Shown here one piece after another: positions 1-64,000 of a stretch of DNA of 64,000 nucleotides. Origin of the DNA: Candidatus Gastranaerophilales bacterium (GTDB lineage Bacteria > Cyanobacteriota > Vampirovibrionia > Gastranaerophilales > Gastranaerophilaceae). The stretch covers positions 1-64,000 of the forward strand of contig CALUVL010000009.1 in NCBI GenBank assembly GCA_944324225.1, read 5' to 3'. The position numbers and the translations under genes were made by a program. The notes beneath the pieces are model-generated. The model was not told where the DNA came from, ran no database searches, and saw nothing but the letters and a program-made list of their open reading frames with translations. Each line of letters begins with the position of its first letter. The first letter of the stretch is position 1.

Positions 1-78
1 GCCTTGCAAACAGAATATGACAGCATCAAGTCAATAATAGAAAAGACAGTAGAACGCAACTTAAAGCTGTATTCATAG
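1..78 (+). CDS. C-terminal end of an unidentified protein (partial)
   Basis: The frame is open from the first base and closes at TAG 76-78. It encodes 25 residues rich in Lys, Glu and Ile that look like an amphipathic helix, ending in LKLYS. The start and nearly all of the protein lie upstream of the window, so no family can be named. It points the same way as the TPR gene that follows, but a good promoter lies between them, so they need not share a transcript. Confidence 0.5.
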   Translation, partial: ALQTEYDSIKSIIEKTVERNLKLYS

Positions 79-104
79 GATTTGAACATAAAAAATTAAT
101 ATAC

Positions 105-133
105 TTGCGAAATAATTTCAAAGGCATTATCAT
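105..133 (+). promoter_or_regulatory. sigma-70 type promoter of the TPR gene
   Basis: TTGCGA (105-110), a 17-base spacer and TATCAT (128-133) form a good housekeeping-type promoter. Transcription would begin near 140, just before the AAGAGG ribosome binding site (141-146) and the GTG start at 152. The same -35 hexamer, TTGCGA, occurs in the predicted atp operon promoter. Confidence 0.6.
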
Positions 134-151
134 ATTGTGTAAGAGGTTGTA

Positions 152-1255
152 GTGAACAGGCGTAAATTTTCTAAAATATTTTCAATACTGTTTTTTATAG
201 CTTTTGTCGTAACTGTTTATCTTTTCCCGAACTGGTATGTAATGCAAATTAATAAAGTCCGCGGCATGTATCTGGTATGGCAGGGTGACAAAGCTCTTAG
301 GAAGTTTGAGATTCAGGATGCAATTGGGTATTATCTGAAAGGCCTTGAATTATACCCCGGTCATTACAGTGCATGGTTTAACTTAGGCAATATTTATGTC
401 TTGTATGAAGATTACTACTCAGCTGCCGATGCTTACGAAAATGCAATTAAATACAACCCGAATTACGTTATCGCAAGAATGAATTATGGTATAATTTCCG
501 CAGAACGTCTTGGTGATTTCGATGGCGCAATTGAGCAATATAATACAATTTTGGGTATTAGAAGAAAACTTGTTTATATTCCGTATGTTTTTAATAATTT
601 AAAGAGTTATAAAACTAATATAGGTCTTGCTTATTATAATATGGGCGTAGCATACAGACAGAAATCAATTTACGAGGAAAACGCAAGAGGGTATCAGGAA
701 GAATTAAACCTGAAAAAATCAATCACTTATTATAAAGAAGCAATAAAAATATTAAAGGATAATTATGATGCTTATTACAATTTAGGTCTGGCTTTTCAGC
801 TTTATGGCGATTTGAGAAGTGCTGGGCTTGCATATTGCAAGGCAATTGAGGTTGCCCCTCTTAATTATGATGCTCATTATAATCTGGCATTGTTGCTTAG
901 AGAACTCAAATTTTATAAGGAATCAATTGTTGAAATGCAAAAGGCTACTCTTTTGATAACAGAAAATGACAAATCCTCATATAGACAACAGTATGTTTTT
1001 CAGGTTCTGAATGATATCTCACGGAGATATATGGAAACTAAAGGCCGAATTAATTATCTAGTTGAAAACGAAAGTGAAAATGAATCCTCTATGGAGGCCG
1101 CAGCCAGGTCTGTAAATTATGATAATGGACATTTTACAATGGATAATGATTTTGATAAATCCATGTACGAAAACTTTAGCAAATGCGGGTCTCTAAAGCT
1201 GTTTGTAGAAGAAGGTGTTAATATTGATGAAATTCTGACACGTCAGACTTTCTGA
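152..1255 (+). CDS. membrane-anchored TPR-repeat protein
   Basis: The protein has 367 residues. A basic N-terminus (MNRRKFSK) is followed by one hydrophobic segment at about residues 9-26, which probably anchors it in the inner membrane. Tetratricopeptide repeats follow, with recurring Gly-Asn-x-Tyr and Tyr-Asn-Leu-Gly/Ala positions and Ala-x-x-x-Tyr-x-x-Ala-Ile/Leu helices between about residues 45 and 270. The last 80 residues are acidic and not repeat-like. TPR arrays hold protein partners together; no partner can be read from this locus. The GTG start is chosen because AAGAGG lies five bases upstream. It is convergent with the sugar permease genes, with only two bases between them. A second, longer TPR protein lies at 59280. 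The TPR assignment is firm and the specific role is unknown. Confidence 0.85.
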   Translation: MNRRKFSKIFSILFFIAFVVTVYLFPNWYVMQINKVRGMYLVWQGDKALRKFEIQDAIGYYLKGLELYPGHYSAWFNLGNIYVLYEDYYSAADAYENAIKYNPNYVIARMNYGIISAERLGDFDGAIEQYNTILGIRRKLVYIPYVFNNLKSYKTNIGLAYYNMGVAYRQKSIYEENARGYQEELNLKKSITYYKEAIKILKDNYDAYYNLGLAFQLYGDLRSAGLAYCKAIEVAPLNYDAHYNLALLLRELKFYKESIVEMQKATLLITENDKSSYRQQYVFQVLNDISRRYMETKGRINYLVENESENESSMEAAARSVNYDNGHFTMDNDFDKSMYENFSKCGSLKLFVEEGVNIDEILTRQTF

Positions 1256-1257
1256 TC

Positions 1258-2100
1258 TTATCCTTTTACAGCTCCTTCATTTTCGCCTGAAATAAAGTAT
1301 CTTTGCATGCAAAGAAAAAATATTATAATCGGAATCGTTGAAAGAATTGACCCAGCAGCGATAAATCTCCAGTTGGAACTGAACATTCCCTGAAGATTGT
1401 TAACCCCGACCGGAAGAGTGTACATAGCGTCTTTAGTAAGCACAATGCTCGGCCACAAGAATTCTCCCCAGCTTCCGATAAAAGTAAAAATCGCAAGCAC
1501 TGCAAGCGACGGTTTAACCATCGGAAGCAATACTTTGGTAAAAATTTGAAAAACATTGCACCCGTCTACAATTGCGGCTTCTTCCATCTCTTTAGGTATT
1601 CCCAAGAAAGCCTGACGCATAAGGAATATTCCGAATGCGCTGACTGCAAACGGCATAATCAATCCGACGTATCCTGCAAAATTATTTACGCTGTCCACAA
1701 GGTGAAGCTTTAAGGTTATCAGGTAAACCGGAAGCATAATTGCCTGAAACGGAATCATAATGGTTGCAAGTATTGCAAAGAATGTTATTTTTTTACCCTT
1801 GAACTCCATTCTCGCAAGCGGATATCCGGCCATGGAAGATAAAATAAGATTCAAAAGCACTGTTCCGCCCGCTACAATCATTGAGTTTACAAAATATCCG
1901 ATGAAATTTACCTTATCCCAGACGCCTGTATAGTTTGCAAGGGTAAAGTCTGTCGGTATTATTGTCGGCGGGTAGGCAAAAATATTTTCGCTGTTTCCTT
2001 TTAGTGATGTTGATATAAGCCATATAAAAGGAAATATCGATAAAATGGATGTTATTATTAAAATTATATGTATAGGTAAATTTTTGAATAATTTTTTCAT
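1258..2100 (-). CDS. carbohydrate ABC transporter permease, MalG-type
   Basis: This 280-residue inner-membrane protein belongs to the MalG/UgpE group of binding-protein-dependent transport permeases. It begins with a hydrophobic segment and Ser-Thr-Ser-Leu-Lys-Gly, typical of MalG N-termini, and has about six membrane spans. The cytoplasmic coupling loop that contacts the ATPase is present as EEAAIVDGCNVFQIF followed by KVLLPMVKP, near residues 172-196. It overlaps the upstream permease gene by four bases (ATGA), so the two are translationally coupled and should form a heterodimeric channel. No solute-binding protein or ATPase gene lies in the window, so the substrate cannot be assigned beyond a sugar or sugar-phosphate ester. 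The ATPase may be a shared MsmX-like protein encoded elsewhere (inference). Confidence 0.9.
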   Translation of the reverse strand: MKKLFKNLPIHIILIITSILSIFPFIWLISTSLKGNSENIFAYPPTIIPTDFTLANYTGVWDKVNFIGYFVNSMIVAGGTVLLNLILSSMAGYPLARMEFKGKKITFFAILATIMIPFQAIMLPVYLITLKLHLVDSVNNFAGYVGLIMPFAVSAFGIFLMRQAFLGIPKEMEEAAIVDGCNVFQIFTKVLLPMVKPSLAVLAIFTFIGSWGEFLWPSIVLTKDAMYTLPVGVNNLQGMFSSNWRFIAAGSILSTIPIIIFFLCMQRYFISGENEGAVKG

Positions 2101-2969
2101 ATTTGATACCTGTTTTTCTCAAAGAATAGGATATTTACAAGCGACAGCGCAAGAACAATTACCAGAAGCACAACTGCCATCGCCGAAGCAAATCCGAGAT
2201 CAAGATTTTCAAACGCACGTTCATAAATATAATAAACAATTGTTTTGCTTGAATTTAGAGGCCCGCCCTTTGTCATAACATAAATTTCCGCAAAAACTTT
2301 CATTGCAGAAATTGCGCTGATTGTTGTCACAAGCGCAATTGTCGGCATAATATGCGGAATTGTGACGGTCAAATGTTTTCTGAAAAATCCGGCACCGTCA
2401 ATTTCGCAGGCTTCATAAAGTTCTTTTGGAACACTCATGAGTGCAGCCAGATAAATCATCATATAATACCCGATTCCTTTCCAGATAGTTACGATTATTA
2501 CCGAATACAATGCCCAATTCGGATCTGTAAGCCATCCGATTTTGGACAGCCCGAGAGTCGTAACTATGAAATTCAAAATTCCTTCGTCAGCGTAAAGCCA
2601 TTTAAAAGCAATTGCTGCAACAACTATTGATACGATTACAGGAAGATAAATGAGAATTTTGTATAAGGTCACCCCCCTTATCTGCCTGTTCAGGAGCACT
2701 GCAAGGAAAAGCGGTACTATCGCCAGAATCGGAACAGCAACAATTAGATAGATGAAAGTGTTCAACAAAACTTTATAGAAAATCGGACTGTGGAATAGTT
2801 TTGTGTAATTTTCAAATCCCGCAAACTGCGCATGGTAAATGCTGTTTGAATAGTCCATAAAACTCAATGCAAATGTTTGAAAAAAAGGGATAAAAAAGAA
2901 TATAACAAGCACAATTACAGCCGGCATTAAAAACAGATATGGAGCATATTTGCAATAATACTTAAACAT
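2097..2969 (-). CDS. carbohydrate ABC transporter permease, MalF/UgpA-type
   Basis: This 290-residue polytopic membrane protein is the partner of the MalG-type permease. The N-terminus FKYYCKYAPYLFLMPAVI is typical of UgpA/LacF-type permeases, which lack the large MalF periplasmic insert. The coupling loop reads ELYEACEIDGAGFFRKH followed by IPHIMPT near residues 182-207. Six membrane spans are expected. No Shine-Dalgarno sequence is visible before the ATG, but a promoter is placed so that transcription starts on the start codon (see 2976-3004). The genes read away from the Usp gene and appear to form a two-gene operon. Confidence 0.9.
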   Translation of the reverse strand: MFKYYCKYAPYLFLMPAVIVLVIFFFIPFFQTFALSFMDYSNSIYHAQFAGFENYTKLFHSPIFYKVLLNTFIYLIVAVPILAIVPLFLAVLLNRQIRGVTLYKILIYLPVIVSIVVAAIAFKWLYADEGILNFIVTTLGLSKIGWLTDPNWALYSVIIVTIWKGIGYYMMIYLAALMSVPKELYEACEIDGAGFFRKHLTVTIPHIMPTIALVTTISAISAMKVFAEIYVMTKGGPLNSSKTIVYYIYERAFENLDLGFASAMAVVLLVIVLALSLVNILFFEKNRYQI

Positions 2970-2975
2970 AAGTCA

Positions 2976-3004
2976 ATTATTGCATTTTTTAACCTGCCGG
3001 TCAA
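2976..3004 (-). promoter_or_regulatory. promoter giving a predicted leaderless permease mRNA
   Basis: On the minus strand there is TTGACC (3004-2999), a 17-base spacer, and AATAAT (2981-2976) preceded by TGC, making an extended -10. Six bases separate the -10 from the ATG at 2969, so the expected first transcribed base is the A of the start codon. No ribosome binding site is present, which fits leaderless translation. Confidence 0.55.
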
Positions 3005-3011
3005 TAATTTA

Positions 3012-3869
3012 TCACTCCTTAAAAATTAAAATATCGCATTTTGAATTTTCCAAAACTTTTTTGCTGACCGAACCGAGCAAAAAATCTTGCATTTTGGTTT
3101 TGCCTTTGCTTCCTGTAACTATAAGATCTGTGTGTTTTGAGGCCGCATAGTCAAGAATTTTTTGTGCTGGATTTCCGCTGAGTACAACTCCTTCAGTGAC
3201 TAAAAAGCCCTTATGTTTAAATCTCTCTGTCAAATCATGAAGAGTTTTTTGTGAAAATTTTTCCTGTTGTTCTTCAATTGCCAGTATCCAGTTAGAATCA
3301 AGGGTACCATTTAAAAATAGCATATCTGCTGTTTCATTTACAGTGCATAGGTAAATTTCCTTATCCTCAAGATTTAATTCAGCAAGCGCTCTTGTGATTG
3401 CCAGATTAGCACTGTCTGTTCCGTCTGTTGCAAAGAGAATTTTTTTGCCGCTGTTTTCTTCTTTCGAAATGTAGGTAGAAAGTCCTTCACTGTATGCAAT
3501 TTCTCTCGATACGGAGCCGAGCCACTTTTGGATTCCCTTCTTGCCGTGTGAACCCAAAAGTATTAAATCATATTTTTCTTTTGTACTTTGTTCAATAATG
3601 CTTTCAACAGCACTTCCACATTGTTTGACTGTTTCCCCACAAAGTATTCCGTTTGCTTCAATTTCCTTTTTCGTGTATTCAAGAATATCGTCAGCAATGT
3701 TTGCGCATGAATTATTAAAACCTTCTGCTTCAACAATAACATTGTCTGGAAGAAAACTCCAGTCAATAACACAAATAGTGTCCATAATCACATCTTTTGC
3801 CCATTTGGAAAAGTTGTGAAGTGCATTATAACTTATTTTTGAGCCGTCTGTGCAAAATAAAACTTTCAT
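3012..3869 (-). CDS. universal stress protein with two tandem Usp domains
   Basis: The protein has 285 residues and two UspA-fold domains, at about 1-135 and 142-285. The ATP-binding signature Gly-x2-Gly-x9-Gly-Ser is exact in the second domain (GSKGKTKMQDFLLGSVS). The first domain has the same motif with one residue fewer (GSHGKKGIQKWLGSVS), so it may bind nucleotide differently or not at all. Tandem Usp proteins are usually soluble cytoplasmic nucleotide-binding stress or energy-state sensors; the precise role here is unknown. The ATG is preceded by AAGGAG at good spacing. The gene stands alone, followed by the ABC permease promoter. Confidence 0.9.
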   Translation of the reverse strand: MKVLFCTDGSKISYNALHNFSKWAKDVIMDTICVIDWSFLPDNVIVEAEGFNNSCANIADDILEYTKKEIEANGILCGETVKQCGSAVESIIEQSTKEKYDLILLGSHGKKGIQKWLGSVSREIAYSEGLSTYISKEENSGKKILFATDGTDSANLAITRALAELNLEDKEIYLCTVNETADMLFLNGTLDSNWILAIEEQQEKFSQKTLHDLTERFKHKGFLVTEGVVLSGNPAQKILDYAASKHTDLIVTGSKGKTKMQDFLLGSVSKKVLENSKCDILIFKE

Positions 3870-3959
3870 AATTATCTCCTTAATCTTTGTATGTGTTTTA
3901 TTTAATATAAATTATGTTAAGGAAAATTAAATTATCTGGTATTCTATATTTTTTTTTGT

Positions 3960-3965
3960 TATCAT
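3960..3965 (+). promoter_or_regulatory. candidate extended -10 element for the sigma-factor gene
   Basis: TATCAT at 3960-3965 is preceded by TGT (3957-3959), making an extended -10. No convincing -35 hexamer is seen at 16-18 bases upstream. Transcription from here would give a leader of about 33 bases before the ATG at 4005. Confidence 0.35.
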
Positions 3966-4004
3966 ATTGTTAGGAATTAGTTTCTAGGATAAAGTGTTGT
4001 AGTT

Positions 4005-4616
4005 ATGACTGCTGAACAAAAGGTTAACCTCAGGGATTACAAAAATTTAATTGAAACAATTGCAAAGGTTGAATATCAAAAATTTTCAGTTTCGCATTTG
4101 ATAGAGCTTCCGGAATTAATAAATATCGGAAACCATACACTATACGTACTATTTAAAAATAATTCACCGGAAAACTACAATAGCACCTATCTTTCAACTG
4201 CTATCAAATGGGCTATAAGAAACGAAGTCAGACGACGCTACAAATGGTACACTTTAAAGAACAGAAAACAGCAGATGCAGGAAGCTGAAGAGGCGAATGA
4301 ATTAAGAGTTGAAGTATATAAGACGATTCTTTCAATAGATGAGATGCAGGATTCGGATATGCCGACACAGATTAAGGCAGAAGACAAAACTCCTGAAGAG
4401 TCTATTGAATTTGCAGAGTTGAAGGCTCATATTCTAGATGCAATGAAACGTCTGCCGTGTCGTGAAAGAGAATTAATCGAATATAAATTTTTTAAAGAAA
4501 AAAAGCTTCGTGAAATAGCTGAAGAATTTGATATTTCACAATCAAGAATTTCAAGAATAATTCAATCAGGACTTGATAAAATTAAAAAAGACTTGAAAAA
4601 ACAGGGGATTATTTGA
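4005..4616 (+). CDS. sigma-70 family RNA polymerase sigma factor
   Basis: The protein has 203 residues. A region-2-like helix (YLSTAIKWAIRNEVRRRYKW, about residues 64-83) would bind core polymerase and the -10 element. A C-terminal region 4 (RLPCRERELIEYKFF, then LREIAEEFDISQSRISRIIQ) carries the helix-turn-helix for the -35 element. An acidic linker joins them. The shape resembles alternative sigma factors of the FliA/SigF size class rather than the primary sigma factor. There is no strong ribosome binding site. Its stop overlaps the first codon of gcvPB (TTGA, 4613-4616), so the two genes are co-transcribed and probably translationally coupled. Its regulon cannot be deduced from the sequence. 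Confidence 0.88.
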   Translation: MTAEQKVNLRDYKNLIETIAKVEYQKFSVSHLIELPELINIGNHTLYVLFKNNSPENYNSTYLSTAIKWAIRNEVRRRYKWYTLKNRKQQMQEAEEANELRVEVYKTILSIDEMQDSDMPTQIKAEDKTPEESIEFAELKAHILDAMKRLPCRERELIEYKFFKEKKLREIAEEFDISQSRISRIIQSGLDKIKKDLKKQGII

Positions 4617-6049
4617 AGTTTATGAAAACAATTTTTGAAAAAAATAATAATACTGGCGGTATATCTTTTACTGATGAAGAAATACATGTCGATTTTATTG
4701 ATAAAAAATTATTAAGAACTAACTCCTGTGGTTTGCCGGATATTGGCGAACTTGAAGTAATGAGGCATTACAAAGAACTTTCAGACAGAAATTTTTGTAT
4801 TGAAAAAGGCTTTTATCCTCTCGGTTCCTGTACAATGAAATATAATCCAAAAGTCGGGGAATTTTTGGCATCATTAGAGGGGTTTGCAAATCTTCATCCT
4901 TTGCAGTCTGATGAGGATTCGCAGGGTGCTCTTGAATTGATGTATAAGCTTCAGGAATCTTTGAAAAAAATTACGGGTATGGATGCAATATCACTTCAGC
5001 CGGCAGCAGGTGCTCATGGCGAATTGACCGGCATGATGGTTATAAAAAAGTTTTTTGAAGTTAAAGGTGAAAAAAGAACTAAAGTTATAGTACCGGATTC
5101 TGCGCATGGTACAAATCCGGCAAGTGCAGCGCTTTGCGGGTTTGAAATTGTTTCGGTAAAATCAAACGAAAAAGGGCAGGTTGATATAGAGGATTTGAAA
5201 GGTCTTCTGGGGCCTGATGTTGCCGCAATAATGATGACAAATCCTAATACTCTCGGAATTTTTGAAGAAAAAGTTCTTGAAATTTCTGAACTTATGCACA
5301 AAAACGGGTCGCTGTTATACTATGACGGAGCTAATTTCAATGCAATTATGGGGTATACAAATCCAAAACTTATGGGTTTTGATGTTGTGCATCTGAATCT
5401 TCATAAAACCTTTGCAACCCCTCATGGCGGCGGCGGCCCGGGTGCAGGCCCTGTCGGAGTGGTTAAAGAACTTGCTGAATTTTTGCCGTCGCCTGTTATA
5501 GATTTTGACGGGCAAAAATACTTTAAAAATTTTAACCTCAAACATTCAATTGGTAAAGTTCGTGATTTCAGCGGCAGTTTCGGGGTTCTGGTAAGAGCTT
5601 ATGCCTATATTCTTATGATGGGCAAAAATCTCAAAGAAGCAAGCGAAAATGCGGTTTTGAACGCTAATTACCTAAAAGAAAAACTTAAAAATTATTTTAC
5701 ACTTCCGTATGATGTTCTTTGCAAGCACGAATTTGTACTTTCAGCAGAGGATTTGAAGCATAAAACCGGTGTTTCGGCTTTAAATATAGCAAAGGCCTTG
5801 ATGGACGGCAATACACATCCGCCGACGATTTATTTCCCTCTGATTGTTCATGAAGCAATGATGGTTGAGCCGACGGAAAGCGAAACAAAAGAACGGATGG
5901 ATGAGTTTGTTGATATTATGGTAAAAATATACAATGAAGCAGAATCAAACTCTGAAAAATTAATTTCGGCTCCGCACAATACTCCTGTTAAGCGTGTGGA
6001 TGAAACTCTTGCTGCAAGACATCCTGATTTGTGCTTCAAAGCGGAATAA
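4613..6049 (+). CDS. gcvPB: glycine dehydrogenase (decarboxylating) subunit 2
   Basis: This is the PLP-binding half of the two-subunit P-protein of the glycine cleavage system. That enzyme decarboxylates glycine and passes the aminomethyl group to the lipoyl H-protein. The 478-residue length fits GcvPB. The PLP lysine is in LHKTFATPHGGGGPGAGP at about K265, and SLQPAAGAHGE and PDSAHGTNPASA are characteristic family blocks. The gcvPA, gcvT and gcvH genes are not adjacent. The start could be TTG 4613, overlapping the sigma gene with AGGGGA close upstream, or ATG 4622; the coupling favours the first. Its neighbour downstream (38-base gap) is the activase-related protein. Confidence 0.93.
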   Translation: MKFMKTIFEKNNNTGGISFTDEEIHVDFIDKKLLRTNSCGLPDIGELEVMRHYKELSDRNFCIEKGFYPLGSCTMKYNPKVGEFLASLEGFANLHPLQSDEDSQGALELMYKLQESLKKITGMDAISLQPAAGAHGELTGMMVIKKFFEVKGEKRTKVIVPDSAHGTNPASAALCGFEIVSVKSNEKGQVDIEDLKGLLGPDVAAIMMTNPNTLGIFEEKVLEISELMHKNGSLLYYDGANFNAIMGYTNPKLMGFDVVHLNLHKTFATPHGGGGPGAGPVGVVKELAEFLPSPVIDFDGQKYFKNFNLKHSIGKVRDFSGSFGVLVRAYAYILMMGKNLKEASENAVLNANYLKEKLKNYFTLPYDVLCKHEFVLSAEDLKHKTGVSALNIAKALMDGNTHPPTIYFPLIVHEAMMVEPTESETKERMDEFVDIMVKIYNEAESNSEKLISAPHNTPVKRVDETLAARHPDLCFKAE

Positions 6050-6087
6050 AAATTTTATTATACAAATTAAATGAAAGGCAGAATAAA

Positions 6088-7248
6088 TTGACTGATAAAG
6101 ATAAAAAAATAAAAGTTTCATTTCCCCATATGGGAACAATATATATAGCGTGGTCAGCGGCATTAAGAAAGGTCGGTGTTGAACCTTATGTTCCGCCATA
6201 CACAAGCAAAAGAACACTTTCACTCGGAACAAAGTATTCGCCTGAAGCAATTTGTCTTCCATACAAGCTTATTATGGGCAATTTTATAGAAGCAATAGAA
6301 GGCGGGGCTGATTACGTTGCAATGATTTCATCTCCAGGATGCTGCAGATTGGGCGAGTATGGCAAATGTATTAACAATGCCCTTTCTGATTTAGGTTATC
6401 ATGCAAATTATATAGAATTGCAGTTGTACGATGGAATTCAGGGAATTTATAATTTTTTGAAAGAAGTTTCTCATAAAAATGATCCTGTGCTGTTCATAAG
6501 AGCTATTGTGCTTGCAATAAGAAAAGTGTTTATACTGGACGATTTGCAGGCAAGATTATCCTATTTAAGAGCAAGAGAATTGAATTTCGGTGATTCAGAA
6601 AAACAATTTAACAAAGCTTTGAAAATAATTGATGATGCAATGAGTACACGTCAGCTTAATAATGCTAAAAAGCTCGCATTTGCTGAAATGGATAAAGTTA
6701 AATATGATCCAAATAAAGAAGTATTGCATGTAGATATTACAGGTGAAATTTATCTTGTATGTGACAAATTTTCCAATCAGGATATTGTCAAAGAACTTGG
6801 TAAAATGGGGGTTGAAACAAGAAAAAGTTTAACAGTAAGCGGATTTTTAAAGGATGCAATAATTCCTAAAATTTTCCGCAAAGGCGAAACTCATTTACAA
6901 AGAGCAAACCGTCTGGCGAAACCTTATTTGATGAGAGATATAGGCGGAGATGCTCTTGAATGTGTGTCAGATGTTGCTTATGCAAATGAAAGGGATATTG
7001 ATGGTATAATTCATATAAGTCCTTTCACCTGTATGCCGGAAATAATGTCACAGAATATATTTCCTGCAATGAGAGAAAATTGTGATATACCTATTCTGCC
7101 TCTGATAATGGATGAACAAACCGGAAAAGCCGGCTATTTAACACGTTTAGAAGCATTTGTTGATTTGATGAAACGCCGTAAACGAAGACGGGCTATGGGG
7201 CTTAATAAGAAAAACACAGAAGAAAAACAGGAAGAAGTTCTTAAGTAA
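6088..7248 (+). CDS. acyl-CoA dehydratase activase-related protein (DUF2229-like)
   Basis: The protein has 386 residues from the TTG at 6088, chosen because AAAGG lies nine bases upstream. An earlier in-frame start at 6031 lies inside gcvPB and lacks a site. It resembles the non-ATPase part of the large proteins related to the 2-hydroxyglutaryl-CoA dehydratase activator. Shared features are FPHMGTIYIAWSAALRKVG at the start, conserved Cys in EAICLPYK, SSPGCCRLGEYGKC and SPFTCMPE, and the C-terminal block MDEQTGKAGYLTRLEAFVD. Cysteine clusters suggest an Fe-S site (inference). No activator ATPase domain is fused. A related protein lies at 33365-34441, and the two may be parts of one complex. 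Exact function is unknown. Confidence 0.75.
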   Translation: MTDKDKKIKVSFPHMGTIYIAWSAALRKVGVEPYVPPYTSKRTLSLGTKYSPEAICLPYKLIMGNFIEAIEGGADYVAMISSPGCCRLGEYGKCINNALSDLGYHANYIELQLYDGIQGIYNFLKEVSHKNDPVLFIRAIVLAIRKVFILDDLQARLSYLRARELNFGDSEKQFNKALKIIDDAMSTRQLNNAKKLAFAEMDKVKYDPNKEVLHVDITGEIYLVCDKFSNQDIVKELGKMGVETRKSLTVSGFLKDAIIPKIFRKGETHLQRANRLAKPYLMRDIGGDALECVSDVAYANERDIDGIIHISPFTCMPEIMSQNIFPAMRENCDIPILPLIMDEQTGKAGYLTRLEAFVDLMKRRKRRRAMGLNKKNTEEKQEEVLK

Positions 7249-7294
7249 ACTGCAGGTTATTTAATTCAAAATTTATGAGGTTAATATAATATAT

Positions 7295-8143
7295 ATGTTT
7301 AAACTTTTTAAAGAGGCGTTTAAAACTGCAAATGATTGTATAATACTGGCAATACCGCTTGTGTTATTTATGTGGATTTTGTCGTTTTATTTCGGGTTTT
7401 CAAATTCTGTTGTGAACTCACCAGCGGAAATTATTCTTGCATTTATAACTGTATTGTTTATGACCGGAGCGTTTTTATCCGGCTGGTTTTATATGGTAAA
7501 AAAAGCTATTGAAATTTCTCATAAAGTATTTGTGCTGGATGCAGACAGAGCAAAGGCAACAATGAATCTTTTTAAAGATATTCCATATGGTATAGGACAG
7601 TATTTTCTGGCATTTGTGTTGATGTTATTGGCTTTTTTGTTAATTGTTGCGATTGCTGCAATGGTTGTATATTTAATTGGAGATATCTATATTGGTAATG
7701 TGTTTACTCCAGAGCAGCTGAGTTCCGCATTATCTTCAACTCAGGATATGAAGACTTTTATTGAGTCTCTTGATAATGAACAACTAATAAAACTTAACTT
7801 ATGGAATCTGCTAATTATGGGAACTACAACTGTTTTATCTTTTATTTTGATGTTGTGGATTCCTGAAATTATTTATAAAACAGTAAATCCATTATTAGCA
7901 CTTTTCCGCTCAATAAAAAAAGTTTTTGTTAAATTTAAGACCTCATTAGGAGTATTTATATATATATCAGTTTTAAACTTGGTGATGTCGTTTATAGGAA
8001 CCTTCACGCTTATTAATCCTCTGCTGTATATTTTAATAATGGTAATTTATTTTTACTTTATTATATATGTCGTAATTTTGTTGTTCCTTTATTATGAAAG
8101 AGAATTTAGTGGAGCAGAATGCGGTGAAGAAACAAAAGCCTAA
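7295..8143 (+). CDS. polytopic membrane protein of unknown function
   Basis: The 282-residue protein has about six hydrophobic stretches, including IILAIPLVLFMWILSF, FLAFVLMLLAFLLIVAIAAM and the C-terminal VIYFYFIIYVVILLFLYY. Soluble loops are short, with one longer polar loop at about residues 135-165. I do not recognise a family; the layout resembles small integral membrane proteins of the DUF4013 or glycerophosphodiester membrane-domain kind, which is only a resemblance. The end overlaps the start region of miaA, so the genes are likely co-transcribed. Its ribosome binding site (GAGG, 14 bases before ATG) is rather distant. Confidence 0.7.
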   Translation: MFKLFKEAFKTANDCIILAIPLVLFMWILSFYFGFSNSVVNSPAEIILAFITVLFMTGAFLSGWFYMVKKAIEISHKVFVLDADRAKATMNLFKDIPYGIGQYFLAFVLMLLAFLLIVAIAAMVVYLIGDIYIGNVFTPEQLSSALSSTQDMKTFIESLDNEQLIKLNLWNLLIMGTTTVLSFILMLWIPEIIYKTVNPLLALFRSIKKVFVKFKTSLGVFIYISVLNLVMSFIGTFTLINPLLYILIMVIYFYFIIYVVILLFLYYEREFSGAECGEETKA

Positions 8144-8993
8144 AGTAATAGCTGTTGTTGGTCCTACTGCTTCAGGAAAAACTGATTATGCGCTTGCCCT
8201 TGCAGAAAAAATTTCAGGAGAAATTGTTTCTGCTGATTCGCGGTTGGTATATAAAGGATTTGATATAGGAACTGCAAAACCTACAATTGAGGAACGCAAG
8301 TCCATCCCACACTATATGATAGATATTGTGGAACCCGAGGTGGATTATTCTGCAGGACTTTATGTTGAGGAGGCAACAAGAATGATTGATAATATCATTG
8401 GAAGAGATCGGGTTCCGATTGTGGTTGGCGGTACAGGGCTTTATTTTAGATTACTGCTTGAAAATTATGATGTTCCGAAAATTGAACCTGATTATGAATT
8501 TAGAGATATGTTAAGAGACTTTCCAGCAGAAGAACTTTATAAGATGCTAAAATCAAAAGACCCGCAGCGAGCAGAAGAAATAGAACAGAATGATAGGAAA
8601 AAAATAATAAGAGCTCTGGAAATGTCTGAACATCTTGAAAAACCGCTTTCTGAATATAAAAAAGAACCTTTGTATGATGTACAGTGGATAGGACTTAATT
8701 TTGAGCGCAGTGTTTTATATGAAAGAATAAACCGTCGTGTTGACATAATGGTTGAAAGCGGGCTTATAGATGAAACGAAATTTCTTTTGGAACAGCACGG
8801 ACGCATTAAGAATCTTGTTTGTACAATAGGATATCAAGAGATGCTTGCTTATTTGGACGGAATTTTAACCTTAGATGAAGCAAAGGATAAATTAAAACAG
8901 AATACCAGAAATTATGCCAAGCGCCAGCTGACATGGTTTCGAAAAAATAAGGATATAAAATGGAATATTGAGCCGGTAAAACTTAAAAAGTAA
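8124..8993 (+). CDS. miaA: tRNA dimethylallyltransferase
   Basis: MiaA transfers a dimethylallyl group to N6 of A37 in tRNAs reading UNN codons. The P-loop GPTASGKTDYALALA lies close to the N-terminus. The family blocks SADSRLVYKGFDIGTAKP, HYMIDIV, VGGTGLYFRLL and KRQLTWFRK are all present. I place the start at GTG 8124 because GGAG lies nine bases upstream. An ATG at 8094 is in frame and would add ten residues, but has no ribosome binding site. Either start lies inside the end of the upstream membrane-protein gene, implying coupled translation. The length of about 289 residues is normal for the family. Confidence 0.95.
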   Translation: MKKQKPKVIAVVGPTASGKTDYALALAEKISGEIVSADSRLVYKGFDIGTAKPTIEERKSIPHYMIDIVEPEVDYSAGLYVEEATRMIDNIIGRDRVPIVVGGTGLYFRLLLENYDVPKIEPDYEFRDMLRDFPAEELYKMLKSKDPQRAEEIEQNDRKKIIRALEMSEHLEKPLSEYKKEPLYDVQWIGLNFERSVLYERINRRVDIMVESGLIDETKFLLEQHGRIKNLVCTIGYQEMLAYLDGILTLDEAKDKLKQNTRNYAKRQLTWFRKNKDIKWNIEPVKLKK

Positions 8994-9059
8994 CAAAATT
9001 TTATTTATGATAATATTACATTAAGGGATATGTCCTTGTTAAATTTAGAGAGGGATAAT

Positions 9060-12000
9060 ATGAATAAAAAAGGTTTAAAAATAGCTGGAATTTGCATTTT
9101 AGGAATTTTAGTGTTTTGTTATGTTGTTTTTCTGGCTATTCCGTTGTTGGTGAATATTTATTTAAAATCTCATAATGCAGATGTAGTAAGAATGATAGAG
9201 GATGTAAGCGGCTTTAAGGTTGTGTTAAATGATATAAAACTGGTTACATCTCCAAAACTTACTGCTGGGATAAAATTGGGTCATGCAGAAGTCGCTCCGG
9301 CAGGCCACGAAAATATATTTTCAGCTGACGGATTTGATATTAGATTATCCATTTTGCCTCTTATAACAAAAAGAATTGAGCTTGATAAGATTTCTGCTAA
9401 AAATACCAGAATATTCATAGCTGTAAAAAAGGATGGTCATTTTGTAATAGAAGATTGTTTAAAGAATATTTTGTCTGATACCACTACAGCTCCTCAGTCT
9501 TCTACTACTGGACTTCCATTCGGGTTTAAGCTTTCTAACAGACTTCCTAATATATATTTGACAAATACAAACATTGAATTTTACGATCAGAATAAAGCTA
9601 AAAAATATTACTTTGAGGCACAAAAGTTTAATTTAACTGATTTCGTGTTTAATAAAAAGGTTAAAATAGTTTCTAATGGTGCGGTTTATCTGGATGAAAC
9701 AAAGCATTTTTCATATGATGTCAAAATAAAAAATCATATTATGCCGAATTTTGATTTGAACGATATGTTGTTTCCTGCCACTGTTGAAACAGTTAGTGCT
9801 CCTGTAAACAATGTTACAGTTGCAAAAACATCTGCTCCTGTAATAAATGTAATTGATATATTTGAAGCAATTCATACGAACCGGCTTGCGGCTGATTTGA
9901 AAGCTGATGTTGAAACTTACGGCTCTATAGAAGATTTTCATTATTACGGGTACATTAATGTTGACGGAATTACCATTGCTGTTGACGGTAAAACTCTTCC
10001 AGAAGGTATTGTTAACGTTGAATTGAATCATAATAACGCTAAAATATCGGCGTCTCTTCACCCTGCATCTGATGAAAGCTTAACTTTGCTAAGTGATATA
10101 AAGACGGGTAAGAATTTTCAGTTTTCGGTTCATGTAGTTTCAAATGCGGGTATAAATAATATAATTAATTTGCTTGACAGTGTCGCCAAATCATTCGGAA
10201 TTGATGATCTGGATTCATTGTCCGGTACTGGAAATATTGATGCGGATTTTTCTGTAACCGGTGATAAAAAGAAAATTGCATCTTCCGGATATTTTAAAAT
10301 ACCATCAGGATCTCTAAATTACAAAGCATTTAATGTGTTAATTGACAAAATTAAAGCGGATATAGATTTTTCAGATAACAACGTAAATATTAAAGACATT
10401 TCATTTTCAGTATTTAATCAGCCATTAAAGATGTATGGAACGATAACAAACAAAGCAGAAACAGATTTGCACCTGACTGCAGATAAACTTTTAATCAAAG
10501 CACTTGTAGCTGCGGCAGGACAAGTATCTTTGTTGAAAGAAAATATTTTTAATTCTGGTACTTTGTCTATGGAAGCTATTTTACAGGGGAAATTATCAGC
10601 CCCTGTTCCGTCTGTCAGTCTCAGTGTTGATAATCTTAACATCAAAAATATACCGTCAAATATGACACTGAAACTCAAGAGAGCTTTATTTGATATAACT
10701 ACTGATGATAATGCCTATGAAGGGCTGTTGAATATAGAAACGGCTGATATTGTATCTCCGTTTGCGACTGTAAAAGCTCCACGAGCTGAAGTTACAATTA
10801 ACGAAAAAGATATAAATATTGACAGCGCCTATATTCTGGTTGACAATTCAAGAATTGATATTTCAGGATCAGTAAAGGATTATGCGGATCCTGAGGATGT
10901 AAGTATAAATATCAATGCAAGCGGCAGTCTTGTCGGATCAGACTTGCTGAGTTTTATACCTGCAGATTTCAGAACCGGCATGAGCGCTAAAGGCAAACTT
11001 CCGCTGAAGGTTTCTGTTACAGGTAATTTTAAACAACAATTGATTAATGCCAATCTTGATATTTCGCCAAATAATTATGTTTCAATTCTTGATATTGATT
11101 TGTTGAAAAATAAATCTGCGGTTATTAAATCAAGTTTAAAAATAGCGGATGATTCTTTGAAAATTTACGATACGGGTCTTTCTGCCGGCGGTGTCAATAT
11201 TGCAACAGTTGACGGGGTAATAAATAATATTTCCAGAACTCAGAATATGTCTATAAATTTGGCCGTTCCGTCTTATGTTTCAATGCCTGTACCAATGATG
11301 GGTAAAAATTCTGAAATTAAACTAACCGGAAATCTTCATGTCGGCGGTACACCTTTGAATCCGACATTGAAAGGAAAAGCTTCAATTCCTTTGATTGATC
11401 TGCCGGATATGGCTGTTAAATTGGAAAATCTGGATGTGAATTTAAACGGGCCTCTTGCAAAAGGTAAAGGCACTTTAGGTAAAATTACTTCCGGCGGAAT
11501 TGTTGCAGAAAATCTGGCATCGGATTTCACTTTTAATCCGAATAACGGAGTATTTTATTTAAACAATATTAAAGGAACAGCTTTCAAAGGCGATTTGACC
11601 GGGGATGTTTCTTATAACATGATAAACGGTAAAATAGGTGTTAACCTGAAAGGTTCAGGGCTTGATGCCGTTTCTGCGATTAATGGTGCAGCAGGCATTA
11701 AAAATGCACTTACAGGTACACTTGATTTTTCTGCTAATGTTACAACATCAGGGGTTACAGATGTTGATATGATTAAAAATCTTAAAGGAAATGTTTCGTT
11801 TGATATCAAAAACGGTGCATTTGCCGGTATTGGCCGTATTGAAAGTCTGTTGTCTGCAAATAATATTATGTCAAATGTTATTCTTAAGGCTGCAGTTGCA
11901 GCACTTTCTTCTCTTCCTGTAATCAAAGAAAGTGCAAATTTTGATTATCTGAAGGGCGCAATGACTTTTAACGAAGGCTGGGCAAATATTTCTTCAATTA

Positions 12001-12668
12001 CATCTTCTGGTGCTAATGTAGCTTACTATATAACCGGTAAATATAATATTTTAAACGGATCTGCCAATGTTACGATTTTGGGTCGCCTGAGCGCTGATGT
12101 TGTTGCAGTTCTCGGGCCTCTTGGAGAGCTTTCTGTTGATAAATTAACTTCATATATTCCTAAATTTGGCGCACTGACTGCAAATATTATTAAAACGGTA
12201 ACTGCCAATCCAGCTAATGAAAAGACGGAATTTATACCACAATTATCAGGTGATGATGAAGTCTATAAGGATTTTAAAGTCGAATTCAACGGCGGTGTTG
12301 AAAGTTCAAGTTCTGTCAAGTCGTTTAAATGGTTGAATAATCCTGATATGTCCGCAATTGAATCAACAAGCCTGAAAGAACAGGTTCAAACAAGTGCAGA
12401 GAATGTAAAACAGAATATAAAAAATAATGTTGATGCTATTAAAAATTTTAAAGAACAAACTTCCTCTGACTTGAAAACTACTGCCTCTGACCTTAAGCAA
12501 CAGTCTGAAGCAGCTAAAGAAAATATTAAAAATCAGGTGCAAAATGTAAAAGACAGCGTTGATGAAATTATGAATTTATTTAAAAAGCCATCAACTTCTG
12601 CTCCGGCAACAGACGCCGGGGCTGTATCACCTGCTGCACCGCCTGCGTCAACTGCACCTGCGCAATAG
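9060..12668 (+). CDS. large AsmA-like membrane-anchored protein
   Basis: The protein has 1202 residues from the ATG at 9060, preferred over ATG 9030 because GAGAGGG precedes it at about six bases. Residues 1-30 hold a signal-anchor helix. The long middle is repetitive beta-rich sequence with recurring short motifs such as GNIDADFSVTG, GKLPLKVSVTG and GTLDFSANVTTSG. This is the pattern of AsmA/TamB/YhdP-type proteins that form elongated lipid-transfer grooves between the two membranes. An AsmA-type C-terminal block (LKGNVSFDIKNGAFAGIGRIE) appears at about residue 910. Residues of about 1105-1180 form a charged amphipathic helix with an 11-residue-like periodicity, and the tail is Pro/Ala/Ser/Thr rich. 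Phospholipid transport to the outer membrane is the likely role (inference). It follows miaA and faces the gene at 12670 with a one-base gap. Confidence 0.78.
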   Translation: MNKKGLKIAGICILGILVFCYVVFLAIPLLVNIYLKSHNADVVRMIEDVSGFKVVLNDIKLVTSPKLTAGIKLGHAEVAPAGHENIFSADGFDIRLSILPLITKRIELDKISAKNTRIFIAVKKDGHFVIEDCLKNILSDTTTAPQSSTTGLPFGFKLSNRLPNIYLTNTNIEFYDQNKAKKYYFEAQKFNLTDFVFNKKVKIVSNGAVYLDETKHFSYDVKIKNHIMPNFDLNDMLFPATVETVSAPVNNVTVAKTSAPVINVIDIFEAIHTNRLAADLKADVETYGSIEDFHYYGYINVDGITIAVDGKTLPEGIVNVELNHNNAKISASLHPASDESLTLLSDIKTGKNFQFSVHVVSNAGINNIINLLDSVAKSFGIDDLDSLSGTGNIDADFSVTGDKKKIASSGYFKIPSGSLNYKAFNVLIDKIKADIDFSDNNVNIKDISFSVFNQPLKMYGTITNKAETDLHLTADKLLIKALVAAAGQVSLLKENIFNSGTLSMEAILQGKLSAPVPSVSLSVDNLNIKNIPSNMTLKLKRALFDITTDDNAYEGLLNIETADIVSPFATVKAPRAEVTINEKDINIDSAYILVDNSRIDISGSVKDYADPEDVSININASGSLVGSDLLSFIPADFRTGMSAKGKLPLKVSVTGNFKQQLINANLDISPNNYVSILDIDLLKNKSAVIKSSLKIADDSLKIYDTGLSAGGVNIATVDGVINNISRTQNMSINLAVPSYVSMPVPMMGKNSEIKLTGNLHVGGTPLNPTLKGKASIPLIDLPDMAVKLENLDVNLNGPLAKGKGTLGKITSGGIVAENLASDFTFNPNNGVFYLNNIKGTAFKGDLTGDVSYNMINGKIGVNLKGSGLDAVSAINGAAGIKNALTGTLDFSANVTTSGVTDVDMIKNLKGNVSFDIKNGAFAGIGRIESLLSANNIMSNVILKAAVAALSSLPVIKESANFDYLKGAMTFNEGWANISSITSSGANVAYYITGKYNILNGSANVTILGRLSADVVAVLGPLGELSVDKLTSYIPKFGALTANIIKTVTANPANEKTEFIPQLSGDDEVYKDFKVEFNGGVESSSSVKSFKWLNNPDMSAIESTSLKEQVQTSAENVKQNIKNNVDAIKNFKEQTSSDLKTTASDLKQQSEAAKENIKNQVQNVKDSVDEIMNLFKKPSTSAPATDAGAVSPAAPPASTAPAQ

Positions 12669-12669
12669 G

Positions 12670-13638
12670 TTATAAAATGCAGGCAAGCACCATAAGAAGC
12701 AAAGTTCCTATTTGTACAGCTGTTGTCAGATTTTGAGAAAATCTGTTGCTGTCATATTTGGCTGCAGTTTTTTGTGCTTTATATGCACTAGAAATTCTGT
12801 TAATTCGAGTTTCGTTATCATCTGTTGAAAAATTGGTACCGAACATGGCGCTTTCAAGTCTTGAAAGTCTGTTTTCTGTTGAATCATTTTTAAAAGTTTG
12901 ATTAAGTATATTTTTTTCAACTGTGCTTAGGTTGTATTTTTTTCCACTATAAGCTTGAGAGGGCTGACTGTTTGCGGTTTTAAAATTTTTTTCCATAGCT
13001 TTTTGTCTGGCATTGAAATTTTCGTAGTCAAACCCATCGTATGTCTGATATTTGTTAAGATGGTAGTCTGCTCCGAGCGGCGGAACATAGTCATCATAGA
13101 ATTCGTTTGAGGATTGTGCTATTTGATTATCCATAAGCGATTTTGGCTTAATTTCTGCTTTAAGCCTGTCTGTTCTTGTCGCAAGGTCATCGTTTATATA
13201 TTCTTTCCCGAAGGTTTCCAGCTCCAGTTTTGAAAGTCGTTTTTTGATATCTTCTTTAGGGGTTGATTTATTGAATACTATTTCTTCAAGTTCGTCTACG
13301 GCAGGGTAAGTGACATTTGATGCTGCAACCGGAGCCTCTTCTATTGCAAATTCATCTTCTGCAAAAGTGTCTTCTTTGGGTTCAATTTGCTGGCCTATTA
13401 AGTCTGTTGCCATATCTTTTTTCAACCTTGCAATTCTTTCAGATGCAGGTTTTGTTGACACTGTTCCATAAATGCTGTTTTCAAGTCTGTCAAGTCTTGC
13501 ACTTTCGCTTTCTGAGTTGTAGGTGAATCCATAGAGTGAATTTTCCAGTTTATCTATAACTTGATTATTATTTGCTGCTAACACAGGACTTATGGCAAGA
13601 AAAGATATTAATCCGATTGTAAGAATTTGTTTTTTCAT
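12670..13638 (-). CDS. exported protein with three RLxRLE/FG repeat units
   Basis: This 322-residue protein has a clear signal peptide (MKKQILTIGLISFLAISPVLA, probable cleavage after residue 21 or 22) and a C-terminal hydrophobic segment at about 305-322 that may anchor it. Three units of about 45 residues, at roughly 28-72, 115-159 and 239-282, share the plan Leu/Val-Glu-x3-aromatic, a spacer, then Arg-Leu-x-Arg/Lys-Leu-Glu-x3-Phe/Tyr-Gly, another spacer, then Arg-x2-Arg-Leu/Ile. The segments between units are acidic and probably disordered. I cannot name a function; an envelope-associated helical repeat is likely. A perfect ribosome binding site, AAGGAG, precedes the ATG. Confidence 0.75.
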   Translation of the reverse strand: MKKQILTIGLISFLAISPVLAANNNQVIDKLENSLYGFTYNSESESARLDRLENSIYGTVSTKPASERIARLKKDMATDLIGQQIEPKEDTFAEDEFAIEEAPVAASNVTYPAVDELEEIVFNKSTPKEDIKKRLSKLELETFGKEYINDDLATRTDRLKAEIKPKSLMDNQIAQSSNEFYDDYVPPLGADYHLNKYQTYDGFDYENFNARQKAMEKNFKTANSQPSQAYSGKKYNLSTVEKNILNQTFKNDSTENRLSRLESAMFGTNFSTDDNETRINRISSAYKAQKTAAKYDSNRFSQNLTTAVQIGTLLLMVLACIL

Positions 13639-13740
13639 ATTGCAACTCCTTAAATGTAGAATAAGGTTTTGCGTTATTGAAAACTATTCTACGGAGCTGC
13701 GATTTTGAAAAAGCTAAAAATCATAATAAAATTCTAAGCA

Positions 13741-13774
13741 AAAAGCAGTATGTTTTTTATTTCATACTGCTTTT
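13741..13774 (-). terminator. rho-independent terminator of the nifU-nifS operon
   Basis: A perfect 12-bp stem (AAAAGCAGTATG at 13741-13752 pairing with 13763-13774) with a 10-base loop lies just after the nifS stop codon. On the minus strand it ends in CTTTTTGC, giving the U-run needed for termination. It does not serve the gene at 12670-13638, which starts below it. Confidence 0.8.
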
Positions 13775-13796
13775 GTACTAAACATTAGTTTAATTT

Positions 13797-14990
13797 TTAA
13801 CCTTTTAATCTTTTGAGATTTGCAAGTTCTTCCTGATAAGGCGAAAGTTTTGTGATTTTTTCGATAATTCCTGGCAGAACTTCAAGTACATAATCAATTT
13901 CTTTTTCTGTTGTGTATTTTGATAGCGACCACCTAATACTTCCATGAATTGAAGTGAACGGAACATTCATTGCCCTTAAGACATGGCTCGGTTCAAGAGA
14001 TCCTGATGTGCATGCGCTTCCTGAACTTGCGCATATGCCTAAGTCGCTCAAATGGAGCAGAATAAGTTCACCTTCAATGTATTCAAAGCCGATGTTTGTA
14101 GTGTTCGGGACTCTGTTTGCAACTCCCGTGTTGAGGCGGGAATTGAAGATTGATTTAATTATTCCTGTTTCGAGTTTATCTCTTAACCTTTTAACTTCGG
14201 TCATTTCGTAGTTAAGACTGTCTGCTGCAAGTTCTGCGGCTTTTGCAAGCCCTACAATATAAGGAACGTTTTCAGTCCCCGCACGTTTGCCTCTTTCCTG
14301 ATGCCCGCCGATAATCAATGGCGTTATCAACGTTTTAGAATTTATATAAAGTGCGCCTACACCTTTCGGTGCATGAAATTTGTGTCCGGAAATGCCGAGT
14401 AGATCAATTCCTGCCGCCTGAACATCTATAGGAATTTTGCCTGCAACCTGAACTGCGTCAACAAAGAATTTTGTTTCTTTGTTTTTGGATTTGATTATTT
14501 CCGAAATCTTTTCTATCGGAAATATAACACCTGTTTCGTTGTTTGCATACATAACTGACACAAGTGCGGTGTCGTAATTTATTGCTTCTTCCAGTTGTGC
14601 AAGATCAAGTTCTCCGTTTGCGTTCACTCCGATATAGTCAACTTTGTAGCCTTCTTTTTCTAGTGTCTGATAAAGGTTCAAAACACAGGGGTGTTCAACT
14701 TTTGTTGTTATGATGTGGCGTTTGTTCTTGTTCATGTTTAAGACGCCGCGGATTGCTGTGTTTGCGCTTTCAGAACCGCATGAGGTGAAGATGATTTCTT
14801 TTTCGCTTTCTGCATTTAGAAAATCTTTAATCACTCCTCTGGCATCTCTTACAGCATGGTTTGATTTTTTTGCAAATTCATAAATGCTGGAAGGGTTTGC
14901 GTATTCTTCCTTGAAATAAGGCATCATTGCCTCAAGAACTTCCGGAGCAACTTTTGTTGTTGCGTTGTTGTCTAAATATATAAGGTTCAT
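13797..14990 (-). CDS. nifS: cysteine desulfurase, NifS type
   Basis: This 397-residue PLP enzyme removes sulfur from cysteine and hands it to a scaffold for Fe-S cluster assembly. The PLP lysine is K204 in SGHKFHAPKG. The catalytic cysteine is C327 in the loop SSGSACTSGSLEPSH, and this longer loop is typical of the IscS/NifS class. The N-terminal block IYLDNNATTKVAPEVLEAM is canonical. It starts one base within the nifU stop (TAATG), preceded by GGTGG, so nifU and nifS are translationally coupled. It most likely serves general Fe-S cluster formation, because no nitrogenase genes are seen. Confidence 0.95.
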   Translation of the reverse strand: MNLIYLDNNATTKVAPEVLEAMMPYFKEEYANPSSIYEFAKKSNHAVRDARGVIKDFLNAESEKEIIFTSCGSESANTAIRGVLNMNKNKRHIITTKVEHPCVLNLYQTLEKEGYKVDYIGVNANGELDLAQLEEAINYDTALVSVMYANNETGVIFPIEKISEIIKSKNKETKFFVDAVQVAGKIPIDVQAAGIDLLGISGHKFHAPKGVGALYINSKTLITPLIIGGHQERGKRAGTENVPYIVGLAKAAELAADSLNYEMTEVKRLRDKLETGIIKSIFNSRLNTGVANRVPNTTNIGFEYIEGELILLHLSDLGICASSGSACTSGSLEPSHVLRAMNVPFTSIHGSIRWSLSKYTTEKEIDYVLEVLPGIIEKITKLSPYQEELANLKRLKG

Positions 14991-15829
14991 TATGCCACCT
15001 CGATTACGTCTATATTCTTGTCTACGGTTTCTCTTAAAGTACTTTCAACGAAAGCTTTCAGAGTCAGATGTGAATTTTTGCATCCTGAACATTTTCCTCT
15101 GAGTTTTACAAGAACTTTGTTGCCGTCAATATCAACAAGTGTAATATCTCCGCCGTCTTTTCTGAGTTCCGGAGAAATTTGCGATTCTATTACGTTGTTG
15201 ATTTTGAGAATTCTTTGCGCCGGAGAAAGAGCCGGTGCATCTTTTTTGTTTTCTTCTTTCTTGTAATAGGTGTCAATGATATCCTGAATAAGACCTTTGC
15301 ACTTTCCGCATGCACCGCCTGCTTTGGTGTAATTAGTTACTTCTTCAACTGTTTTAAGTCCGTTTTGCTTGATTGCATCCCAGATAAGGTTTTCAGTTAC
15401 ATTGAAGCATGTGCAGACGATTTTTTCTTCTTTCTTTTCATTTCTCAAATCATCAAGGTCTGTCATATCATCAAAGTTTTTAAGTGCATCTTCTAGAGCC
15501 TCATAGCCCATAACAGAGCAGTGCATTTTTTCCGGAGGAAGGCCGCCGAGCTGGTCGGCAATGTCTTTGTTCGTAATTTTCTTAACTTCTTCTACTGTTT
15601 TTCCGATAATCATTTCAGTCAGAATGCTTGAACTTGCAACTGCGCTTCCGCATCCAAAAGTTTGAAATTTGGCATCTGTTACAATTCCGTCTTTTATTTT
15701 TAAGTATATTTTTAGTGAATCACCGCAGGCAAGAGAACCAGCTTCACCGATTGCATCAGCGTTATCGATTTTGCCGACATTTCTGGGGTTTCTGTAGTGA
15801 TCCATTACTTTTTCCGAATAATCCCACAT
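14990..15829 (-). CDS. nifU: Fe-S cluster scaffold NifU, three-domain form
   Basis: This 279-residue protein has the full NifU architecture. An IscU-like scaffold domain (about 1-125) carries C35, C60 and C104. A BFD-type [2Fe-2S] domain (about 135-190) carries C139, C141, C174 and C177. A C-terminal Nfu domain (about 205-279) carries the CxxC at C247/C250 in GKCSGCKNSH. It works with NifS to build and deliver clusters. The ATG is preceded by AAGGA. Full-length NifU together with NifS is known as the main Fe-S system in several anaerobes that do not fix nitrogen, as well as in diazotrophs. Confidence 0.95.
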   Translation of the reverse strand: MWDYSEKVMDHYRNPRNVGKIDNADAIGEAGSLACGDSLKIYLKIKDGIVTDAKFQTFGCGSAVASSSILTEMIIGKTVEEVKKITNKDIADQLGGLPPEKMHCSVMGYEALEDALKNFDDMTDLDDLRNEKKEEKIVCTCFNVTENLIWDAIKQNGLKTVEEVTNYTKAGGACGKCKGLIQDIIDTYYKKEENKKDAPALSPAQRILKINNVIESQISPELRKDGGDITLVDIDGNKVLVKLRGKCSGCKNSHLTLKAFVESTLRETVDKNIDVIEVA

Positions 15830-15932
15830 ATCATTTTCCTTTATTTATCTAACCATAATTACATTTTACCGTAAAAAAAATGTAAGCTTTAGTTTTTAAT
15901 ATAAAATTAATTATTCGTGAAAAATACCGGAA

Positions 15933-16820
15933 TTATTCTATAATAAGTGTTTCATCACTAAGTTTTGTCTTTGCACCGATTGCAACCGTTGTTTTACAGC
16001 TTGTGTGCGATATCTTAAAACCGCTGACAGCAGGGATTTTGAGTTCGTTTGCGGTTTCTTTAAAAAGTCTAAGAAGCCATTCTTTGTTATCTGTATCAGC
16101 AAAATATCCGAAACATAAAGCTCTTATATTATTTCTGAATTGTTCTATATTAATCAGTTGTCTTAGCATTCTGTCGATTTTATAGACCGGCTCATTGATA
16201 TCCTCTGCAAAAAATATAAAGGGTTCCTCAGGTATAAAATCAATTCCGCAAAGTGATGCAATGGTTGCAAGATTTCCGCCCCAGAGGATGCCTGAGGCTT
16301 TCCCTTGGCGGATTATATTGTTGCCATTTATTGTGTAAGAATCAGAACTTACTGCTTTAAAAAATTCATTCATTGTGAAATCAGATTTTTCAGGATTTCC
16401 AAAATCGCTTAAAATCATGGGGCCTGAGTAGGTTATAAGTCCGGCATTTTTTAAAAACATGAGATTAAGTGCCGTAATATCAGAGTATCCGCAAAAGATT
16501 TTGGGGTTATTTCTTATTATTAAATAGTCAATTTTTTCTATTATTCTGATTGCTCCGTAACCTCCACGCATACAAATAATCGCATTAATTTCTGGGTTTT
16601 CAAAAAAAGCATGCAAATTTTTAATTCTTGTATCATCATCTCCTGCAAGGTATCTGTCTTTTTTGTAAAGATCGCTGCTTATCAATGTTTTGTAGCCTTT
16701 GTTTGCAAAATAGTCAACTGCAGTCATAATTGCTCTTGTATCATTCGAAACTGCCCCGGATGTTGCTAAAATCCCTATTGTATCTCCCTTTTTCAACCTT
16801 GCAGGTTTAATTATGTTCAT
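15933..16820 (-). CDS. ldcA: LD-carboxypeptidase, peptidase family S66
   Basis: The 295-residue protein belongs to the S66 serine peptidases, which remove the terminal D-alanine from murein tetrapeptides or act on microcin-like substrates. The nucleophile Ser lies in CGYSDITALNL at about residue 117, the preceding MRGGYGAIRI is characteristic, and the Glu and His of the triad fall in AEDINEPVYKID and KISHTSCKTTVAIG. There is no signal peptide, so it acts in the cytoplasm, consistent with murein recycling. AAAGGGG lies five bases before ATG. It is divergent from dnaX with only 40 bases between. Confidence 0.9.
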   Translation of the reverse strand: MNIIKPARLKKGDTIGILATSGAVSNDTRAIMTAVDYFANKGYKTLISSDLYKKDRYLAGDDDTRIKNLHAFFENPEINAIICMRGGYGAIRIIEKIDYLIIRNNPKIFCGYSDITALNLMFLKNAGLITYSGPMILSDFGNPEKSDFTMNEFFKAVSSDSYTINGNNIIRQGKASGILWGGNLATIASLCGIDFIPEEPFIFFAEDINEPVYKIDRMLRQLINIEQFRNNIRALCFGYFADTDNKEWLLRLFKETANELKIPAVSGFKISHTSCKTTVAIGAKTKLSDETLIIE

Positions 16821-16845
16821 ATTTTGCCCCTTTTAAAAAAAACTC

Positions 16846-16854
16846 TGTTATAAT
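16846..16854 (+). promoter_or_regulatory. extended -10 promoter giving a predicted leaderless dnaX mRNA
   Basis: TGT followed by TATAAT (16849-16854) is a perfect extended -10. Six bases then lead to the ATG at 16861, so the expected start of transcription is the A of the start codon. A weak TTGCCC at 16824-16829 lies 19 bases upstream. No Shine-Dalgarno sequence exists between promoter and start. Confidence 0.65.
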
Positions 16855-16860
16855 GATACC

Positions 16861-18738
16861 ATGAATGAAAAATATATTCCCCTATATAGAAAATATCGTC
16901 CGCAAAAATTAGATGAAGTTGTCGGACAGGAACATATAAAAAAAGCTCTGGCTAATGCGATTGAGATGAATAAGATTTCTCATGCGTATTTGTTTACGGG
17001 GCCAAGAGGCACCGGCAAAACTTCTACGGCAAGAATTTTTGCAAAATCTTTGAACTGTGTGAACGGGCCGACAGTCAATCCTTGCGGAGAGTGCGAAAAC
17101 TGCCGTGATATTACAAATTCGGTTCCGATGGATGTCATAGAAATAGACGCCGCAAGCAACAGAAAAGTCGAGGATGCACAGAATATTCTTGAAAAAGTAA
17201 TGTATGCGCCTGTAAACAGCAGGTTTAAAATCTATATCATAGACGAAGTTCATATGTTATCAACTACTGCTTTCAATGCTTTGTTGAAAACATTAGAAGA
17301 ACCTCCGAAAAATGTTATATTTATTCTTGCGACAACAGAAGTTCATAAAGTTCTGGATACAATCAAAAGCCGTTGCCAGAGGTTCGATTTCAGAAGAATT
17401 ACAACATCTGATATTGTAAAACATCTGAGATATATTTCTGATTGCGAAAAGATAAACATTACAGATGATGCGCTTGCTACAATTGCGAAAAACTCTGCCG
17501 GTGGAATGCGTGACAGTATCGCACTTCTGGATCAGTTGAGCGTTCTTGGAACAAAAGATTCAATAACTACTGATGATATCAATGCACTTTTGGGCAGAAT
17601 TTCTTTTGATGTGCTTCATCAATTGAGCGAATGTATTTTATCTTCAAATCATGCCGGCGCTGTTGAAATCCTTGAAAAAATCTACAATTCTGGTAACGAA
17701 CCCGTTCAGATTTTACAGAATTTGCTTGATTATTTTAAAAATCTTCTTGTTGTAAAAAATTGCAATTCGGATATAAGTATAGAAATTACGCAGTTGAATG
17801 AGCTTCAGACAGGAGATTTGAAAAAACAATCAGAAAATATTGAAACTCATCAGATAATTTCACTGTGTGACAAGTGCGCCTCTTATATTAAAGATCTTAA
17901 ATCAACCAATAACCCCCGACTCTGGCTGGAGATTGCGATTATTGATCTGGCAAACCTTGTTGAAAATACAAAGTTAGATGCACTTCAAGCACGCTTAAGT
18001 GCGCTTGAAGGCGGCGGAATAAGGCCTGTTGAGTCTGCTGTTCACCAGAGAATTGAGCCGCCAAAACCTTCCTATGTCCCGCAAAAGGTTGAGCATCCGG
18101 CACCTGCTGAACCTGCAATTGCCGAAGAACATCCCGTTCATCATGCTGAACCGGAACATCCGAAAGCTCCTGAAGTTACTCATGATACATCAGACTTTTC
18201 TCCGATGCCGACTTCTAAGGCAGCCGCAGGAGATGATATTTTGGCTCTCTGGGGAAATCTGCTTGCAAATATTCCCAGTGCTCCGACCCGTGCGCTTTTA
18301 AAACAGTGGGCTAAGCCAGTTAAACTCTCTCAGGATGATGTCGTTATTACCGTTAAAAACGAAATTTATCTTACGCAGTTTGTTTCAGGAAGCAAGAAGG
18401 CAGTGCTTCAAAAGGCTGTTGATGAGCTGTTCGGACAGCAGAATACAAAGATTACGGTACGGCTTCCGCAGCCGGGTGATGAAATTCCGCAGGGAAACGT
18501 AAATATCCCAAAGCCTAAGCCGGCTCCGGCACCACAGGTTCGAGAGTCGGAAAATGATGAGCCGAAAACCGTGAAAGAAGTTGATGAGGCTGTTGATGGC
18601 TCAGAGCAGGCGGATGATTTGGAATCTTCTGAAGATACAGATCAGGCAACAGATGCGCCGAAACAAAGATTCGAAGACATGCACTCTGATACAGTGAATA
18701 TGGTTATGGATCTCTTTGACGGAAAAGTAATAGAATAA
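16861..18738 (+). CDS. dnaX: DNA polymerase III subunits gamma/tau
   Basis: DnaX is the clamp-loader ATPase and polymerase organiser of the replisome. The 625 residues begin with YIPLYRKYRPQKLDEVVGQE, followed by Walker A GPRGTGKTSTARIF, a four-Cys zinc module (C at NCVNG, CGECENC), the Walker B-like IIDEVHMLS and the sensor segment ATTEVHKV. Domain III follows to about residue 375. A Pro-rich linker (about 395-455) leads to a C-terminal tau-like region and an acidic tail ending near VMDLFDGKVIE. No slippery heptamer in the correct frame was found, so separate gamma production by frameshifting is not supported. No ribosome binding site precedes the ATG; see the promoter entry. Confidence 0.95.
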   Translation: MNEKYIPLYRKYRPQKLDEVVGQEHIKKALANAIEMNKISHAYLFTGPRGTGKTSTARIFAKSLNCVNGPTVNPCGECENCRDITNSVPMDVIEIDAASNRKVEDAQNILEKVMYAPVNSRFKIYIIDEVHMLSTTAFNALLKTLEEPPKNVIFILATTEVHKVLDTIKSRCQRFDFRRITTSDIVKHLRYISDCEKINITDDALATIAKNSAGGMRDSIALLDQLSVLGTKDSITTDDINALLGRISFDVLHQLSECILSSNHAGAVEILEKIYNSGNEPVQILQNLLDYFKNLLVVKNCNSDISIEITQLNELQTGDLKKQSENIETHQIISLCDKCASYIKDLKSTNNPRLWLEIAIIDLANLVENTKLDALQARLSALEGGGIRPVESAVHQRIEPPKPSYVPQKVEHPAPAEPAIAEEHPVHHAEPEHPKAPEVTHDTSDFSPMPTSKAAAGDDILALWGNLLANIPSAPTRALLKQWAKPVKLSQDDVVITVKNEIYLTQFVSGSKKAVLQKAVDELFGQQNTKITVRLPQPGDEIPQGNVNIPKPKPAPAPQVRESENDEPKTVKEVDEAVDGSEQADDLESSEDTDQATDAPKQRFEDMHSDTVNMVMDLFDGKVIE

Positions 18739-18753
18739 AAGAAAGGTAAAATA

Positions 18754-19101
18754 ATGAAAATAGCAGGTGTTAATCCGGTGCAATTTAGTGGTGTTAAAGA
18801 ACTTCAGCAATATAAAGAAAATCCTATAACAGAAAATTTTACTAACCTCTCTCAAGATGAAAAATTAAATGCTCTTCACGAACGGTTGGTAAGATTGAAT
18901 AAACAGCTTGCAAATTTTGAAACTGCGGTTTACAAAGATAATATTACTCTTTCTAAAAATCAGGAAAAAATTCAAAAATTTGCAAAGTATGCAGCGACAT
19001 GTGCGCTTTACCCTCCAAAAAATGCTGATGACGCAAACATTCAAGCAAGAAATATGGACATTGCTACAGATAAATATTTTAAAGTTGATGTGATAGCATA
19101 G
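18754..19101 (+). CDS. small unknown protein with N-terminal FSG motif
   Basis: This 115-residue protein is preceded by GAAAGG at good spacing, 15 bases after dnaX. Its N-terminus reads MKIAGVNPVQFSGVKE, with the F-S-G tag at residues 11-13. This tag recurs in several unrelated unknown proteins of the window. The rest is helical: residues of about 35-70 form a charged heptad-like stretch (LNALHERLVRLNKQLANFE), then an Ala/Asn-rich end. There is no signal peptide or membrane segment. Function is unknown. It is convergent with ribD, with one base between the stop codons. Confidence 0.7.
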   Translation: MKIAGVNPVQFSGVKELQQYKENPITENFTNLSQDEKLNALHERLVRLNKQLANFETAVYKDNITLSKNQEKIQKFAKYAATCALYPPKNADDANIQARNMDIATDKYFKVDVIA

Positions 19102-19102
19102 C

Positions 19103-20158
19103 TTATTTAAGTCTATAGTATGTCAGCAGAATATCAGGTTCAAAGGTTTTGATTTCAACAAAACGGAAGTTTGTCGTGTCTTTGATAAAGTCGATAGTTT
19201 TGCCGGCGAAGGCTGACTTTCCTCTGTTGTCGGATAGGATTTTAGGTGCAATAAAGTGATAAACCTTATCTGTGTAATCAATTAAAGACCCGTTTAAGAC
19301 TCCGCCGCATTCTGCTAGCAGGCTCATAATCCCGAAGTCATAGGCCGTTTTTAATATAAACTCAATATCAAGTTTTTTGTTTTTAACAGGGCAAGGCAGA
19401 AATCGGATGTTAGGATATTTTTTATTTGTCTTTAATGCTTCATCATGGAATACGTAAATGTTTCCTGCCCTGTAGATATTTGCGTTTTCAAAATCGGTTT
19501 TTAAAGTCCTGTCTAAGATAATTTTATTTTTATGCGCCATTGTCGGATTGTCTGCAAGGACAGTAGATGAGCTTGTGAGAATAGCGTCATAGCCTTGTCT
19601 TATGTGTTTGACTTCTGCTCTTGCTTTTTCTGACGTAATCCATTTTGAATCTCCTGTATGCGCCGCGATTTTTCCGTCAAGTGTTGTTGCGGTTTTGAGG
19701 GCAACAAAGGTGCGGTGTTCTGTCATATTTGTAATGAAAATTTCATTTAATTTTTTCGCCTCATTTTCCAGAATCCCTTCCAGAACTTCTATTCCTGCTT
19801 TTTTAAGTTTTGCTATTCCGTTTCCTGCAACAATTGGATTAACGTCACGCATAGCAATTACAACTTTTTTAATTCCGTATTCAATAATTAAATCTGCGCA
19901 TGGCGGGGTTTTGCCATAATGAGAACAGGGTTCTAGATTTACAATAAGAGTTGCTCCGTTACAATCCGCAGGCGAAACTTTCAAGAGAGCATCACGCTCG
20001 GCATGGGCTTTTCCGCATTCGGAATGAAATCCCTCAGAAATTATCCCGCCGTCATCATTTATGATTACACATCCGACCATTGGATTGGGAGATGTTTTGC
20101 CGTAACCTTTTTGTGCCAGTTCAAAGCATTTTCTCATGTATGTTTCATATTGTTGCAT
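19103..20158 (-). CDS. ribD: bifunctional riboflavin deaminase/reductase
   Basis: RibD performs two consecutive steps of riboflavin synthesis, deamination of the pyrimidine intermediate and NADPH reduction of its ribosyl side chain. The N-terminal deaminase domain carries the zinc site H52-A-E54 and C78/C87 (NLEPCSHYGKTPPCADL). The C-terminal reductase domain begins near residue 150 (FVALKTATTLDGKIAAHTGDSKWITS). The length of 351 is normal. No other rib gene and no FMN riboswitch leader is seen; the 64-base gap upstream is shared with the divergent UPF0173 gene. No ribosome binding site is present, and the predicted promoter makes the transcript leaderless. Confidence 0.95.
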   Translation of the reverse strand: MQQYETYMRKCFELAQKGYGKTSPNPMVGCVIINDDGGIISEGFHSECGKAHAERDALLKVSPADCNGATLIVNLEPCSHYGKTPPCADLIIEYGIKKVVIAMRDVNPIVAGNGIAKLKKAGIEVLEGILENEAKKLNEIFITNMTEHRTFVALKTATTLDGKIAAHTGDSKWITSEKARAEVKHIRQGYDAILTSSSTVLADNPTMAHKNKIILDRTLKTDFENANIYRAGNIYVFHDEALKTNKKYPNIRFLPCPVKNKKLDIEFILKTAYDFGIMSLLAECGGVLNGSLIDYTDKVYHFIAPKILSDNRGKSAFAGKTIDFIKDTTNFRFVEIKTFEPDILLTYYRLK

Positions 20159-20160
20159 AT

Positions 20161-20189
20161 TTGAATTTTATCAAAAAATCTGGTAATAA
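20161..20189 (+). promoter_or_regulatory. candidate promoter of the UPF0173 gene
   Basis: TTGAAT (20161-20166), a 17-base spacer and TAATAA (20184-20189) form a moderate sigma-70 promoter. It overlaps the predicted minus-strand ribD promoter, so the two divergent genes may compete for polymerase. A strong GAGGAGAG ribosome site lies downstream, before the ATG at 20223. Confidence 0.4.
20165..20173 (-). promoter_or_regulatory. extended -10 promoter giving a predicted leaderless ribD mRNA
   Basis: On the minus strand TGA is followed by TAAAAT (20170-20165), then six bases and the ATG at 20158. The expected transcription start is the start codon itself. No purine-rich ribosome site lies between. 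Confidence 0.5.
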
Positions 20190-20222
20190 TAAATTTGTAA
20201 TATTAAAAAGAGGAGAGTAATA

Positions 20223-20888
20223 ATGGATATCAGATACATAGGCCACAGTGCTTTTCATTTCAAGTCAGGTGAAAGGACTATTCTTGTCGACCCTTATGTA
20301 AGCATTAATGACAAGTATGACTGGCATGCTGAAAATATTACGGATATTTTCGTAACCCACGGGCATGCTGACCATATCGGCGAGGCTGTTGAAATTGCAA
20401 AGGAAAAAGGTTCAACAGTGTCTGCTGTTGTGGAACTTGCAAAATATTTTTCTAATCAGGGAATTACAACAAACGGCGTTAACTTCGGAAGCTGGCTAAA
20501 TTACCCCTGGGGAAGAGCTATATTTGTACCTGCATTTCATTCAAATTCTCTTCCAGACGGATCTTACGCAGGCAGTGCCGCAGGTATAATCTTTGATATT
20601 GAAAACGTCAGAATTTACCATGCCGGAGATACTGCTCTTACAAGCGAAATGAAACTTATTAAAGAATTGTATCATCCGACTATTGCAATGCTTCCTATCG
20701 GCGGGCATTATACAATGGATGTTGTTCATGCTGCAGTTGCTGCTGACTGGCTCGGTGTAAGAACTGTTATTCCTATGCACTATAATACCTTCCCTGAAAT
20801 CAAAGCGGATCTTGAGTTGTTCCACAAACTTGTTAATATGAACAATACAAATTGCATGATTTTGAACCCGGAAGAAATTGCCAAATAG
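20223..20888 (+). CDS. metal-dependent hydrolase, UPF0173 family
   Basis: This 221-residue cytoplasmic protein has the metallo-beta-lactamase fold. The metal-binding HxHxDH is present as THGHADHIGEA, with downstream ligands in FHSNSL, YHAGDTAL and MHYNTFPE. The N-terminus MDIRYIGHSAFHF is the UPF0173 signature. The physiological substrate of the family is not established. GAGGAG precedes ATG. It ends 90 bases before the glutathione-synthetase-like gene, which has its own promoter. Confidence 0.92.
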   Translation: MDIRYIGHSAFHFKSGERTILVDPYVSINDKYDWHAENITDIFVTHGHADHIGEAVEIAKEKGSTVSAVVELAKYFSNQGITTNGVNFGSWLNYPWGRAIFVPAFHSNSLPDGSYAGSAAGIIFDIENVRIYHAGDTALTSEMKLIKELYHPTIAMLPIGGHYTMDVVHAAVAADWLGVRTVIPMHYNTFPEIKADLELFHKLVNMNNTNCMILNPEEIAK

Positions 20889-20928
20889 GAATATGAGGAT
20901 TTGTTTTGTGAAAAGTTCAGATGATTAA

Positions 20929-20957
20929 TTGATTTTGTCTGTTTGGTATGATATAAA
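20929..20957 (+). promoter_or_regulatory. promoter of the ATP-grasp (gshB-like) gene
   Basis: TTGATT (20929-20934), 17 bases, and TATAAA (20952-20957) preceded by TGA, an extended -10. Transcription would start near 20964, leaving a short leader that contains AAGAGGA before ATG 20979. Confidence 0.6.
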
Positions 20958-20978
20958 TACTTTTTGAAAAGAGGAACT

Positions 20979-21944
20979 ATGGATATCTTATTTGTAATAG
21001 ACAGAATTGAACTAAAGTATTTTGAATTTAACAATCTTGTGACAAATTTTTGGATTATAAGAGAACTTATCCGGAATAATAACAATGTTTTTATAACAAC
21101 AATTGATAAACTTGGAATTAGCGGTGAGAAGGCATATTCTCACTGCTTTTCCGTTTTTGAAAATCATGGAAATATTCTCTATGACAGACAAGAAATAAAA
21201 CGTGACATAGAAACATTTCCGCTTGTAATGTTCAGAAATGATCCGCCTGTTGATTTGGATTATCTAAATGCAACTTACATTTTTGATTTTGTGGACAGAA
21301 GTAAAACGTTTGTAATGAATGAACCCCGTGCAATCAGAGATTTTAATGAAAAACTTCATACAATGTTGTTTTCTGAGCTGATGCCGGAGCATATTGTTAC
21401 ATCTTCTAAAAAAGATATTCTGGAATTTTTGAACGAATATAATGAAATCGTTCTGAAACCCCTTAACAGATGTTTTGGAGCTGGTGTTATGACTCTTAAG
21501 AAAGGTGACAAAAACACTGCAGTTATAATAAATGCCATGACAAATAGCGGCACTACTCTTGTTATGGTGCAAAGGTATTTGGAGAAGGCTAAATACGGAG
21601 ATAAAAGAGTGCTGTTTCTGGGAGATAAGGTTCTGCCCTATTGTGTGCAGAAGCTTCCGTCAAATGATGACTTTAAATTTAATGAACACTGTGATTCTAA
21701 TATAATTAAGGCTGTGTTGACGGAGGAAGAGATTGAAAACTTTGCACCTGTTGCTAAAAAGCTAAATTCTACAGGAATTTTTATGACAGGGCTTGATGTC
21801 ATAGACGGCAAAATTATAGAAATAAATGTGACCAGTCCGTGTTATTTTATTAAAGAAATTAACAATCACTTTGGTGTTGAGCTTGAAAAAGACATCACTA
21901 AATATATTTTGTCAAAAGTAGAGTCGTCAATTGCAGTTAGTTAA
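20979..21944 (+). CDS. gshB: glutathione synthetase-like ATP-grasp ligase
   Basis: The protein has 321 residues from ATG 20979, where AAGAGGA sits close upstream; the in-frame TTG at 20964 coincides with the predicted transcript start. It follows the prokaryotic GshB plan: an N-terminal domain with MFRNDPPVDLDYLNATYIFD, the linker MNEPRAIRDFNEKLHT, and an ATP-grasp domain with IVLKPLNRCFGAGVM, RVLFLGDKVLP and the metal-binding end GLDVIDGKIIEINVTSP. GshB joins glycine to gamma-glutamylcysteine. No gamma-glutamylcysteine synthetase gene lies nearby, so a different small amino-acid substrate is possible. The gene overlaps the convergent unknown gene by eight bases. Confidence 0.78.
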   Translation: MDILFVIDRIELKYFEFNNLVTNFWIIRELIRNNNNVFITTIDKLGISGEKAYSHCFSVFENHGNILYDRQEIKRDIETFPLVMFRNDPPVDLDYLNATYIFDFVDRSKTFVMNEPRAIRDFNEKLHTMLFSELMPEHIVTSSKKDILEFLNEYNEIVLKPLNRCFGAGVMTLKKGDKNTAVIINAMTNSGTTLVMVQRYLEKAKYGDKRVLFLGDKVLPYCVQKLPSNDDFKFNEHCDSNIIKAVLTEEEIENFAPVAKKLNSTGIFMTGLDVIDGKIIEINVTSPCYFIKEINNHFGVELEKDITKYILSKVESSIAVS

Positions 21945-22956
21945 TTTTTTTTGCAACTCCGCCGATATCAATAATTTTTACAATAGCCTTCCCTTTTTCA
22001 TCAGTTCCGATTACGGCATTATTTTTGTGAAGATCATAGTGTGTAAGTCCGGAGTTTTCAAGTTCAGATTGCAGATATTCAATAATAATTTCTTCCTTTG
22101 GGCGAGGAACATATAAACCTTTTGAATTAGTTGCACCAGGTTGAATATTTCGGTCTATAAGATCCATAACTTCAATGCCTGTTTGTTTTTGAAAATCATA
22201 ATAAAAATCCTGAAGAGTTTTGTAGCTTGGCTTAAAGTGTACTATAGGGCTTATATATTTGGGCGGTGTTGCATATTCTGATGCTATATAGTTACCTTTG
22301 ATATCGCCCCAGTATATTTTTGAAATATATTTGCAGTTTATTTCGTTTATATTGAGCCAGTGTGCAGTTTCAGCTTTTACGCCGTTGTAGTTTGAATCCA
22401 ATACATCAGGATTTGTTTTTTTGAATGTTTTGATAAATAATCTTTCAAGGGTTGGATTTTGTCCTTTTTCTCTGAGTACATAGCCGCGGTTTATGTATTT
22501 CCCGAAAACCTTTCTTTTTTTGAAGTTTACAGAGTTTGTTTCAGGAATAATTCCGAAATGTCTTAAGGTTTTTGTTAAATATTTGGAAGCGTCTTTAAGA
22601 TTTCTGTTTTCTTTGTCATTGCCGTTTTTTGAGTAGTCTTTGCTGGTTTTAGGTGCATTGTAGGGTTTTAAATGTTTAACAGCAGCTCTAAATGCATGCA
22701 ACACTTTTTTGACAATAGCGTCTTTTTCGTTTTGTGATTTACCACGTAATTTTTCAAGCCAGTGCGGTGGAAGTGTGCCAGCTATCCAGTCATTGTCAGG
22801 ATTTTTTAAAAATACATCTTCAATTTCTTTTTGCGTTTCAACAAACTTTCTCGCAAAGATCTCTGTAGCTCCTGTAAAGGCAACATGTTTGGAGCTGTTG
22901 TAGGTGTTGTAATGATTATAACTGTTTTGAGCTGGGGTAGTAAAATGTATTTTCAT
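21937..22956 (-). CDS. unknown protein with FTG tag and kinase-like C-terminal motif
   Basis: This 339-residue protein is not recognised as a named family. The N-terminus is Asn/Tyr/Ser rich and carries the FTG tag at residues 27-29 (HVAFTG), like other unknown proteins here. The middle is basic. The last 36 residues contain HYDLHKNN (306-313) followed by KIIDIGG (327-333). This pair resembles the catalytic loop (H-x-D-x-x-x-x-N) and the metal-binding DFG of protein-kinase-like and aminoglycoside-phosphotransferase-like enzymes. No C-lobe follows, so activity is uncertain. There is no signal peptide or membrane segment. No ribosome binding site is visible; the promoter lies almost on the start codon. 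Confidence 0.65.
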   Translation of the reverse strand: MKIHFTTPAQNSYNHYNTYNSSKHVAFTGATEIFARKFVETQKEIEDVFLKNPDNDWIAGTLPPHWLEKLRGKSQNEKDAIVKKVLHAFRAAVKHLKPYNAPKTSKDYSKNGNDKENRNLKDASKYLTKTLRHFGIIPETNSVNFKKRKVFGKYINRGYVLREKGQNPTLERLFIKTFKKTNPDVLDSNYNGVKAETAHWLNINEINCKYISKIYWGDIKGNYIASEYATPPKYISPIVHFKPSYKTLQDFYYDFQKQTGIEVMDLIDRNIQPGATNSKGLYVPRPKEEIIIEYLQSELENSGLTHYDLHKNNAVIGTDEKGKAIVKIIDIGGVAKKIN

Positions 22957-22965
22957 TGTACTAGT

Positions 22966-22993
22966 ATTGTAGCCGAAAAAGGTTTTATGTAAA
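22966..22993 (-). promoter_or_regulatory. promoter nine bases upstream of the FTG kinase-like gene
   Basis: Minus strand: TTTACA (22993-22988), 16 bases, and TACAAT (22971-22966). Nine bases separate the -10 from ATG 22956, predicting a 5' leader of about three bases and hence near-leaderless translation. Confidence 0.45.
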
Positions 22994-22996
22994 TAT

Positions 22997-24070
22997 TTAT
23001 TTTACTCTTGAAAATACCTCGACATCAATGTCATCAAAAGTGTTTGTATTAAAATAAGCGCATGATGCCACCATTGCAGCATTATCTGTACAATATTTCA
23101 TAGGAGGAGCAAAAACTTTATAGCCATCGTTTACAAAATCAAAGATTTTCTTTCTGATTTCGGAATTTGCAGCAACTCCTCCTGCAATAACAACCTGTTT
23201 GTATCCTCTTTCTTCAAGAGCTTTTTTTAGTTTTTTTGCTAAGGTTTTAGAAACAGTTTCCTGAAAGCTTGCACAAAGATCCTTAACTGTATTTTCAGAT
23301 AATTCGCCGGTTGGCGATTGAGCTTTTAAATCCTTAACAAGTCTCAATACTGCAGTTTTAAGTCCGCTGAAACTGAAATTGTATCCATCGACTTTTGCCT
23401 GCGGTAAAATATAAGCTTTAGGATTGCCTTCTTGCGCAAGTTTGTCAAGCCTTGGTCCGCCCGGGTATGGAAGCCCTATAAGGCGTGCCACTTTGTCATA
23501 AGCTTCACCTACAGCATCATCAATTGTTTCGCCGATTATTGTCTGTTTCGAATAGGAGTCTACATCAATAATCTGGGTATGCCCTCCACTTATAAGAAGC
23601 GCCATAAATGGCGGTTTTAAATCTGTATCTATATAGTTTCCGCAAAGATGAGCATTTAGGTGATTAACTCCGATAAAAGGTTTGTCATAAATAAGCGACA
23701 GTGTTTTTGCGGCGTTAAGTCCTACAAGAAGACATCCGACTAGCCCGGGGCCGACGGTTCCAGCAAAAGCAGTGATATCTCTTGGCTCTAACCCGCAGGT
23801 TTCTTTTGCCTGTTTGAAAGCTTCATCAATAACAATATTGATACTGTCAAGGTGTTCTCTTGCCGCGATTTCCGGGATTACACCGCCGAATTGCGCATGT
23901 GTTTTGATTTGGGAAGCCACAACGTTTGCGATAACTTCTCTTCCGTTTTTGACAATTGCGCAGGCTGTTTCATCACAGCTTGATTCAATTGCCATAATGT
24001 AATTGTCGTAACCGCTGTCCGGCCCTATTTGCACTTCTCTGTGCGAAAATGTTGTGTGTTTTGTATTCAT
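22997..24070 (-). CDS. tsaD: tRNA threonylcarbamoyladenosine transferase subunit TsaD
   Basis: TsaD transfers the threonylcarbamoyl group to A37 of ANN-reading tRNAs. The 357 residues include the start of the ASKHA fold (AIESSCDETACAIVKNG), the metal-binding histidines in NHLNAHLCGN, LLISGGHTQI, and the nucleotide loops VIAGGVAANS and CTDNAAMVASCA. About 23 residues precede the usual family start, but the promoter position (near-leaderless, see 24080-24130) supports the ATG at 24070. It is divergent from obgE. The partners tsaB and tsaE are not in the window. Confidence 0.95.
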   Translation of the reverse strand: MNTKHTTFSHREVQIGPDSGYDNYIMAIESSCDETACAIVKNGREVIANVVASQIKTHAQFGGVIPEIAAREHLDSINIVIDEAFKQAKETCGLEPRDITAFAGTVGPGLVGCLLVGLNAAKTLSLIYDKPFIGVNHLNAHLCGNYIDTDLKPPFMALLISGGHTQIIDVDSYSKQTIIGETIDDAVGEAYDKVARLIGLPYPGGPRLDKLAQEGNPKAYILPQAKVDGYNFSFSGLKTAVLRLVKDLKAQSPTGELSENTVKDLCASFQETVSKTLAKKLKKALEERGYKQVVIAGGVAANSEIRKKIFDFVNDGYKVFAPPMKYCTDNAAMVASCAYFNTNTFDDIDVEVFSRVK

Positions 24071-24079
24071 TGCAATCTA

Positions 24080-24130
24080 ATTATATTATGAAAATGCCAT
24101 CTTGCAAATGCCTCTTTTTTTTGTTACTAT
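24080..24130. promoter_or_regulatory. back-to-back tsaD/obgE promoters sharing one -35 hexamer
   Basis: The palindrome TTGCAA (24102-24107) can serve as -35 on both strands. On the plus strand it is followed after 17 bases by TACTAT (24125-24130, preceded by TGT) for obgE. On the minus strand it is followed after 16 bases by TATAAT (24085-24080) for tsaD, nine bases before its ATG. The two promoters cannot be occupied at once, so transcription of the two genes may be mutually exclusive at any moment. Confidence 0.55.
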
Positions 24131-24151
24131 CCCGAAAGCAAGGGATATATT

Positions 24152-25435
24152 ATGCAATTTTTAGACAAAACCAAAATAAGAATAGTTTCTGGCCGTGGCG
24201 GCAACGGAATGGTAGCCTGGCGCCGTGAAAAATACGTTGATAAAGGCGGCCCTGCAGGCGGCGACGGCGGCAAAGGTGGAGATGTTTATCTTGTTGCTGA
24301 TGAAAATATGTCTACCTTGATGGATTTTAAGTACAAATCCGTATTCAAAGCAGAATGCGGCGAAAACGGCGGAATTAAAAACTGCCATGGAAAATGGGCT
24401 AAAGATTTGTATATAAAAGTTCCCGTCGGAACTGTTGTAAAAGACGTAAAAACAGGTAACATAATTGCAGACCTGACTGAACACGGACAAAAGGTTCTTG
24501 CAGCGCAAGGCGGCCGAGGCGGAAGAGGAAATGCACGATTTGCAACCGCACAGAAGCGTGCACCTCAATTCTGTGAACCAGGTGAACCAGGTATAGAAAG
24601 AGAATTAATTTTAGAGTTAAAGCTTATTGCTGATGTTGGACTTTTAGGGATGCCGAATGCAGGAAAATCCACCTTGATAAGCCGTATAAGTTCTGCTAAA
24701 CCTAAAATTGCAGATTATCCATTTACAACTCTTGTCCCGAATTTAGGAGTTGTAAGAGGTTTGAACGGTGATGGTTTTGTAGTTGCTGATATCCCGGGGC
24801 TTATTGAAGGTGCCTCTGATGGTGTAGGATTAGGACATGATTTCTTAAGACATGTCGAACGCTGCAGATTTCTTGTTCACCTTGTAGATTTGACGGAAGA
24901 AAATCCCTTTAAAAATTATCAGATTATTAATGCAGAGCTAGAAAAACATTCACATAAACTTGCTTCTCTTTATCAGATTATTGCGCTTAATAAAATTGAT
25001 GCAGTAAGCGATGATAAAAAAGAGGTAGTTTTAAATGAATTTAATGCTGCTTCAGATAAAATATTTTTAATTTCGGCAGTAACAGGTGACGGTGTTCAAG
25101 AGCTTGTAAATTTCATGTCTGAAATGGTTGAAAAAATAGAAAAGCCTGTTTCTGAAATAGTTGTTGAAGAAGATGCAGGTGCATATAACAATGATGACAG
25201 CGAGTATGAGATTTCAAAAGTTTCCAAAGATGCCTACATAATAGTTGGCGGCAAAATCAACCGTCTTGCAAATGTTACTGACGCCAGAAACACAGAACAG
25301 GTTATTAGATTCCAAAATATTCTGACAGGTATGGGTGTGTTTGACAAGTTAAAATCTATGGGAGTCAAAGACGGAGATACAATAATTGTCGGACATCTGG
25401 AATTTGCTTATTACGCCGATGAGTTTTTCGGATAA
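24152..25435 (+). CDS. obgE: GTPase Obg/CgtA
   Basis: This essential ribosome-associated GTPase acts in late 50S assembly and stress responses. The 427 residues comprise the glycine-rich Obg fold (1-158, e.g. GGPAGGDGGKGGDVYL), a G domain with GMPNAGKSTLISR, TTLVPNLG, DIPGLIEGAS and NKID, and a C-terminal OCT domain (about 345-427). An acidic linker lies between G and OCT domains. AAGGGAT lies upstream of ATG at good distance. OCT presence matches Gram-positive and cyanobacterial-type Obg proteins. Confidence 0.96.
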   Translation: MQFLDKTKIRIVSGRGGNGMVAWRREKYVDKGGPAGGDGGKGGDVYLVADENMSTLMDFKYKSVFKAECGENGGIKNCHGKWAKDLYIKVPVGTVVKDVKTGNIIADLTEHGQKVLAAQGGRGGRGNARFATAQKRAPQFCEPGEPGIERELILELKLIADVGLLGMPNAGKSTLISRISSAKPKIADYPFTTLVPNLGVVRGLNGDGFVVADIPGLIEGASDGVGLGHDFLRHVERCRFLVHLVDLTEENPFKNYQIINAELEKHSHKLASLYQIIALNKIDAVSDDKKEVVLNEFNAASDKIFLISAVTGDGVQELVNFMSEMVEKIEKPVSEIVVEEDAGAYNNDDSEYEISKVSKDAYIIVGGKINRLANVTDARNTEQVIRFQNILTGMGVFDKLKSMGVKDGDTIIVGHLEFAYYADEFFG

Positions 25436-25490
25436 TGAAAAGATATTTAAATCTCGTTTTTTTTATTTTTTATTGATATGCTTAAACAAA

Positions 25491-25539
25491 GTTCAGCATG
25501 ACAGTAAACTTCTGTTATATTTATATGAGCTGACTTTTT
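25491..25539 (+). terminator. possible branched terminator after obgE
   Basis: GTTCAGC and GCTGAC can pair around an inner ACAG/CTGT hairpin, followed by TTTTTA. The stem is short and has a bulge, so this is a weak candidate. The rest of the 160-base gap is AT-rich and carries the promoter of the next gene. Confidence 0.3.
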
Positions 25540-25543
25540 AATC

Positions 25544-25572
25544 TTGCATTTTATCTCTTTATTCGTTAAAAT
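25544..25572 (+). promoter_or_regulatory. promoter of the amidohydrolase-like/yjbQ operon
   Basis: TTGCAT (25544-25549), 17 bases, TAAAAT (25567-25572). Transcription would begin near 25579, just before AAGGGG (25585-25590) and the ATG at 25596. Confidence 0.55.
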
Positions 25573-25595
25573 ATTCTATCATATAAGGGGACATC

Positions 25596-26906
25596 ATGAA
25601 GTGTTATAAGTCTAAATGGATTTTAACATCAGAAAATGAAATCTTAAAAGATTATGCTCTGGTCATTGATGAAGGCAAAATTGTTGATTTAATACCTAAT
25701 TCAGAAGTGAATTTTGAGGATAAAAAGGTTAAGGAGCTTGGAAATGCTGTTATAACGCCAGGGTTTGTTGATATGCTGACGCAGTTCCAATATACGGATT
25801 GCGGGGAGTTTTCTGTCAAAGGTTTTAAGAATAAGTTAAAAAAAATTTTCCTTAATCTGAATAAAAATTACATCTTTGCTGGTGTGAAGCAAGATAATTA
25901 TTCTCTCAAGTGGACAAACCTCTTGGTGGATTATTTTTCGTCAGGCAGAGGACAGAAGATTGAATCGTTTAAATCAGGCGCAATTCAATCTATTAAGTCC
26001 GGTACTACTTGTTTTGCTCAAGTGTCTAAGGAATTTAAGTATTTTGATATAATAAATAAATTGCCAATAAAGAACTATTTGTTTTTCGAAGTCTTTTCAG
26101 ACAGCAAAGAAAAGAGTAAAAAGACTTTCAAGGAACTCAGAAGTAAAGTAGAGGATTTGATTTACCACAAAGGCGATAATACACATATTGGTATAATGCT
26201 GAATTCCGTGTCAGGTGTGCATAAAAAACTTTGGGAATTGTTTTCCAAATATTGCCGCAAGCACAATATGCTTGTAATGACGCGTTTTGCAGAATCTATG
26301 GATGAAATTGAATGGTTGCAGTTCGGATTTTCTGACATAGATCTTTTGCACAAATTTATGGGGCTAAGGAAAATTACTCCGTATTCCAAAGGTATTTCGC
26401 CAGTAGATTATCTTGATAATTTGAAAGTTTTGACAAACAAAATTATTATTGCAAATGCAAATTACGTAGACGCAGGAGAGCTTGAAAAATTGGCAGAATT
26501 GGGCGTAAAATATATTTACCAGCCTAATTATTCAGAAGAAATCTGCAATAGAAAACTTGAATTTTGCGACGTGCTCAATTATTTTGGTGAAAATTTCGGA
26601 TTTTCTACTCAGAGTTTTAGCAAGGATAAAAATTTCAGCATTTTGCAGCTTGCCAATAAGGCAAACGAGTCAGTAAATCTTCCGGTAGAAGAACTTCTTA
26701 AGTACTTAACGATTTATCCGGCAAGAATTTTGAGGCTTGATAATATTACCGGATCAATAAAAATCGGTAAAGATGCGGATTTTAATGTTTTTAAACTTGA
26801 TGAAGGAGAGGATTACAAAGCATTAGAAAAGTATTCTTTCCCGTATGCTACATATTCAAAAGGTCGAAAATTAGTGAAAGAAGGTAATATAAGGTTTTCA
26901 TTATGA
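25596..26906 (+). CDS. amidohydrolase-fold protein lacking the metal ligands
   Basis: The 436 residues align with SsnA/chlorohydrolase-type amidohydrolases. An N-terminal composite domain ends in VITPGFVD, and the C-terminus has ARILRLDNITGSIKIGKDADFNVF. The positions expected for metal ligands are all changed. The HxH after PGFVD reads L61-T-Q63, the His before AE is R230, the His in the next strand is N287, and the catalytic Asp before Ser is Q339. The ligand alignment is mine, by eye. The reading frame is intact and expressed signals are good, so this looks like a retained pseudoenzyme or one with new chemistry rather than a decaying gene. Its stop overlaps yjbQ by four bases (ATGA). Confidence 0.75.
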   Translation: MKCYKSKWILTSENEILKDYALVIDEGKIVDLIPNSEVNFEDKKVKELGNAVITPGFVDMLTQFQYTDCGEFSVKGFKNKLKKIFLNLNKNYIFAGVKQDNYSLKWTNLLVDYFSSGRGQKIESFKSGAIQSIKSGTTCFAQVSKEFKYFDIINKLPIKNYLFFEVFSDSKEKSKKTFKELRSKVEDLIYHKGDNTHIGIMLNSVSGVHKKLWELFSKYCRKHNMLVMTRFAESMDEIEWLQFGFSDIDLLHKFMGLRKITPYSKGISPVDYLDNLKVLTNKIIIANANYVDAGELEKLAELGVKYIYQPNYSEEICNRKLEFCDVLNYFGENFGFSTQSFSKDKNFSILQLANKANESVNLPVEELLKYLTIYPARILRLDNITGSIKIGKDADFNVFKLDEGEDYKALEKYSFPYATYSKGRKLVKEGNIRFSL

Positions 26907-27319
26907 CAATTTTGAATGAAAAGTTTACTATACACACAAAAGGAAATACACAGATAGTCGATATAACCCGTCAGGTTCAAAATGCAGTGTACAAACATAA
27001 TTTGCCTAATGCAGTTGTGTTTGTATATGTAGCAGGAAGTACTGTTTCTCTTACTAACATAGAATATGAGCCTGGATTGTTAAAGGATTTACCTGAAGCA
27101 TTAGAAAAAATTGCACCTGTGGCTGCGGAATACCATCATGATGAAACATGGCATGATGGAAACGGTTATGCCCATGTAAGGGCTTCAATAGTTGGAAACA
27201 GTACAACCGTGCCGTTGATTGATGGCGCATTACAGCTTGGGCAGTGGCAACAGATTGTGTTGATTGATTTTGACAACAAGGCAAGAACAAGAGTTGTCCA
27301 TGTGCAGATAGTTTATTAA
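26903..27319 (+). CDS. yjbQ: YjbQ/UPF0047 family protein
   Basis: The 138-residue protein is a typical UPF0047 member: TVSLTNIEYEPGLLKDLPEA, HHDETWHDGNGYAHVRAS, and the C-terminal LQLGQWQQIVLIDFDNKARTR. Members have been reported to have low-level thiamine-phosphate synthase activity, but the physiological role is not settled. The His-rich block is the conserved active-site region. Its start overlaps the amidohydrolase-like gene by four bases, so the two proteins are probably made in fixed ratio. It is convergent with the XRE regulator, overlapping by four bases. Confidence 0.92.
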   Translation: MTILNEKFTIHTKGNTQIVDITRQVQNAVYKHNLPNAVVFVYVAGSTVSLTNIEYEPGLLKDLPEALEKIAPVAAEYHHDETWHDGNGYAHVRASIVGNSTTVPLIDGALQLGQWQQIVLIDFDNKARTRVVHVQIVY

Positions 27320-27537
27320 TCTTTAAATTTTAACAGGTCTTCAATATCTATATTAAGAGCATTAGCAAGTTCGAGAATTTTACCGAGCGACATATTTTGT
27401 CTGCCGCATTCAATGCAGGCAATGTAATTTTGATTTACATCCAAAATAACCGATAGTTGCTCTTGGGTTAAATCCTTTTTTATTCGTTCTATTTTGACAT
27501 TTTTGCCAAATTTTTTTAATAATTCCTGTTTATTCAT
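27316..27537 (-). CDS. XRE-family helix-turn-helix regulator
   Basis: The 73-residue protein is essentially one Cro/C1-type HTH domain. The core is ERIKKDLTQEQLSVILDV followed by the recognition helix NQNYIACIECGRQNMSL and the closing helices ILELANALNIDIEDLL. There is no effector domain. A set of related TATAA-type half-sites lies in the intergenic region upstream (27562-27607), suggesting autoregulation and control of the divergent pseudopilin gene (inference). Only a weak ribosome site is visible. Confidence 0.88.
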   Translation of the reverse strand: MNKQELLKKFGKNVKIERIKKDLTQEQLSVILDVNQNYIACIECGRQNMSLGKILELANALNIDIEDLLKFKD

Positions 27538-27561
27538 AAGTAATAATTATACAAAGTTTGA

Positions 27562-27607
27562 CTTATAACTTCTATTGTGCTATAAGATTTAAAGTATTAG
27601 TTATAGC
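27562..27607. promoter_or_regulatory. candidate operator: three related half-sites
   Basis: CTTATAAC (27562-27569), GCTATAAG (27579-27586) and GTTATAGC (27600-27607) are close variants of one 8-base sequence in alternating orientation, with centres 17 and 21 bases apart. GCTATAA and TTATAGC form an inverted repeat. They lie between the XRE regulator and the pseudopilin gene. Confidence 0.4.
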
Positions 27608-27627
27608 TTATGAATGGCAGGTGGATT

Positions 27628-28326
27628 ATGAAATTAATAGGGTTTACCATGGCAGAAGTTTTGATAACTATTGGAATAATTGGACTTGTTGCTTCAATGA
27701 CAATGCCGACGTTGATTAATAATGCCAAAAATAAAGAACTTGAGGCCGCTTTTAAAAAACAATATTCGCTTTTGACACAGGCTATAAATCACTTGCAGGC
27801 ACAGGATGTATGTACTCACTCTTCCTGTATACCGAATGGAACTACATTGCTCAATTATTTCGATAAGATTTATAAGATAAATAAGCGATGCGATGATATG
27901 CCGCCAGGGCTGCCTGAATATGACAAGTGGTGTTTCCCGAAAAATCAGCGGGACAGCAAATATACGAATTATAACAAAACTTCTTCTTATTTGTCTACGG
28001 CTTCATTTGATGACGGACAGTTTTATACAATGGACGGGGCATTGATTTCATTTGAAAAAAGGGCTACTGACAGCAAGGTTATTATAAGTGTAGACGTGAA
28101 CGGCCGTGCAAAACGTCCTAATGCATTTGGGCATGATTTATTTATGTTCCAAATTATTGATAAGGGACCAGTTGGTGTTTTGATGCCTATGGGGGCTGAA
28201 GGAACTCTTTATGAAGATAAAAAAAATGTGAATTATTGCTCAAAAACTTCAACAAGTGTCATGAACGGAGCGTCTTGCACAATAAAAGCACTATCGGATC
28301 CGAAATATTTTACAAATCTTCCCTGA
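27628..28326 (+). CDS. type II/IV pilin-like protein with prepilin leader
   Basis: The protein has 232 residues from ATG 27628, chosen because AGGTGG precedes it; ATG 27610 lacks a site and would give an over-long leader. A short leader MKLIG is followed by FTMAEVLITIGIIGLVAS. This is the prepilin peptidase substrate, with cleavage after Gly5, N-methylated Phe, and Glu at mature position 5. The soluble part contains four or more Cys (e.g. CTHSSC, CSKTS, SCTIK) likely to form disulfides outside the membrane. Single pseudopilin-like genes away from a pilus cluster are common in this lineage; the substrate or pilus system is not in the window. Confidence 0.82.
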   Translation: MKLIGFTMAEVLITIGIIGLVASMTMPTLINNAKNKELEAAFKKQYSLLTQAINHLQAQDVCTHSSCIPNGTTLLNYFDKIYKINKRCDDMPPGLPEYDKWCFPKNQRDSKYTNYNKTSSYLSTASFDDGQFYTMDGALISFEKRATDSKVIISVDVNGRAKRPNAFGHDLFMFQIIDKGPVGVLMPMGAEGTLYEDKKNVNYCSKTSTSVMNGASCTIKALSDPKYFTNLP

Positions 28327-28400
28327 AAATCCGCTCTTGTAATTGATTTATGTTCCTGCTAAAATCCTGATATAGTACGAAATATAAAGAAGGGATTATT

Positions 28401-29927
28401 ATGACAAAAAGAGTTTTATTGTGTATTATGGACGGCTGGGGCATAAGTAAATCACACCCTGAGTATGATGCAACCAAAATAGCAAACCCTGTTCATGTAA
28501 ATGAACTTGAAAAAGAAGGCAAGTTTATAAAAATTCATGCTGACGGCGAATATGTAGGACTTCCGGCAGGCCAGATGGGAAACAGCGAAGTCGGACACCT
28601 TAACCTCGGTGCGGGCAGAATTGTTTATCAGGAACTTTCTAAAATTAATAATGCTATAAAAAGCGGAGATTTCTTTAAGCGTGAAGCTTTCCTGAAAGCA
28701 ATTGAACATGTCAAGAAAAACGACAGTGCTCTACACCTTTGGGGGCTTGCTTCAGACGGCGGTGTTCACTCAGCATTAGGACATATTCTGGCGTTGATTA
28801 AGCTTGCGGCAGACAACGGACTTAAAAAAGTCTATGTTCATGCATTTCTTGACGGACGCGACACTCCTCCGCAGAGTGCTATGACTTTCTTAAAGCCAAT
28901 TGAAGATGAATTGAAAAAATACGGGCTTCCTCCGATTGCTACAGTAAGCGGAAGATATTACGCAATGGATCGTGACAACCGCTGGGATAGAATTGAGAAA
29001 GCATACAATGCTCTGCTTCTCGGCGAAGGCGAAACTGCATCTTCCGCCGAAGAAGCTGTTAAACAGTCTTATGACAAAGGCGACAACGATGAATTTGTTC
29101 TTCCGACAGTTATAGGCGAACCTGAAACAAGAGTTAAAGATAATGATGCAGTTATTTTCTGGAACTTCAGACCTGACAGAGCAAGAGAAATTACAAAGGC
29201 AATAAATTTTGAAAACTTTGACGGGTTTAGCAGAAAAGCTGTCAGAAAAAATATTTGTTATGTTTGTATGACACAGTACGACGAAACATTCCCTTATCCT
29301 GTTGCTTTTGGTAAAGAGCATATGAAAAATATCCTCGGTGATGTGCTTGAAGCAAACGGCATTAAGCAATTCAGAACAGCAGAAACAGAAAAATATGCTC
29401 ATGTTACATTCTTCTTTAACGGTGGTGTTGAAGAACCACAGCCTCACGAAACAAGAGTTCTGGTTGCTTCTCCGAAAGTTGCAACATATGATCTTCAGCC
29501 GGAAATGAGTGCACGTGAAGTCTGTGACAATGTACTGAAAGCAATTGACAATCCTGAATACGGTTTTATTCTCGTAAACTTTGCAAATCCTGATATGGTA
29601 GGCCATACAGGAGTCTTAGAGGCTGCTGTTAAGGCAGACAAAGTCGTGGATGAATGTGTCGGAAAAATTGCCGAAGCTTGCAAAAAGCATGATGTAATTA
29701 TGCTTTTGACAGCAGACCACGGAAATTCAGAAGTTATGGTAAACTATGAAACAGGAAAACCGATGACGGCTCATACGACAAACGAAGTTCCGTTTGTGTT
29801 GATTAATGCTCCGAAAGAAATCGAACTTAAAGAAACCGGTGCATTATGTAACGTTGCTCCGACAATTCTTGATCTGTTCGGAATTGAAAAACCGGCAGAA
29901 ATGGATGCGGAATCATTAATTAAGTAA
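28401..29927 (+). CDS. gpmI: 2,3-bisphosphoglycerate-independent phosphoglycerate mutase
   Basis: This Mn-dependent glycolytic enzyme interconverts 3- and 2-phosphoglycerate. The 508 residues start with VLLCIMDGWG. The phosphoserine nucleophile is S62 in AGQMGNSEVGH, and the alkaline-phosphatase-like metal site is completed by FANPDMVGHTG and LTADHGNSEVM. GAAGGGA precedes ATG, and an extended -10 (TGA then TATAGT, 28371-28376) lies upstream. A terminator follows, so it is a single-gene unit. Confidence 0.96.
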   Translation: MTKRVLLCIMDGWGISKSHPEYDATKIANPVHVNELEKEGKFIKIHADGEYVGLPAGQMGNSEVGHLNLGAGRIVYQELSKINNAIKSGDFFKREAFLKAIEHVKKNDSALHLWGLASDGGVHSALGHILALIKLAADNGLKKVYVHAFLDGRDTPPQSAMTFLKPIEDELKKYGLPPIATVSGRYYAMDRDNRWDRIEKAYNALLLGEGETASSAEEAVKQSYDKGDNDEFVLPTVIGEPETRVKDNDAVIFWNFRPDRAREITKAINFENFDGFSRKAVRKNICYVCMTQYDETFPYPVAFGKEHMKNILGDVLEANGIKQFRTAETEKYAHVTFFFNGGVEEPQPHETRVLVASPKVATYDLQPEMSAREVCDNVLKAIDNPEYGFILVNFANPDMVGHTGVLEAAVKADKVVDECVGKIAEACKKHDVIMLLTADHGNSEVMVNYETGKPMTAHTTNEVPFVLINAPKEIELKETGALCNVAPTILDLFGIEKPAEMDAESLIK

Positions 29928-29932
29928 GTAGT

Positions 29933-29969
29933 TTCCGGCAGTTAAGTTTTCCTTTTCTGCCGGAATTTT
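29933..29969 (+). terminator. rho-independent terminator of gpmI
   Basis: TTCCGGCAG (29933-29941) pairs perfectly with CTGCCGGAA (29957-29965) around a 15-base loop and is followed by TTTTA. It lies six bases after the gpmI stop. Confidence 0.75.
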
Positions 29970-29995
29970 AAGTTAGCAGACAGTTTGGATGAAAT

Positions 29996-32971
29996 ATGGC
30001 AGATAATAAGACTTTTGATATAGATTTTTCTTTTAAAAAAAATAACATTGACGAATTATTTTTTAACCTTTCAGAAAATCCTGATGGGTTTAAAAATAAA
30101 GATTTTCGATATACGCTTAGTCTTATTTACCAGACTGTAGAAGATGAGTTTAAGGACGTTTTCCTAAGTCCATACACTCCTGCAAGAAATACTAATTTTT
30201 TTCTTGTAAACGAAAATGGTAAACTGTCATTTTTTGTTACACCAACAAACAACTTTGAATATTATCTTAAGTCAAAAGGATCTTTATTCAAATTTCGTTC
30301 TCAGGTTCTAGATGATTCGGTAGGGTATCCGATGAGTCTTGATCTTGTAATGGATTATTTCGGCGGTTTCGGGGATGTAGTTGACCTTGATGCTGTGACT
30401 CCGACCTTTATCTATATGAACAATCTCACTCATTTTGTGATGAAGTTGATTGAAAAACTATACTTTATTCCGACTGTCAAAACACGGGGTTCAATGTTCA
30501 GAATTGTTTATGAACCTATAATTTCAAACCAGCAGCTTGCAAGGTTTATAAATATATTCGAAGAAAATATTCCGGAGAATTTGTTTATAAAAGGTGAAAA
30601 ACCAAAAGATTTTGTGCGAGATTTTATATACAATTACATGAATTATGTAATATATAAGTTTCTCGGAATTAAGGCTTATAAGTTTAAGGATGTAAAATCC
30701 GGAACTTATATGATTAAAGATCTTGAGCAGAGATCACAAATGAAAGGAATTGATATTGCAGAGAACTTCTCTCAGTGGTTTGATGAGCTTTATCTCGGCA
30801 AATATGATGTAATTCCGTTCTTCAAAATTGATAAGGTTGAGGGCGATGACGAATTGTTCCGGTTGAAAGTTCATATCAAAAACCGCAAAACAGGTGAGAG
30901 TGTTCTTGTTGATGATTTATATACAAAGGATAAGATTTTTGGTGCAAATTCTGCCGATATTTCACGAATTGTGGAAAAACAGTTAAATTATGCTATACGC
31001 TATATGCCCGAACTTGAAGAACTTTTTGAAGATGAAACAAAACTGGCTCTTGATTTGAATCTTAATGAGGTTTACAAAATAATAACCCAGACTGCATATT
31101 ATCTTCAGAAAGCGCAAATTGAAGTTATTCTGCCCAAAGAACTTGTGAATGTCGTTGTTCCCAGAGCCTCAATTAATGCCAAAGTCAAGGCTTCACGCTC
31201 CAAGGATCTGGCTGATATCTTCAACAACACTTCATCATCTAAAATTGCGCTGGATGATATTCTTGATTTTTCTTATGAAATTGCAATCGGGAATGAAAAA
31301 ATTTCGCTTGAAGAATTTAACAAACTTGTTGAAAACAGCACTGGTCTTGTAAAATACAAAAATAAATATGTCTTGATTGACAAAGAAGAAAGCAAGAAGA
31401 TTTTTGAACAGATTGCAAAAGCTAATTTAAAATCACTTTCAAGAATGGAATTGATTCATGCGTCAATGTCCGGTCAGCTGTATCAGTATGATTTCGATTA
31501 CGATTCGGCATTTGCAAGGGTTATACAGGACTTCACAAAGCCTGTGGATGTAGAGCCTCCAAAAGACTTGAAAGGTGAACTTCGTCCATATCAGATGACC
31601 GGTTTGAAGTGGCTTTGGACTAATATTTCAAAAGGTTTTGGCGTGTGTATGGCTGACGATATGGGGTTAGGTAAAACTATTCAGGTCATAAGCCTTATTT
31701 TAAAAATGAAAGAGGAAAAATCTCTCGATAAACCTGTTCTAGTAATTTGTCCTACAACCTTAATCGGAAACTGGATGAAGGAATTGCAGATGTTTGCGCC
31801 GTCGCTTGATGCAACTGTTTATCACGGTGCGGAAAGAAAACTTGACGTAAAACATGATGTAATTTTGACAACTTATGCGATAATGAGAATTGATGTTGAA
31901 GAATTGAAAAAACAGCAATGGGGAATGATTATTGTAGACGAAGCCCAGAATATCAAGAATCCTGATACTGCACAGACTCTTGCTATCAAGATGCTTAAGT
32001 CCGACGTAAAAGTCGCAATGACAGGTACTCCGGTTGAAAACAGGCTTACTGAGTTGTGGAGTATATTTGACTTTATAAACACAGGATATCTCGGCTCGTT
32101 GAAGGATTTCCAGAAAAGTTATGCAATTCCTATTGAAAGATTTAAAGAAAATTCACGTGCTGCAAAGCTTAAGATGTCAATTTCTCCGTTTGTTCTAAGA
32201 CGTCTTAAAACCGACAAGCACGTTATTACAGACCTTCCTGAAAAAATGGTTATCAACGATTACTGTTATCTGTCGAAATCTCAGGCTGTTCTGTATGAAA
32301 AAACTCTTAATGAGATGATGGAAAAGATAAGCGGCTTTACAGGTATTAACAGACGCGGTAATATCTTCAAACTTATCACTGCCCTTAAGCAGATTTGTAA
32401 CCACCCTTATCAGTTCCTTAAGGGCGGAGAAATGAGCAAAGAGCTTTCAGGTAAAATGGACAAGTGTATTTCAACTGTCCAAAATATTCTTGAAAACAAC
32501 GAAAAAACTCTTATCTTTACTCAATACAAAGAAATGGGCGATATTTTATGCAGGGTTATTGCGGAAGAATGCAACACTGATCCTTTGTTCTTCCACGGTT
32601 CATTGACAGTGCCGCAGAGAGAAGACTTGATTGACAAATTCCAGAATAATGATGATTCGAAGATAATGATACTTTCTCTCAAAGCCGGTGGTACAGGTTT
32701 AAACCTCACAAGCGCAACAAACGTAATTCATTATGATTTGTGGTGGAACCCTGCAGTTGAGGATCAGGCGACTGACAGAACTTATCGTATTGGTCAGGAT
32801 AAAAATGTCATGGTTCACCGTATGATTACTCTTGGTACTTTCGAAGAAAAGATTGACGAGATGCTTAAATCCAAAAAGGAATTGGCCGATCTTGCTGTTT
32901 ACGAAGGCGAAAAGATTATTACGGAACTTACGGATGAAGAAATTTATGAAATCTTTACTTTGTCGGCTTAA
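29996..32971 (+). CDS. SNF2-family DNA-dependent ATPase/helicase
   Basis: The 991-residue protein has an N-terminal region of about 520 residues of unknown fold, then a complete SNF2 motor. Motif I is MADDMGLGKTIQ (K560), motif II VDEAQNIKNP, motif III MTGTPVENRL. The RecA2 part contains LIFTQYKEMGDIL, LSLKAGGTGLNLTSA and DRTYRIGQ. Bacterial SNF2 proteins of this HepA/RapA-like class remodel DNA-protein or RNA polymerase complexes; no nuclease or methylase is attached here, and no restriction or defence gene is adjacent. The ribosome site is poor. It sits alone between gpmI and rpsU. Confidence 0.9.
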   Translation: MADNKTFDIDFSFKKNNIDELFFNLSENPDGFKNKDFRYTLSLIYQTVEDEFKDVFLSPYTPARNTNFFLVNENGKLSFFVTPTNNFEYYLKSKGSLFKFRSQVLDDSVGYPMSLDLVMDYFGGFGDVVDLDAVTPTFIYMNNLTHFVMKLIEKLYFIPTVKTRGSMFRIVYEPIISNQQLARFINIFEENIPENLFIKGEKPKDFVRDFIYNYMNYVIYKFLGIKAYKFKDVKSGTYMIKDLEQRSQMKGIDIAENFSQWFDELYLGKYDVIPFFKIDKVEGDDELFRLKVHIKNRKTGESVLVDDLYTKDKIFGANSADISRIVEKQLNYAIRYMPELEELFEDETKLALDLNLNEVYKIITQTAYYLQKAQIEVILPKELVNVVVPRASINAKVKASRSKDLADIFNNTSSSKIALDDILDFSYEIAIGNEKISLEEFNKLVENSTGLVKYKNKYVLIDKEESKKIFEQIAKANLKSLSRMELIHASMSGQLYQYDFDYDSAFARVIQDFTKPVDVEPPKDLKGELRPYQMTGLKWLWTNISKGFGVCMADDMGLGKTIQVISLILKMKEEKSLDKPVLVICPTTLIGNWMKELQMFAPSLDATVYHGAERKLDVKHDVILTTYAIMRIDVEELKKQQWGMIIVDEAQNIKNPDTAQTLAIKMLKSDVKVAMTGTPVENRLTELWSIFDFINTGYLGSLKDFQKSYAIPIERFKENSRAAKLKMSISPFVLRRLKTDKHVITDLPEKMVINDYCYLSKSQAVLYEKTLNEMMEKISGFTGINRRGNIFKLITALKQICNHPYQFLKGGEMSKELSGKMDKCISTVQNILENNEKTLIFTQYKEMGDILCRVIAEECNTDPLFFHGSLTVPQREDLIDKFQNNDDSKIMILSLKAGGTGLNLTSATNVIHYDLWWNPAVEDQATDRTYRIGQDKNVMVHRMITLGTFEEKIDEMLKSKKELADLAVYEGEKIITELTDEEIYEIFTLSA

Positions 32972-33044
32972 ATCAGTAATGGACTTCAAAATTCTGATAA
33001 ATTAGCATTTCACATATTGTGGATGGCAAATTTTGGCTTATTGC

Positions 33045-33073
33045 TTGAAATTTATTTTGTTTTAGTTTATAAT
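33045..33073 (+). promoter_or_regulatory. strong promoter of rpsU
   Basis: TTGAAA (33045-33050), exactly 17 bases, and a perfect TATAAT (33068-33073). It is among the strongest consensus promoters in the window, fitting a ribosomal protein gene. Transcription should begin near 33080. Confidence 0.75.
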
Positions 33074-33118
33074 CTGAATATATCGTACAAAAGGACCATA
33101 AAGGTGGTGAAAACATAA

Positions 33119-33292
33119 ATGGCAGAAGTTAAAGTCGGTGAAAACGAGAGTATTGAAAGCGCACTCAGACGTTTCAAGAAAAAAATTCAAAAAGCTGGTA
33201 TCCTTTCAGAAGTAAAAAAACGCGAAAGATATGAAAAACCGAGTGTGAAAAGAAAACGTAAATCTGAAGCTGCCCGTAAACGTAAAGTTTAA
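33119..33292 (+). CDS. rpsU: 30S ribosomal protein S21
   Basis: This short gene encodes 57 residues: [19 protein letters not shown], then basic helices with [10 protein letters not shown] and [18 protein letters not shown] and a basic tail. S21 binds near the 3' end of 16S rRNA and the anti-Shine-Dalgarno region and promotes initiation. AAGGTGG (33101-33107) is the ribosome site. Strong promoter and a perfect terminator make it a monocistronic unit. Confidence 0.95.
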
Positions 33293-33313
33293 GGGATGTT
33301 TTGAATAAATTTT

Positions 33314-33345
33314 AAAAAGCGGAATGTTCCAAATTCCGCTTTTTT
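33314..33345 (+). terminator. rho-independent terminator of rpsU
   Basis: AAAAAGCGGAAT (33314-33325) pairs perfectly with ATTCCGCTTTTT (33333-33344) around a seven-base loop, followed by another T. The A-tract on the left means it may also stop transcripts coming from the opposite strand gene at 33365. Confidence 0.9.
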
Positions 33346-33364
33346 AGTTCGTTTAATTTGTTAT

Positions 33365-34441
33365 TTACTTAGTTTCAATAAAGTTTGTATTCGGAATAAA
33401 ATTACTTCTGGTATCGTCGATTTCAATTTTATTTATAATATTTGCACGTTTTTTGCGGAATAGCATATCAACGAATGCTTCAAGACGTGTGATAAAACCA
33501 GCTTCGCCTGTTTGCTCATCAATTGTAAGATGAAGAAGCGGTTTGCCGAAATGTTTGGCTCTGCGTTGAATTCTTTCGACCATTAATGAATCAGGTCCAC
33601 ATCCGAAAGCAGTTAAAGTTATTATACCGTCAATCCGGTTGTCTTTAAGATAATGTCCTGCAGTTCCTGTCATTTCATATTCGTTAGCCCAGTATCTTTC
33701 GCCTCCCAGGGTGTTTATACCTTCATCCATTTGTTCATCGGATAGTTGTAAGGATGTTACAACTTTAACATCCATTTTTTCAAGTTTTTCTATAATTTTC
33801 ATAGAAGTTCTTTCATCATAGATATTGTATCCGTGAGAAATCAAAGCAACAGAAATTGGATATTCCTTCGTCTGATTTTCAATGAAAATTTTACCCTGAA
33901 GAGCGTAATTCATAGCTTTTTTATAACTCATACCTGATTTGGTCATGATAAAGAAATTGTTATAGCATCTCCAGCCCGCTTTAGAAGCTCTTTTAATTAT
34001 ATTTTCATCAGTAATATCAAAGTAAGACGCAATTTCTTTCAAAAATGCGTATAGACCCTGGTTTTTGGCCGATTTGTCAAGTGTTGCCTCAACCATGGTA
34101 AAATCTTTTTTAATAACATTTCTGACAAGGTCTGGCAGACCTCTGATTTTAGAGCAGTTATAAATTTTATTAGCTACAGATTGAATTGATGGAACAAAAA
34201 TTTTATCAACACCTTTATCCAGAAGGTTAAGAATGTGGCCTATATAAACTTTAATCGGAAGACATGTTTCAGTAACAACAAGCGCTGCACCCCTTGACAT
34301 GGTCTGTTTTGTTGTGACGTCAGACAAAACTATTTTAATACCCAGATCACTGAAAAATCCAAAGTAAAACGGATAATTGTTGTAAAATGACATTGCACGG
34401 GGTATGCCTATAACTTTTTCATTCGCTTGTATATTTTCCAC
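33365..34441 (-). CDS. acyl-CoA dehydratase activase-related protein (HgdB/DUF2229-like)
   Basis: I place the start at GTG 34441, because GGGAG lies six bases upstream. This gives 358 residues beginning MENIQANEKVIGIPRAMSF; a TTG at 34495 would add 18 residues without a site. The protein shares with the gene at 6088 the block DEQTGEAGFITRLEAFVD near the C-terminus, and has conserved Cys in TETCLPIKVYIGH and TAFGCGPDSLM. In other bacteria equivalent segments occur fused to an activator ATPase in one large protein. Here at least two segments are separate genes 26 kb apart, and no ATPase is visible. Fe-S binding is likely by analogy only. Confidence 0.72.
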   Translation of the reverse strand: MENIQANEKVIGIPRAMSFYNNYPFYFGFFSDLGIKIVLSDVTTKQTMSRGAALVVTETCLPIKVYIGHILNLLDKGVDKIFVPSIQSVANKIYNCSKIRGLPDLVRNVIKKDFTMVEATLDKSAKNQGLYAFLKEIASYFDITDENIIKRASKAGWRCYNNFFIMTKSGMSYKKAMNYALQGKIFIENQTKEYPISVALISHGYNIYDERTSMKIIEKLEKMDVKVVTSLQLSDEQMDEGINTLGGERYWANEYEMTGTAGHYLKDNRIDGIITLTAFGCGPDSLMVERIQRRAKHFGKPLLHLTIDEQTGEAGFITRLEAFVDMLFRKKRANIINKIEIDDTRSNFIPNTNFIETK

Positions 34442-34588
34442 GGTATTCTCCCAATTGGTATTTTGTAAGTTTTTACTACCATAATAATACTTCAAAAAGA
34501 AATAAATTGCCAGTTATTTTATTAAAAATTAATATTTGTTTTCAAAGCCTGCTTTTTATTGTAAAATCAGTATGAAAGGAATAAACAA

Positions 34589-35335
34589 TTGCCGCATTTT
34601 TTCATAAATTCAGAGTCTGTGAATAATGGTGAGATAAGCATTTCAGACAAGGAAAATTACAATCATATTGCAAAGTCGCTTCGTGCAAAGCCCGGCGAGC
34701 GCCTGCTTTTGATTGATGAAAATCGTATTCAGTATGAAACTGTAATAAAGAACATTTCATCCGCGGAAATTCAATGCAAAGTTTTAAAATCTTATTACTC
34801 GGAAAGAGATTTAAAGTTTGATTTGTACCTTGCGCAGAGTCCTTTGAGAAGTGATGCGCAGAATTTTGTAATTGAAAAGGCCACAGAACTCGGTGTCAGA
34901 GCGGTATATTCGGTTATAACAGACAATTGCGCCTTGAATAAAAGTGTTGCCTTGAAAAAAATTGACAGATGGAACCGCATTATGTATGAGGCCTCAAAAC
35001 AGTGCGAAAGAGCTGTTATTCCTCATTGTGAAGATTTATCGAGTTTAGAAGCATTGCTTAATAGCGGACGTTTTGATAAGATTGTAGCTTTTTGCGAGCG
35101 CTGTGCCACCAAAACAATCAGAGATTTCTTTGATGAATCTCCTGTTAAAAACGGCGAAAGTCTGCTTGTTATAATCGGCCCCGAAGGCGGTTTTTCTGAA
35201 AGAGAATTTGATTTGTTCAGAACAAAATCAATTCCGATGCTTACTCTCGGTGATTTGATTTTGAAGGCGGAAACAGCTGTAACAGTTGCATTAGGAAATA
35301 TAATATATGAATTTGGACTTAGAGAAAAAAATTAA
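34589..35335 (+). CDS. rsmE: 16S rRNA (uracil1498-N3)-methyltransferase
   Basis: RsmE methylates U1498 of 16S rRNA using S-adenosylmethionine. The 248-residue SPOUT-class protein has the N-terminal PUA-like MPHFFINSE segment and the trefoil-knot signatures VIEKATELGV, KQCERAVIPH, IIGPEGGFSEREFD and LGDLILKAETAV. The start is TTG 34589 with GAAAGGA eight bases upstream. It overlaps cca by 29 bases, so the two RNA-processing genes are co-transcribed. Confidence 0.95.
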   Translation: MPHFFINSESVNNGEISISDKENYNHIAKSLRAKPGERLLLIDENRIQYETVIKNISSAEIQCKVLKSYYSERDLKFDLYLAQSPLRSDAQNFVIEKATELGVRAVYSVITDNCALNKSVALKKIDRWNRIMYEASKQCERAVIPHCEDLSSLEALLNSGRFDKIVAFCERCATKTIRDFFDESPVKNGESLLVIIGPEGGFSEREFDLFRTKSIPMLTLGDLILKAETAVTVALGNIIYEFGLREKN

Positions 35336-36710
35336 ATCTGATGAAATATTGATGCAGATTGCGCAGAATTTTGACGGCGAAATTTATCTTGTGGGCGGAG
35401 CTGTTCGTGATTGTTTGTGCGGCAAGTCAACTAATGACAGAGATTTGGTTGTCACAGATGTTGACCCGAAAACTTTTGCAATTAAAGTTTCAGAATTTTT
35501 TGATGCAACTTTTGTTCCGCTGGATGAAGAAAATAAAATTTACCGTGTTGTAATGAAGGATAAGATTAATTATCTTGATATTACGCAGCCCGTCGGCGGA
35601 AACATTGAAACAGATCTTTTAAGACGCGATTTGACGATAAACGCAATCGCAGTGAATATTAAAACCTTCGAATTGATCGATAAAACCGGCGGATTGGATG
35701 ATCTTGAAAACGGCATAATACGTTCAATTTCTGAGAAAAATTTTCTTGACGATCCCCTAAGGATTTTAAGAGTTTATCGTTTTCAGGCGCAAACAGGATT
35801 TAAAATAGACGAACAAACTGAAAATCAGCTGAAAAAGCATCTTGATTTAATTGCAAATCCTGCTGTAGAGCGCATAAACTATGAAATAATGCATCTTTTT
35901 TCAGGTGAATATACTTCGCAAACCCTGAAGGCAATGGATGTGATTGGTTTGCTGGAAAAAATTTTCCCTGTTGTGGAAGAACTGAAACAAATTCCGCCAA
36001 ACTCTCATCATCACTTAAGGCTTTTAGAACACTCTATTGAGACTGTAAGAAATATCGGCGAAATTTACAAAACTTCTCTGGACAAAGTAAAAGAACATCT
36101 TGACCGTGTGGATTTTGGCGGATATTCAAGGCTTGCTCACTTAAAGCTTGCTGGATTTTTACATGATATTGGCAAATTTTCAACGTGGACAATTGAAGAG
36201 GATACAGACCGCCACAGGTTTATAAAGCATGATGATGTGGGGGCGAAACTTGTTGTTCCTATTTTGAAAAAACTGTCTTTTTCAAATAAGCAGATTGACT
36301 ATATATCCTGTATGATAAAAAATCATATATATCCTGCAGCGCTTATGACTGCGCCTGACGTAAATGAGAAGGCCATGATGCGTTATATTAGAAAAATGGA
36401 AGACAACTCTCTGGATGAAATAGTTCTTGCAAAAGCTGACAGATTGTCAGCAAGAGGGCCTGTGATTACAGATGAGATGGTTGAGAGTAATATAAATGCT
36501 CTGACACATCTCCAGAATTTCTATTTAAGTCTAAAAGATACACTGGAACCGCTTCCAAAACTTCTCGACGGAAACGAGGTAATGAAAATTTTGAATATAA
36601 AACCGTCTCCCAAGCTTGGCGAAATCATGGATGCTCTTCATGAAGCGCAAATTAATGGTGATGTTGTTACAAAGGAGCATGCCGTCGAGTTTGTAAAAAA
36701 CTTTGTTTAA
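35307..36710 (+). CDS. cca: CCA-adding/poly(A) polymerase-type tRNA nucleotidyltransferase with HD domain
   Basis: The 467-residue class II nucleotidyltransferase has the N-terminal LVGGAVRDCLCG and metal-binding DRDLVV motifs, then LLRRDLTINAIAVN and DPLRILRVYRFQAQTGF. A C-terminal HD domain (LAGFLHDIGKFSTW at about residue 285) adds phosphodiesterase capacity. It builds or repairs the 3' CCA of tRNAs; a split CCA/poly(A) role cannot be decided by sequence alone. Its start lies inside rsmE. Confidence 0.9.
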   Translation: MNLDLEKKIKSDEILMQIAQNFDGEIYLVGGAVRDCLCGKSTNDRDLVVTDVDPKTFAIKVSEFFDATFVPLDEENKIYRVVMKDKINYLDITQPVGGNIETDLLRRDLTINAIAVNIKTFELIDKTGGLDDLENGIIRSISEKNFLDDPLRILRVYRFQAQTGFKIDEQTENQLKKHLDLIANPAVERINYEIMHLFSGEYTSQTLKAMDVIGLLEKIFPVVEELKQIPPNSHHHLRLLEHSIETVRNIGEIYKTSLDKVKEHLDRVDFGGYSRLAHLKLAGFLHDIGKFSTWTIEEDTDRHRFIKHDDVGAKLVVPILKKLSFSNKQIDYISCMIKNHIYPAALMTAPDVNEKAMMRYIRKMEDNSLDEIVLAKADRLSARGPVITDEMVESNINALTHLQNFYLSLKDTLEPLPKLLDGNEVMKILNIKPSPKLGEIMDALHEAQINGDVVTKEHAVEFVKNFV

Positions 36711-36840
36711 TATATACAACATATATATAAATCAAAATATTAAGCGTATTTGTTACAATTATTTACAAAAATTTTTGGACTCGTTTTTTTTAAATAAACA
36801 TTTAAATCTTTCAAAAAGTCTTAATTTATCAGAAAAAACA

Positions 36841-36872
36841 CTAAATTTTGACACTAAAAAGTCAAAATTTAG
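36841..36872. repeat. perfect inverted repeat in the gap before the FKG-protein genes
   Basis: CTAAATTTTGAC (36841-36852) and GTCAAAATTTAG (36861-36872) form a 12-bp perfect stem with an eight-base loop. On the plus strand it is followed by A's, not T's, so it is not a standard terminator for cca; on the minus strand it would end in T's, but no gene reads toward it that way. The surrounding 295-base gap (36711-37005) is extremely AT-rich and otherwise holds only the promoter at 36967; a 64-codon open frame there is not convincing. Confidence 0.55.
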
Positions 36873-36966
36873 AAAAAAAATCAAAATGTGGTCTTAATAT
36901 CTCTTTAACATTTAATAAAAAAAGCGCAATTTTTAAAATTCACAGCTTTTAATACTTTTGTGTAGT

Positions 36967-36975
36967 TGTTATAAT
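36967..36975 (+). promoter_or_regulatory. extended -10 promoter of the paired FKG-protein genes
   Basis: TGT followed by a perfect TATAAT (36970-36975). The -35 region is AT-rich without a clear hexamer. The leader would be about 24 bases; no Shine-Dalgarno sequence is visible before the ATG at 37006. Confidence 0.55.
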
Positions 36976-37005
36976 ATGCATTGTAAAAAATAAACCAGAC
37001 ATTTT

Positions 37006-38784
37006 ATGATTGAAAAGATTAATATAACAAGTGTAGACAAAAAAAATACCCCTGTGTGTATTAATAAAAAAACAGTAGAAAATCAGCCTTCATTTAAAGG
37101 TGGTATGGTTGATCTGCTTGTAAAAGGTGTTCAAAAATGTGAAGAACATCCGATGCTTAATGTTTCTGTTCTTGATTTGTCTACGGCAATTATACCCCGT
37201 ACTATTATTGAAACTACAGCCGGTTCAAATAAAAAAGATAAAGACGGCAAACCGATTGTTGATGAAAACGGCAAAAGAAAGCGCCAATTCAACTGGATAG
37301 GCGGTTTTGAAGCTTTAAGAAGAGAAGGATCCGGACTTCTTATAAATTGTATATTCCCGAGTTTTATCGTAATGGGTACCGGAACATTGTTTAACTGGCC
37401 GATTATGCGTAAGTTTGATAAAAACCTTATTAACAACTGGGCTAACGGCGAAGCTTATGACAAAATATTAAAATTCTATAAATCAGGCGAGCAGAATGAA
37501 GTGCATATGAAAGATTTCTTCAAACGTTCAATTCTGTCACTTGAAGGTGTTGACGGCAAAGCTTATGAAAAAGGCGGTGTGAAGTCTTTTGCAATGCTTC
37601 TTGCTGACAATCCTGAAGAAATAAAAGGTCTTAGTAATGTTGATGAGATAGTAAGCAAAATTCGTCTGAAAACAGATGCGGAAGATGCAATAAATATTCT
37701 TGCGAAAGCTGCAAATGACGGTAATTATGAGAATACAAAAAAAGCTTACAGAAAGCTTGTTGATCTTACTCACATTTCTGAAAATATCAGATTTGCCGGC
37801 GAAGAAGGTTTTCTTGGCAACAACCTTTATTCCTTCTGTAAGGATACCCCAAAAGTTTTGCATGGCGCAAAGACACAGAGAATTTCAACAGCAGAAGAGC
37901 TTGGCGCATACTTTAAAAAGACTAAGAAACTGGTTAACTGGAAAAGTATTGGCGGACTCGGGCTTATTATTCCTCTTGCAATTTCCGCACAGCCTATAAA
38001 CAGATGGATTACACACAAAATTTCAGGACGCAAAGGTGCTCCGATTTATAACGACTACGACGAGAATAAAGAGTATAAAGAACCCACTAAAACTGAAAAA
38101 CTTCAGCTTTTAAAACAAAAAGTTATATCAATAAGTTCAATGCTCGGAGTCTGCGGACTCTCAATGATAATGGATAAGCCGAGCCTCAAGTCATTGTTAC
38201 AGTTCAAAGGCTTGTTCCCGACAATGGATCAGGCAAGAATTATATCAACTGCAACATTTGCAAGCCGTATGGGGGCTGCGGAAGATAAAAATGAACTTAA
38301 AGAATCTACAATCAGAGATATTGCAACCTTCTCAAGCTTCTATTTCCTCGGAGATTACGCTGCAAAAGGTATTGCATCATTTATTGAATCACGAAGCAAA
38401 GGTAAAGTAACATTAATAAACAGATTGAAGAAACTTGATGATAACGCAAATGTATTCCAGAAATTCTGGAACTGGGCAAAACATACTTCGCTTAAATCAA
38501 CGGATGAGCTTGCAACTGCTCATGACAAGCGTTTAAGAACAATTTGCCAGCTTGGCAATATTGCATTCTCATTAATATCTCTCGGGTTGTTTATACCACT
38601 TTATACAAGAACTCAGGCACAAAAAAATAAGGCAAAAGATGATCTTGCGAAAATGGATGCATCAAATTCGAATACCACAACCGGCGGCGCCGGTACGGGG
38701 GCTGCGGCATCGTCGTCAAATTTAAGTATGACAGGTGCAGCGGCCGCAAATTCGACTTTCAAAAAAGCATTTATGAATTCGTAA
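37006..38784 (+). CDS. large unknown protein with FKG tag, paralogue 1
   Basis: This 592-residue protein is not recognised. The first 28 residues are polar, followed by the tag PSFKG (F30-K31-G32). The next conserved block is SVLDLSTAIIPRTIIETT. Hydrophobic segments include LLINCIFPSFIVMGTGTLF, IGGLGLIIPLAISAQPIN and LGNIAFSLISLGLFIPLY, so it is probably membrane-associated. A block near residues 400-465 (KGLFPTMDQ, then EDKNELKESTIRDIATF and LGDYAAKG) is closely matched by the next gene. The tail is Ala/Ser/Thr/Gly rich. It appears to be the first gene of a two-gene operon with its paralogue, ten bases apart. Confidence 0.75.
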   Translation: MIEKINITSVDKKNTPVCINKKTVENQPSFKGGMVDLLVKGVQKCEEHPMLNVSVLDLSTAIIPRTIIETTAGSNKKDKDGKPIVDENGKRKRQFNWIGGFEALRREGSGLLINCIFPSFIVMGTGTLFNWPIMRKFDKNLINNWANGEAYDKILKFYKSGEQNEVHMKDFFKRSILSLEGVDGKAYEKGGVKSFAMLLADNPEEIKGLSNVDEIVSKIRLKTDAEDAINILAKAANDGNYENTKKAYRKLVDLTHISENIRFAGEEGFLGNNLYSFCKDTPKVLHGAKTQRISTAEELGAYFKKTKKLVNWKSIGGLGLIIPLAISAQPINRWITHKISGRKGAPIYNDYDENKEYKEPTKTEKLQLLKQKVISISSMLGVCGLSMIMDKPSLKSLLQFKGLFPTMDQARIISTATFASRMGAAEDKNELKESTIRDIATFSSFYFLGDYAAKGIASFIESRSKGKVTLINRLKKLDDNANVFQKFWNWAKHTSLKSTDELATAHDKRLRTICQLGNIAFSLISLGLFIPLYTRTQAQKNKAKDDLAKMDASNSNTTTGGAGTGAAASSSNLSMTGAAAANSTFKKAFMNS

Positions 38785-38794
38785 GGAGAAAATT

Positions 38795-40456
38795 ATGAAG
38801 ATACTGGAAACCCCGCAATTACAAACTCAATTAAGAAACAAAAAGGATCAACAACAAAATATACATTTTAAAGGCGCAGGCGATGCAATAAGTTTAGGAT
38901 TAAGATTTTTAGACACAAATCAGGCCTGGGGTGCAAATGCTGTTGATGTTGGGTCAATGGTTTTACCACGAACCACTGTTGATACTATAAACAGAGGTCC
39001 TGCTGCCGGACTTGAAACAGGACGTCGTGAAGCTTCCGGTACTATCAACCATTCCTTAATCGGCGTTTACGGATCTCTGGCTGCACTTGCTTTTTCTCTG
39101 GCACTTAATAAAAAATTTAATGTAAAAGCCGATAAGATTTTTGCAGATAACGAAAGTTTTGATATTATAGGCCGGTATTTCCATAATAATGTTCAAAAGA
39201 ATGGCCGAGAAGGTGCTCTTGATGCTACATTAGAGAATGTGTTGAAAAATGTAACAACAAAAGTCAACGGTGACGACAAATCACTTTCTGAGCATGATGT
39301 TCAGGTTATTAAAGACAGGTTACTAAATGTGCTTACAAGTCCGGATGTTGATAAAGAAACAATACCGGATTCTACACGCAGGTATCTTGTAAATTATGTT
39401 ATGTCAGCAACAGGGGCTGAGTCAGACTTTACATTGAAAGGATTTAATAAAGAAACAACTTCTAACCTTTCAACTTTTATAGAAAATCTGTATAATATTT
39501 CAAAAACTTTGACTAAGGAAAACGTAATTAAAGAATTTGAGAACGCCGCTAAGTTTAGTGAAAATACATTTATCAATGCCATTAAAAAATTAAATAATCG
39601 CAGAACCATAGCTGGTATGGCAATTGCTTCCGGTATAGGGATGTCTATTCAGCCGATGAATATTTACCTCACCAAGAAAAAGACAGGAAGTGACGGATTT
39701 GTCGGAGTTGAAGGCCGTGAAAAAGATAAAAGTTTCGGATTTAAACTTTGGAAGCTTGCAGCTGCTGCTGTATTTGGAGGCGGGATTGTTGCTAATCTTG
39801 CAATGAAACAGGGCGGACTTTTGAAAAATATTCAATATAAAGGACTCGTTCCGACGATTAACCAGTTCAAACTTATTTACGGGCTTACTATTATGTCAAG
39901 ATTTATGGTTGCCCGTGATAAGGACGAACTCAGAGAATCCGTAGTTAAGGATGTTTTAGGATTCTTTAACTGGCTTGTACTCGGCAATTTCGTCGCAAAA
40001 GGTGTTGTACTTGCTCTTGATAAAGAAAAATCTCTTCTTAAAAATCCTGATGAAAAATCCTTCTTTAAGAAAAAACTTAAAACCCGTGATGAGGTTCTTG
40101 TTGAAGGATTGAAAAAAGCAAATATATCTTCTGTTTCAAAAGACGGCAAGGCTCTCAAGTTCTCTCAAATGCTAAAACTTCTGCCGGCATCTGAAACCGG
40201 TAAGGCTGTCGGCCGCCGTTTGAAGATTTTGAACCTTGCTCAGGTAGCCGGATACCTCTACTCAGGACTTGTCCTCGGTATAGGTATTCCAAAACTTAAT
40301 ATTTATATGACAAATAAATCTGAAGCTAAACGTAAGGCCAGATTAGCTGCTAAGAAAACTGCAGAAGCAAATCAACAAACCGTTCTGTCTAGTAACACTA
40401 CTCCGGTTATACCTGAATTAAAGCAGCCTACGATGAATGATTTTCTAAAAAAATAA
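38795..40456 (+). CDS. large unknown protein with FKG tag, paralogue 2
   Basis: The 553 residues share architecture with the preceding gene: a polar, Gln-rich leader ending in NIHFKG (F25-K26-G27), then NAVDVGSMVLPRTTVDTI, a hydrophobic segment (YGSLAALAFSLAL), a long helical middle, IGMSIQPMNIY, and the conserved KGLVPTINQ, RDKDELRESVVKD and LGNFVAKG block. It ends in a Lys/Ala-rich helix and a Thr/Pro tail. AAGGAG precedes the ATG. The two genes diverge enough to be old duplicates. Membrane association is likely; function is unknown. Confidence 0.75.
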   Translation: MKILETPQLQTQLRNKKDQQQNIHFKGAGDAISLGLRFLDTNQAWGANAVDVGSMVLPRTTVDTINRGPAAGLETGRREASGTINHSLIGVYGSLAALAFSLALNKKFNVKADKIFADNESFDIIGRYFHNNVQKNGREGALDATLENVLKNVTTKVNGDDKSLSEHDVQVIKDRLLNVLTSPDVDKETIPDSTRRYLVNYVMSATGAESDFTLKGFNKETTSNLSTFIENLYNISKTLTKENVIKEFENAAKFSENTFINAIKKLNNRRTIAGMAIASGIGMSIQPMNIYLTKKKTGSDGFVGVEGREKDKSFGFKLWKLAAAAVFGGGIVANLAMKQGGLLKNIQYKGLVPTINQFKLIYGLTIMSRFMVARDKDELRESVVKDVLGFFNWLVLGNFVAKGVVLALDKEKSLLKNPDEKSFFKKKLKTRDEVLVEGLKKANISSVSKDGKALKFSQMLKLLPASETGKAVGRRLKILNLAQVAGYLYSGLVLGIGIPKLNIYMTNKSEAKRKARLAAKKTAEANQQTVLSSNTTPVIPELKQPTMNDFLKK

Positions 40457-40462
40457 GTTTAA

Positions 40463-40495
40463 AAATCCGCAAGTTATGATTAAACTTGCGGATTT
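40463..40495. terminator. bidirectional terminator between convergent genes
   Basis: AAATCCGCAAGTT (40463-40475) pairs perfectly over 13 bp with AACTTGCGGATTT (40483-40495), loop seven bases. It sits between the FKG-protein operon and the end of the atp operon and is flanked by A/T tracts on both sides, so it can terminate both. Confidence 0.8.
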
Positions 40496-40540
40496 GATTT
40501 AGTAATAATATATTTTCAGTTTGAGAACTATCTGGCTCAA

Positions 40541-41473
40541 CTAACCGACTTGAGCGTTTGCACCGGAAACAACCTCAATAATTTCCTGAGTAATTGCAAA
40601 TTGACGTGTTTTATTGTATTCGGTTGAAAGTGTCTTAAGCATTTTTTCAGCGTTGCTTGTGGCTGCTGACATTGCAGTCATCCTGCTTGCAAGTTCGCTT
40701 GCCTGTGCTTCAAGCAAAGATTGAAATATAATATTAGCAACATACATAGGAACTACTTTTTGCAAGATATTATGCATATCGGGAATAAATTCCATAATAG
40801 GTTCCGCAATATTGTCGTGAAGTTTTTCTTTGACCTCTTCTTTTGTTTGAAGCGGAAGAACTTCCCAGCTTTCTATAAAATAGCTCATCATGTTTTTAAA
40901 TCTTGTTGTTATGATTTCTATTTTATCAATTTTGCCGTTCACAAAGTATTCCGCCATATCAGACACAATTTCATGAGCGCCTTCGCCTGTCGGGTTGTTT
41001 GCTATTGCAATATAATTTTTGGCGATTTCGCAGTCAAAATTTTTGCATCTTCTCTTTAAAGTACCGATTCCCTTTTGACCGACTACAAAAAGAACAACTT
41101 TTATTCCTTTTGCGTTGTAATCTTTAATTACCTGAACAGTTTTCTTTATAATGTTGCTGTTGTAGGCGCCTGCAAGTCCTTTGTTAGATGTTATGACAAG
41201 AATACCCGCAGTTTTTAGTTCTCTGCACTGAAGAAGAGCCGGATAATTGTCTATTGCAGATTTGATTTTTAATGTCGTATCGGAATATGTACCTACAGAA
41301 TCCAGAAGCTTTTTGAACATTTTGTTCAATTCTTCCGTAAAAGGCCGTGACATTTTAACGGTCGATTCAGCTCTTTTTACTTTTGCCGCCGCAACCATTT
41401 TCATTGCACGTGTGATTTTTTTTGTACTTTCAACACTCTGTATTCTGTTTTTTATGTCTTTTAAATTTGCCAT
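40541..41473 (-). CDS. atpG: F1F0 ATP synthase gamma subunit
   Basis: The gamma subunit is the rotating central shaft of F1. The 310 residues start with the conserved MANLKDIKNRIQSVESTKKI and end with MTAMSAATSNAEKMLKTLS and TQEIIEVVSGANA. ITSNKGLAGAYN is the usual central block. An insertion of the cyanobacterial/chloroplast redox type (Cys pair) is not seen. It is the last gene of the atp operon; a terminator follows and beta/epsilon are elsewhere. Confidence 0.96.
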   Translation of the reverse strand: MANLKDIKNRIQSVESTKKITRAMKMVAAAKVKRAESTVKMSRPFTEELNKMFKKLLDSVGTYSDTTLKIKSAIDNYPALLQCRELKTAGILVITSNKGLAGAYNSNIIKKTVQVIKDYNAKGIKVVLFVVGQKGIGTLKRRCKNFDCEIAKNYIAIANNPTGEGAHEIVSDMAEYFVNGKIDKIEIITTRFKNMMSYFIESWEVLPLQTKEEVKEKLHDNIAEPIMEFIPDMHNILQKVVPMYVANIIFQSLLEAQASELASRMTAMSAATSNAEKMLKTLSTEYNKTRQFAITQEIIEVVSGANAQVG

Positions 41474-41483
41474 TGTGTTTTAC

Positions 41484-43551
<2,068 letters not shown>

Positions 43552-43554
43552 AAT

Positions 43555-44052
43555 TTATCCTAATTCTTCAATGCTTTGATTGATATATTTTTCGTGGAGT
43601 TCCGGATGAGCGTCAAGAACAGATTTTATATGTCTTTTGGCCAATTCCGAAGAAGCCGAGGCTGTTTTTTTTGAAAGTCTAGCTGAAATAGTTTTTTCTT
43701 CTGCAGTTAAGGCTCTTTCTATATTGTTTTTAATATTTTCCACCTTTTTCTCAGTTTCAAGTGCAATATTTTTCGCTATTTTTTCAGCCTGTTTTTCAGC
43801 AAATTCAATTTTTGTTTTTATTTCTGACTCAAGATTTTCTACGGATTTTTGGGCTGCCAGAAGCTCTTTTTCGCCGGAAGCTTTTTCTTCTTCAGCCTTT
43901 GCTATTGTGTTTTTGATGTTATTTTTTACATTTTCCAATGCTGCAGCCAAATTTGTCTTCTTTACAATCCAGGCAAGAATAAGCACCATTACAACAAAGT
44001 TGAAAAAGTTGCTCGTAACTATAAAATTCCAAATTTGACCTATTGTATTCAT
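43555..44052 (-). CDS. atpF: F1F0 ATP synthase b subunit
   Basis: The 165-residue peripheral stalk protein has one N-terminal membrane span (FFNFVVMVLILAWIV), then a long charged coiled coil rich in Lys, Glu and Ala. It overlaps the preceding b' gene by four bases (ATGA). Having b and b' as distinct genes implies a heterodimeric stalk. Confidence 0.93.
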   Translation of the reverse strand: MNTIGQIWNFIVTSNFFNFVVMVLILAWIVKKTNLAAALENVKNNIKNTIAKAEEEKASGEKELLAAQKSVENLESEIKTKIEFAEKQAEKIAKNIALETEKKVENIKNNIERALTAEEKTISARLSKKTASASSELAKRHIKSVLDAHPELHEKYINQSIEELG

Positions 44053-44519
44053 TTTAGCACCTTATTAATGTAATCGTAATCAACATTTTCAATAGAAGTT
44101 GTTTCGCCCAAAATCTTTGCTGAAATATTTTCGGCAAGCTCTTTTATGTTTGACACAAGTGCATCGGCTGTTTGCCGTTCTTCATTGTGCAAGGTTTCTT
44201 TTGCAGAAAGTATGCTCTGTAAAGATTCTCTTTTAGCGGATTCTGTCAGAACTTTTGCCTTTTCATTTTCTTCTTGCACCTTGGACGAAACAATATGTTT
44301 TGATTTTGCTGAAGCTTCATTCAGCCTGTTTTCTTTGTCATCTAAAATGTTTTTTGTTTTTGTTTTTGAATTTTGTGCAGCATTATGATTGTCATCAATA
44401 TAAGTTTGTCTTTCGTTAATGACTTTTAAAATAGGTTTGTAAAGTATTGCATTCATAATCATAATGAATACTACAAAACTAAACATTGCAATTAAAAATG
44501 TTGCATTAAATTCAAACAT
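44049..44519 (-). CDS. atpF': F1F0 ATP synthase b' subunit
   Basis: The 156-residue second b-type subunit begins MFEFNATFLIAMFSFVVFI, a single membrane span near the N-terminus, followed by PILKVINERQTYIDDNHN, as in cyanobacterial b' (AtpG in that nomenclature). A long coiled coil follows. Position directly after c and before b is the cyanobacterial order. Confidence 0.92.
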   Translation of the reverse strand: MFEFNATFLIAMFSFVVFIMIMNAILYKPILKVINERQTYIDDNHNAAQNSKTKTKNILDDKENRLNEASAKSKHIVSSKVQEENEKAKVLTESAKRESLQSILSAKETLHNEERQTADALVSNIKELAENISAKILGETTSIENVDYDYINKVLK

Positions 44520-44547
44520 AACAAATTCCTTTTATTGATAATAATTC

Positions 44548-44790
44548 TTATGCAAAAATTAATAATAAAGCAACCAGTAGTGCATAAATAGCTGTTGCTT
44601 CTGCAAGACCTGCACCGATAATAAAGTTTTTGAAGGCTTCATCTTTCATTTCAGGTTGTCTGGCTATAGATTCAAGAACTCCTTTAGTTGCAATACCAAG
44701 ACCTAAACCTCCGCCTATTGCACCGAAACCGATTGCAATACCTGCTCCTAATTTTGCTAAATCCAAATTCGCTAATTGTTCAACTGCCAT
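44548..44790 (-). CDS. atpE: F1F0 ATP synthase c subunit
   Basis: This 80-residue hairpin forms the rotor ring. Helix 1 has the Gly-rich packing repeat (GAIGGGLGLGIATKG), the loop is the standard ARQPE, and the ion-binding carboxylate is E64 in GLAEATAIYALL. The glutamine that binds Na+ in sodium-type rings is Leu31 here, and the residue after E64 is Ala rather than Ser. This is consistent with a proton-driven ring (inference from known Na+ signatures). Confidence 0.96.
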   Translation of the reverse strand: MAVEQLANLDLAKLGAGIAIGFGAIGGGLGLGIATKGVLESIARQPEMKDEAFKNFIIGAGLAEATAIYALLVALLLIFA

Positions 44791-44812
44791 AATTTTTTCT
44801 CCTTTTATAATA

Positions 44813-45502
44813 TTACTCTTCGTTTACTGCCATTGATATATAAGTTGTTGAAAGCAAGGTAAATACAAGCGCTTGAATTAAAGCTACAAAAAGTTCAAAC
44901 AGCATAAATGGCAGTGGTACGAAATACGCCACAATTCCTACGATTGTAAATACCAGAACTTCTCCTGCAAAAATATTTGCAAAAAGTCGTAAAGCAAGTG
45001 AAAAAGGTCTAACAAACAGTTCCAGAGTATCAACAAGTGTTATGATAATGCCGTCAATACTGAAACCATGGAAAAAGAAGTGAAATCCTTTTTTTCTTAC
45101 TCCATAATAAATATAATATAGTGAAACAACAATTGCCATAGCAGCCGTCATATTGATATCATTGTTAGGTGAAGCAAGTTCGCCTGTTTTCAAATGAATC
45201 AGATGCCAGGGAAGTTGTCCTACTAAATTTGCGGTTAATATGAACATAAAAAGCGTAAGTATAAGTGGAAGGTGTTTTTTAGATGCTTCTTCTCCCATGC
45301 TTGCTTTTGCAATACCTGAAAAATATTTTATTATTCCTTCCGCTACAAGTTGAAGCTTTGAAGGATAAATAGAAGTTTTGTGCGTTGTTATAAGTGCTAC
45401 TATTATCAGCAAAAGCATGGACATCCACATTGTAAGAAGTGTATCCATATTCATTGATACAGGATGGTTAAAAAGATTAAAACTATAAATCCAATGTTCC
45501 AT
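44813..45502 (-). CDS. atpB: F1F0 ATP synthase a subunit
   Basis: The 229-residue a subunit forms the ion half-channels. The essential arginine is in LALRLFANIFAGE. Five to six hydrophobic segments are present (e.g. MWMSMLLLIIVALIT, LILTLFMFILTANLVGQ). It is short but within the range for bacterial a subunits. AGGGAGA lies just upstream of ATG and a promoter lies 15 bases beyond. No atpI-type assembly gene precedes it; birA is divergent instead. Confidence 0.95.
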   Translation of the reverse strand: MEHWIYSFNLFNHPVSMNMDTLLTMWMSMLLLIIVALITTHKTSIYPSKLQLVAEGIIKYFSGIAKASMGEEASKKHLPLILTLFMFILTANLVGQLPWHLIHLKTGELASPNNDINMTAAMAIVVSLYYIYYGVRKKGFHFFFHGFSIDGIIITLVDTLELFVRPFSLALRLFANIFAGEVLVFTIVGIVAYFVPLPFMLFELFVALIQALVFTLLSTTYISMAVNEE

Positions 45503-45523
45503 TTTCTCTCCCTTTTCAAATTT

Positions 45524-45552
45524 ATTCTAACTCGTAAAAAAAAAAATCGCAA
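45524..45552 (-). promoter_or_regulatory. promoter of the atp operon
   Basis: Minus strand: TTGCGA (45552-45547), 17 bases including a long T-run, TAGAAT (45529-45524). Transcription would start near 45517. The spacer homopolymer of 11 T's may tune promoter strength. Confidence 0.55.
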
Positions 45553-45606
45553 ATGTTTTTTGTTTGTATTATTATAACAAGTGGAAAACTATTTTTACGG
45601 GGGAAC

Positions 45607-46329
45607 ATGGATTTTATAACTTTGGAGGAAGTTGATTCAACCAATTTGTATGCCAAAAGAAAGTTGGAGTTTATATCAGACAGAACTGTAATTTCTGCCA
45701 AAAAACAGACTTGCGGAAGAGGCCGATTGAACAGAAAATGGGTAGATTTAGGAGAAGGAAACTTGTTTGTTTCTATTGTCCTTAAACCATCAGATTTATT
45801 TGAGCAAAAATATTCTAACCTTACACAATACCTTTCGGTATGTATTTGTAGAACTTTAGAAATTTATTCTTTGCAACCTGAAATAAAGTGGCCTAATGAT
45901 GTACAGATTAATGGTAAAAAAATCGCAGGGATTCTTTGCGAGACAGTTATGCAGGGAACCTCTTTTAAAGGGTTGGTATTGGGCTTTGGAATAAATATTT
46001 CTGCTTCGAAAAACAGTGTTTTACAGGTTGCAGACAAAGAAGTAACATCGCTTGCTCTGGAAATCAAGTCCTCTTGCCCTTCCAAAGAAGTTTTTCTTGA
46101 TAAACTCCTTTCTATATTTTGGGAGGATTATGATAATTTTTTAAAAGAAGGTTTTATATATATAAAAGAAGATTATTCAAAAAGAGCACGTTTTTTGGGT
46201 AAGAAAATTCGTGTCTGTCTTCAGGACGGAATTGTTGAGGGGGTTGCCTCTGAGGTTGACGATTTCGGGGCTTTGGTTCTTGACGAAAAAGATAAAAATA
46301 TTGTATTAACAATAGGAGATATATTATGA
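45607..46329 (+). CDS. birA: biotin--[acetyl-CoA carboxylase] ligase, no HTH domain
   Basis: BirA activates biotin with ATP and attaches it to a lysine of carrier domains. The start is ATG 45607 after GGGGGAA (45553 would lie across the promoter region), giving 240 residues. It starts directly with the catalytic domain: LEEVDSTNLYAKRKLE, biotin-binding KKQTCGRGRLNRKW, KWPNDVQINGKKIAGILCE and GFGINIS. The DNA-binding repressor domain is absent, so it is a monofunctional ligase. It overlaps oadG by four bases; its target is very likely K561 of OadA, two genes downstream. Confidence 0.93.
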   Translation: MDFITLEEVDSTNLYAKRKLEFISDRTVISAKKQTCGRGRLNRKWVDLGEGNLFVSIVLKPSDLFEQKYSNLTQYLSVCICRTLEIYSLQPEIKWPNDVQINGKKIAGILCETVMQGTSFKGLVLGFGINISASKNSVLQVADKEVTSLALEIKSSCPSKEVFLDKLLSIFWEDYDNFLKEGFIYIKEDYSKRARFLGKKIRVCLQDGIVEGVASEVDDFGALVLDEKDKNIVLTIGDIL

Positions 46330-46571
46330 CAGAAAATTTTTGGGTATTACTTGAAGAAGGTCTTATTTTAATGGCTATTGGCATGGGATTTGTCTTTGCA
46401 TTTTTAACTATTATGGTATGGGTTATGGATGCTATGTCATGGTGTGTCAGGCAGTTGAATAAAATTTTTCCGGAAGAGTTTGAAATTATTGAAAAACCGG
46501 GAAAACGTTCAAATGTATCTGAGGACGAAGCCGTGGCTGTCGCAATTGCAGTAGCAAAGGCACGTGGTTAA
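46326..46571 (+). CDS. oadG: Na+-pumping decarboxylase gamma subunit (OadG-like)
   Basis: The 81-residue protein has one membrane span (ILMAIGMGFVFAFLTIMVWVM) and a short hydrophilic tail (residues 40-81), the plan of OadG, which assembles the alpha and beta subunits and may hold zinc. It starts within the birA stop (ATGA). The tail ends in EDEAVAVAIAVAKARG, the usual terminal helix of the family. Confidence 0.88.
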   Translation: MTENFWVLLEEGLILMAIGMGFVFAFLTIMVWVMDAMSWCVRQLNKIFPEEFEIIEKPGKRSNVSEDEAVAVAIAVAKARG

Positions 46572-46603
46572 TGTGATTTTAGTTTGAAGAAAGGATATAT
46601 GTT

Positions 46604-48391
46604 ATGGGAAAAAAACTTATTAAGGTTATGGATACCTCATTTAGAGATGGGTTTCAGTCTGTTTACGGTGCCAGGGTTTTTGTTGATGATTTTATTCCAG
46701 CTCTGCAGTCAGCTGTAAACGCCGGTTTAAGACATTTTGAAGTCGCTGGCGGTGCAAGATTTCAGTCGCCGATTTTCTATTGCAATGAAAATGCATTTGA
46801 AACAATGGACAAAATCAGAGCCGCAGTCGGTCCGGATATCAACCTTCAATCTCTTGCAAGAGGTGTGAATGTTGTAGGGCTTGATTCGCAACCGAGAGAT
46901 ATAATAAATCTTCATGCAAAAATGTTCAAAAAACATGGTGTTACTACTGTCAGAAACTTTGATGCGTTGAATGATGTTAACAATTTGATTTATTCCGGTC
47001 AGTGTATAAGAGATAACGGTTTGAAACATGAAGTTACAATTACAATGATGGAACTTCCGATAGGCTGCACAGGAGCACATGATGTTGCTTTTTACGAGAA
47101 AGTTTTGAGAAATATTCTTGATGCCGGAATTCCGTTTGATAGCCTTGCATTCAAAGATGCTTCAGGTACTTCTAATCCTAGAAAAGTTTATGAAACAATT
47201 AAAAGAACAAGAGAAATTCTAGGACCTGATGCTCATATTAGATTTCATTCTCACGAAACTGCCGGTACAGGTTTAGCAGCTTATCTTGCTGCTCTTGACG
47301 GTGGCGCTGATGGTATTGATCTTTCTATGAAGCCTGTTTCAGGAGGAACAGCACAGCCAGATATAGTTTCTATGTGGCATGCTCTAAAAGGAACAGATTA
47401 TGATTTGGGTGTTGATATTGAAAAAATCCTTGAAACAGAAGAAGTATTCAAAGAATGTATGAAAGATTATTTCCTTCCGCCGGAAGCTCTTGCTGTTAAT
47501 CCGATGATTATCCAGTCACCATTGCCGGGCGGAGCTTTGACCGCTAATACACAGATGCTCAGAGATAACAATTTGATGGATAAATATCCGGAAGTTGTTG
47601 CAGCTATGAAAGAAGTTGTTGAAAAAGGCGGTTTTGGTACATCTGTAACACCAGTTTCACAGTTCTATTTCCAGCAGGCATTTAATAACGTTATGTTCGG
47701 CAAATGGAAAAAAATTGCTGAAGGTTACGGCAAAATGGTTCTCGGCTATTTTGGAAAAACTCCGTGCGAACCTGATGCTGAAATTGTTAAGATTGCATCA
47801 GAACAGCTTAATCTTCAGCCTACAACAGAACTTGTTGTTGACATAAATGACAGAGATCCTGAAAAAGGAATTGCTGCTGCAACCAAACGTCTTGAAGAGG
47901 CCGGTTTGCCTGTTAATGATGAAAATATCTTTATTTCTGCCGCATGTAAGGAAAAAGGTATTTTGTTCCTTGAAGGAAAAGGTACAATAGGGGTTAGAAA
48001 ATGTGAACCCGGAGCCGGTGAACTTAAAGAAGAATCTTCTTCAAACGGTTATACAGTTACTGTCAACGGCAAAAAATATGCTGTTGCAATTGAAGGCAAG
48101 AAAGCTACTGTTAACGGAAAACTTTATGATATTGATATCAAGGCGGGTATTGAAGCCAGCCACACCTCAACAGGTGAAGCAAAACCTGTTAATGCTGCAC
48201 TTCCGGGAACTGTTCTAAAGGTTCTTGTAGCAGTCGGTGATACAATTCAGGAAGGTGATGTTATTGCTGTTATTGAAGCAATGAAAATGGAAACAGAAAT
48301 TAAATCACCGCTTTCTGGGGTTGTAAAATCTGTGGAAATTGAACCCGGAAATCAGGTTAAAACAGGTCAGGAGCTTGTTACAATAGGTTAA
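46604..48391 (+). CDS. oadA: oxaloacetate decarboxylase alpha-type subunit with biotinyl domain
   Basis: The 595-residue protein joins a carboxyltransferase TIM barrel (about 1-300), a conserved middle domain, and a C-terminal biotinyl domain where EAMKMET places the biotinylated lysine at K561. Metal ligands are retained: Asp in SFRDGFQS, Lys in FKDASG and the two His in FHSHETAG. Several motif residues differ from classical OadA and pyruvate carboxylase (FRDGFQS for LRDGHQS, HSHET for HTHDT/HSHDT, and no WGGATFD), so the carboxyl donor might be other than oxaloacetate. With OadB it would couple decarboxylation to Na+ export. Confidence 0.9.
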   Translation: MGKKLIKVMDTSFRDGFQSVYGARVFVDDFIPALQSAVNAGLRHFEVAGGARFQSPIFYCNENAFETMDKIRAAVGPDINLQSLARGVNVVGLDSQPRDIINLHAKMFKKHGVTTVRNFDALNDVNNLIYSGQCIRDNGLKHEVTITMMELPIGCTGAHDVAFYEKVLRNILDAGIPFDSLAFKDASGTSNPRKVYETIKRTREILGPDAHIRFHSHETAGTGLAAYLAALDGGADGIDLSMKPVSGGTAQPDIVSMWHALKGTDYDLGVDIEKILETEEVFKECMKDYFLPPEALAVNPMIIQSPLPGGALTANTQMLRDNNLMDKYPEVVAAMKEVVEKGGFGTSVTPVSQFYFQQAFNNVMFGKWKKIAEGYGKMVLGYFGKTPCEPDAEIVKIASEQLNLQPTTELVVDINDRDPEKGIAAATKRLEEAGLPVNDENIFISAACKEKGILFLEGKGTIGVRKCEPGAGELKEESSSNGYTVTVNGKKYAVAIEGKKATVNGKLYDIDIKAGIEASHTSTGEAKPVNAALPGTVLKVLVAVGDTIQEGDVIAVIEAMKMETEIKSPLSGVVKSVEIEPGNQVKTGQELVTIG

Positions 48392-48415
48392 GTAAGATAA
48401 TAAGGAAAAAGAATC

Positions 48416-49591
48416 ATGAATATTGCAGACAGTTTATATAAACTCTGGCAGTCAACAGGTATTGCAAACTTTATACAACCTGCTGATCCGTCAATTACAA
48501 GCGGGTTTGAACAATTTCTTCATCAATTCGGATCCCCGATAATGATAGCAATTTGTTTATTCCTGTTATGGTTAGGTATTAAAAAGCAATTTGAACCGCT
48601 TCTTCTGGTTCCGATTGCATTTGGAGGTCTGTTATCAAACATCCCCGTTGCGGGAATTGCAGAACCGAACGGTTTTTTAGGGATTATCTATGAAGCAGGT
48701 ATTCATAAAGGGTTGTTTCCTCTGATAATCTTTATGGGGGTAGGCGCAATGACGGACTTCGGCCCGCTGATTGCGAATCCTAAAACGGCCCTTTTAGGCG
48801 GAGCTGCACAGTTCGGAATATTTGCTGCTTTGCTTATGGCTTTGTGCTGTTTTGGTTTTACACTTCCACAGGCTGGTGCAATCGGTATTATCGGTGGTGC
48901 TGACGGCCCGACTTCAATTTATGTAACAACTAAACTTGCGCCGGAACTTTTGGGGGCTATTGCTGTTGCGGCTTATTCTTATATGGCTCTTGTGCCGGTA
49001 ATTCAGCCTCCTATTATGAAACTTTTAACGACAGAAGCTGAACGAAAAATTGAAATGAAACAATTACGAGAAGTTTCAAAAAGAGAAAAAATCGTATTTC
49101 CTCTTGTCGTGTTAGGGCTATGTATAATATTTCTTCCGGATGCCTGCCCGCTGGTTGGTGCTCTGACTTTTGGCAACTTATGTAAAGAATGTGGTGTTGT
49201 GGAAAGACTTTCTGATACAATGCAGAATGCTTTGATTAATATTGTAACTATATTCTTAGGTTTGTCTGTTGGTTCAAAATTATCGGCAGATCAATTCCTT
49301 ACAACACAGACTTTGTTTATTCTTATTTTGGGAATTTGTGCTTTTTCATTTGCTACAGCAGGCGGTGTTGTCTTTGCTAAAGTTATGAACTTATTTTCAA
49401 AAGATAAAATTAATCCGCTTATTGGTTCAGCCGGAGTTTCAGCTGTTCCGATGGCAGCACGTGTTTCTAACAAGGTAGGTTTGGAAGCCAATCCTCAAAA
49501 TTATCTTTTGATGCATGCGATGGGGCCAAATGTTGCAGGGGTAATTGGGTCTGCTGTTGCAGCAGGTATATTGCTTGCGCTTTGCCACTAA
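48416..49591 (+). CDS. oadB: Na+-translocating decarboxylase beta subunit
   Basis: The 391-residue polytopic membrane protein uses carboxybiotin decarboxylation to pump Na+. The signature [15 protein letters not shown] contains the conserved Asp of the ion path. Other blocks are [18 protein letters not shown]-like sequence ([18 protein letters not shown]), SVGSKLSAD and [24 protein letters not shown] precedes ATG. It completes the birA-oadG-oadA-oadB unit, and a terminator follows. Confidence 0.94.
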
Positions 49592-49609
49592 TGATTTTAG
49601 ACGAATAAG

Positions 49610-49640
49610 AAAAAGACCGTCTTTATAAGGCGGTCTTTTT
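49610..49640. terminator. terminator after oadB
   Basis: AAAAAGACCG (49610-49619) pairs with CGGTCTTTTT (49631-49640), loop 11 bases. The stem is flanked by A's and T's and can act on both strands; on the minus strand it overlaps the end of the ISFG-tag gene. Confidence 0.8.
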
Positions 49641-49989
49641 ATATTGTAATGTCAATTTCTTTGCCAATTTCATCAATTAAAGGGAAAATTTCTTTTGCAA
49701 GAGCATCTTTAGTTATGTTTGGATTAGTGTTAATTATTTGATTAATTTTTTCTGTTGCCTTTGCTATATCTGGATAGTTTTGTAAAATTTTGCCGCCAAT
49801 CTGTTCGGCAAAATATTTGTACCCTCTATGGCCTGTAGCTTTTATTGGTTTTTCCGAAAGCGCTTTTACGACCTCTCGAACCCCCTCAATGCCATTACTG
49901 TAAAATATTTTTTTGCTTGTAACTTCAAGAACTTTTCCAGTTTCAAGTCTTGTGCCAAAGCTTATTTTGTTGTTTTTTATGTATTCCAT
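49639..49989 (-). CDS. small unknown protein with N-terminal ISFG motif
   Basis: The 116-residue protein begins MEYIKNNKISFGTRLETGK (F11-G12), a close variant of the tag seen in other unknown proteins here. The rest is soluble and helical, ending ITKDALAKEIFPLIDEIGKE. There is no signal peptide. Its start lies 13 bases inside the preceding gene, so the two are translationally coupled. Function is unknown. Confidence 0.68.
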   Translation of the reverse strand: MEYIKNNKISFGTRLETGKVLEVTSKKIFYSNGIEGVREVVKALSEKPIKATGHRGYKYFAEQIGGKILQNYPDIAKATEKINQIINTNPNITKDALAKEIFPLIDEIGKEIDITI

Positions 49990-50363
49990 ATTTTGTTGAC
50001 TCTGCTTTCCTTGCTTCTACTCAGTCGTTTCAGGTTAATTTCACTGCCTAATTTTTCTTCTGCCAGATTTAATATGTAATCCTGTCTGGCTTCGGTTGTG
50101 TTGTCCATACTCATTGCAAATAATTTGATTTCTGGAAGTTGTTCAGTTATATATTCCCCGGTCTTTTTTAGAAGTTGTTGAAATATGGAATCATGGTGAA
50201 GCATTTCTTTCTTTTCGCTCTTTGTCAGCTTCAGAATTGATGTAATAATATTTACACTGTCGCTTTTTCTGATAAACGGTTTTTGGCATGCACAGCTGAT
50301 AAGCCGTTCTACCGGATATTTTTCTCCAAAATTGACCTGTTGATGCATATTGTTAATTCGCAT
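49977..50363 (-). CDS. small unknown protein with N-terminal VNFG motif
   Basis: The 128-residue protein starts MRINNMHQQVNFGEKYPVE (F12-G13). It is soluble, mixed-charge and helical, with a Cys pair in ISCACQKPF. AAAGG lies upstream of ATG. It is divergent from purN and overlaps the ISFG-tag gene, giving a pair of tagged proteins in one operon, as with the FKG pair at 37-40 kb. No family recognised. Confidence 0.68.
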   Translation of the reverse strand: MRINNMHQQVNFGEKYPVERLISCACQKPFIRKSDSVNIITSILKLTKSEKKEMLHHDSIFQQLLKKTGEYITEQLPEIKLFAMSMDNTTEARQDYILNLAEEKLGSEINLKRLSRSKESRVNKIWNT

Positions 50364-50468
50364 ATAGTTCTGCCTTTCTGATATTTAGAAAAATGCAAAA
50401 AATATTTTTTTGCTACCTATTTTTCTTTTTTGTAATAAAATTTATAATAAAAATATTAGGGAGAAAAT

Positions 50469-51080
50469 ATGAAGAAAAAACTTGCTATTATGGGCTCAAA
50501 CAGCGGAAGAAATCTTGAAGCAATTGTAAGTTACTTGAGGGCTTCAAAAAATATGGAATTTGAATTTTATGCAATTTCAGATAATTTGAATTCTGAATTT
50601 TTGAAAAAAGCTGAGGCATTGAATATTCATTTTAAATATTTGCCTTATGAAGAAAACGCAGGGTATATAGCGAGCGAGAATTTCGACTTAATTGCACTCA
50701 GCGGTTACACAAAAGAATTGAAGCCTAATGTGCTGGAACTCGGGCGGTTTATTAATATTCATCCTTCGCTTTTACCTGCATTCAAAGGTGCTGATGCAAT
50801 TGCGCGTGCTTATGGTGCAGGTGTAAAGGTAAGCGGAGTTACTGTGCATTCTCTTACCAATGAAATCGACGGTGGTAAAATTATTGCGCAATATCCTGTG
50901 TTAATAGGTAATCTTACACATTTGGATGAGTTTGAAGAACAGATTAAACAACTGGAGGATATCCTTTATCCGATTGTGATTTTGAAAATAATTGAGGATA
51001 AAGTTTTTGATTTTTCTGATTTGCTCGGAGGCTGTGGTGGAAACTGCTCGGGGGATTGCGGAAGTTGCGGCGGTCATTAG
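50469..51080 (+). CDS. purN: phosphoribosylglycinamide formyltransferase with Cys-rich tail
   Basis: PurN transfers a formyl group from 10-formyl-THF to GAR in purine synthesis. The 203 residues have MGSNSGRNLEAIV, the catalytic Asn-His block INIHPSLLPAFKGADAIA and VTVHSLTNEIDGGKII containing the catalytic Asp. The normal fold ends near residue 182. A Gly/Cys tail follows, with four Cys in GGCGGNCSGDCGSCGGH, unusual for PurN and possibly metal-binding. AGGGAG precedes ATG, and TATAAT (50443-50448) lies upstream. Confidence 0.88.
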   Translation: MKKKLAIMGSNSGRNLEAIVSYLRASKNMEFEFYAISDNLNSEFLKKAEALNIHFKYLPYEENAGYIASENFDLIALSGYTKELKPNVLELGRFINIHPSLLPAFKGADAIARAYGAGVKVSGVTVHSLTNEIDGGKIIAQYPVLIGNLTHLDEFEEQIKQLEDILYPIVILKIIEDKVFDFSDLLGGCGGNCSGDCGSCGGH

Positions 51081-51168
51081 GTGTACATTAAAAATAATTA
51101 AAAAGTATTAGTGATTTTTTTATACAACCATTGTATAATTTATTTGTTGGAGCATGAGAGGGGGGCAT

Positions 51169-52404
51169 ATGTCAGTAGATGATGCTTTGGTTATGATACT
51201 TGCGGGAGGCGAAGGCAAAAGACTTTATCCTCTGACAAAAGATCGTGCAAAGCCTGCTGTGCCTTTTGGCGGCAGATACAGAATTATTGATTTTGTATTA
51301 AATAATTTTATAAATTCCGGCTTTTTTAAGATAAAAGTTTTAACACAATACAAGTCAGACTCTCTTAATAAGCATATAACAAGAGGCTGGGCTTTGTCAC
51401 CGTTTTTAAATCAATATGTAGATCTGGCGCCGGCGCAAATGAGAACAGGATCTGACTGGTACAGAGGTACTGCTGATGCTATTTATCAAAACGTGTTTCA
51501 TATAACAGACGAAAACCCCAGATATGTTTGTATTTTCGGTGGCGATCATATTTATAAAATGGACGTTTCCCAGATGTTAAATTTTCATAAATTTAATTGT
51601 GCAGATCTTACAATTTCTGCCATCCCTATCCCGATTGAGGAGGCGCATGAATTCGGAATTATGGAAATAGATGACAACTGGCGTCTTACGAATTTCGTTG
51701 AAAAACCAAAAGAAAAACCGAAATCTATTCCGGGTAATCCCAATTATTGTCTTGCTTCAATGGGCAATTATATTTTTGAAAAAGATGTATTGCTAAATGC
51801 CTTAAACGAGGACGAAAAAATTGAATCTTCAAGTCATGATTTTGGTAAAAATGTAATTCCTATGCTTCTTGCAGAAGGAAAACGGATTTTTGTGTATAAT
51901 TTTGCATCAAACGTATTTCCGGGGATGACCGAAACGGAAAGCGGCTACTGGCGGGATGTCGGAAGTATTGATGCATACTGGCAGGCAAACATGGATTTGC
52001 TTGAAAGTTCGCCTGAATTGAATTTGTACTCAAGAGAGTGGCCGATAAGAACTTTTAATTATAATTATCCACCTGCAAAATTTATCTGGTCTGAAGGTGA
52101 TCGTGTAGGTATGGCAACTAATTCAATGGTATCAGAAGGTTGTATTGTATCTGGTGGTGGTCTTTCCAGATGTGTGCTATCGCCTAGAGTGCGTGTAAAC
52201 AGTTATTCTCAAATTTCAGAGAGTATATTGATGGAAAATGTTGATATTGGCAGATACTCAAGAATTCGCCGTGCAATTATTGATAAAAATGTTGATATTC
52301 CGCCGAATACCAGAATCGGTTTTAACAGAGAAGAAGACGAACGACGCGGATTTTACGTTTCTCCCGGCGGGGTTACTGTTGTGCCGAAGGGTGCAAAATT
52401 ATAA
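51169..52404 (+). CDS. glgC: glucose-1-phosphate adenylyltransferase
   Basis: GlgC makes ADP-glucose for glycogen synthesis. The start is ATG 51169 after GAGAGGGGG; an ATG at 51154 is in frame but its ribosome site is weaker. The 411 residues show ILAGGEGKRLYPLTKDRAKPAVPFGG, the catalytic segment IFGGDHIYKMD, FVEKPKEKP and the glucose-1-phosphate site, then a left-handed beta-helix C-terminus (SEGCIVSGGGLSRCVLSPRV). TATAAT (51134-51139) preceded by TTG lies upstream. Confidence 0.96.
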   Translation: MSVDDALVMILAGGEGKRLYPLTKDRAKPAVPFGGRYRIIDFVLNNFINSGFFKIKVLTQYKSDSLNKHITRGWALSPFLNQYVDLAPAQMRTGSDWYRGTADAIYQNVFHITDENPRYVCIFGGDHIYKMDVSQMLNFHKFNCADLTISAIPIPIEEAHEFGIMEIDDNWRLTNFVEKPKEKPKSIPGNPNYCLASMGNYIFEKDVLLNALNEDEKIESSSHDFGKNVIPMLLAEGKRIFVYNFASNVFPGMTETESGYWRDVGSIDAYWQANMDLLESSPELNLYSREWPIRTFNYNYPPAKFIWSEGDRVGMATNSMVSEGCIVSGGGLSRCVLSPRVRVNSYSQISESILMENVDIGRYSRIRRAIIDKNVDIPPNTRIGFNREEDERRGFYVSPGGVTVVPKGAKL

Positions 52405-52671
52405 AAAATTCGCAAGAAATTTCATCTTTTTCAGAAACGGAAAATTTTGTTTCAACATGATAAATCTGGTGAATTTTTGTGACTTTTTGGCCGGATAGAA
52501 ATTTAACATTGACTCGAGCATTGCATCTTTAGCTGAAGCAATAAGCTGATAATCAGGGCTATAAAGATCCTTTAAGACACTAAAAAATGGTAATTCGGTT
52601 GCTTTCATTTTTTCAGTATTTTGTTTAAAGAAAGTATCTTTCAAATCTATTACAGCTGAATGTATCTGCAT
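52399..52671 (-). CDS. possible small protein of unknown function
   Basis: The 90-codon frame starts MQIHSAVIDLKDTFF and ends in a basic hydrophobic tail (FLKKMKFLANFL). Composition is protein-like, and it opposes glgC with a six-base overlap. AAGGAG exists upstream but about 20 bases from the ATG, too far to be convincing. It could be a real gene or the remnant of a longer one. No family recognised. Confidence 0.35.
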   Translation of the reverse strand: MQIHSAVIDLKDTFFKQNTEKMKATELPFFSVLKDLYSPDYQLIASAKDAMLESMLNFYPAKKSQKFTRFIMLKQNFPFLKKMKFLANFL

Positions 52672-52948
52672 AAATGTCGCACGCGGATTTTTTTCTCCTT
52701 GTTTGTATATATTAGCAATCTGTGCTCTTCCAATTCAGATTTGTCCGTCCAGGTAGTTCCGGTATATGTTGTTTGTAAGGTTATTTTTAAATTATGTATA
52801 TCTCATTGTGCGCCTTTTTGAGTTTTATTATAGTTTATAAATGTAAAAAAAATATAAACAAAACTTCATTTGTAAAATTTTTGTAATAATATAATTTTTG
52901 AAGGCAATTTCATACATTTACTATCTTTATAGACTTGGGTATGCGCAT
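52672..52948. other. 277-base gap, AT-rich, possible coding remnant on the minus strand
   Basis: On the minus strand a frame without a start codon (about 52800-52645) has plausible composition, including TYTGTTWTDKSELEEH, and closes in a different frame from the 52399 gene. It may be a gene fragment. Near the right end TATAAT (52890-52895) is a candidate -10 for the gene at 52949. No RNA gene or repeat is seen. Confidence 0.3.
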
Positions 52949-53557
52949 ATGGTAGCAAAGATTACGTCTTTTATAACAAATTCATCTGTTTACAGATCAA
53001 TTAAAGCCGGCGGACAAAAGGTTCAGCAGGCATTTTATGATGTGATACCGAACAAGGTTATAACAAGTGAAAAGTGGCAAAAAAGAATTGAGTGGGTAAA
53101 CAAAGAAATTTCAACACCCGAAAACAGATTGATTTTAGGCGCAACAGCTTTGATGTCACAGCCGTTTATTGATGCGCATAACAAATCTGTTGACAATGAT
53201 ACCCGAAAAGTTTCGGTTTGCAGAACACTTGCTAAAATTATTGCAGGAACATTCACAGGATACTTTATCAGAAAAGGCTGCATAAAGGCAATTGATAAAT
53301 GGTCAAAACTGCCGTCATCCGTTGATAAAGCCGGAAATAAAATAAAACTTACAAAATTAAATACTCTGTTTTCACCGTCAAATGCGCTTTCGGATATCAG
53401 TAATGCCTTTGTGCAATACAAAAATGCGCTCGGAACAATTCTTGCTCTAGGTGTTATGACAATTACAAATTTTGTAATTGATGCTCCTTTAACCAAATTT
53501 TTAACAAATAAATTTGTAGCAGCTGCAGGAGGTGTAAAGCATGACGGTTCTAAGTAA
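52949..53557 (+). CDS. unknown membrane-associated protein, member of the paired family
   Basis: The protein has 202 residues from ATG 52949. A TTG at 52898 is in frame but lies upstream of the predicted transcription start. It contains ILGATALMSQPFIDAH, a hydrophobic Ala/Gly-rich segment with GTFTGYFIRKG and a C-terminal span (AIGVMTITNFVID-like; LGVMTITNFVIDAPL). Spacing of Asp-Asn-x-Thr-Arg ... Arg ... Phe-x-x-Lys-Gly resembles the DKxELxES ... KG block of the FKG paralogues at 37-40 kb, suggesting a distant relation. It lacks the F-x-G tag. It overlaps the next gene by 17 bases. Confidence 0.6.
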   Translation: MVAKITSFITNSSVYRSIKAGGQKVQQAFYDVIPNKVITSEKWQKRIEWVNKEISTPENRLILGATALMSQPFIDAHNKSVDNDTRKVSVCRTLAKIIAGTFTGYFIRKGCIKAIDKWSKLPSSVDKAGNKIKLTKLNTLFSPSNALSDISNAFVQYKNALGTILALGVMTITNFVIDAPLTKFLTNKFVAAAGGVKHDGSK

Positions 53558-54227
53558 TCTTGCTGAAAACATCTCTAAAAATTATATGAAGTGTAAAAAT
53601 TATCTTTACACTCATTACGGTGAAAATCCAGGGAAAATGCTTGTTCATACCGGTGTCCTCGGATGGATTTTGTCTTCTGCGGCACAGGTTCTGGCTGTTG
53701 TGGTTAACGATAAAATCCCTGCTAAAGAAAAAATGTTTCTTATTCCGCAGGAATTTGCAGATGCAGGAGTTAATATTCTCTCATTTTACCTTGTCACAAA
53801 CTCTTTTACTGCTGTTGGAAACAAGCTTGTAAAATCAGGAAAACTTTTAACACCAAAGCTTAAAAATTTCGTTGAAGAGCAAAAAATTCAAGATTTAGGA
53901 AAAGTTACCACTGATATTTCAAAAAACATGTCAGGCGATATCAGAGATCACTTCATGAAATTTAAAGGTGGAGTAAGCATTATTGCGAGCACTTTAGGCT
54001 CAATCCTTTCCTGCAATATAATTACTCCGGTATTGAGAAATCAGTATGCAGCAAGAAAGCAAAAAGAAATTCTCGCAATGAAGGATAAAAATTCCTCTGA
54101 ACCCTCAGTGCCTGGTGCTGTGCAGAAAGCTTCAAAACATTTTACAATCCGTCCGCTAAGTATGGCTGACTACCAGAAGCTTGCTTATATGAAATTTTCC
54201 GGTAATTCAACTAATATGCGCATTTAG
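53541..54227 (+). CDS. unknown membrane-associated protein, partner of the preceding gene
   Basis: The 228-residue protein starts inside the previous gene, with a near-perfect AGGAGG (53526-53531). Hydrophobic segments are VLGWILSSAAQVLAVVV, NILSFYLVTNSFTAVG and GVSIIASTLGSILSCNI, so it is probably an integral membrane protein. The segment NDKIPAKEKMFLIPQEFADAG follows the first span. The C-terminus is soluble and basic (HFTIRPLSMADYQKL). No recognised family. It is convergent with the anti-sigma gene, with a four-base overlap. Confidence 0.62.
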   Translation: MTVLSNLAENISKNYMKCKNYLYTHYGENPGKMLVHTGVLGWILSSAAQVLAVVVNDKIPAKEKMFLIPQEFADAGVNILSFYLVTNSFTAVGNKLVKSGKLLTPKLKNFVEEQKIQDLGKVTTDISKNMSGDIRDHFMKFKGGVSIIASTLGSILSCNIITPVLRNQYAARKQKEILAMKDKNSSEPSVPGAVQKASKHFTIRPLSMADYQKLAYMKFSGNSTNMRI

Positions 54228-54772
54228 ATTAGAAAATTCGCAATTCCGAGTAGCGCAAGCCCGATTATTACAGTGAAAATTGTCATTATAAGATAAAACG
54301 GATCAAGTTTGTTTGTCGTGTGCATTGAATATATTTTTTCAAGCACGTTTTTTGCATAATCTTCTTTAAGCTCATTTTTAGTCTTGTCAAATGATGAGTG
54401 AAGCAGTCGTTTGAAAGTGTAAAAATTTTCCAAATCTTTTCGTGCAATTGGATTTGAAATGGCTATTTTTCTGATTTTTATGTTTTCATCGTCGCTTAGT
54501 TCATTATCTATGTATGCAGACAGATTTGCTCGAAATTCTTCATATCTTTTTTGTGCGTATTCATCCTGCACATAATTATTATCATCATTGATTTTTTTAG
54601 AGATTTCGTTAAAATTTTTTGCAATTTTTATAAGCTTTAAGTATTTATTATTGCATTTGGGGCAAATACTAAGATGGTATTCTACATAATTTTTAAGTGG
54701 ATTATTAAGTTTGTTTTCTACATAATAGGTAAGCAGGGCGCACACCTGATCACAGGTTAATTCTTTTTGCAT
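54224..54772 (-). CDS. membrane anti-sigma factor with zinc-finger motif
   Basis: The 182 residues start at ATG 54772, where AAGGAG sits six bases upstream (an ATG at 54787, directly after the sigma stop, lacks a site). The N-terminal zinc-finger motif His-x3-Cys-x2-Cys is present as YHLSICPKCNN, typical of ZAS anti-sigma factors. A second ZAS-like helical region without the Cys pair follows (LSAYIDNELSDDE). The C-terminus carries one membrane span (FYLIMTIFTVIIGLALLGIA). It should hold the upstream ECF sigma at the membrane until a signal causes release or proteolysis. Confidence 0.85.
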   Translation of the reverse strand: MQKELTCDQVCALLTYYVENKLNNPLKNYVEYHLSICPKCNNKYLKLIKIAKNFNEISKKINDDNNYVQDEYAQKRYEEFRANLSAYIDNELSDDENIKIRKIAISNPIARKDLENFYTFKRLLHSSFDKTKNELKEDYAKNVLEKIYSMHTTNKLDPFYLIMTIFTVIIGLALLGIANFLI

Positions 54773-54787
54773 ATATTCTCCTTTCAT

Positions 54788-55387
54788 TTAGATATAAGCC
54801 TTTAGACCTTCCTGAAGTTTGCATCTGGCTCTTGCAATTCTTGATTTAACAGTTCCGACACTTGAGTGGGTTGCCTTTGCAATTTCTTCGTAACTCAGCC
54901 CCTGTAGTTCTCTTAATACAATGGCAATTCTGAAAGGTTCGGGCAGGCGGCGGATGGACTCCTTAATTATTTTTTCAAGTTCATTTGAAAGACATTTTTC
55001 GTGCGGTTTGCATTTGTTATCCGGAATCAGTGACAAGATATCCAGATCAGAATTTTCACAGTCATTTGTTTCAATTGACACGGTGTCAGGTTTTCTTGAA
55101 GATTTTCTGAGTTCATCATAAAAAAGATTTGTTATTATGGTATTCAGCCAGCTTTTGAAGTGCTTTGGATTTTTTAAATTTGAAATATTTTTTGCAACAC
55201 GCATCAGTGCTTCCTGTGTCAAATCAGAGATGTTCTCACGTTTGTCCGTAAGATACGAAAAAGCTGCAAAAACATTTTTTTGTTCTCGCTTAATCAGTTC
55301 TTCAAGGGCTTTTAGATCATTTTGCTGTGACAAAACGACAAGCTCCTCCAGTGACATTTTTTTGTATTGCAGTTTCGGGGCAGACAT
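54788..55387 (-). CDS. ECF-type RNA polymerase sigma factor
   Basis: The 199-residue protein has sigma region 2 (ISDLTQEALMRVAKNISNL, FKSWLNTIITNLFYDELRK) and region 4 (LPEPFRIAIVLRELQGLSYEEIAKATHSSVGTVKSRIARAR) without regions 1 and 3, which defines the ECF/RpoE class. AAGGAG precedes ATG. It is followed immediately by its anti-sigma gene, the common ECF arrangement, and the pair usually autoregulates. The signal is not deducible; envelope stress is the usual guess given the membrane anti-sigma. Confidence 0.92.
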   Translation of the reverse strand: MSAPKLQYKKMSLEELVVLSQQNDLKALEELIKREQKNVFAAFSYLTDKRENISDLTQEALMRVAKNISNLKNPKHFKSWLNTIITNLFYDELRKSSRKPDTVSIETNDCENSDLDILSLIPDNKCKPHEKCLSNELEKIIKESIRRLPEPFRIAIVLRELQGLSYEEIAKATHSSVGTVKSRIARARCKLQEGLKAYI

Positions 55388-55484
55388 AAATTTCTCCTTA
55401 CTCTAATAGTAAGGAATATTTCTGCGGAATTGCTTGTACTTATGCTTATAGTCTGCGGGCAATATTATTTTTATATAAATAATA

Positions 55485-56726
55485 TTATTCAGCGGAAATA
55501 TAGCCCCTTAGTGCGGTGTAGGCCGCTACATAAGGGGATGCAAGATAAATAAATCCTTTTGTATTGCCCATTCTGCCCTGAAAATTTCTGTTTTGTGTTG
55601 CAAGGCAAACTTCACCGTCTGCAAGAGTTCCTGCATGAACCCCGACACAAGGCCCGCATCCCGGAGGAAGTATTGCTGCATTGGCCTCAACAAAAATATT
55701 TATAAGTCCTTCATCAAGCGCTTTAAGGTAAACATCTTTTGATGCCGGACAAATTAAAAGTCTTACATCAGGATTTGCTTTTTTGCCTTTTAGAATATCC
55801 GCAACAACTCTTAAATCTTCAATTCTGCCGTTTGTGCAGGTCCCGATAAATACCTGATCTACTTTGACATTGCCAAGTTCTTCTGCCGGTTTTGTATTAT
55901 CAACTGTGTGCGGACAGGAAACAGTATGTTTTATGTCTTCTGCATTAATTTTTATAATTCTTTCATAAACAGCATCAGAATCAGGCTTTATTGAGCGGAA
56001 TTTGTCTTCACGGCCTCTGGATTTTAAATATTCTTTTGTTTTTTCGTCCGCAACAAAAAGACCGGCCTTAGCACCCGCTTCAACTGCCATATTCGCAAGA
56101 GTGAAGCGTTCTGACATTTCCATATTGTCAATAGTGTCGCCGCAGAATTCTAATGCTTTGTATGTGGCACCGTCTGCGCCAATCATTCCGATAAGATGAA
56201 GCATTAAATCTTTAGAACAAATTCCGGGTTTGAATTTCCCTGTTACTTCAATTTTGAAGGTCGCAGGAACCTTAAGCCATGTTTTACCGAGAGCCATGGC
56301 AACAGCAATATCCGTTGACCCCATTCCTGTTGCAAAAGCGCCCAGAGCACCTGATGTACAGGTGTGAGAATCTGCTCCGACAAGAATTTCACACGGATTA
56401 ACAAAAGTTTCTACAAGCCTTTGGTGGCAAACACCTGCACCAACATCAGATAATATCGCTCCGTATTCTTTTGAAAAATCTCTTAAGACTGTATGAGTGT
56501 TGGAAAGCTCTTTTCTGGGGCTTGGAGAAGCGTGATCTATGAATAAAATAGTTCTTTCAGGATTGTTTAGTTTTGATTTGCCGAGTTTTTTAAATTCTTG
56601 AACAGTTAAAGGGCCTGTGCCGTCCTGTACAGCACAAACATCAACTTTTGCTATGACAAGTTCTCCTGCTTTAACCTGTTTTCCAGCATGTTCTGAAATT
56701 ATTTTTTCTGCTAAAGTCTGCCCCAT
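55485..56726 (-). CDS. leuC: 3-isopropylmalate dehydratase large subunit
   Basis: LeuC isomerises 2- to 3-isopropylmalate using a [4Fe-4S] cluster. The 413 residues match the short (class 2) LeuC/HacA form. Cluster ligands are in FIGTCTNGRIEDLR and PPGCGPCVGVHAG. VGADSHTCTSGALGAFATGMGSTD is the substrate block. The small subunit gene leuD is not adjacent. AAAGGAG precedes ATG. A homoaconitase-like activity cannot be excluded from sequence. Confidence 0.92.
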   Translation of the reverse strand: MGQTLAEKIISEHAGKQVKAGELVIAKVDVCAVQDGTGPLTVQEFKKLGKSKLNNPERTILFIDHASPSPRKELSNTHTVLRDFSKEYGAILSDVGAGVCHQRLVETFVNPCEILVGADSHTCTSGALGAFATGMGSTDIAVAMALGKTWLKVPATFKIEVTGKFKPGICSKDLMLHLIGMIGADGATYKALEFCGDTIDNMEMSERFTLANMAVEAGAKAGLFVADEKTKEYLKSRGREDKFRSIKPDSDAVYERIIKINAEDIKHTVSCPHTVDNTKPAEELGNVKVDQVFIGTCTNGRIEDLRVVADILKGKKANPDVRLLICPASKDVYLKALDEGLINIFVEANAAILPPGCGPCVGVHAGTLADGEVCLATQNRNFQGRMGNTKGFIYLASPYVAAYTALRGYISAE

Positions 56727-56781
56727 AGTTTCTCCTTTATTTTTCTTTAAATTTTATCACAAAAAGATTTTTCTTAATACA

Positions 56782-56814
56782 AAAAAGTTTTGGGTTATTC
56801 TTCCAAAACTTTTT
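56782..56814 (-). terminator. terminator of the FSG-tag lipoprotein-like gene
   Basis: AAAAAGTTTTGG (56782-56793) pairs perfectly over 12 bp with CCAAAACTTTTT (56803-56814), loop nine bases. On the minus strand it ends in CTTTTTT, right after the stop of the gene at 56842. Confidence 0.85.
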
Positions 56815-56841
56815 GCTTTATATGTTATTTACTTGATGTTT

Positions 56842-57771
56842 TTATTTTTCTTCAGAAATTGCGGTGAGCACATCAAAGTGCGAAAGTTTAGACTCTGTGC
56901 CGTCTGCGTCTTTTGCGTCAACGGAATTTCCTGAACCATTTGCTGTGTAGGTTGCATCAAGTTCGAAAGTGTTTCCTTCTGCTGTTTTGAATTTAGAAAT
57001 TGTGCTGCCGTCTCTTGTGAGAAGATAACTTGTTTCTCTTGCGGAACTTCCTTTCGGATATACTTCAACAAGAAGGTTATTTTCTCCGGCTGAAGTTAAG
57101 TGAAGTTCTTTTTCAATATATGAGTTGTTATCTCCTATTGTAGTTAAATCCATTTTTACAATATTTGAATTTTCGTCGTAACCGTTGTATTTAATCTGAT
57201 TTACAACACCATTTTTTTCATCTAGCCATGTTATCTGTGCAGGAATCATATTATAATCAAAAGCTTTTGTTGCAACATATTCTTCTGTCAGATTTTTTGA
57301 CTCAAGCCCCATAGCATCTATAAAGTTCAAAACGGTTTGAAGTTCTGCGGATTTGTGTGCATTATCAGGAACATAAACTATACCCGGTGAGAATGTTACA
57401 TTGCCGATATTTACTGTATCTCCGTTTTCAATTTTGTATCTTGGCATTCTCAGTGCCGGAGTTTTGTATGTTATACCGTTGATTATTGTATCAGGTTTGT
57501 TATCCGTGCTGTCGTTTGGTATTGGCGGATCAATATGATTCGGGTGATTGCAATCTTCTTCAGTAAATTCTTTTTCGCAGGATGTAAACAAAGCAGGTGT
57601 AAATGCTATTGCTGATGCCAGTGCTAAAGATTTTGCGGCATTCTTAAGCAGAACATCAGTTGCTTCACTTCTTTTTTGTTCTCCAGAAAAAGCAGGTTGA
57701 GAGTTTCTTTTTTGAAGTTTTATATTTCTGTTTTGAAAAACATTAAAAGCTGAAATTGGCTGAATATTCAT
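56842..57771 (-). CDS. unknown protein with FSG tag followed by a lipobox-like segment
   Basis: The 309-residue protein begins with a polar leader ending in QPAFSG (F28-S29-G30), the tag shared by other unknown proteins. A hydrophobic segment follows, SLALASAIAFTPALFTSC (about residues 48-65), whose end looks like a lipoprotein signal, with Cys65 as the modified residue and a charged, acidic sequence after it. The remainder is beta-rich and contains Gly/Asn/Thr-rich repeats of short strands (TFSPGIVYVPDN, GVVNQIKYNGYDEN, KTAEGNTFELDATYT), consistent with an extracytoplasmic domain. GGAG precedes ATG. Function unknown. Confidence 0.65.
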   Translation of the reverse strand: MNIQPISAFNVFQNRNIKLQKRNSQPAFSGEQKRSEATDVLLKNAAKSLALASAIAFTPALFTSCEKEFTEEDCNHPNHIDPPIPNDSTDNKPDTIINGITYKTPALRMPRYKIENGDTVNIGNVTFSPGIVYVPDNAHKSAELQTVLNFIDAMGLESKNLTEEYVATKAFDYNMIPAQITWLDEKNGVVNQIKYNGYDENSNIVKMDLTTIGDNNSYIEKELHLTSAGENNLLVEVYPKGSSARETSYLLTRDGSTISKFKTAEGNTFELDATYTANGSGNSVDAKDADGTESKLSHFDVLTAISEEK

Positions 57772-57858
57772 TGATTTCTCCTTTTTAATTCTTCAATGTC
57801 TTTTTAAAATTTAAAAATATTTTTTTTTGCTTGATTATGAAGAATTATTTACATAAAT

Positions 57859-59163
57859 TTAGACAATTTTATGAGGCATTGTCAAAAGATTAGATTCTAA
57901 ACGCTCTTTAATCGCTCCTTCCGGTTCATAATATGGAGATACAGTCATTATTTTTGCTGCTATATCAGGATAATAATAGATAAACCGGAGTTCGCTGTCG
58001 GTCAGCGGCTGCTGTGTATGAACGTTTGCGTATCTTGCAAGTTCAAGAATGTTTCTGGCTTCATGTTCATCTTTAAATTCAAGTTCAAGATTTTCGTAAA
58101 CGTTTCTGAACCCTTTAATTCCGCCGTATTCGCCTGTAGTAATCATTCTTCCGGTTTCAATGATTTCAGGTTCGCCTCTTCCAAGTTCTTCAAAGTCATA
58201 TAATTCGTAATTTCTTCTATCTTTGAGTGCCCCGTCTGCATGGATGCCTGACTCATGCGCAAATGCATTATCGCCGACAGCAGGCTGGTTTATCGGAATC
58301 GGAACTCTAAAGGCATATGATGTATATTTTGCAAGTTTCCAAATTTTACTTAAATCGATATTTTCATCTATCAAGTATTTATTTTTAAATCCTGCTGATT
58401 TCATAACTGCAAGAAGGCATGAGGCAAGATCTGCATTTCCTGCTCGTTCTCCCATTCCGTTTATTGCTGTGTTTATATAAGCATCAACCCCTGCATCAAC
58501 GGCGGCTTTTGCACCCATAACAGAACAAGCCGCAGCCATTCCAAGATCATTGTGGTAATGAAGTTCAATCGGCATCTGAACGGCTTTTGCTATTGTATAA
58601 ATTCTGTCATAAGTCGTTTGCGGGTCTTCATACCCTAAAGTGTCACAGTAACGGAATCTGTGTGCTCCGCATTTTTTTGCTTCGGAAGCATATCTGATTA
58701 AATAATTTATGTCGCTTCTTGAAGCGTCTTCAGCATTGACGCCTATTGTTTGCGCACCTTTTGAAACTGCGCATTCAACAGCTTCACAGGTCATTTTTAT
58801 GATATCGTCAGGTGTTTTTTTACCAAGATACTTACCGTTTATCATTTGTTCTGATGTTGATTGTGAGAGGTTCAGATGCTTTAACTTCGGAACGTTTTTG
58901 AATGAAAGTTCTACGTCGTCCGCAATTCCTCTCATCCAGCCCGAAAGTTTTGTCTTTGTAATAACTTTTCTCTCTACAAGTTCAAGGTTGCCGTTAAGAT
59001 AATTTATTTCGTGGCTTGTTGTCGGAAATCCAAATTCCGACTGGGTAATTCCCATATCATCAAGCATTAAGTTAATGATTGTCTTTTGGAGTTTGGCAAG
59101 CCCCAGCCTTGAAGTCTGCACACCATCCCTGTTTGTAACGTCCACAAAATAAATATTAGCCAT
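57859..59163 (-). CDS. LeuA/NifV-family acyl-CoA:2-oxoacid synthase
   Basis: The 434-residue protein belongs to the DRE-TIM metallolyase superfamily, the alpha-isopropylmalate, citramalate and homocitrate synthases. The start is DVTNRDGVQTS, the metal-binding His pair is in HYHNDLGMAAA, and INGMGERAGNADL and AFAHESGIHADGALK are hallmark blocks. The nearby leuC on the same strand favours 2-isopropylmalate synthase in leucine formation, but the HESGIHADG form is closest to homocitrate synthase/NifV types, so specificity is open. It lacks the long C-terminal allosteric domain of classical LeuA. AAAGGA precedes ATG. Confidence 0.85.
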   Translation of the reverse strand: MANIYFVDVTNRDGVQTSRLGLAKLQKTIINLMLDDMGITQSEFGFPTTSHEINYLNGNLELVERKVITKTKLSGWMRGIADDVELSFKNVPKLKHLNLSQSTSEQMINGKYLGKKTPDDIIKMTCEAVECAVSKGAQTIGVNAEDASRSDINYLIRYASEAKKCGAHRFRYCDTLGYEDPQTTYDRIYTIAKAVQMPIELHYHNDLGMAAACSVMGAKAAVDAGVDAYINTAINGMGERAGNADLASCLLAVMKSAGFKNKYLIDENIDLSKIWKLAKYTSYAFRVPIPINQPAVGDNAFAHESGIHADGALKDRRNYELYDFEELGRGEPEIIETGRMITTGEYGGIKGFRNVYENLELEFKDEHEARNILELARYANVHTQQPLTDSELRFIYYYPDIAAKIMTVSPYYEPEGAIKERLESNLLTMPHKIV

Positions 59164-59279
59164 AACGTTTCCTTTCTTTTTCAGTATTATACACTAAATA
59201 TATCTAAATAACTTGCTTTTTTATATAAACTTAATTAAAATGAATATTATAGTTCAGGCTTGGTTGTTAAGAAAGAAAC

Positions 59280-60875
59280 ATGGCTACAGATACAAAAATA
59301 TTACAGAAAAAGATTAATAAAGAATATAAAGGCGGTAACGTAAAAAACGCAATTGAGCTTTGTCAGATAGGGCTTCAGGAAGATCCTACAAACGCTGATT
59401 TGCACCTGAGGCTCGGCGATTTATATTTGGCATGGCATCTTGATATCTATAATTCAGCCCAATATATCGACGAGGCAATTACTGAATATCAACGTGCAAT
59501 GGAAACTTATATTGATTCGGCTGAAATTTACTATAAAATAGGCCGTGCACATTTCTACAAAGGAGATCTTGATAAGGCAATTAATTATCTTGACATGGCA
59601 ATCTCAAAAGATAATAAATTCGCAAAGGCATATTATCTTCTTGCAGAAACTTACACTAAAAAAGCACATTTTTTGGAAGCCTCCATGAACGCTAAAAAAG
59701 CGATTAAGTACATGCCTTTCAGAAATTCATGTGCGCATTTTCTTCTTTCAAATCTTTACAGCGTTTCGTCTTTCAGATCATTTAAAAATAAAATCAAAGC
59801 AAATTTTGAATTTATCTTGTCTGTTTTAACTCTTCCGTTTGATATTCAAGCCATTGAAAACGTTGTAAGAACCATTTCTTATTTTAAATTTTTCCCTATA
59901 CTTGCAAAAGGTTTTTACATGGTGCATACCAGAAGCGTTGATGCCGCAATTGACACTTATATAAAAGCTATTGAAAAAGCTCCGGGGTTTGTTCCTTTGT
60001 ATTGTCTGCTCGGGGATATTTACAGAAGCCTCGGAAGATTTGATGACGCAATCACAGAATACAAAATGGCGATATGGCTTGATTGTTTGAATATAGAGGC
60101 CTACAGACATCTTTGCCAGGCTTATGAGGAACTTGGAGACTATGATAGTGCTGTAGAAATTTATCAGAAGCTAATCCAGATTATGCCTAATATGCCGGAT
60201 GTACATTCAAATTTAGCTAATATCCTTTATATTAAGGGTGATGTTGAAGGCGCTATTTCGCATTTTCAAACAGCGGTTACTCTTAATCCACGTAAGCAAT
60301 GGACTAGTATTATTAACCAGACTTTAGGATTTGTGTATCAGGAATCTAAAAATGATATTAATGCAGCGATTACTTCTTATCAAAGTGCTTATCTTCTAAC
60401 TCCTGAAGATATTGATATCTATGTGAATTTGGGAAGTGCTTTTTATGATAAAGAGGATTATGACAATGCTCTGACTGTTTACAGAAATGCACTGGAGCTT
60501 GACCCAAAAAATGCCAAAATTCACTGTAACCTTGGATTTCTCTACTGGGGCAAGGGTGACATTGATGAAGCAATCAAAGAATATGAAATGTCTATTGAAT
60601 ATGATCCAAATTATGATATTGCATATAATAATCTTGGTGTAATTTATCTTGATGATTTGGGCAGAGTACAAAAAGCTATAGAACTCTTCAAAAAATCTGT
60701 TGAGTGCAACCCTAATTATGCGCTTGCACATTTTAATTTAGCCCGCGCAATCACAATCACAGGCGACAAAATTGAAGCCGCTAAACTCTATCAGATTGCG
60801 CAGGATATTAATAAAATTACAAACGAAATTGACCCGCAGGATATCATTGATAAAATTAACGGGCTGTTTTCATAG
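59280..60875 (+). CDS. TPR-repeat protein
   Basis: The 531-residue cytoplasmic protein is largely tetratricopeptide repeats (about ten), with recurring AxxxYxxAIxxxPxxxxxxxNLGxxY patterns, for example DAYFNLGxxY-like NLGVIYLDDLGRVQKAIELF. No signal peptide or membrane span. A middle stretch (about 165-220) is less repeat-like and hydrophobic. GAAAGAAAC lies before ATG, a weak ribosome site. TPR arrays bind protein partners; none can be named. It is unrelated in detail to the TPR protein at 152. Confidence 0.85.
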   Translation: MATDTKILQKKINKEYKGGNVKNAIELCQIGLQEDPTNADLHLRLGDLYLAWHLDIYNSAQYIDEAITEYQRAMETYIDSAEIYYKIGRAHFYKGDLDKAINYLDMAISKDNKFAKAYYLLAETYTKKAHFLEASMNAKKAIKYMPFRNSCAHFLLSNLYSVSSFRSFKNKIKANFEFILSVLTLPFDIQAIENVVRTISYFKFFPILAKGFYMVHTRSVDAAIDTYIKAIEKAPGFVPLYCLLGDIYRSLGRFDDAITEYKMAIWLDCLNIEAYRHLCQAYEELGDYDSAVEIYQKLIQIMPNMPDVHSNLANILYIKGDVEGAISHFQTAVTLNPRKQWTSIINQTLGFVYQESKNDINAAITSYQSAYLLTPEDIDIYVNLGSAFYDKEDYDNALTVYRNALELDPKNAKIHCNLGFLYWGKGDIDEAIKEYEMSIEYDPNYDIAYNNLGVIYLDDLGRVQKAIELFKKSVECNPNYALAHFNLARAITITGDKIEAAKLYQIAQDINKITNEIDPQDIIDKINGLFS

Positions 60876-60908
60876 TTTTTACGCTTTTCTAATTATAAAA
60901 TGGCTGCG

Positions 60909-61229
60909 TTACTTCTTAAAAGTAATTTTATCTGTTTGCGGCATGAAAAGTTCTTTAAAAAATTCCTGTATTGTACAGTCTTTCCTTTTGCCGTTAAACA
61001 TTAAATTAATTGCACTTTTGATGTTTTCTTTTCCAGTTTGTGTAAGCTTGCCGGATTTATCAAAATTGTCAGGCATTATTTTCCTGATAAATTGATCTGT
61101 AACGTTTCCTCTCAAGCCTTGTTCAAATACCATGTTTTCAGCAACATCCTTGTATTTTTTTGCTCCGAGGGTAAAATTTTTTCTGAAATCATTTATATCA
61201 GCCTTTAAAATCGAAACATTTTTTATCAT
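60909..61229 (-). CDS. small unknown soluble protein
   Basis: The 106-residue protein has a strong AGGAG ribosome site. It is basic and helical with no signal peptide. The N-terminus contains NFTLG (F19 ... G22), which only loosely resembles the F-x-G tag of other unknown proteins here. The C-terminal half has KENIKSAINLMFNGKRKDCTIQEFF. No family recognised. It faces the TPR gene with a 33-base gap. Confidence 0.6.
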   Translation of the reverse strand: MIKNVSILKADINDFRKNFTLGAKKYKDVAENMVFEQGLRGNVTDQFIRKIMPDNFDKSGKLTQTGKENIKSAINLMFNGKRKDCTIQEFFKELFMPQTDKITFKK

Positions 61230-61301
61230 TTGTAAAACTCCTTATAAAATATATTAAAGCACAGAAATATGAAAAGAAGTTTTATTATTTTGAATTGTAA
61301 T

Positions 61302-63101
61302 TTAGATTGTTACATTTTCGGAAGGTTCAAAGGCTTTTACTGGCAGAATAAATCCGAATGTTGAACCTTTTCCGACTTCTGATTGTACAAAAACTTTTCC
61401 GCCATGATGTTTTTCTATTGTTGTTTGAACAAGATTTAATCCAAGTCCTGTTCCTTTTATTGTGTGTGTGTTGTTTTCTACTCTGTAAAATCTGTCGAAA
61501 ATTTTCTTTTGATGTTCTGGCGCAATACCGCAGCCCTGATCTGTTACGCTCACCTTAACTTCATCTGTGTCTTTTAGATTTTCAATCTTTACGGTGATTT
61601 TGCCGTTTTCCGGTGAATATTTAATCGCATTTGACAGAAGATTAGTTAAAGCTCGTTCTATACTGTCGTAGTTCAATTCAACTTCCGGAATGTCGCCGTC
61701 TTTGGAAATTTCTATTGTCAGATGATGTTCTTCAGTCAAAACATTCATCTGATTTGCACATTCCTCAACCAGACGAACAATATTTACAGGCTCTTTTTCA
61801 AGCACTGTGTCCGCTTCAAGTTTTGAAAAGTCCAGAATGTCATTTACCATTCTGTTTAGCCTTATAATTTCCTGATTGATTGTTCCTATAAATTCTTTCT
61901 GAGTTTCATAGTCAAATTCGTTTCCGTAATTGTAAAGCGTATCTATGTAGCTTCTTAAGACAGTTACGGGTGTTCTCAATTCATGCGAAACATTTGAGAT
62001 AAAATGTGCTCTCATTTGTTCCATTTCAGTTTCTTTGGTAACGTCAATCAATACAATAATATATCCGACATAATCGTTGCTTCTGGTAAACATTGGTGAA
62101 ATTATTGATTTGATAATTCTTTTATCTATTGTAATGTTAAATTCTATAGGTTTTGATGCAATAATCTCAAGCGGTGTATCTTTAAACTGTTCAATTTTAT
62201 CTTTAAAACAGAAGCTTCCGTCAGTGTCGCAGTATTGTTGGATTTCTGTGTTTAGAAGCGCATCCTCGCTTACTTCAAGGAGTTTTTGTGCGTGGTTATT
62301 GACAAGGACAACTTTGTCATTGTTGTCGCATACAACAACTCCGTTTGCAATGCTCATTAAAACGGCTTCGAGTTTATTCTTTTCAAGTGTAAGTTGTTCA
62401 ATATTTTGCTCTTCATATATGTGAAGACGGTTAGACATGTCGTTGAATTCGTTGAATAATTCCTTAACCTCATTTGAAACGTCCTGATCTTCAATTTTAT
62501 AGCCGAATTCACCGGTAGAAATCTTTTTTACACCTTCCTGAAGAATTCTGAGTTCACGGGTGATTAAGTAGGTGTTTATCAGAATTACAAAGGCAAACAC
62601 TACCCAGGCAATTACAAAGACAAATAGTAAGGAAGCCCGTGTCGTTGATGAAATCTGACTGATTACATTGCCGGAAAGTGCTACTGTTACTGTTCCGAGC
62701 GTTGTAACGTTTCCGTTTTTAATTCCTTCTAAAGGGGAAGTAACCGTAATATTCGCCTTTTTTATGTTTTTGTGAGTATCGTTTTTGCCTGAATAGATTA
62801 CATTTCCGTCTTTGTCCCGAAATTCGATTAGGACAATGTCATTATGGCTTTTAAGGATGCTTTCTGCATGATTTTTTAAAGTATTATTTGTATCTGCGTC
62901 GTTCAAACCATTAGTAAGTTCAATGCTTTCTATTGCAAGCATTTTTGATATTACCTGTCCGAAACTTTTGTAGCCGTCATTGAGTTTTTTTTGAATATTT
63001 ATAATTGCAAAAATGGCAATAAAAACTATTAAAACAGTACTCAAAAAAAGTCCCGTAATAATCAACCTGTTCTGCGTCGTTAAACTAACCTTGTCTCCCA
63101 T
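61302..63101 (-). CDS. sensor histidine kinase with HAMP and PAS domains
   Basis: The 599-residue protein has two membrane spans (about 10-31 and 158-180) bracketing a periplasmic sensor domain, a HAMP linker, a PAS domain (about 245-350, ISPMFTRSNDYVGYIIVLIDVTKE), then the HisKA dimerisation helix with the phosphorylated H373 in NVSHELRTPVTVLRSY. The ATPase domain has the N-box NLLSNAIKYSPENGK, G1 DQGCGIAPEHQKKIFDRFYR and G2 GTGLGLNLVQ. This is the PhoR/WalK/Hik33-like layout. The partner response regulator is not in the window. The promoter predicts a leaderless mRNA. Confidence 0.93.
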   Translation of the reverse strand: MGDKVSLTTQNRLIITGLFLSTVLIVFIAIFAIINIQKKLNDGYKSFGQVISKMLAIESIELTNGLNDADTNNTLKNHAESILKSHNDIVLIEFRDKDGNVIYSGKNDTHKNIKKANITVTSPLEGIKNGNVTTLGTVTVALSGNVISQISSTTRASLLFVFVIAWVVFAFVILINTYLITRELRILQEGVKKISTGEFGYKIEDQDVSNEVKELFNEFNDMSNRLHIYEEQNIEQLTLEKNKLEAVLMSIANGVVVCDNNDKVVLVNNHAQKLLEVSEDALLNTEIQQYCDTDGSFCFKDKIEQFKDTPLEIIASKPIEFNITIDKRIIKSIISPMFTRSNDYVGYIIVLIDVTKETEMEQMRAHFISNVSHELRTPVTVLRSYIDTLYNYGNEFDYETQKEFIGTINQEIIRLNRMVNDILDFSKLEADTVLEKEPVNIVRLVEECANQMNVLTEEHHLTIEISKDGDIPEVELNYDSIERALTNLLSNAIKYSPENGKITVKIENLKDTDEVKVSVTDQGCGIAPEHQKKIFDRFYRVENNTHTIKGTGLGLNLVQTTIEKHHGGKVFVQSEVGKGSTFGFILPVKAFEPSENVTI

Positions 63102-63107
63102 GCTTAA

Positions 63108-63116
63108 ATTATATCA
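63108..63116 (-). promoter_or_regulatory. extended -10 promoter giving a predicted leaderless kinase mRNA
   Basis: Minus strand: TGA then a perfect TATAAT (63113-63108), followed by six bases and the ATG at 63101. No clear -35 at 16-18 bases and no Shine-Dalgarno sequence before the start. Confidence 0.6.
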
Positions 63117-63138
63117 CCTAAAAATTACTTTGGCTAAT

Positions 63139-63175
63139 AAAAAACAAGAAGCGTTTTTATCACTCCTTGTTTTTT
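63139..63175 (-). terminator. terminator between the FAD-dependent gene and the sensor kinase
   Basis: AAAAAACAAG (63139-63148) pairs with CTTGTTTTTT (63166-63175) around a 17-base loop. The base-paired part is A/T-rich, so strength is moderate. On the minus strand it follows the stop of the oxidoreductase and ends in a T-run. Confidence 0.6.
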
Positions 63176-63184
63176 ATCTTGAAT

Positions 63185-64000
63185 TTATCTTGCGCATATA
63201 GTTCGTGCAACATATACTCCAGAAGCTGATGCTTGTATAAGGCCTCTTGTGACACCTGCACCGTCACCTATAGTAAACAGATTTTTAACGCCTTCTGTTT
63301 CTAGTTCGTTTGTCAATTTAACTCTTGCTGAGTAGAATTTAACTTCGATACCATAAAGAAGAGTGTATCTTGAGGCTGTGCCCGGGCAAACCTTGTCAAG
63401 TGCATAAAGCATTTCTATAATACTTGTCATTTGTCTGTAAGGAATGACAAGGCTCAAATCTCCTGGAGTAGCGCAGGTTAAAGTCGGCGTTATTATGCTT
63501 GATTTAATTCTTTCAGGCGTTGAACGTCTGCCGTCAAGAAGATCTCCGAATCTTTGAACAAGAATTCCGCCTCCGAGCATATTGGCTAAACTTGCTATAT
63601 GCTGGCCGTATTGTATTGGTTCTTTAAAAGGTTCTGTGAACTTTTCACTTACTAAAAGTGCAAAGTTTGTGTTATTTGTTGTCTTTTCAGCATAACTGTG
63701 ACCGTTGACTGTAGCTATTCCGTTGTAATTTTCCTGAACAACTTCTCCGTTCGGATTCATACAGAAAGTTCTGACTTCATCTCCAAATGTTGGTGAGTGA
63801 TAAATAAGTTTTGATTCATAAAGTTTATCTGTTAAAGGTTCAAAAACAGGAGCAGGAAGTTCAACTCTTACACCGATATCAACGGCATTATTGACCATTC
63901 CGATTTTGTTGTTTGCAAATTCTTTCGTAAGCCAATCGGCACCTTCCCTGCCGGGGGCAATGATCGTGTATTCCGCTCTGACAGTTTCACCGTTGTCAAG
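63185..64000 (-). CDS. FAD-dependent dehydrogenase, COG2509-like (5' end outside window)
   Basis: The C-terminal 271 residues are present; the frame is open to the window edge and the start lies beyond 64000. The retained part matches uncharacterised FAD-utilising dehydrogenases of the COG2509 kind: IIAPGREGADWL near the beginning, the middle FCMNPNGEVVQENYNG, and the C-terminal dinucleotide-binding end NLFTIGDGAGVTRGLIQASASGVYVAR. The N-terminal FAD Rossmann motif is not visible here. Substrate unknown. Confidence 0.85.
   Translation of the reverse strand, partial: LDNGETVRAEYTIIAPGREGADWLTKEFANNKIGMVNNAVDIGVRVELPAPVFEPLTDKLYESKLIYHSPTFGDEVRTFCMNPNGEVVQENYNGIATVNGHSYAEKTTNNTNFALLVSEKFTEPFKEPIQYGQHIASLANMLGGGILVQRFGDLLDGRRSTPERIKSSIITPTLTCATPGDLSLVIPYRQMTSIIEMLYALDKVCPGTASRYTLLYGIEVKFYSARVKLTNELETEGVKNLFTIGDGAGVTRGLIQASASGVYVARTICAR

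Follow-up and report, generated by a model that had tools for sequence, protein, structure and literature searches.

Two tandem paralogues of Gastranaerophilales with a probable two-module membrane architecture: a lineage family and its possible assembly

Introduction

The contig CALUVL010000009.1 of Candidatus Gastranaerophilales bacterium (GenBank assembly GCA_944324225.1), of which we analysed positions 1 to 64,000 (called here the window), carries two large neighboring genes and raises a simple question: what are these two related proteins, how are they built and what could they do together? A preliminary description had presented them as tandem paralogues of a lineage family, sharing an N-terminal F-K-G tag, two sequence blocks and predicted membrane segments. 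We found no description in the literature of this family or of its leader.

The locus and its neighbors

Gene A (37006-38784, 592 aa) and gene B (38795-40456, 553 aa) were delimited from the list of open reading frames and supported by their orthologues and by the tree; like all the features given below for A and B, they lie on the forward strand. Their boundaries and the ten-base gap were exactly as previously described, and the ribosome-binding site of B, AGGAG (38784-38788, read from the sequence), overlaps the stop codon of A. On the 5' side are found the genes of an RsmE-type methyltransferase and of the CCA-adding enzyme, and on the 3' side the ATP synthase operon in convergent orientation. 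Between B and the convergent atpG, a perfect 13-bp inverted repeat with a loop of 7 (40463-40495, read from the sequence) is probably a terminator shared by the two genes; pattern scans for promoters and terminators gave nothing above chance and did not flag this repeat. The operon context was not retained as evidence on function because the neighbors vary among Gastranaerophilales, the pair adjoining cca and the ATP synthase in several genera and sitting elsewhere in others, and no gene neighbor of A and B pointed to a substrate.

Two old paralogues in a lineage family

A comparison of A with B by BLASTP gave an E of 2e-19, with 27% identity over 267 aa located mostly in the C-terminal half, and a search with A in its own genome returned A itself and B only. 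This similarity is far beyond chance and indicates that the two are true paralogues. In the maximum-likelihood tree they fall into two separate clades, A and B (support of 100/99 each), both of which hold members from the families f1, f6 and f7 of the order, a topology that places the A/B split before these families. Between close species, the dN/dS was 0.09-0.12 for A and 0.10-0.16 for B, versus 0.04-0.07 for the neighboring gene of the CCA enzyme and 0.01-0.02 for atpA. Values of about 0.1 indicate purifying selection on both proteins, in which the residues outside the motifs are fast-evolving. An old duplication with maintenance of both copies, as proposed from the low overall identity, is therefore well supported by the separate clades and by these ratios. 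The tree also contains a third, solitary clade, S. In some genera, members of clade S are preceded by a DtxR-type metal-dependent regulator, followed by a GDSL hydrolase, or both (L050 8665-11604; L117 4788-6963; L116 and L071), and the presence of this regulator hints at a metal regulation of clade S.

B-type homologues were detected in 259 of the 286 genomes of the order (E of 0.001 or better), so that nearly all of them carry the family and its attribution to this lineage holds. The named relatives that were fetched are Candidatus Gastranaerophilales MAGs, save one labelled uncultured cyanobacterium. A profile made from alignment A1 (40 members, including A and B) also gave strong matches in two further families of the class, f9 and f15, marginal matches or none in f8 and f10-f14, and no member in the other families of the phylum that were sampled nor in the photosynthetic cyanobacteria sampled. 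Searches of plasmid and phage records by tblastn gave no match, and a mobile or phage origin is thus unsupported. Gene A stands directly 5' of B almost everywhere in f1 and in the same order in f6, so the A-then-B tandem is kept across these two families; in f7 the genes are apart.

Two modules in each protein

Alignment-averaged hydropathy gave for both proteins seven hydrophobic segments, in corresponding positions and arranged as 3+1+3, which agrees with the membrane segments predicted earlier. The AlphaFold2 model of B, of moderate quality (mean pLDDT of 74.8, pTM of 0.66, from 14 sequences), has helices at the same positions; the model of A was poor (pLDDT of 61.3). The segments of B cover residues 44-62, 82-100, 271-289, 318-336, 355-373, 387-405 and 481-499: the first three form the N module, the last three the C module and the remaining one the inter-module linker. 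The first segment of the C module is weakly hydrophobic (0.67). Counting positive charges was uninformative for the topology because the flanks on both sides of most segments are basic.

A feature missed by the preliminary description is an internal duplication in each protein. The alignment of the N half with the C half by hhalign gave collinear matches at h1/h2 (E of 2.5e-5) and at h3 (E of 2.2e-5). As controls, the C columns were permuted inside 7-column windows, which keeps the hydrophobic segments in place: the best of 40 such shuffles reached 2.3e-3, with a median of 0.18, and the reversed profile 0.087. Because the real values of about 2e-5 beat all these controls, A and B very probably consist each of two homologous membrane modules, which is new here. 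The model of the N half also scores on C-type modules in many members.

The N module starts with the leader, NQPSFKG in A (37081-37101; F conserved in 39/40 and G in 36/40 members of A1) and NIHFKG in B (38858-38875), which is the common tag noted previously. It is followed by the PRT block, IIPRTIIET inside h1 of A (37189-37215) and VLPRTTVDT in h1 of B (38924-38986). The block had been reported in both proteins, and rightly so; its pattern, given as starting with [LM]xPRT, does not fit and should read [VI][LI]PRT[TI][VI][DE]T. Before h2 stand FEALRREGSG in A (37306-37335) and ETGRRE in B (39014-39031), the first E of the latter being invariant in 40/40 members. In B, h2 (39038-39094) precedes a soluble insert (39110-39565) that the AlphaFold2 model predicts as mostly helical with two short hairpins. 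The third segment ends in QPIN in A (37945-38001), as part of a QPxNxxxT motif, and contains IQPMNIYLTKKKTG in B (39605-39688), where N and T are invariant in 40/40 members. According to hydropathy, the inter-module linkers are hydrophobic in both proteins (38113-38169 in A and 39746-39802 in B). Then come the starts of the C modules, FKGLFPT...DKNELKES...KG in A (38203-38370, with an internal leader and h1/h2) and YKGLVPT...DKDELRES...KG in B (39836-40003), and both fit the C-terminal block first described, in the form KG[LV]xPT...DKxEL[RK]ES...KG. The last segment of B (40235-40291) has LGIGIP followed by NxxxT. Finally, alignment and motif counts delimit the C-terminal tail motifs FKKAFMNS in A (38758-38781) and TMNDFLKK in B (40430-40453); an ending like that of B, QPTMAGFLKR, also occurs in a distant paralogue of the same genome (L111).

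Across A1, conservation is strongest at charged and polar residues that lie inside the hydrophobic segments or flank them. In the N module of B these conserved positions are F-x-G, D51, P58-R59, E74 and R78-E79, then, after an insert of ~150 aa, Q286, N289 and T293; in the C module they are F/Y-K-G, R369, E378, E381, G495, P499 and T506. The signature of the family, present in order in A and B, reads F-x-G leader, PRT...RRE, QPxNxxxTKK, SR...ELRE and IPxxNxxxT.

Split, permuted and further members

Other forms missed by the preliminary description are split genes and further divergent paralogues. In genomes of f9 and f15 (L052, L053, L054, L055, L083, L084 and L086), the two modules are encoded by distinct genes, N next to C, several of these genomes having a second N+C pair on the opposite strand, and in genome G011 (L095) four consecutive reading frames are ordered N, C, N, C with overlaps of 1-4 bases. 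In the split subunits that were read, nothing corresponds to the linker segment. The first 65 residues contain an F-x-G or FG in 11 of 13 split N and 9 of 13 split C subunits, versus 27% of other proteins. As the split modules usually have each their own leader, the most likely reading of the internal KG[LV]xPT block in the two fused proteins is that it is the leader opening the C module; in A, this module start corresponds to the free N-terminus of the split C subunits. The leader and this block, described at first as separate features, are two copies of one module-start motif. In some f9 and f15 genomes, a split N+C pair is convergent with, and not co-transcribed with, a cdaA-like diadenylate cyclase gene (DAC, E from 1e-37 to 4e-39; L052 11332-13924, also with lysA; L053 11562-12542; L083 10358-11398).

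At least three further members exist in the genome of A and B, for a total of five found. The first (L111 6653-8815, contig C3) is ordered N then C with an internal TSFTG, and the second (L112 7197-8771, contig C4) C then N with an internal NTSFEG. The third (L136 4284-5795, contig C2, internal NPSFTG) was found via the second, to which it matches with an E of about 1e-5, and does not match A or B directly. The module order is thus reversed in the C4 and C2 members, as read from their motifs. The C3 and C4 types are present in each of the 38 genomes sampled for them within the order; C4-type relatives of f9 and f15 (L164-L168) reach ~900-1050 aa, with long inserts in the second module. The C3 and C4 paralogues have polar inter-module linkers and no extra hydrophobic segment; the parity of membrane crossings is therefore not identical in all members, and either the modules of C3 and C4 are antiparallel or the linker of A and B does not cross the membrane.

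A possible heteromeric membrane complex

Together with their tandem arrangement, these features suggest that A and B may be two subunits of a pseudo-symmetric heteromeric complex of the inner membrane, the best reading found here, to which we give somewhat less than an even chance. The proteins would assemble through their modules, four per A-B pair, in the way SemiSWEET dimers compare with SWEET monomers, the extra hydrophobic segment would be a helix linking the two modules of a protein, and docking peptides that hold modules or partners could be provided by the F-x-G leaders and by the FLxK tails at the C-terminus. That the complex would be a channel or transporter, not an enzyme, is the weaker step; it is suggested by the position of conserved charged and polar residues within the hydrophobic segments or next to them (in B, D51, R59, E74, R78, E79, N289 and T293, then R369, E378, E381 and T506), and by the lack of an enzymatic motif. 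As to function, transport comes first at just under an even chance, a membrane scaffold or platform follows as a serious but less probable option, and an insertase or any other activity is rather unlikely.

Leaders, tails and a possible recruitment of partners

The leader has a wider distribution than the family. Among 1103 reading frames of at least 110 aa in 1.29 Mb of the same genome, an F-x-[GAS] preceded by a polar stretch is most frequent at residues 15-30, where 16 cases were seen and the density is 0.97 per 1000 positions versus about 0.26 elsewhere (first 60 positions versus the rest, Fisher p of 0.002). Three of the 16 belong to the family (A, B and the C3 member). The tag, although rare in this genome, is real. 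The F-K-G leader was correctly seen in A and B; it does not define the family alone, since it is also found on a minority of unrelated proteins. In the window, two such proteins without a Pfam match have the leaders HVAFTG (21937-22956, reverse strand) and QPAFSG (56842-57771, reverse strand), and about a dozen other proteins of the genome have a similar N-terminal leader. A 4-alpha-glucanotransferase of the same genome (L112 9813-11870, reverse strand; GH77, E of 3e-25) starts with the leader-like NNGIQHNHTTFGRRP, and the tag may thus be present on a cytoplasmic enzyme as well. The interpretation of the leader as a secretion signal was set aside because the fused proteins keep internal copies of it.

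These observations bear on a second, less probable explanation, in which the modules form a membrane scaffold or platform that anchors disordered tails, with F-x-G and FxxF[LM] motifs that would bring in partners, among them the unrelated proteins tagged with F-x-G. Several facts fit it: the conserved leaders and C-terminal motifs lie at the ends of tails that appear disordered (pLDDT below 50 for residues 1-30 and 527-547 in the model of B), the tail motif FxxF[LIVM] occurs in 24 of 46 members versus a mean of 3.7 for shuffled tails, the leader with its peak at residues 15-30 is shared by other proteins, and evolution is fast outside the motifs. However, the tagged proteins are few, most of them without known function, and conservation in the family is highest for charged and polar residues lying within or next to the hydrophobic segments, a pattern that fits a function in the membrane. 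These residues and the lack of enzyme motifs slightly favor a channel or transporter. An extended version, in which F-x-G would be a lineage-specific docking code and the superfamily modules (at least five proteins per genome) would bind the leaders of each other and of tagged cytoplasmic proteins to build a platform or compartment at the membrane that only Gastranaerophilales and Vampirovibrionia would have, is a long shot.

Family searches and comparison with known systems

No credible match to A or B was obtained in Pfam, NCBIfam, PHROGs, PADLOC, the PDB sequences or Foldseek, and the family matches no family in the libraries searched; the strong match to an annotated transporter or enzyme family that would have contradicted the preliminary description did not occur. 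Sub-threshold matches in Pfam, NCBIfam, PHROGs and PADLOC, such as Glyco_transf_10 (E of 0.0048) and SurE (E of 0.046), were rejected as noise, Pfam gave no recurring match on 40 diverse members, and the PADLOC models of anti-phage defence gave none among A, B and four relatives. Profile searches of PDB sequences returned only weak matches, mostly to de novo helical bundles. Foldseek found nothing at an E of 0.001 or better against PDB and viral models, which is not proof of a new fold, and the best VIA-align match (9g8j, Z of 5.6) is below the level that the tool calls meaningful; no match in these fold searches backed a transporter. This last structure, a membrane-integral pyrophosphatase, is like A and B a helical membrane protein and aligns over 160 residues, but with 8% identity, in a scattered alignment and with a Z in the range the tool calls common, and no relation is claimed.

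The closest parallel in construction is provided by SWEET and SemiSWEET, which also have three-segment modules, either separate or fused via an extra helix into seven segments; A and B show the same 3+1+3 arrangement, apparently from module duplication. In contrast to SWEET and SemiSWEET, the modules of A and B have a much greater size, a soluble insert of ~150 aa, leaders of the F-x-G type and motifs of their own, and paralogues of the family are fused in both orders, some without a linker. The SWEET domains of Pfam, PF03083 and PF04193 (MtN3_slv/PQ-loop), have no match in A and B and none in the 40 members at an E of up to 0.1, among the best 25 of 31 weak families, and there was no SWEET chain among the Foldseek and VIA matches listed for the moderate model. 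By Pfam the family is not SWEET, and only its assembly is likened to that of SemiSWEET and SWEET. A second parallel is that of paired-subunit transporters, for example the heterodimeric SMR pairs, in which two paralogous membrane proteins are encoded in tandem. A and B resemble them as tandem paralogous membrane proteins that probably work together, and differ in size and motifs, the sequences having been compared through Pfam scans alone.

A known, ordinary transporter family that diverged past recognition by these searches would account for the transporter-like 3+1+3 architecture and could escape a fold model of moderate quality. It is nevertheless improbable, given the absence of a recurring Pfam match among 40 diverse members and of a PDB sequence match, and a best VIA Z (5.6) below the meaningful level. 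Less probable still is a membrane-protein insertase or translocase made of repeated modules, which the charged residues near the hydrophobic segments, the helical soluble insert and the presence of the family in nearly all genomes of the order would suit, but which is disfavored by the absence of a Pfam match to the YidC/Oxa1, SecDF or Tat families in 40 members (a single match to the SecDF head in one member, E of 0.03, being noise) and of a fold match by Foldseek or VIA-align with the moderate model.

Significance

The source of this locus is a non-photosynthetic cyanobacterium of the gut. In this widespread lineage, almost every genome spends several genes, five in the present case, on a superfamily that is unnamed in the libraries searched. 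Its modules, which are separate genes in more distant Vampirovibrionia, occur as single genes, split operons and fusions in both orders, and constitute a natural series for the construction of repeat membrane proteins. Finally, a short leader that was unexplained becomes a testable hypothesis, that of a module-start or docking motif.
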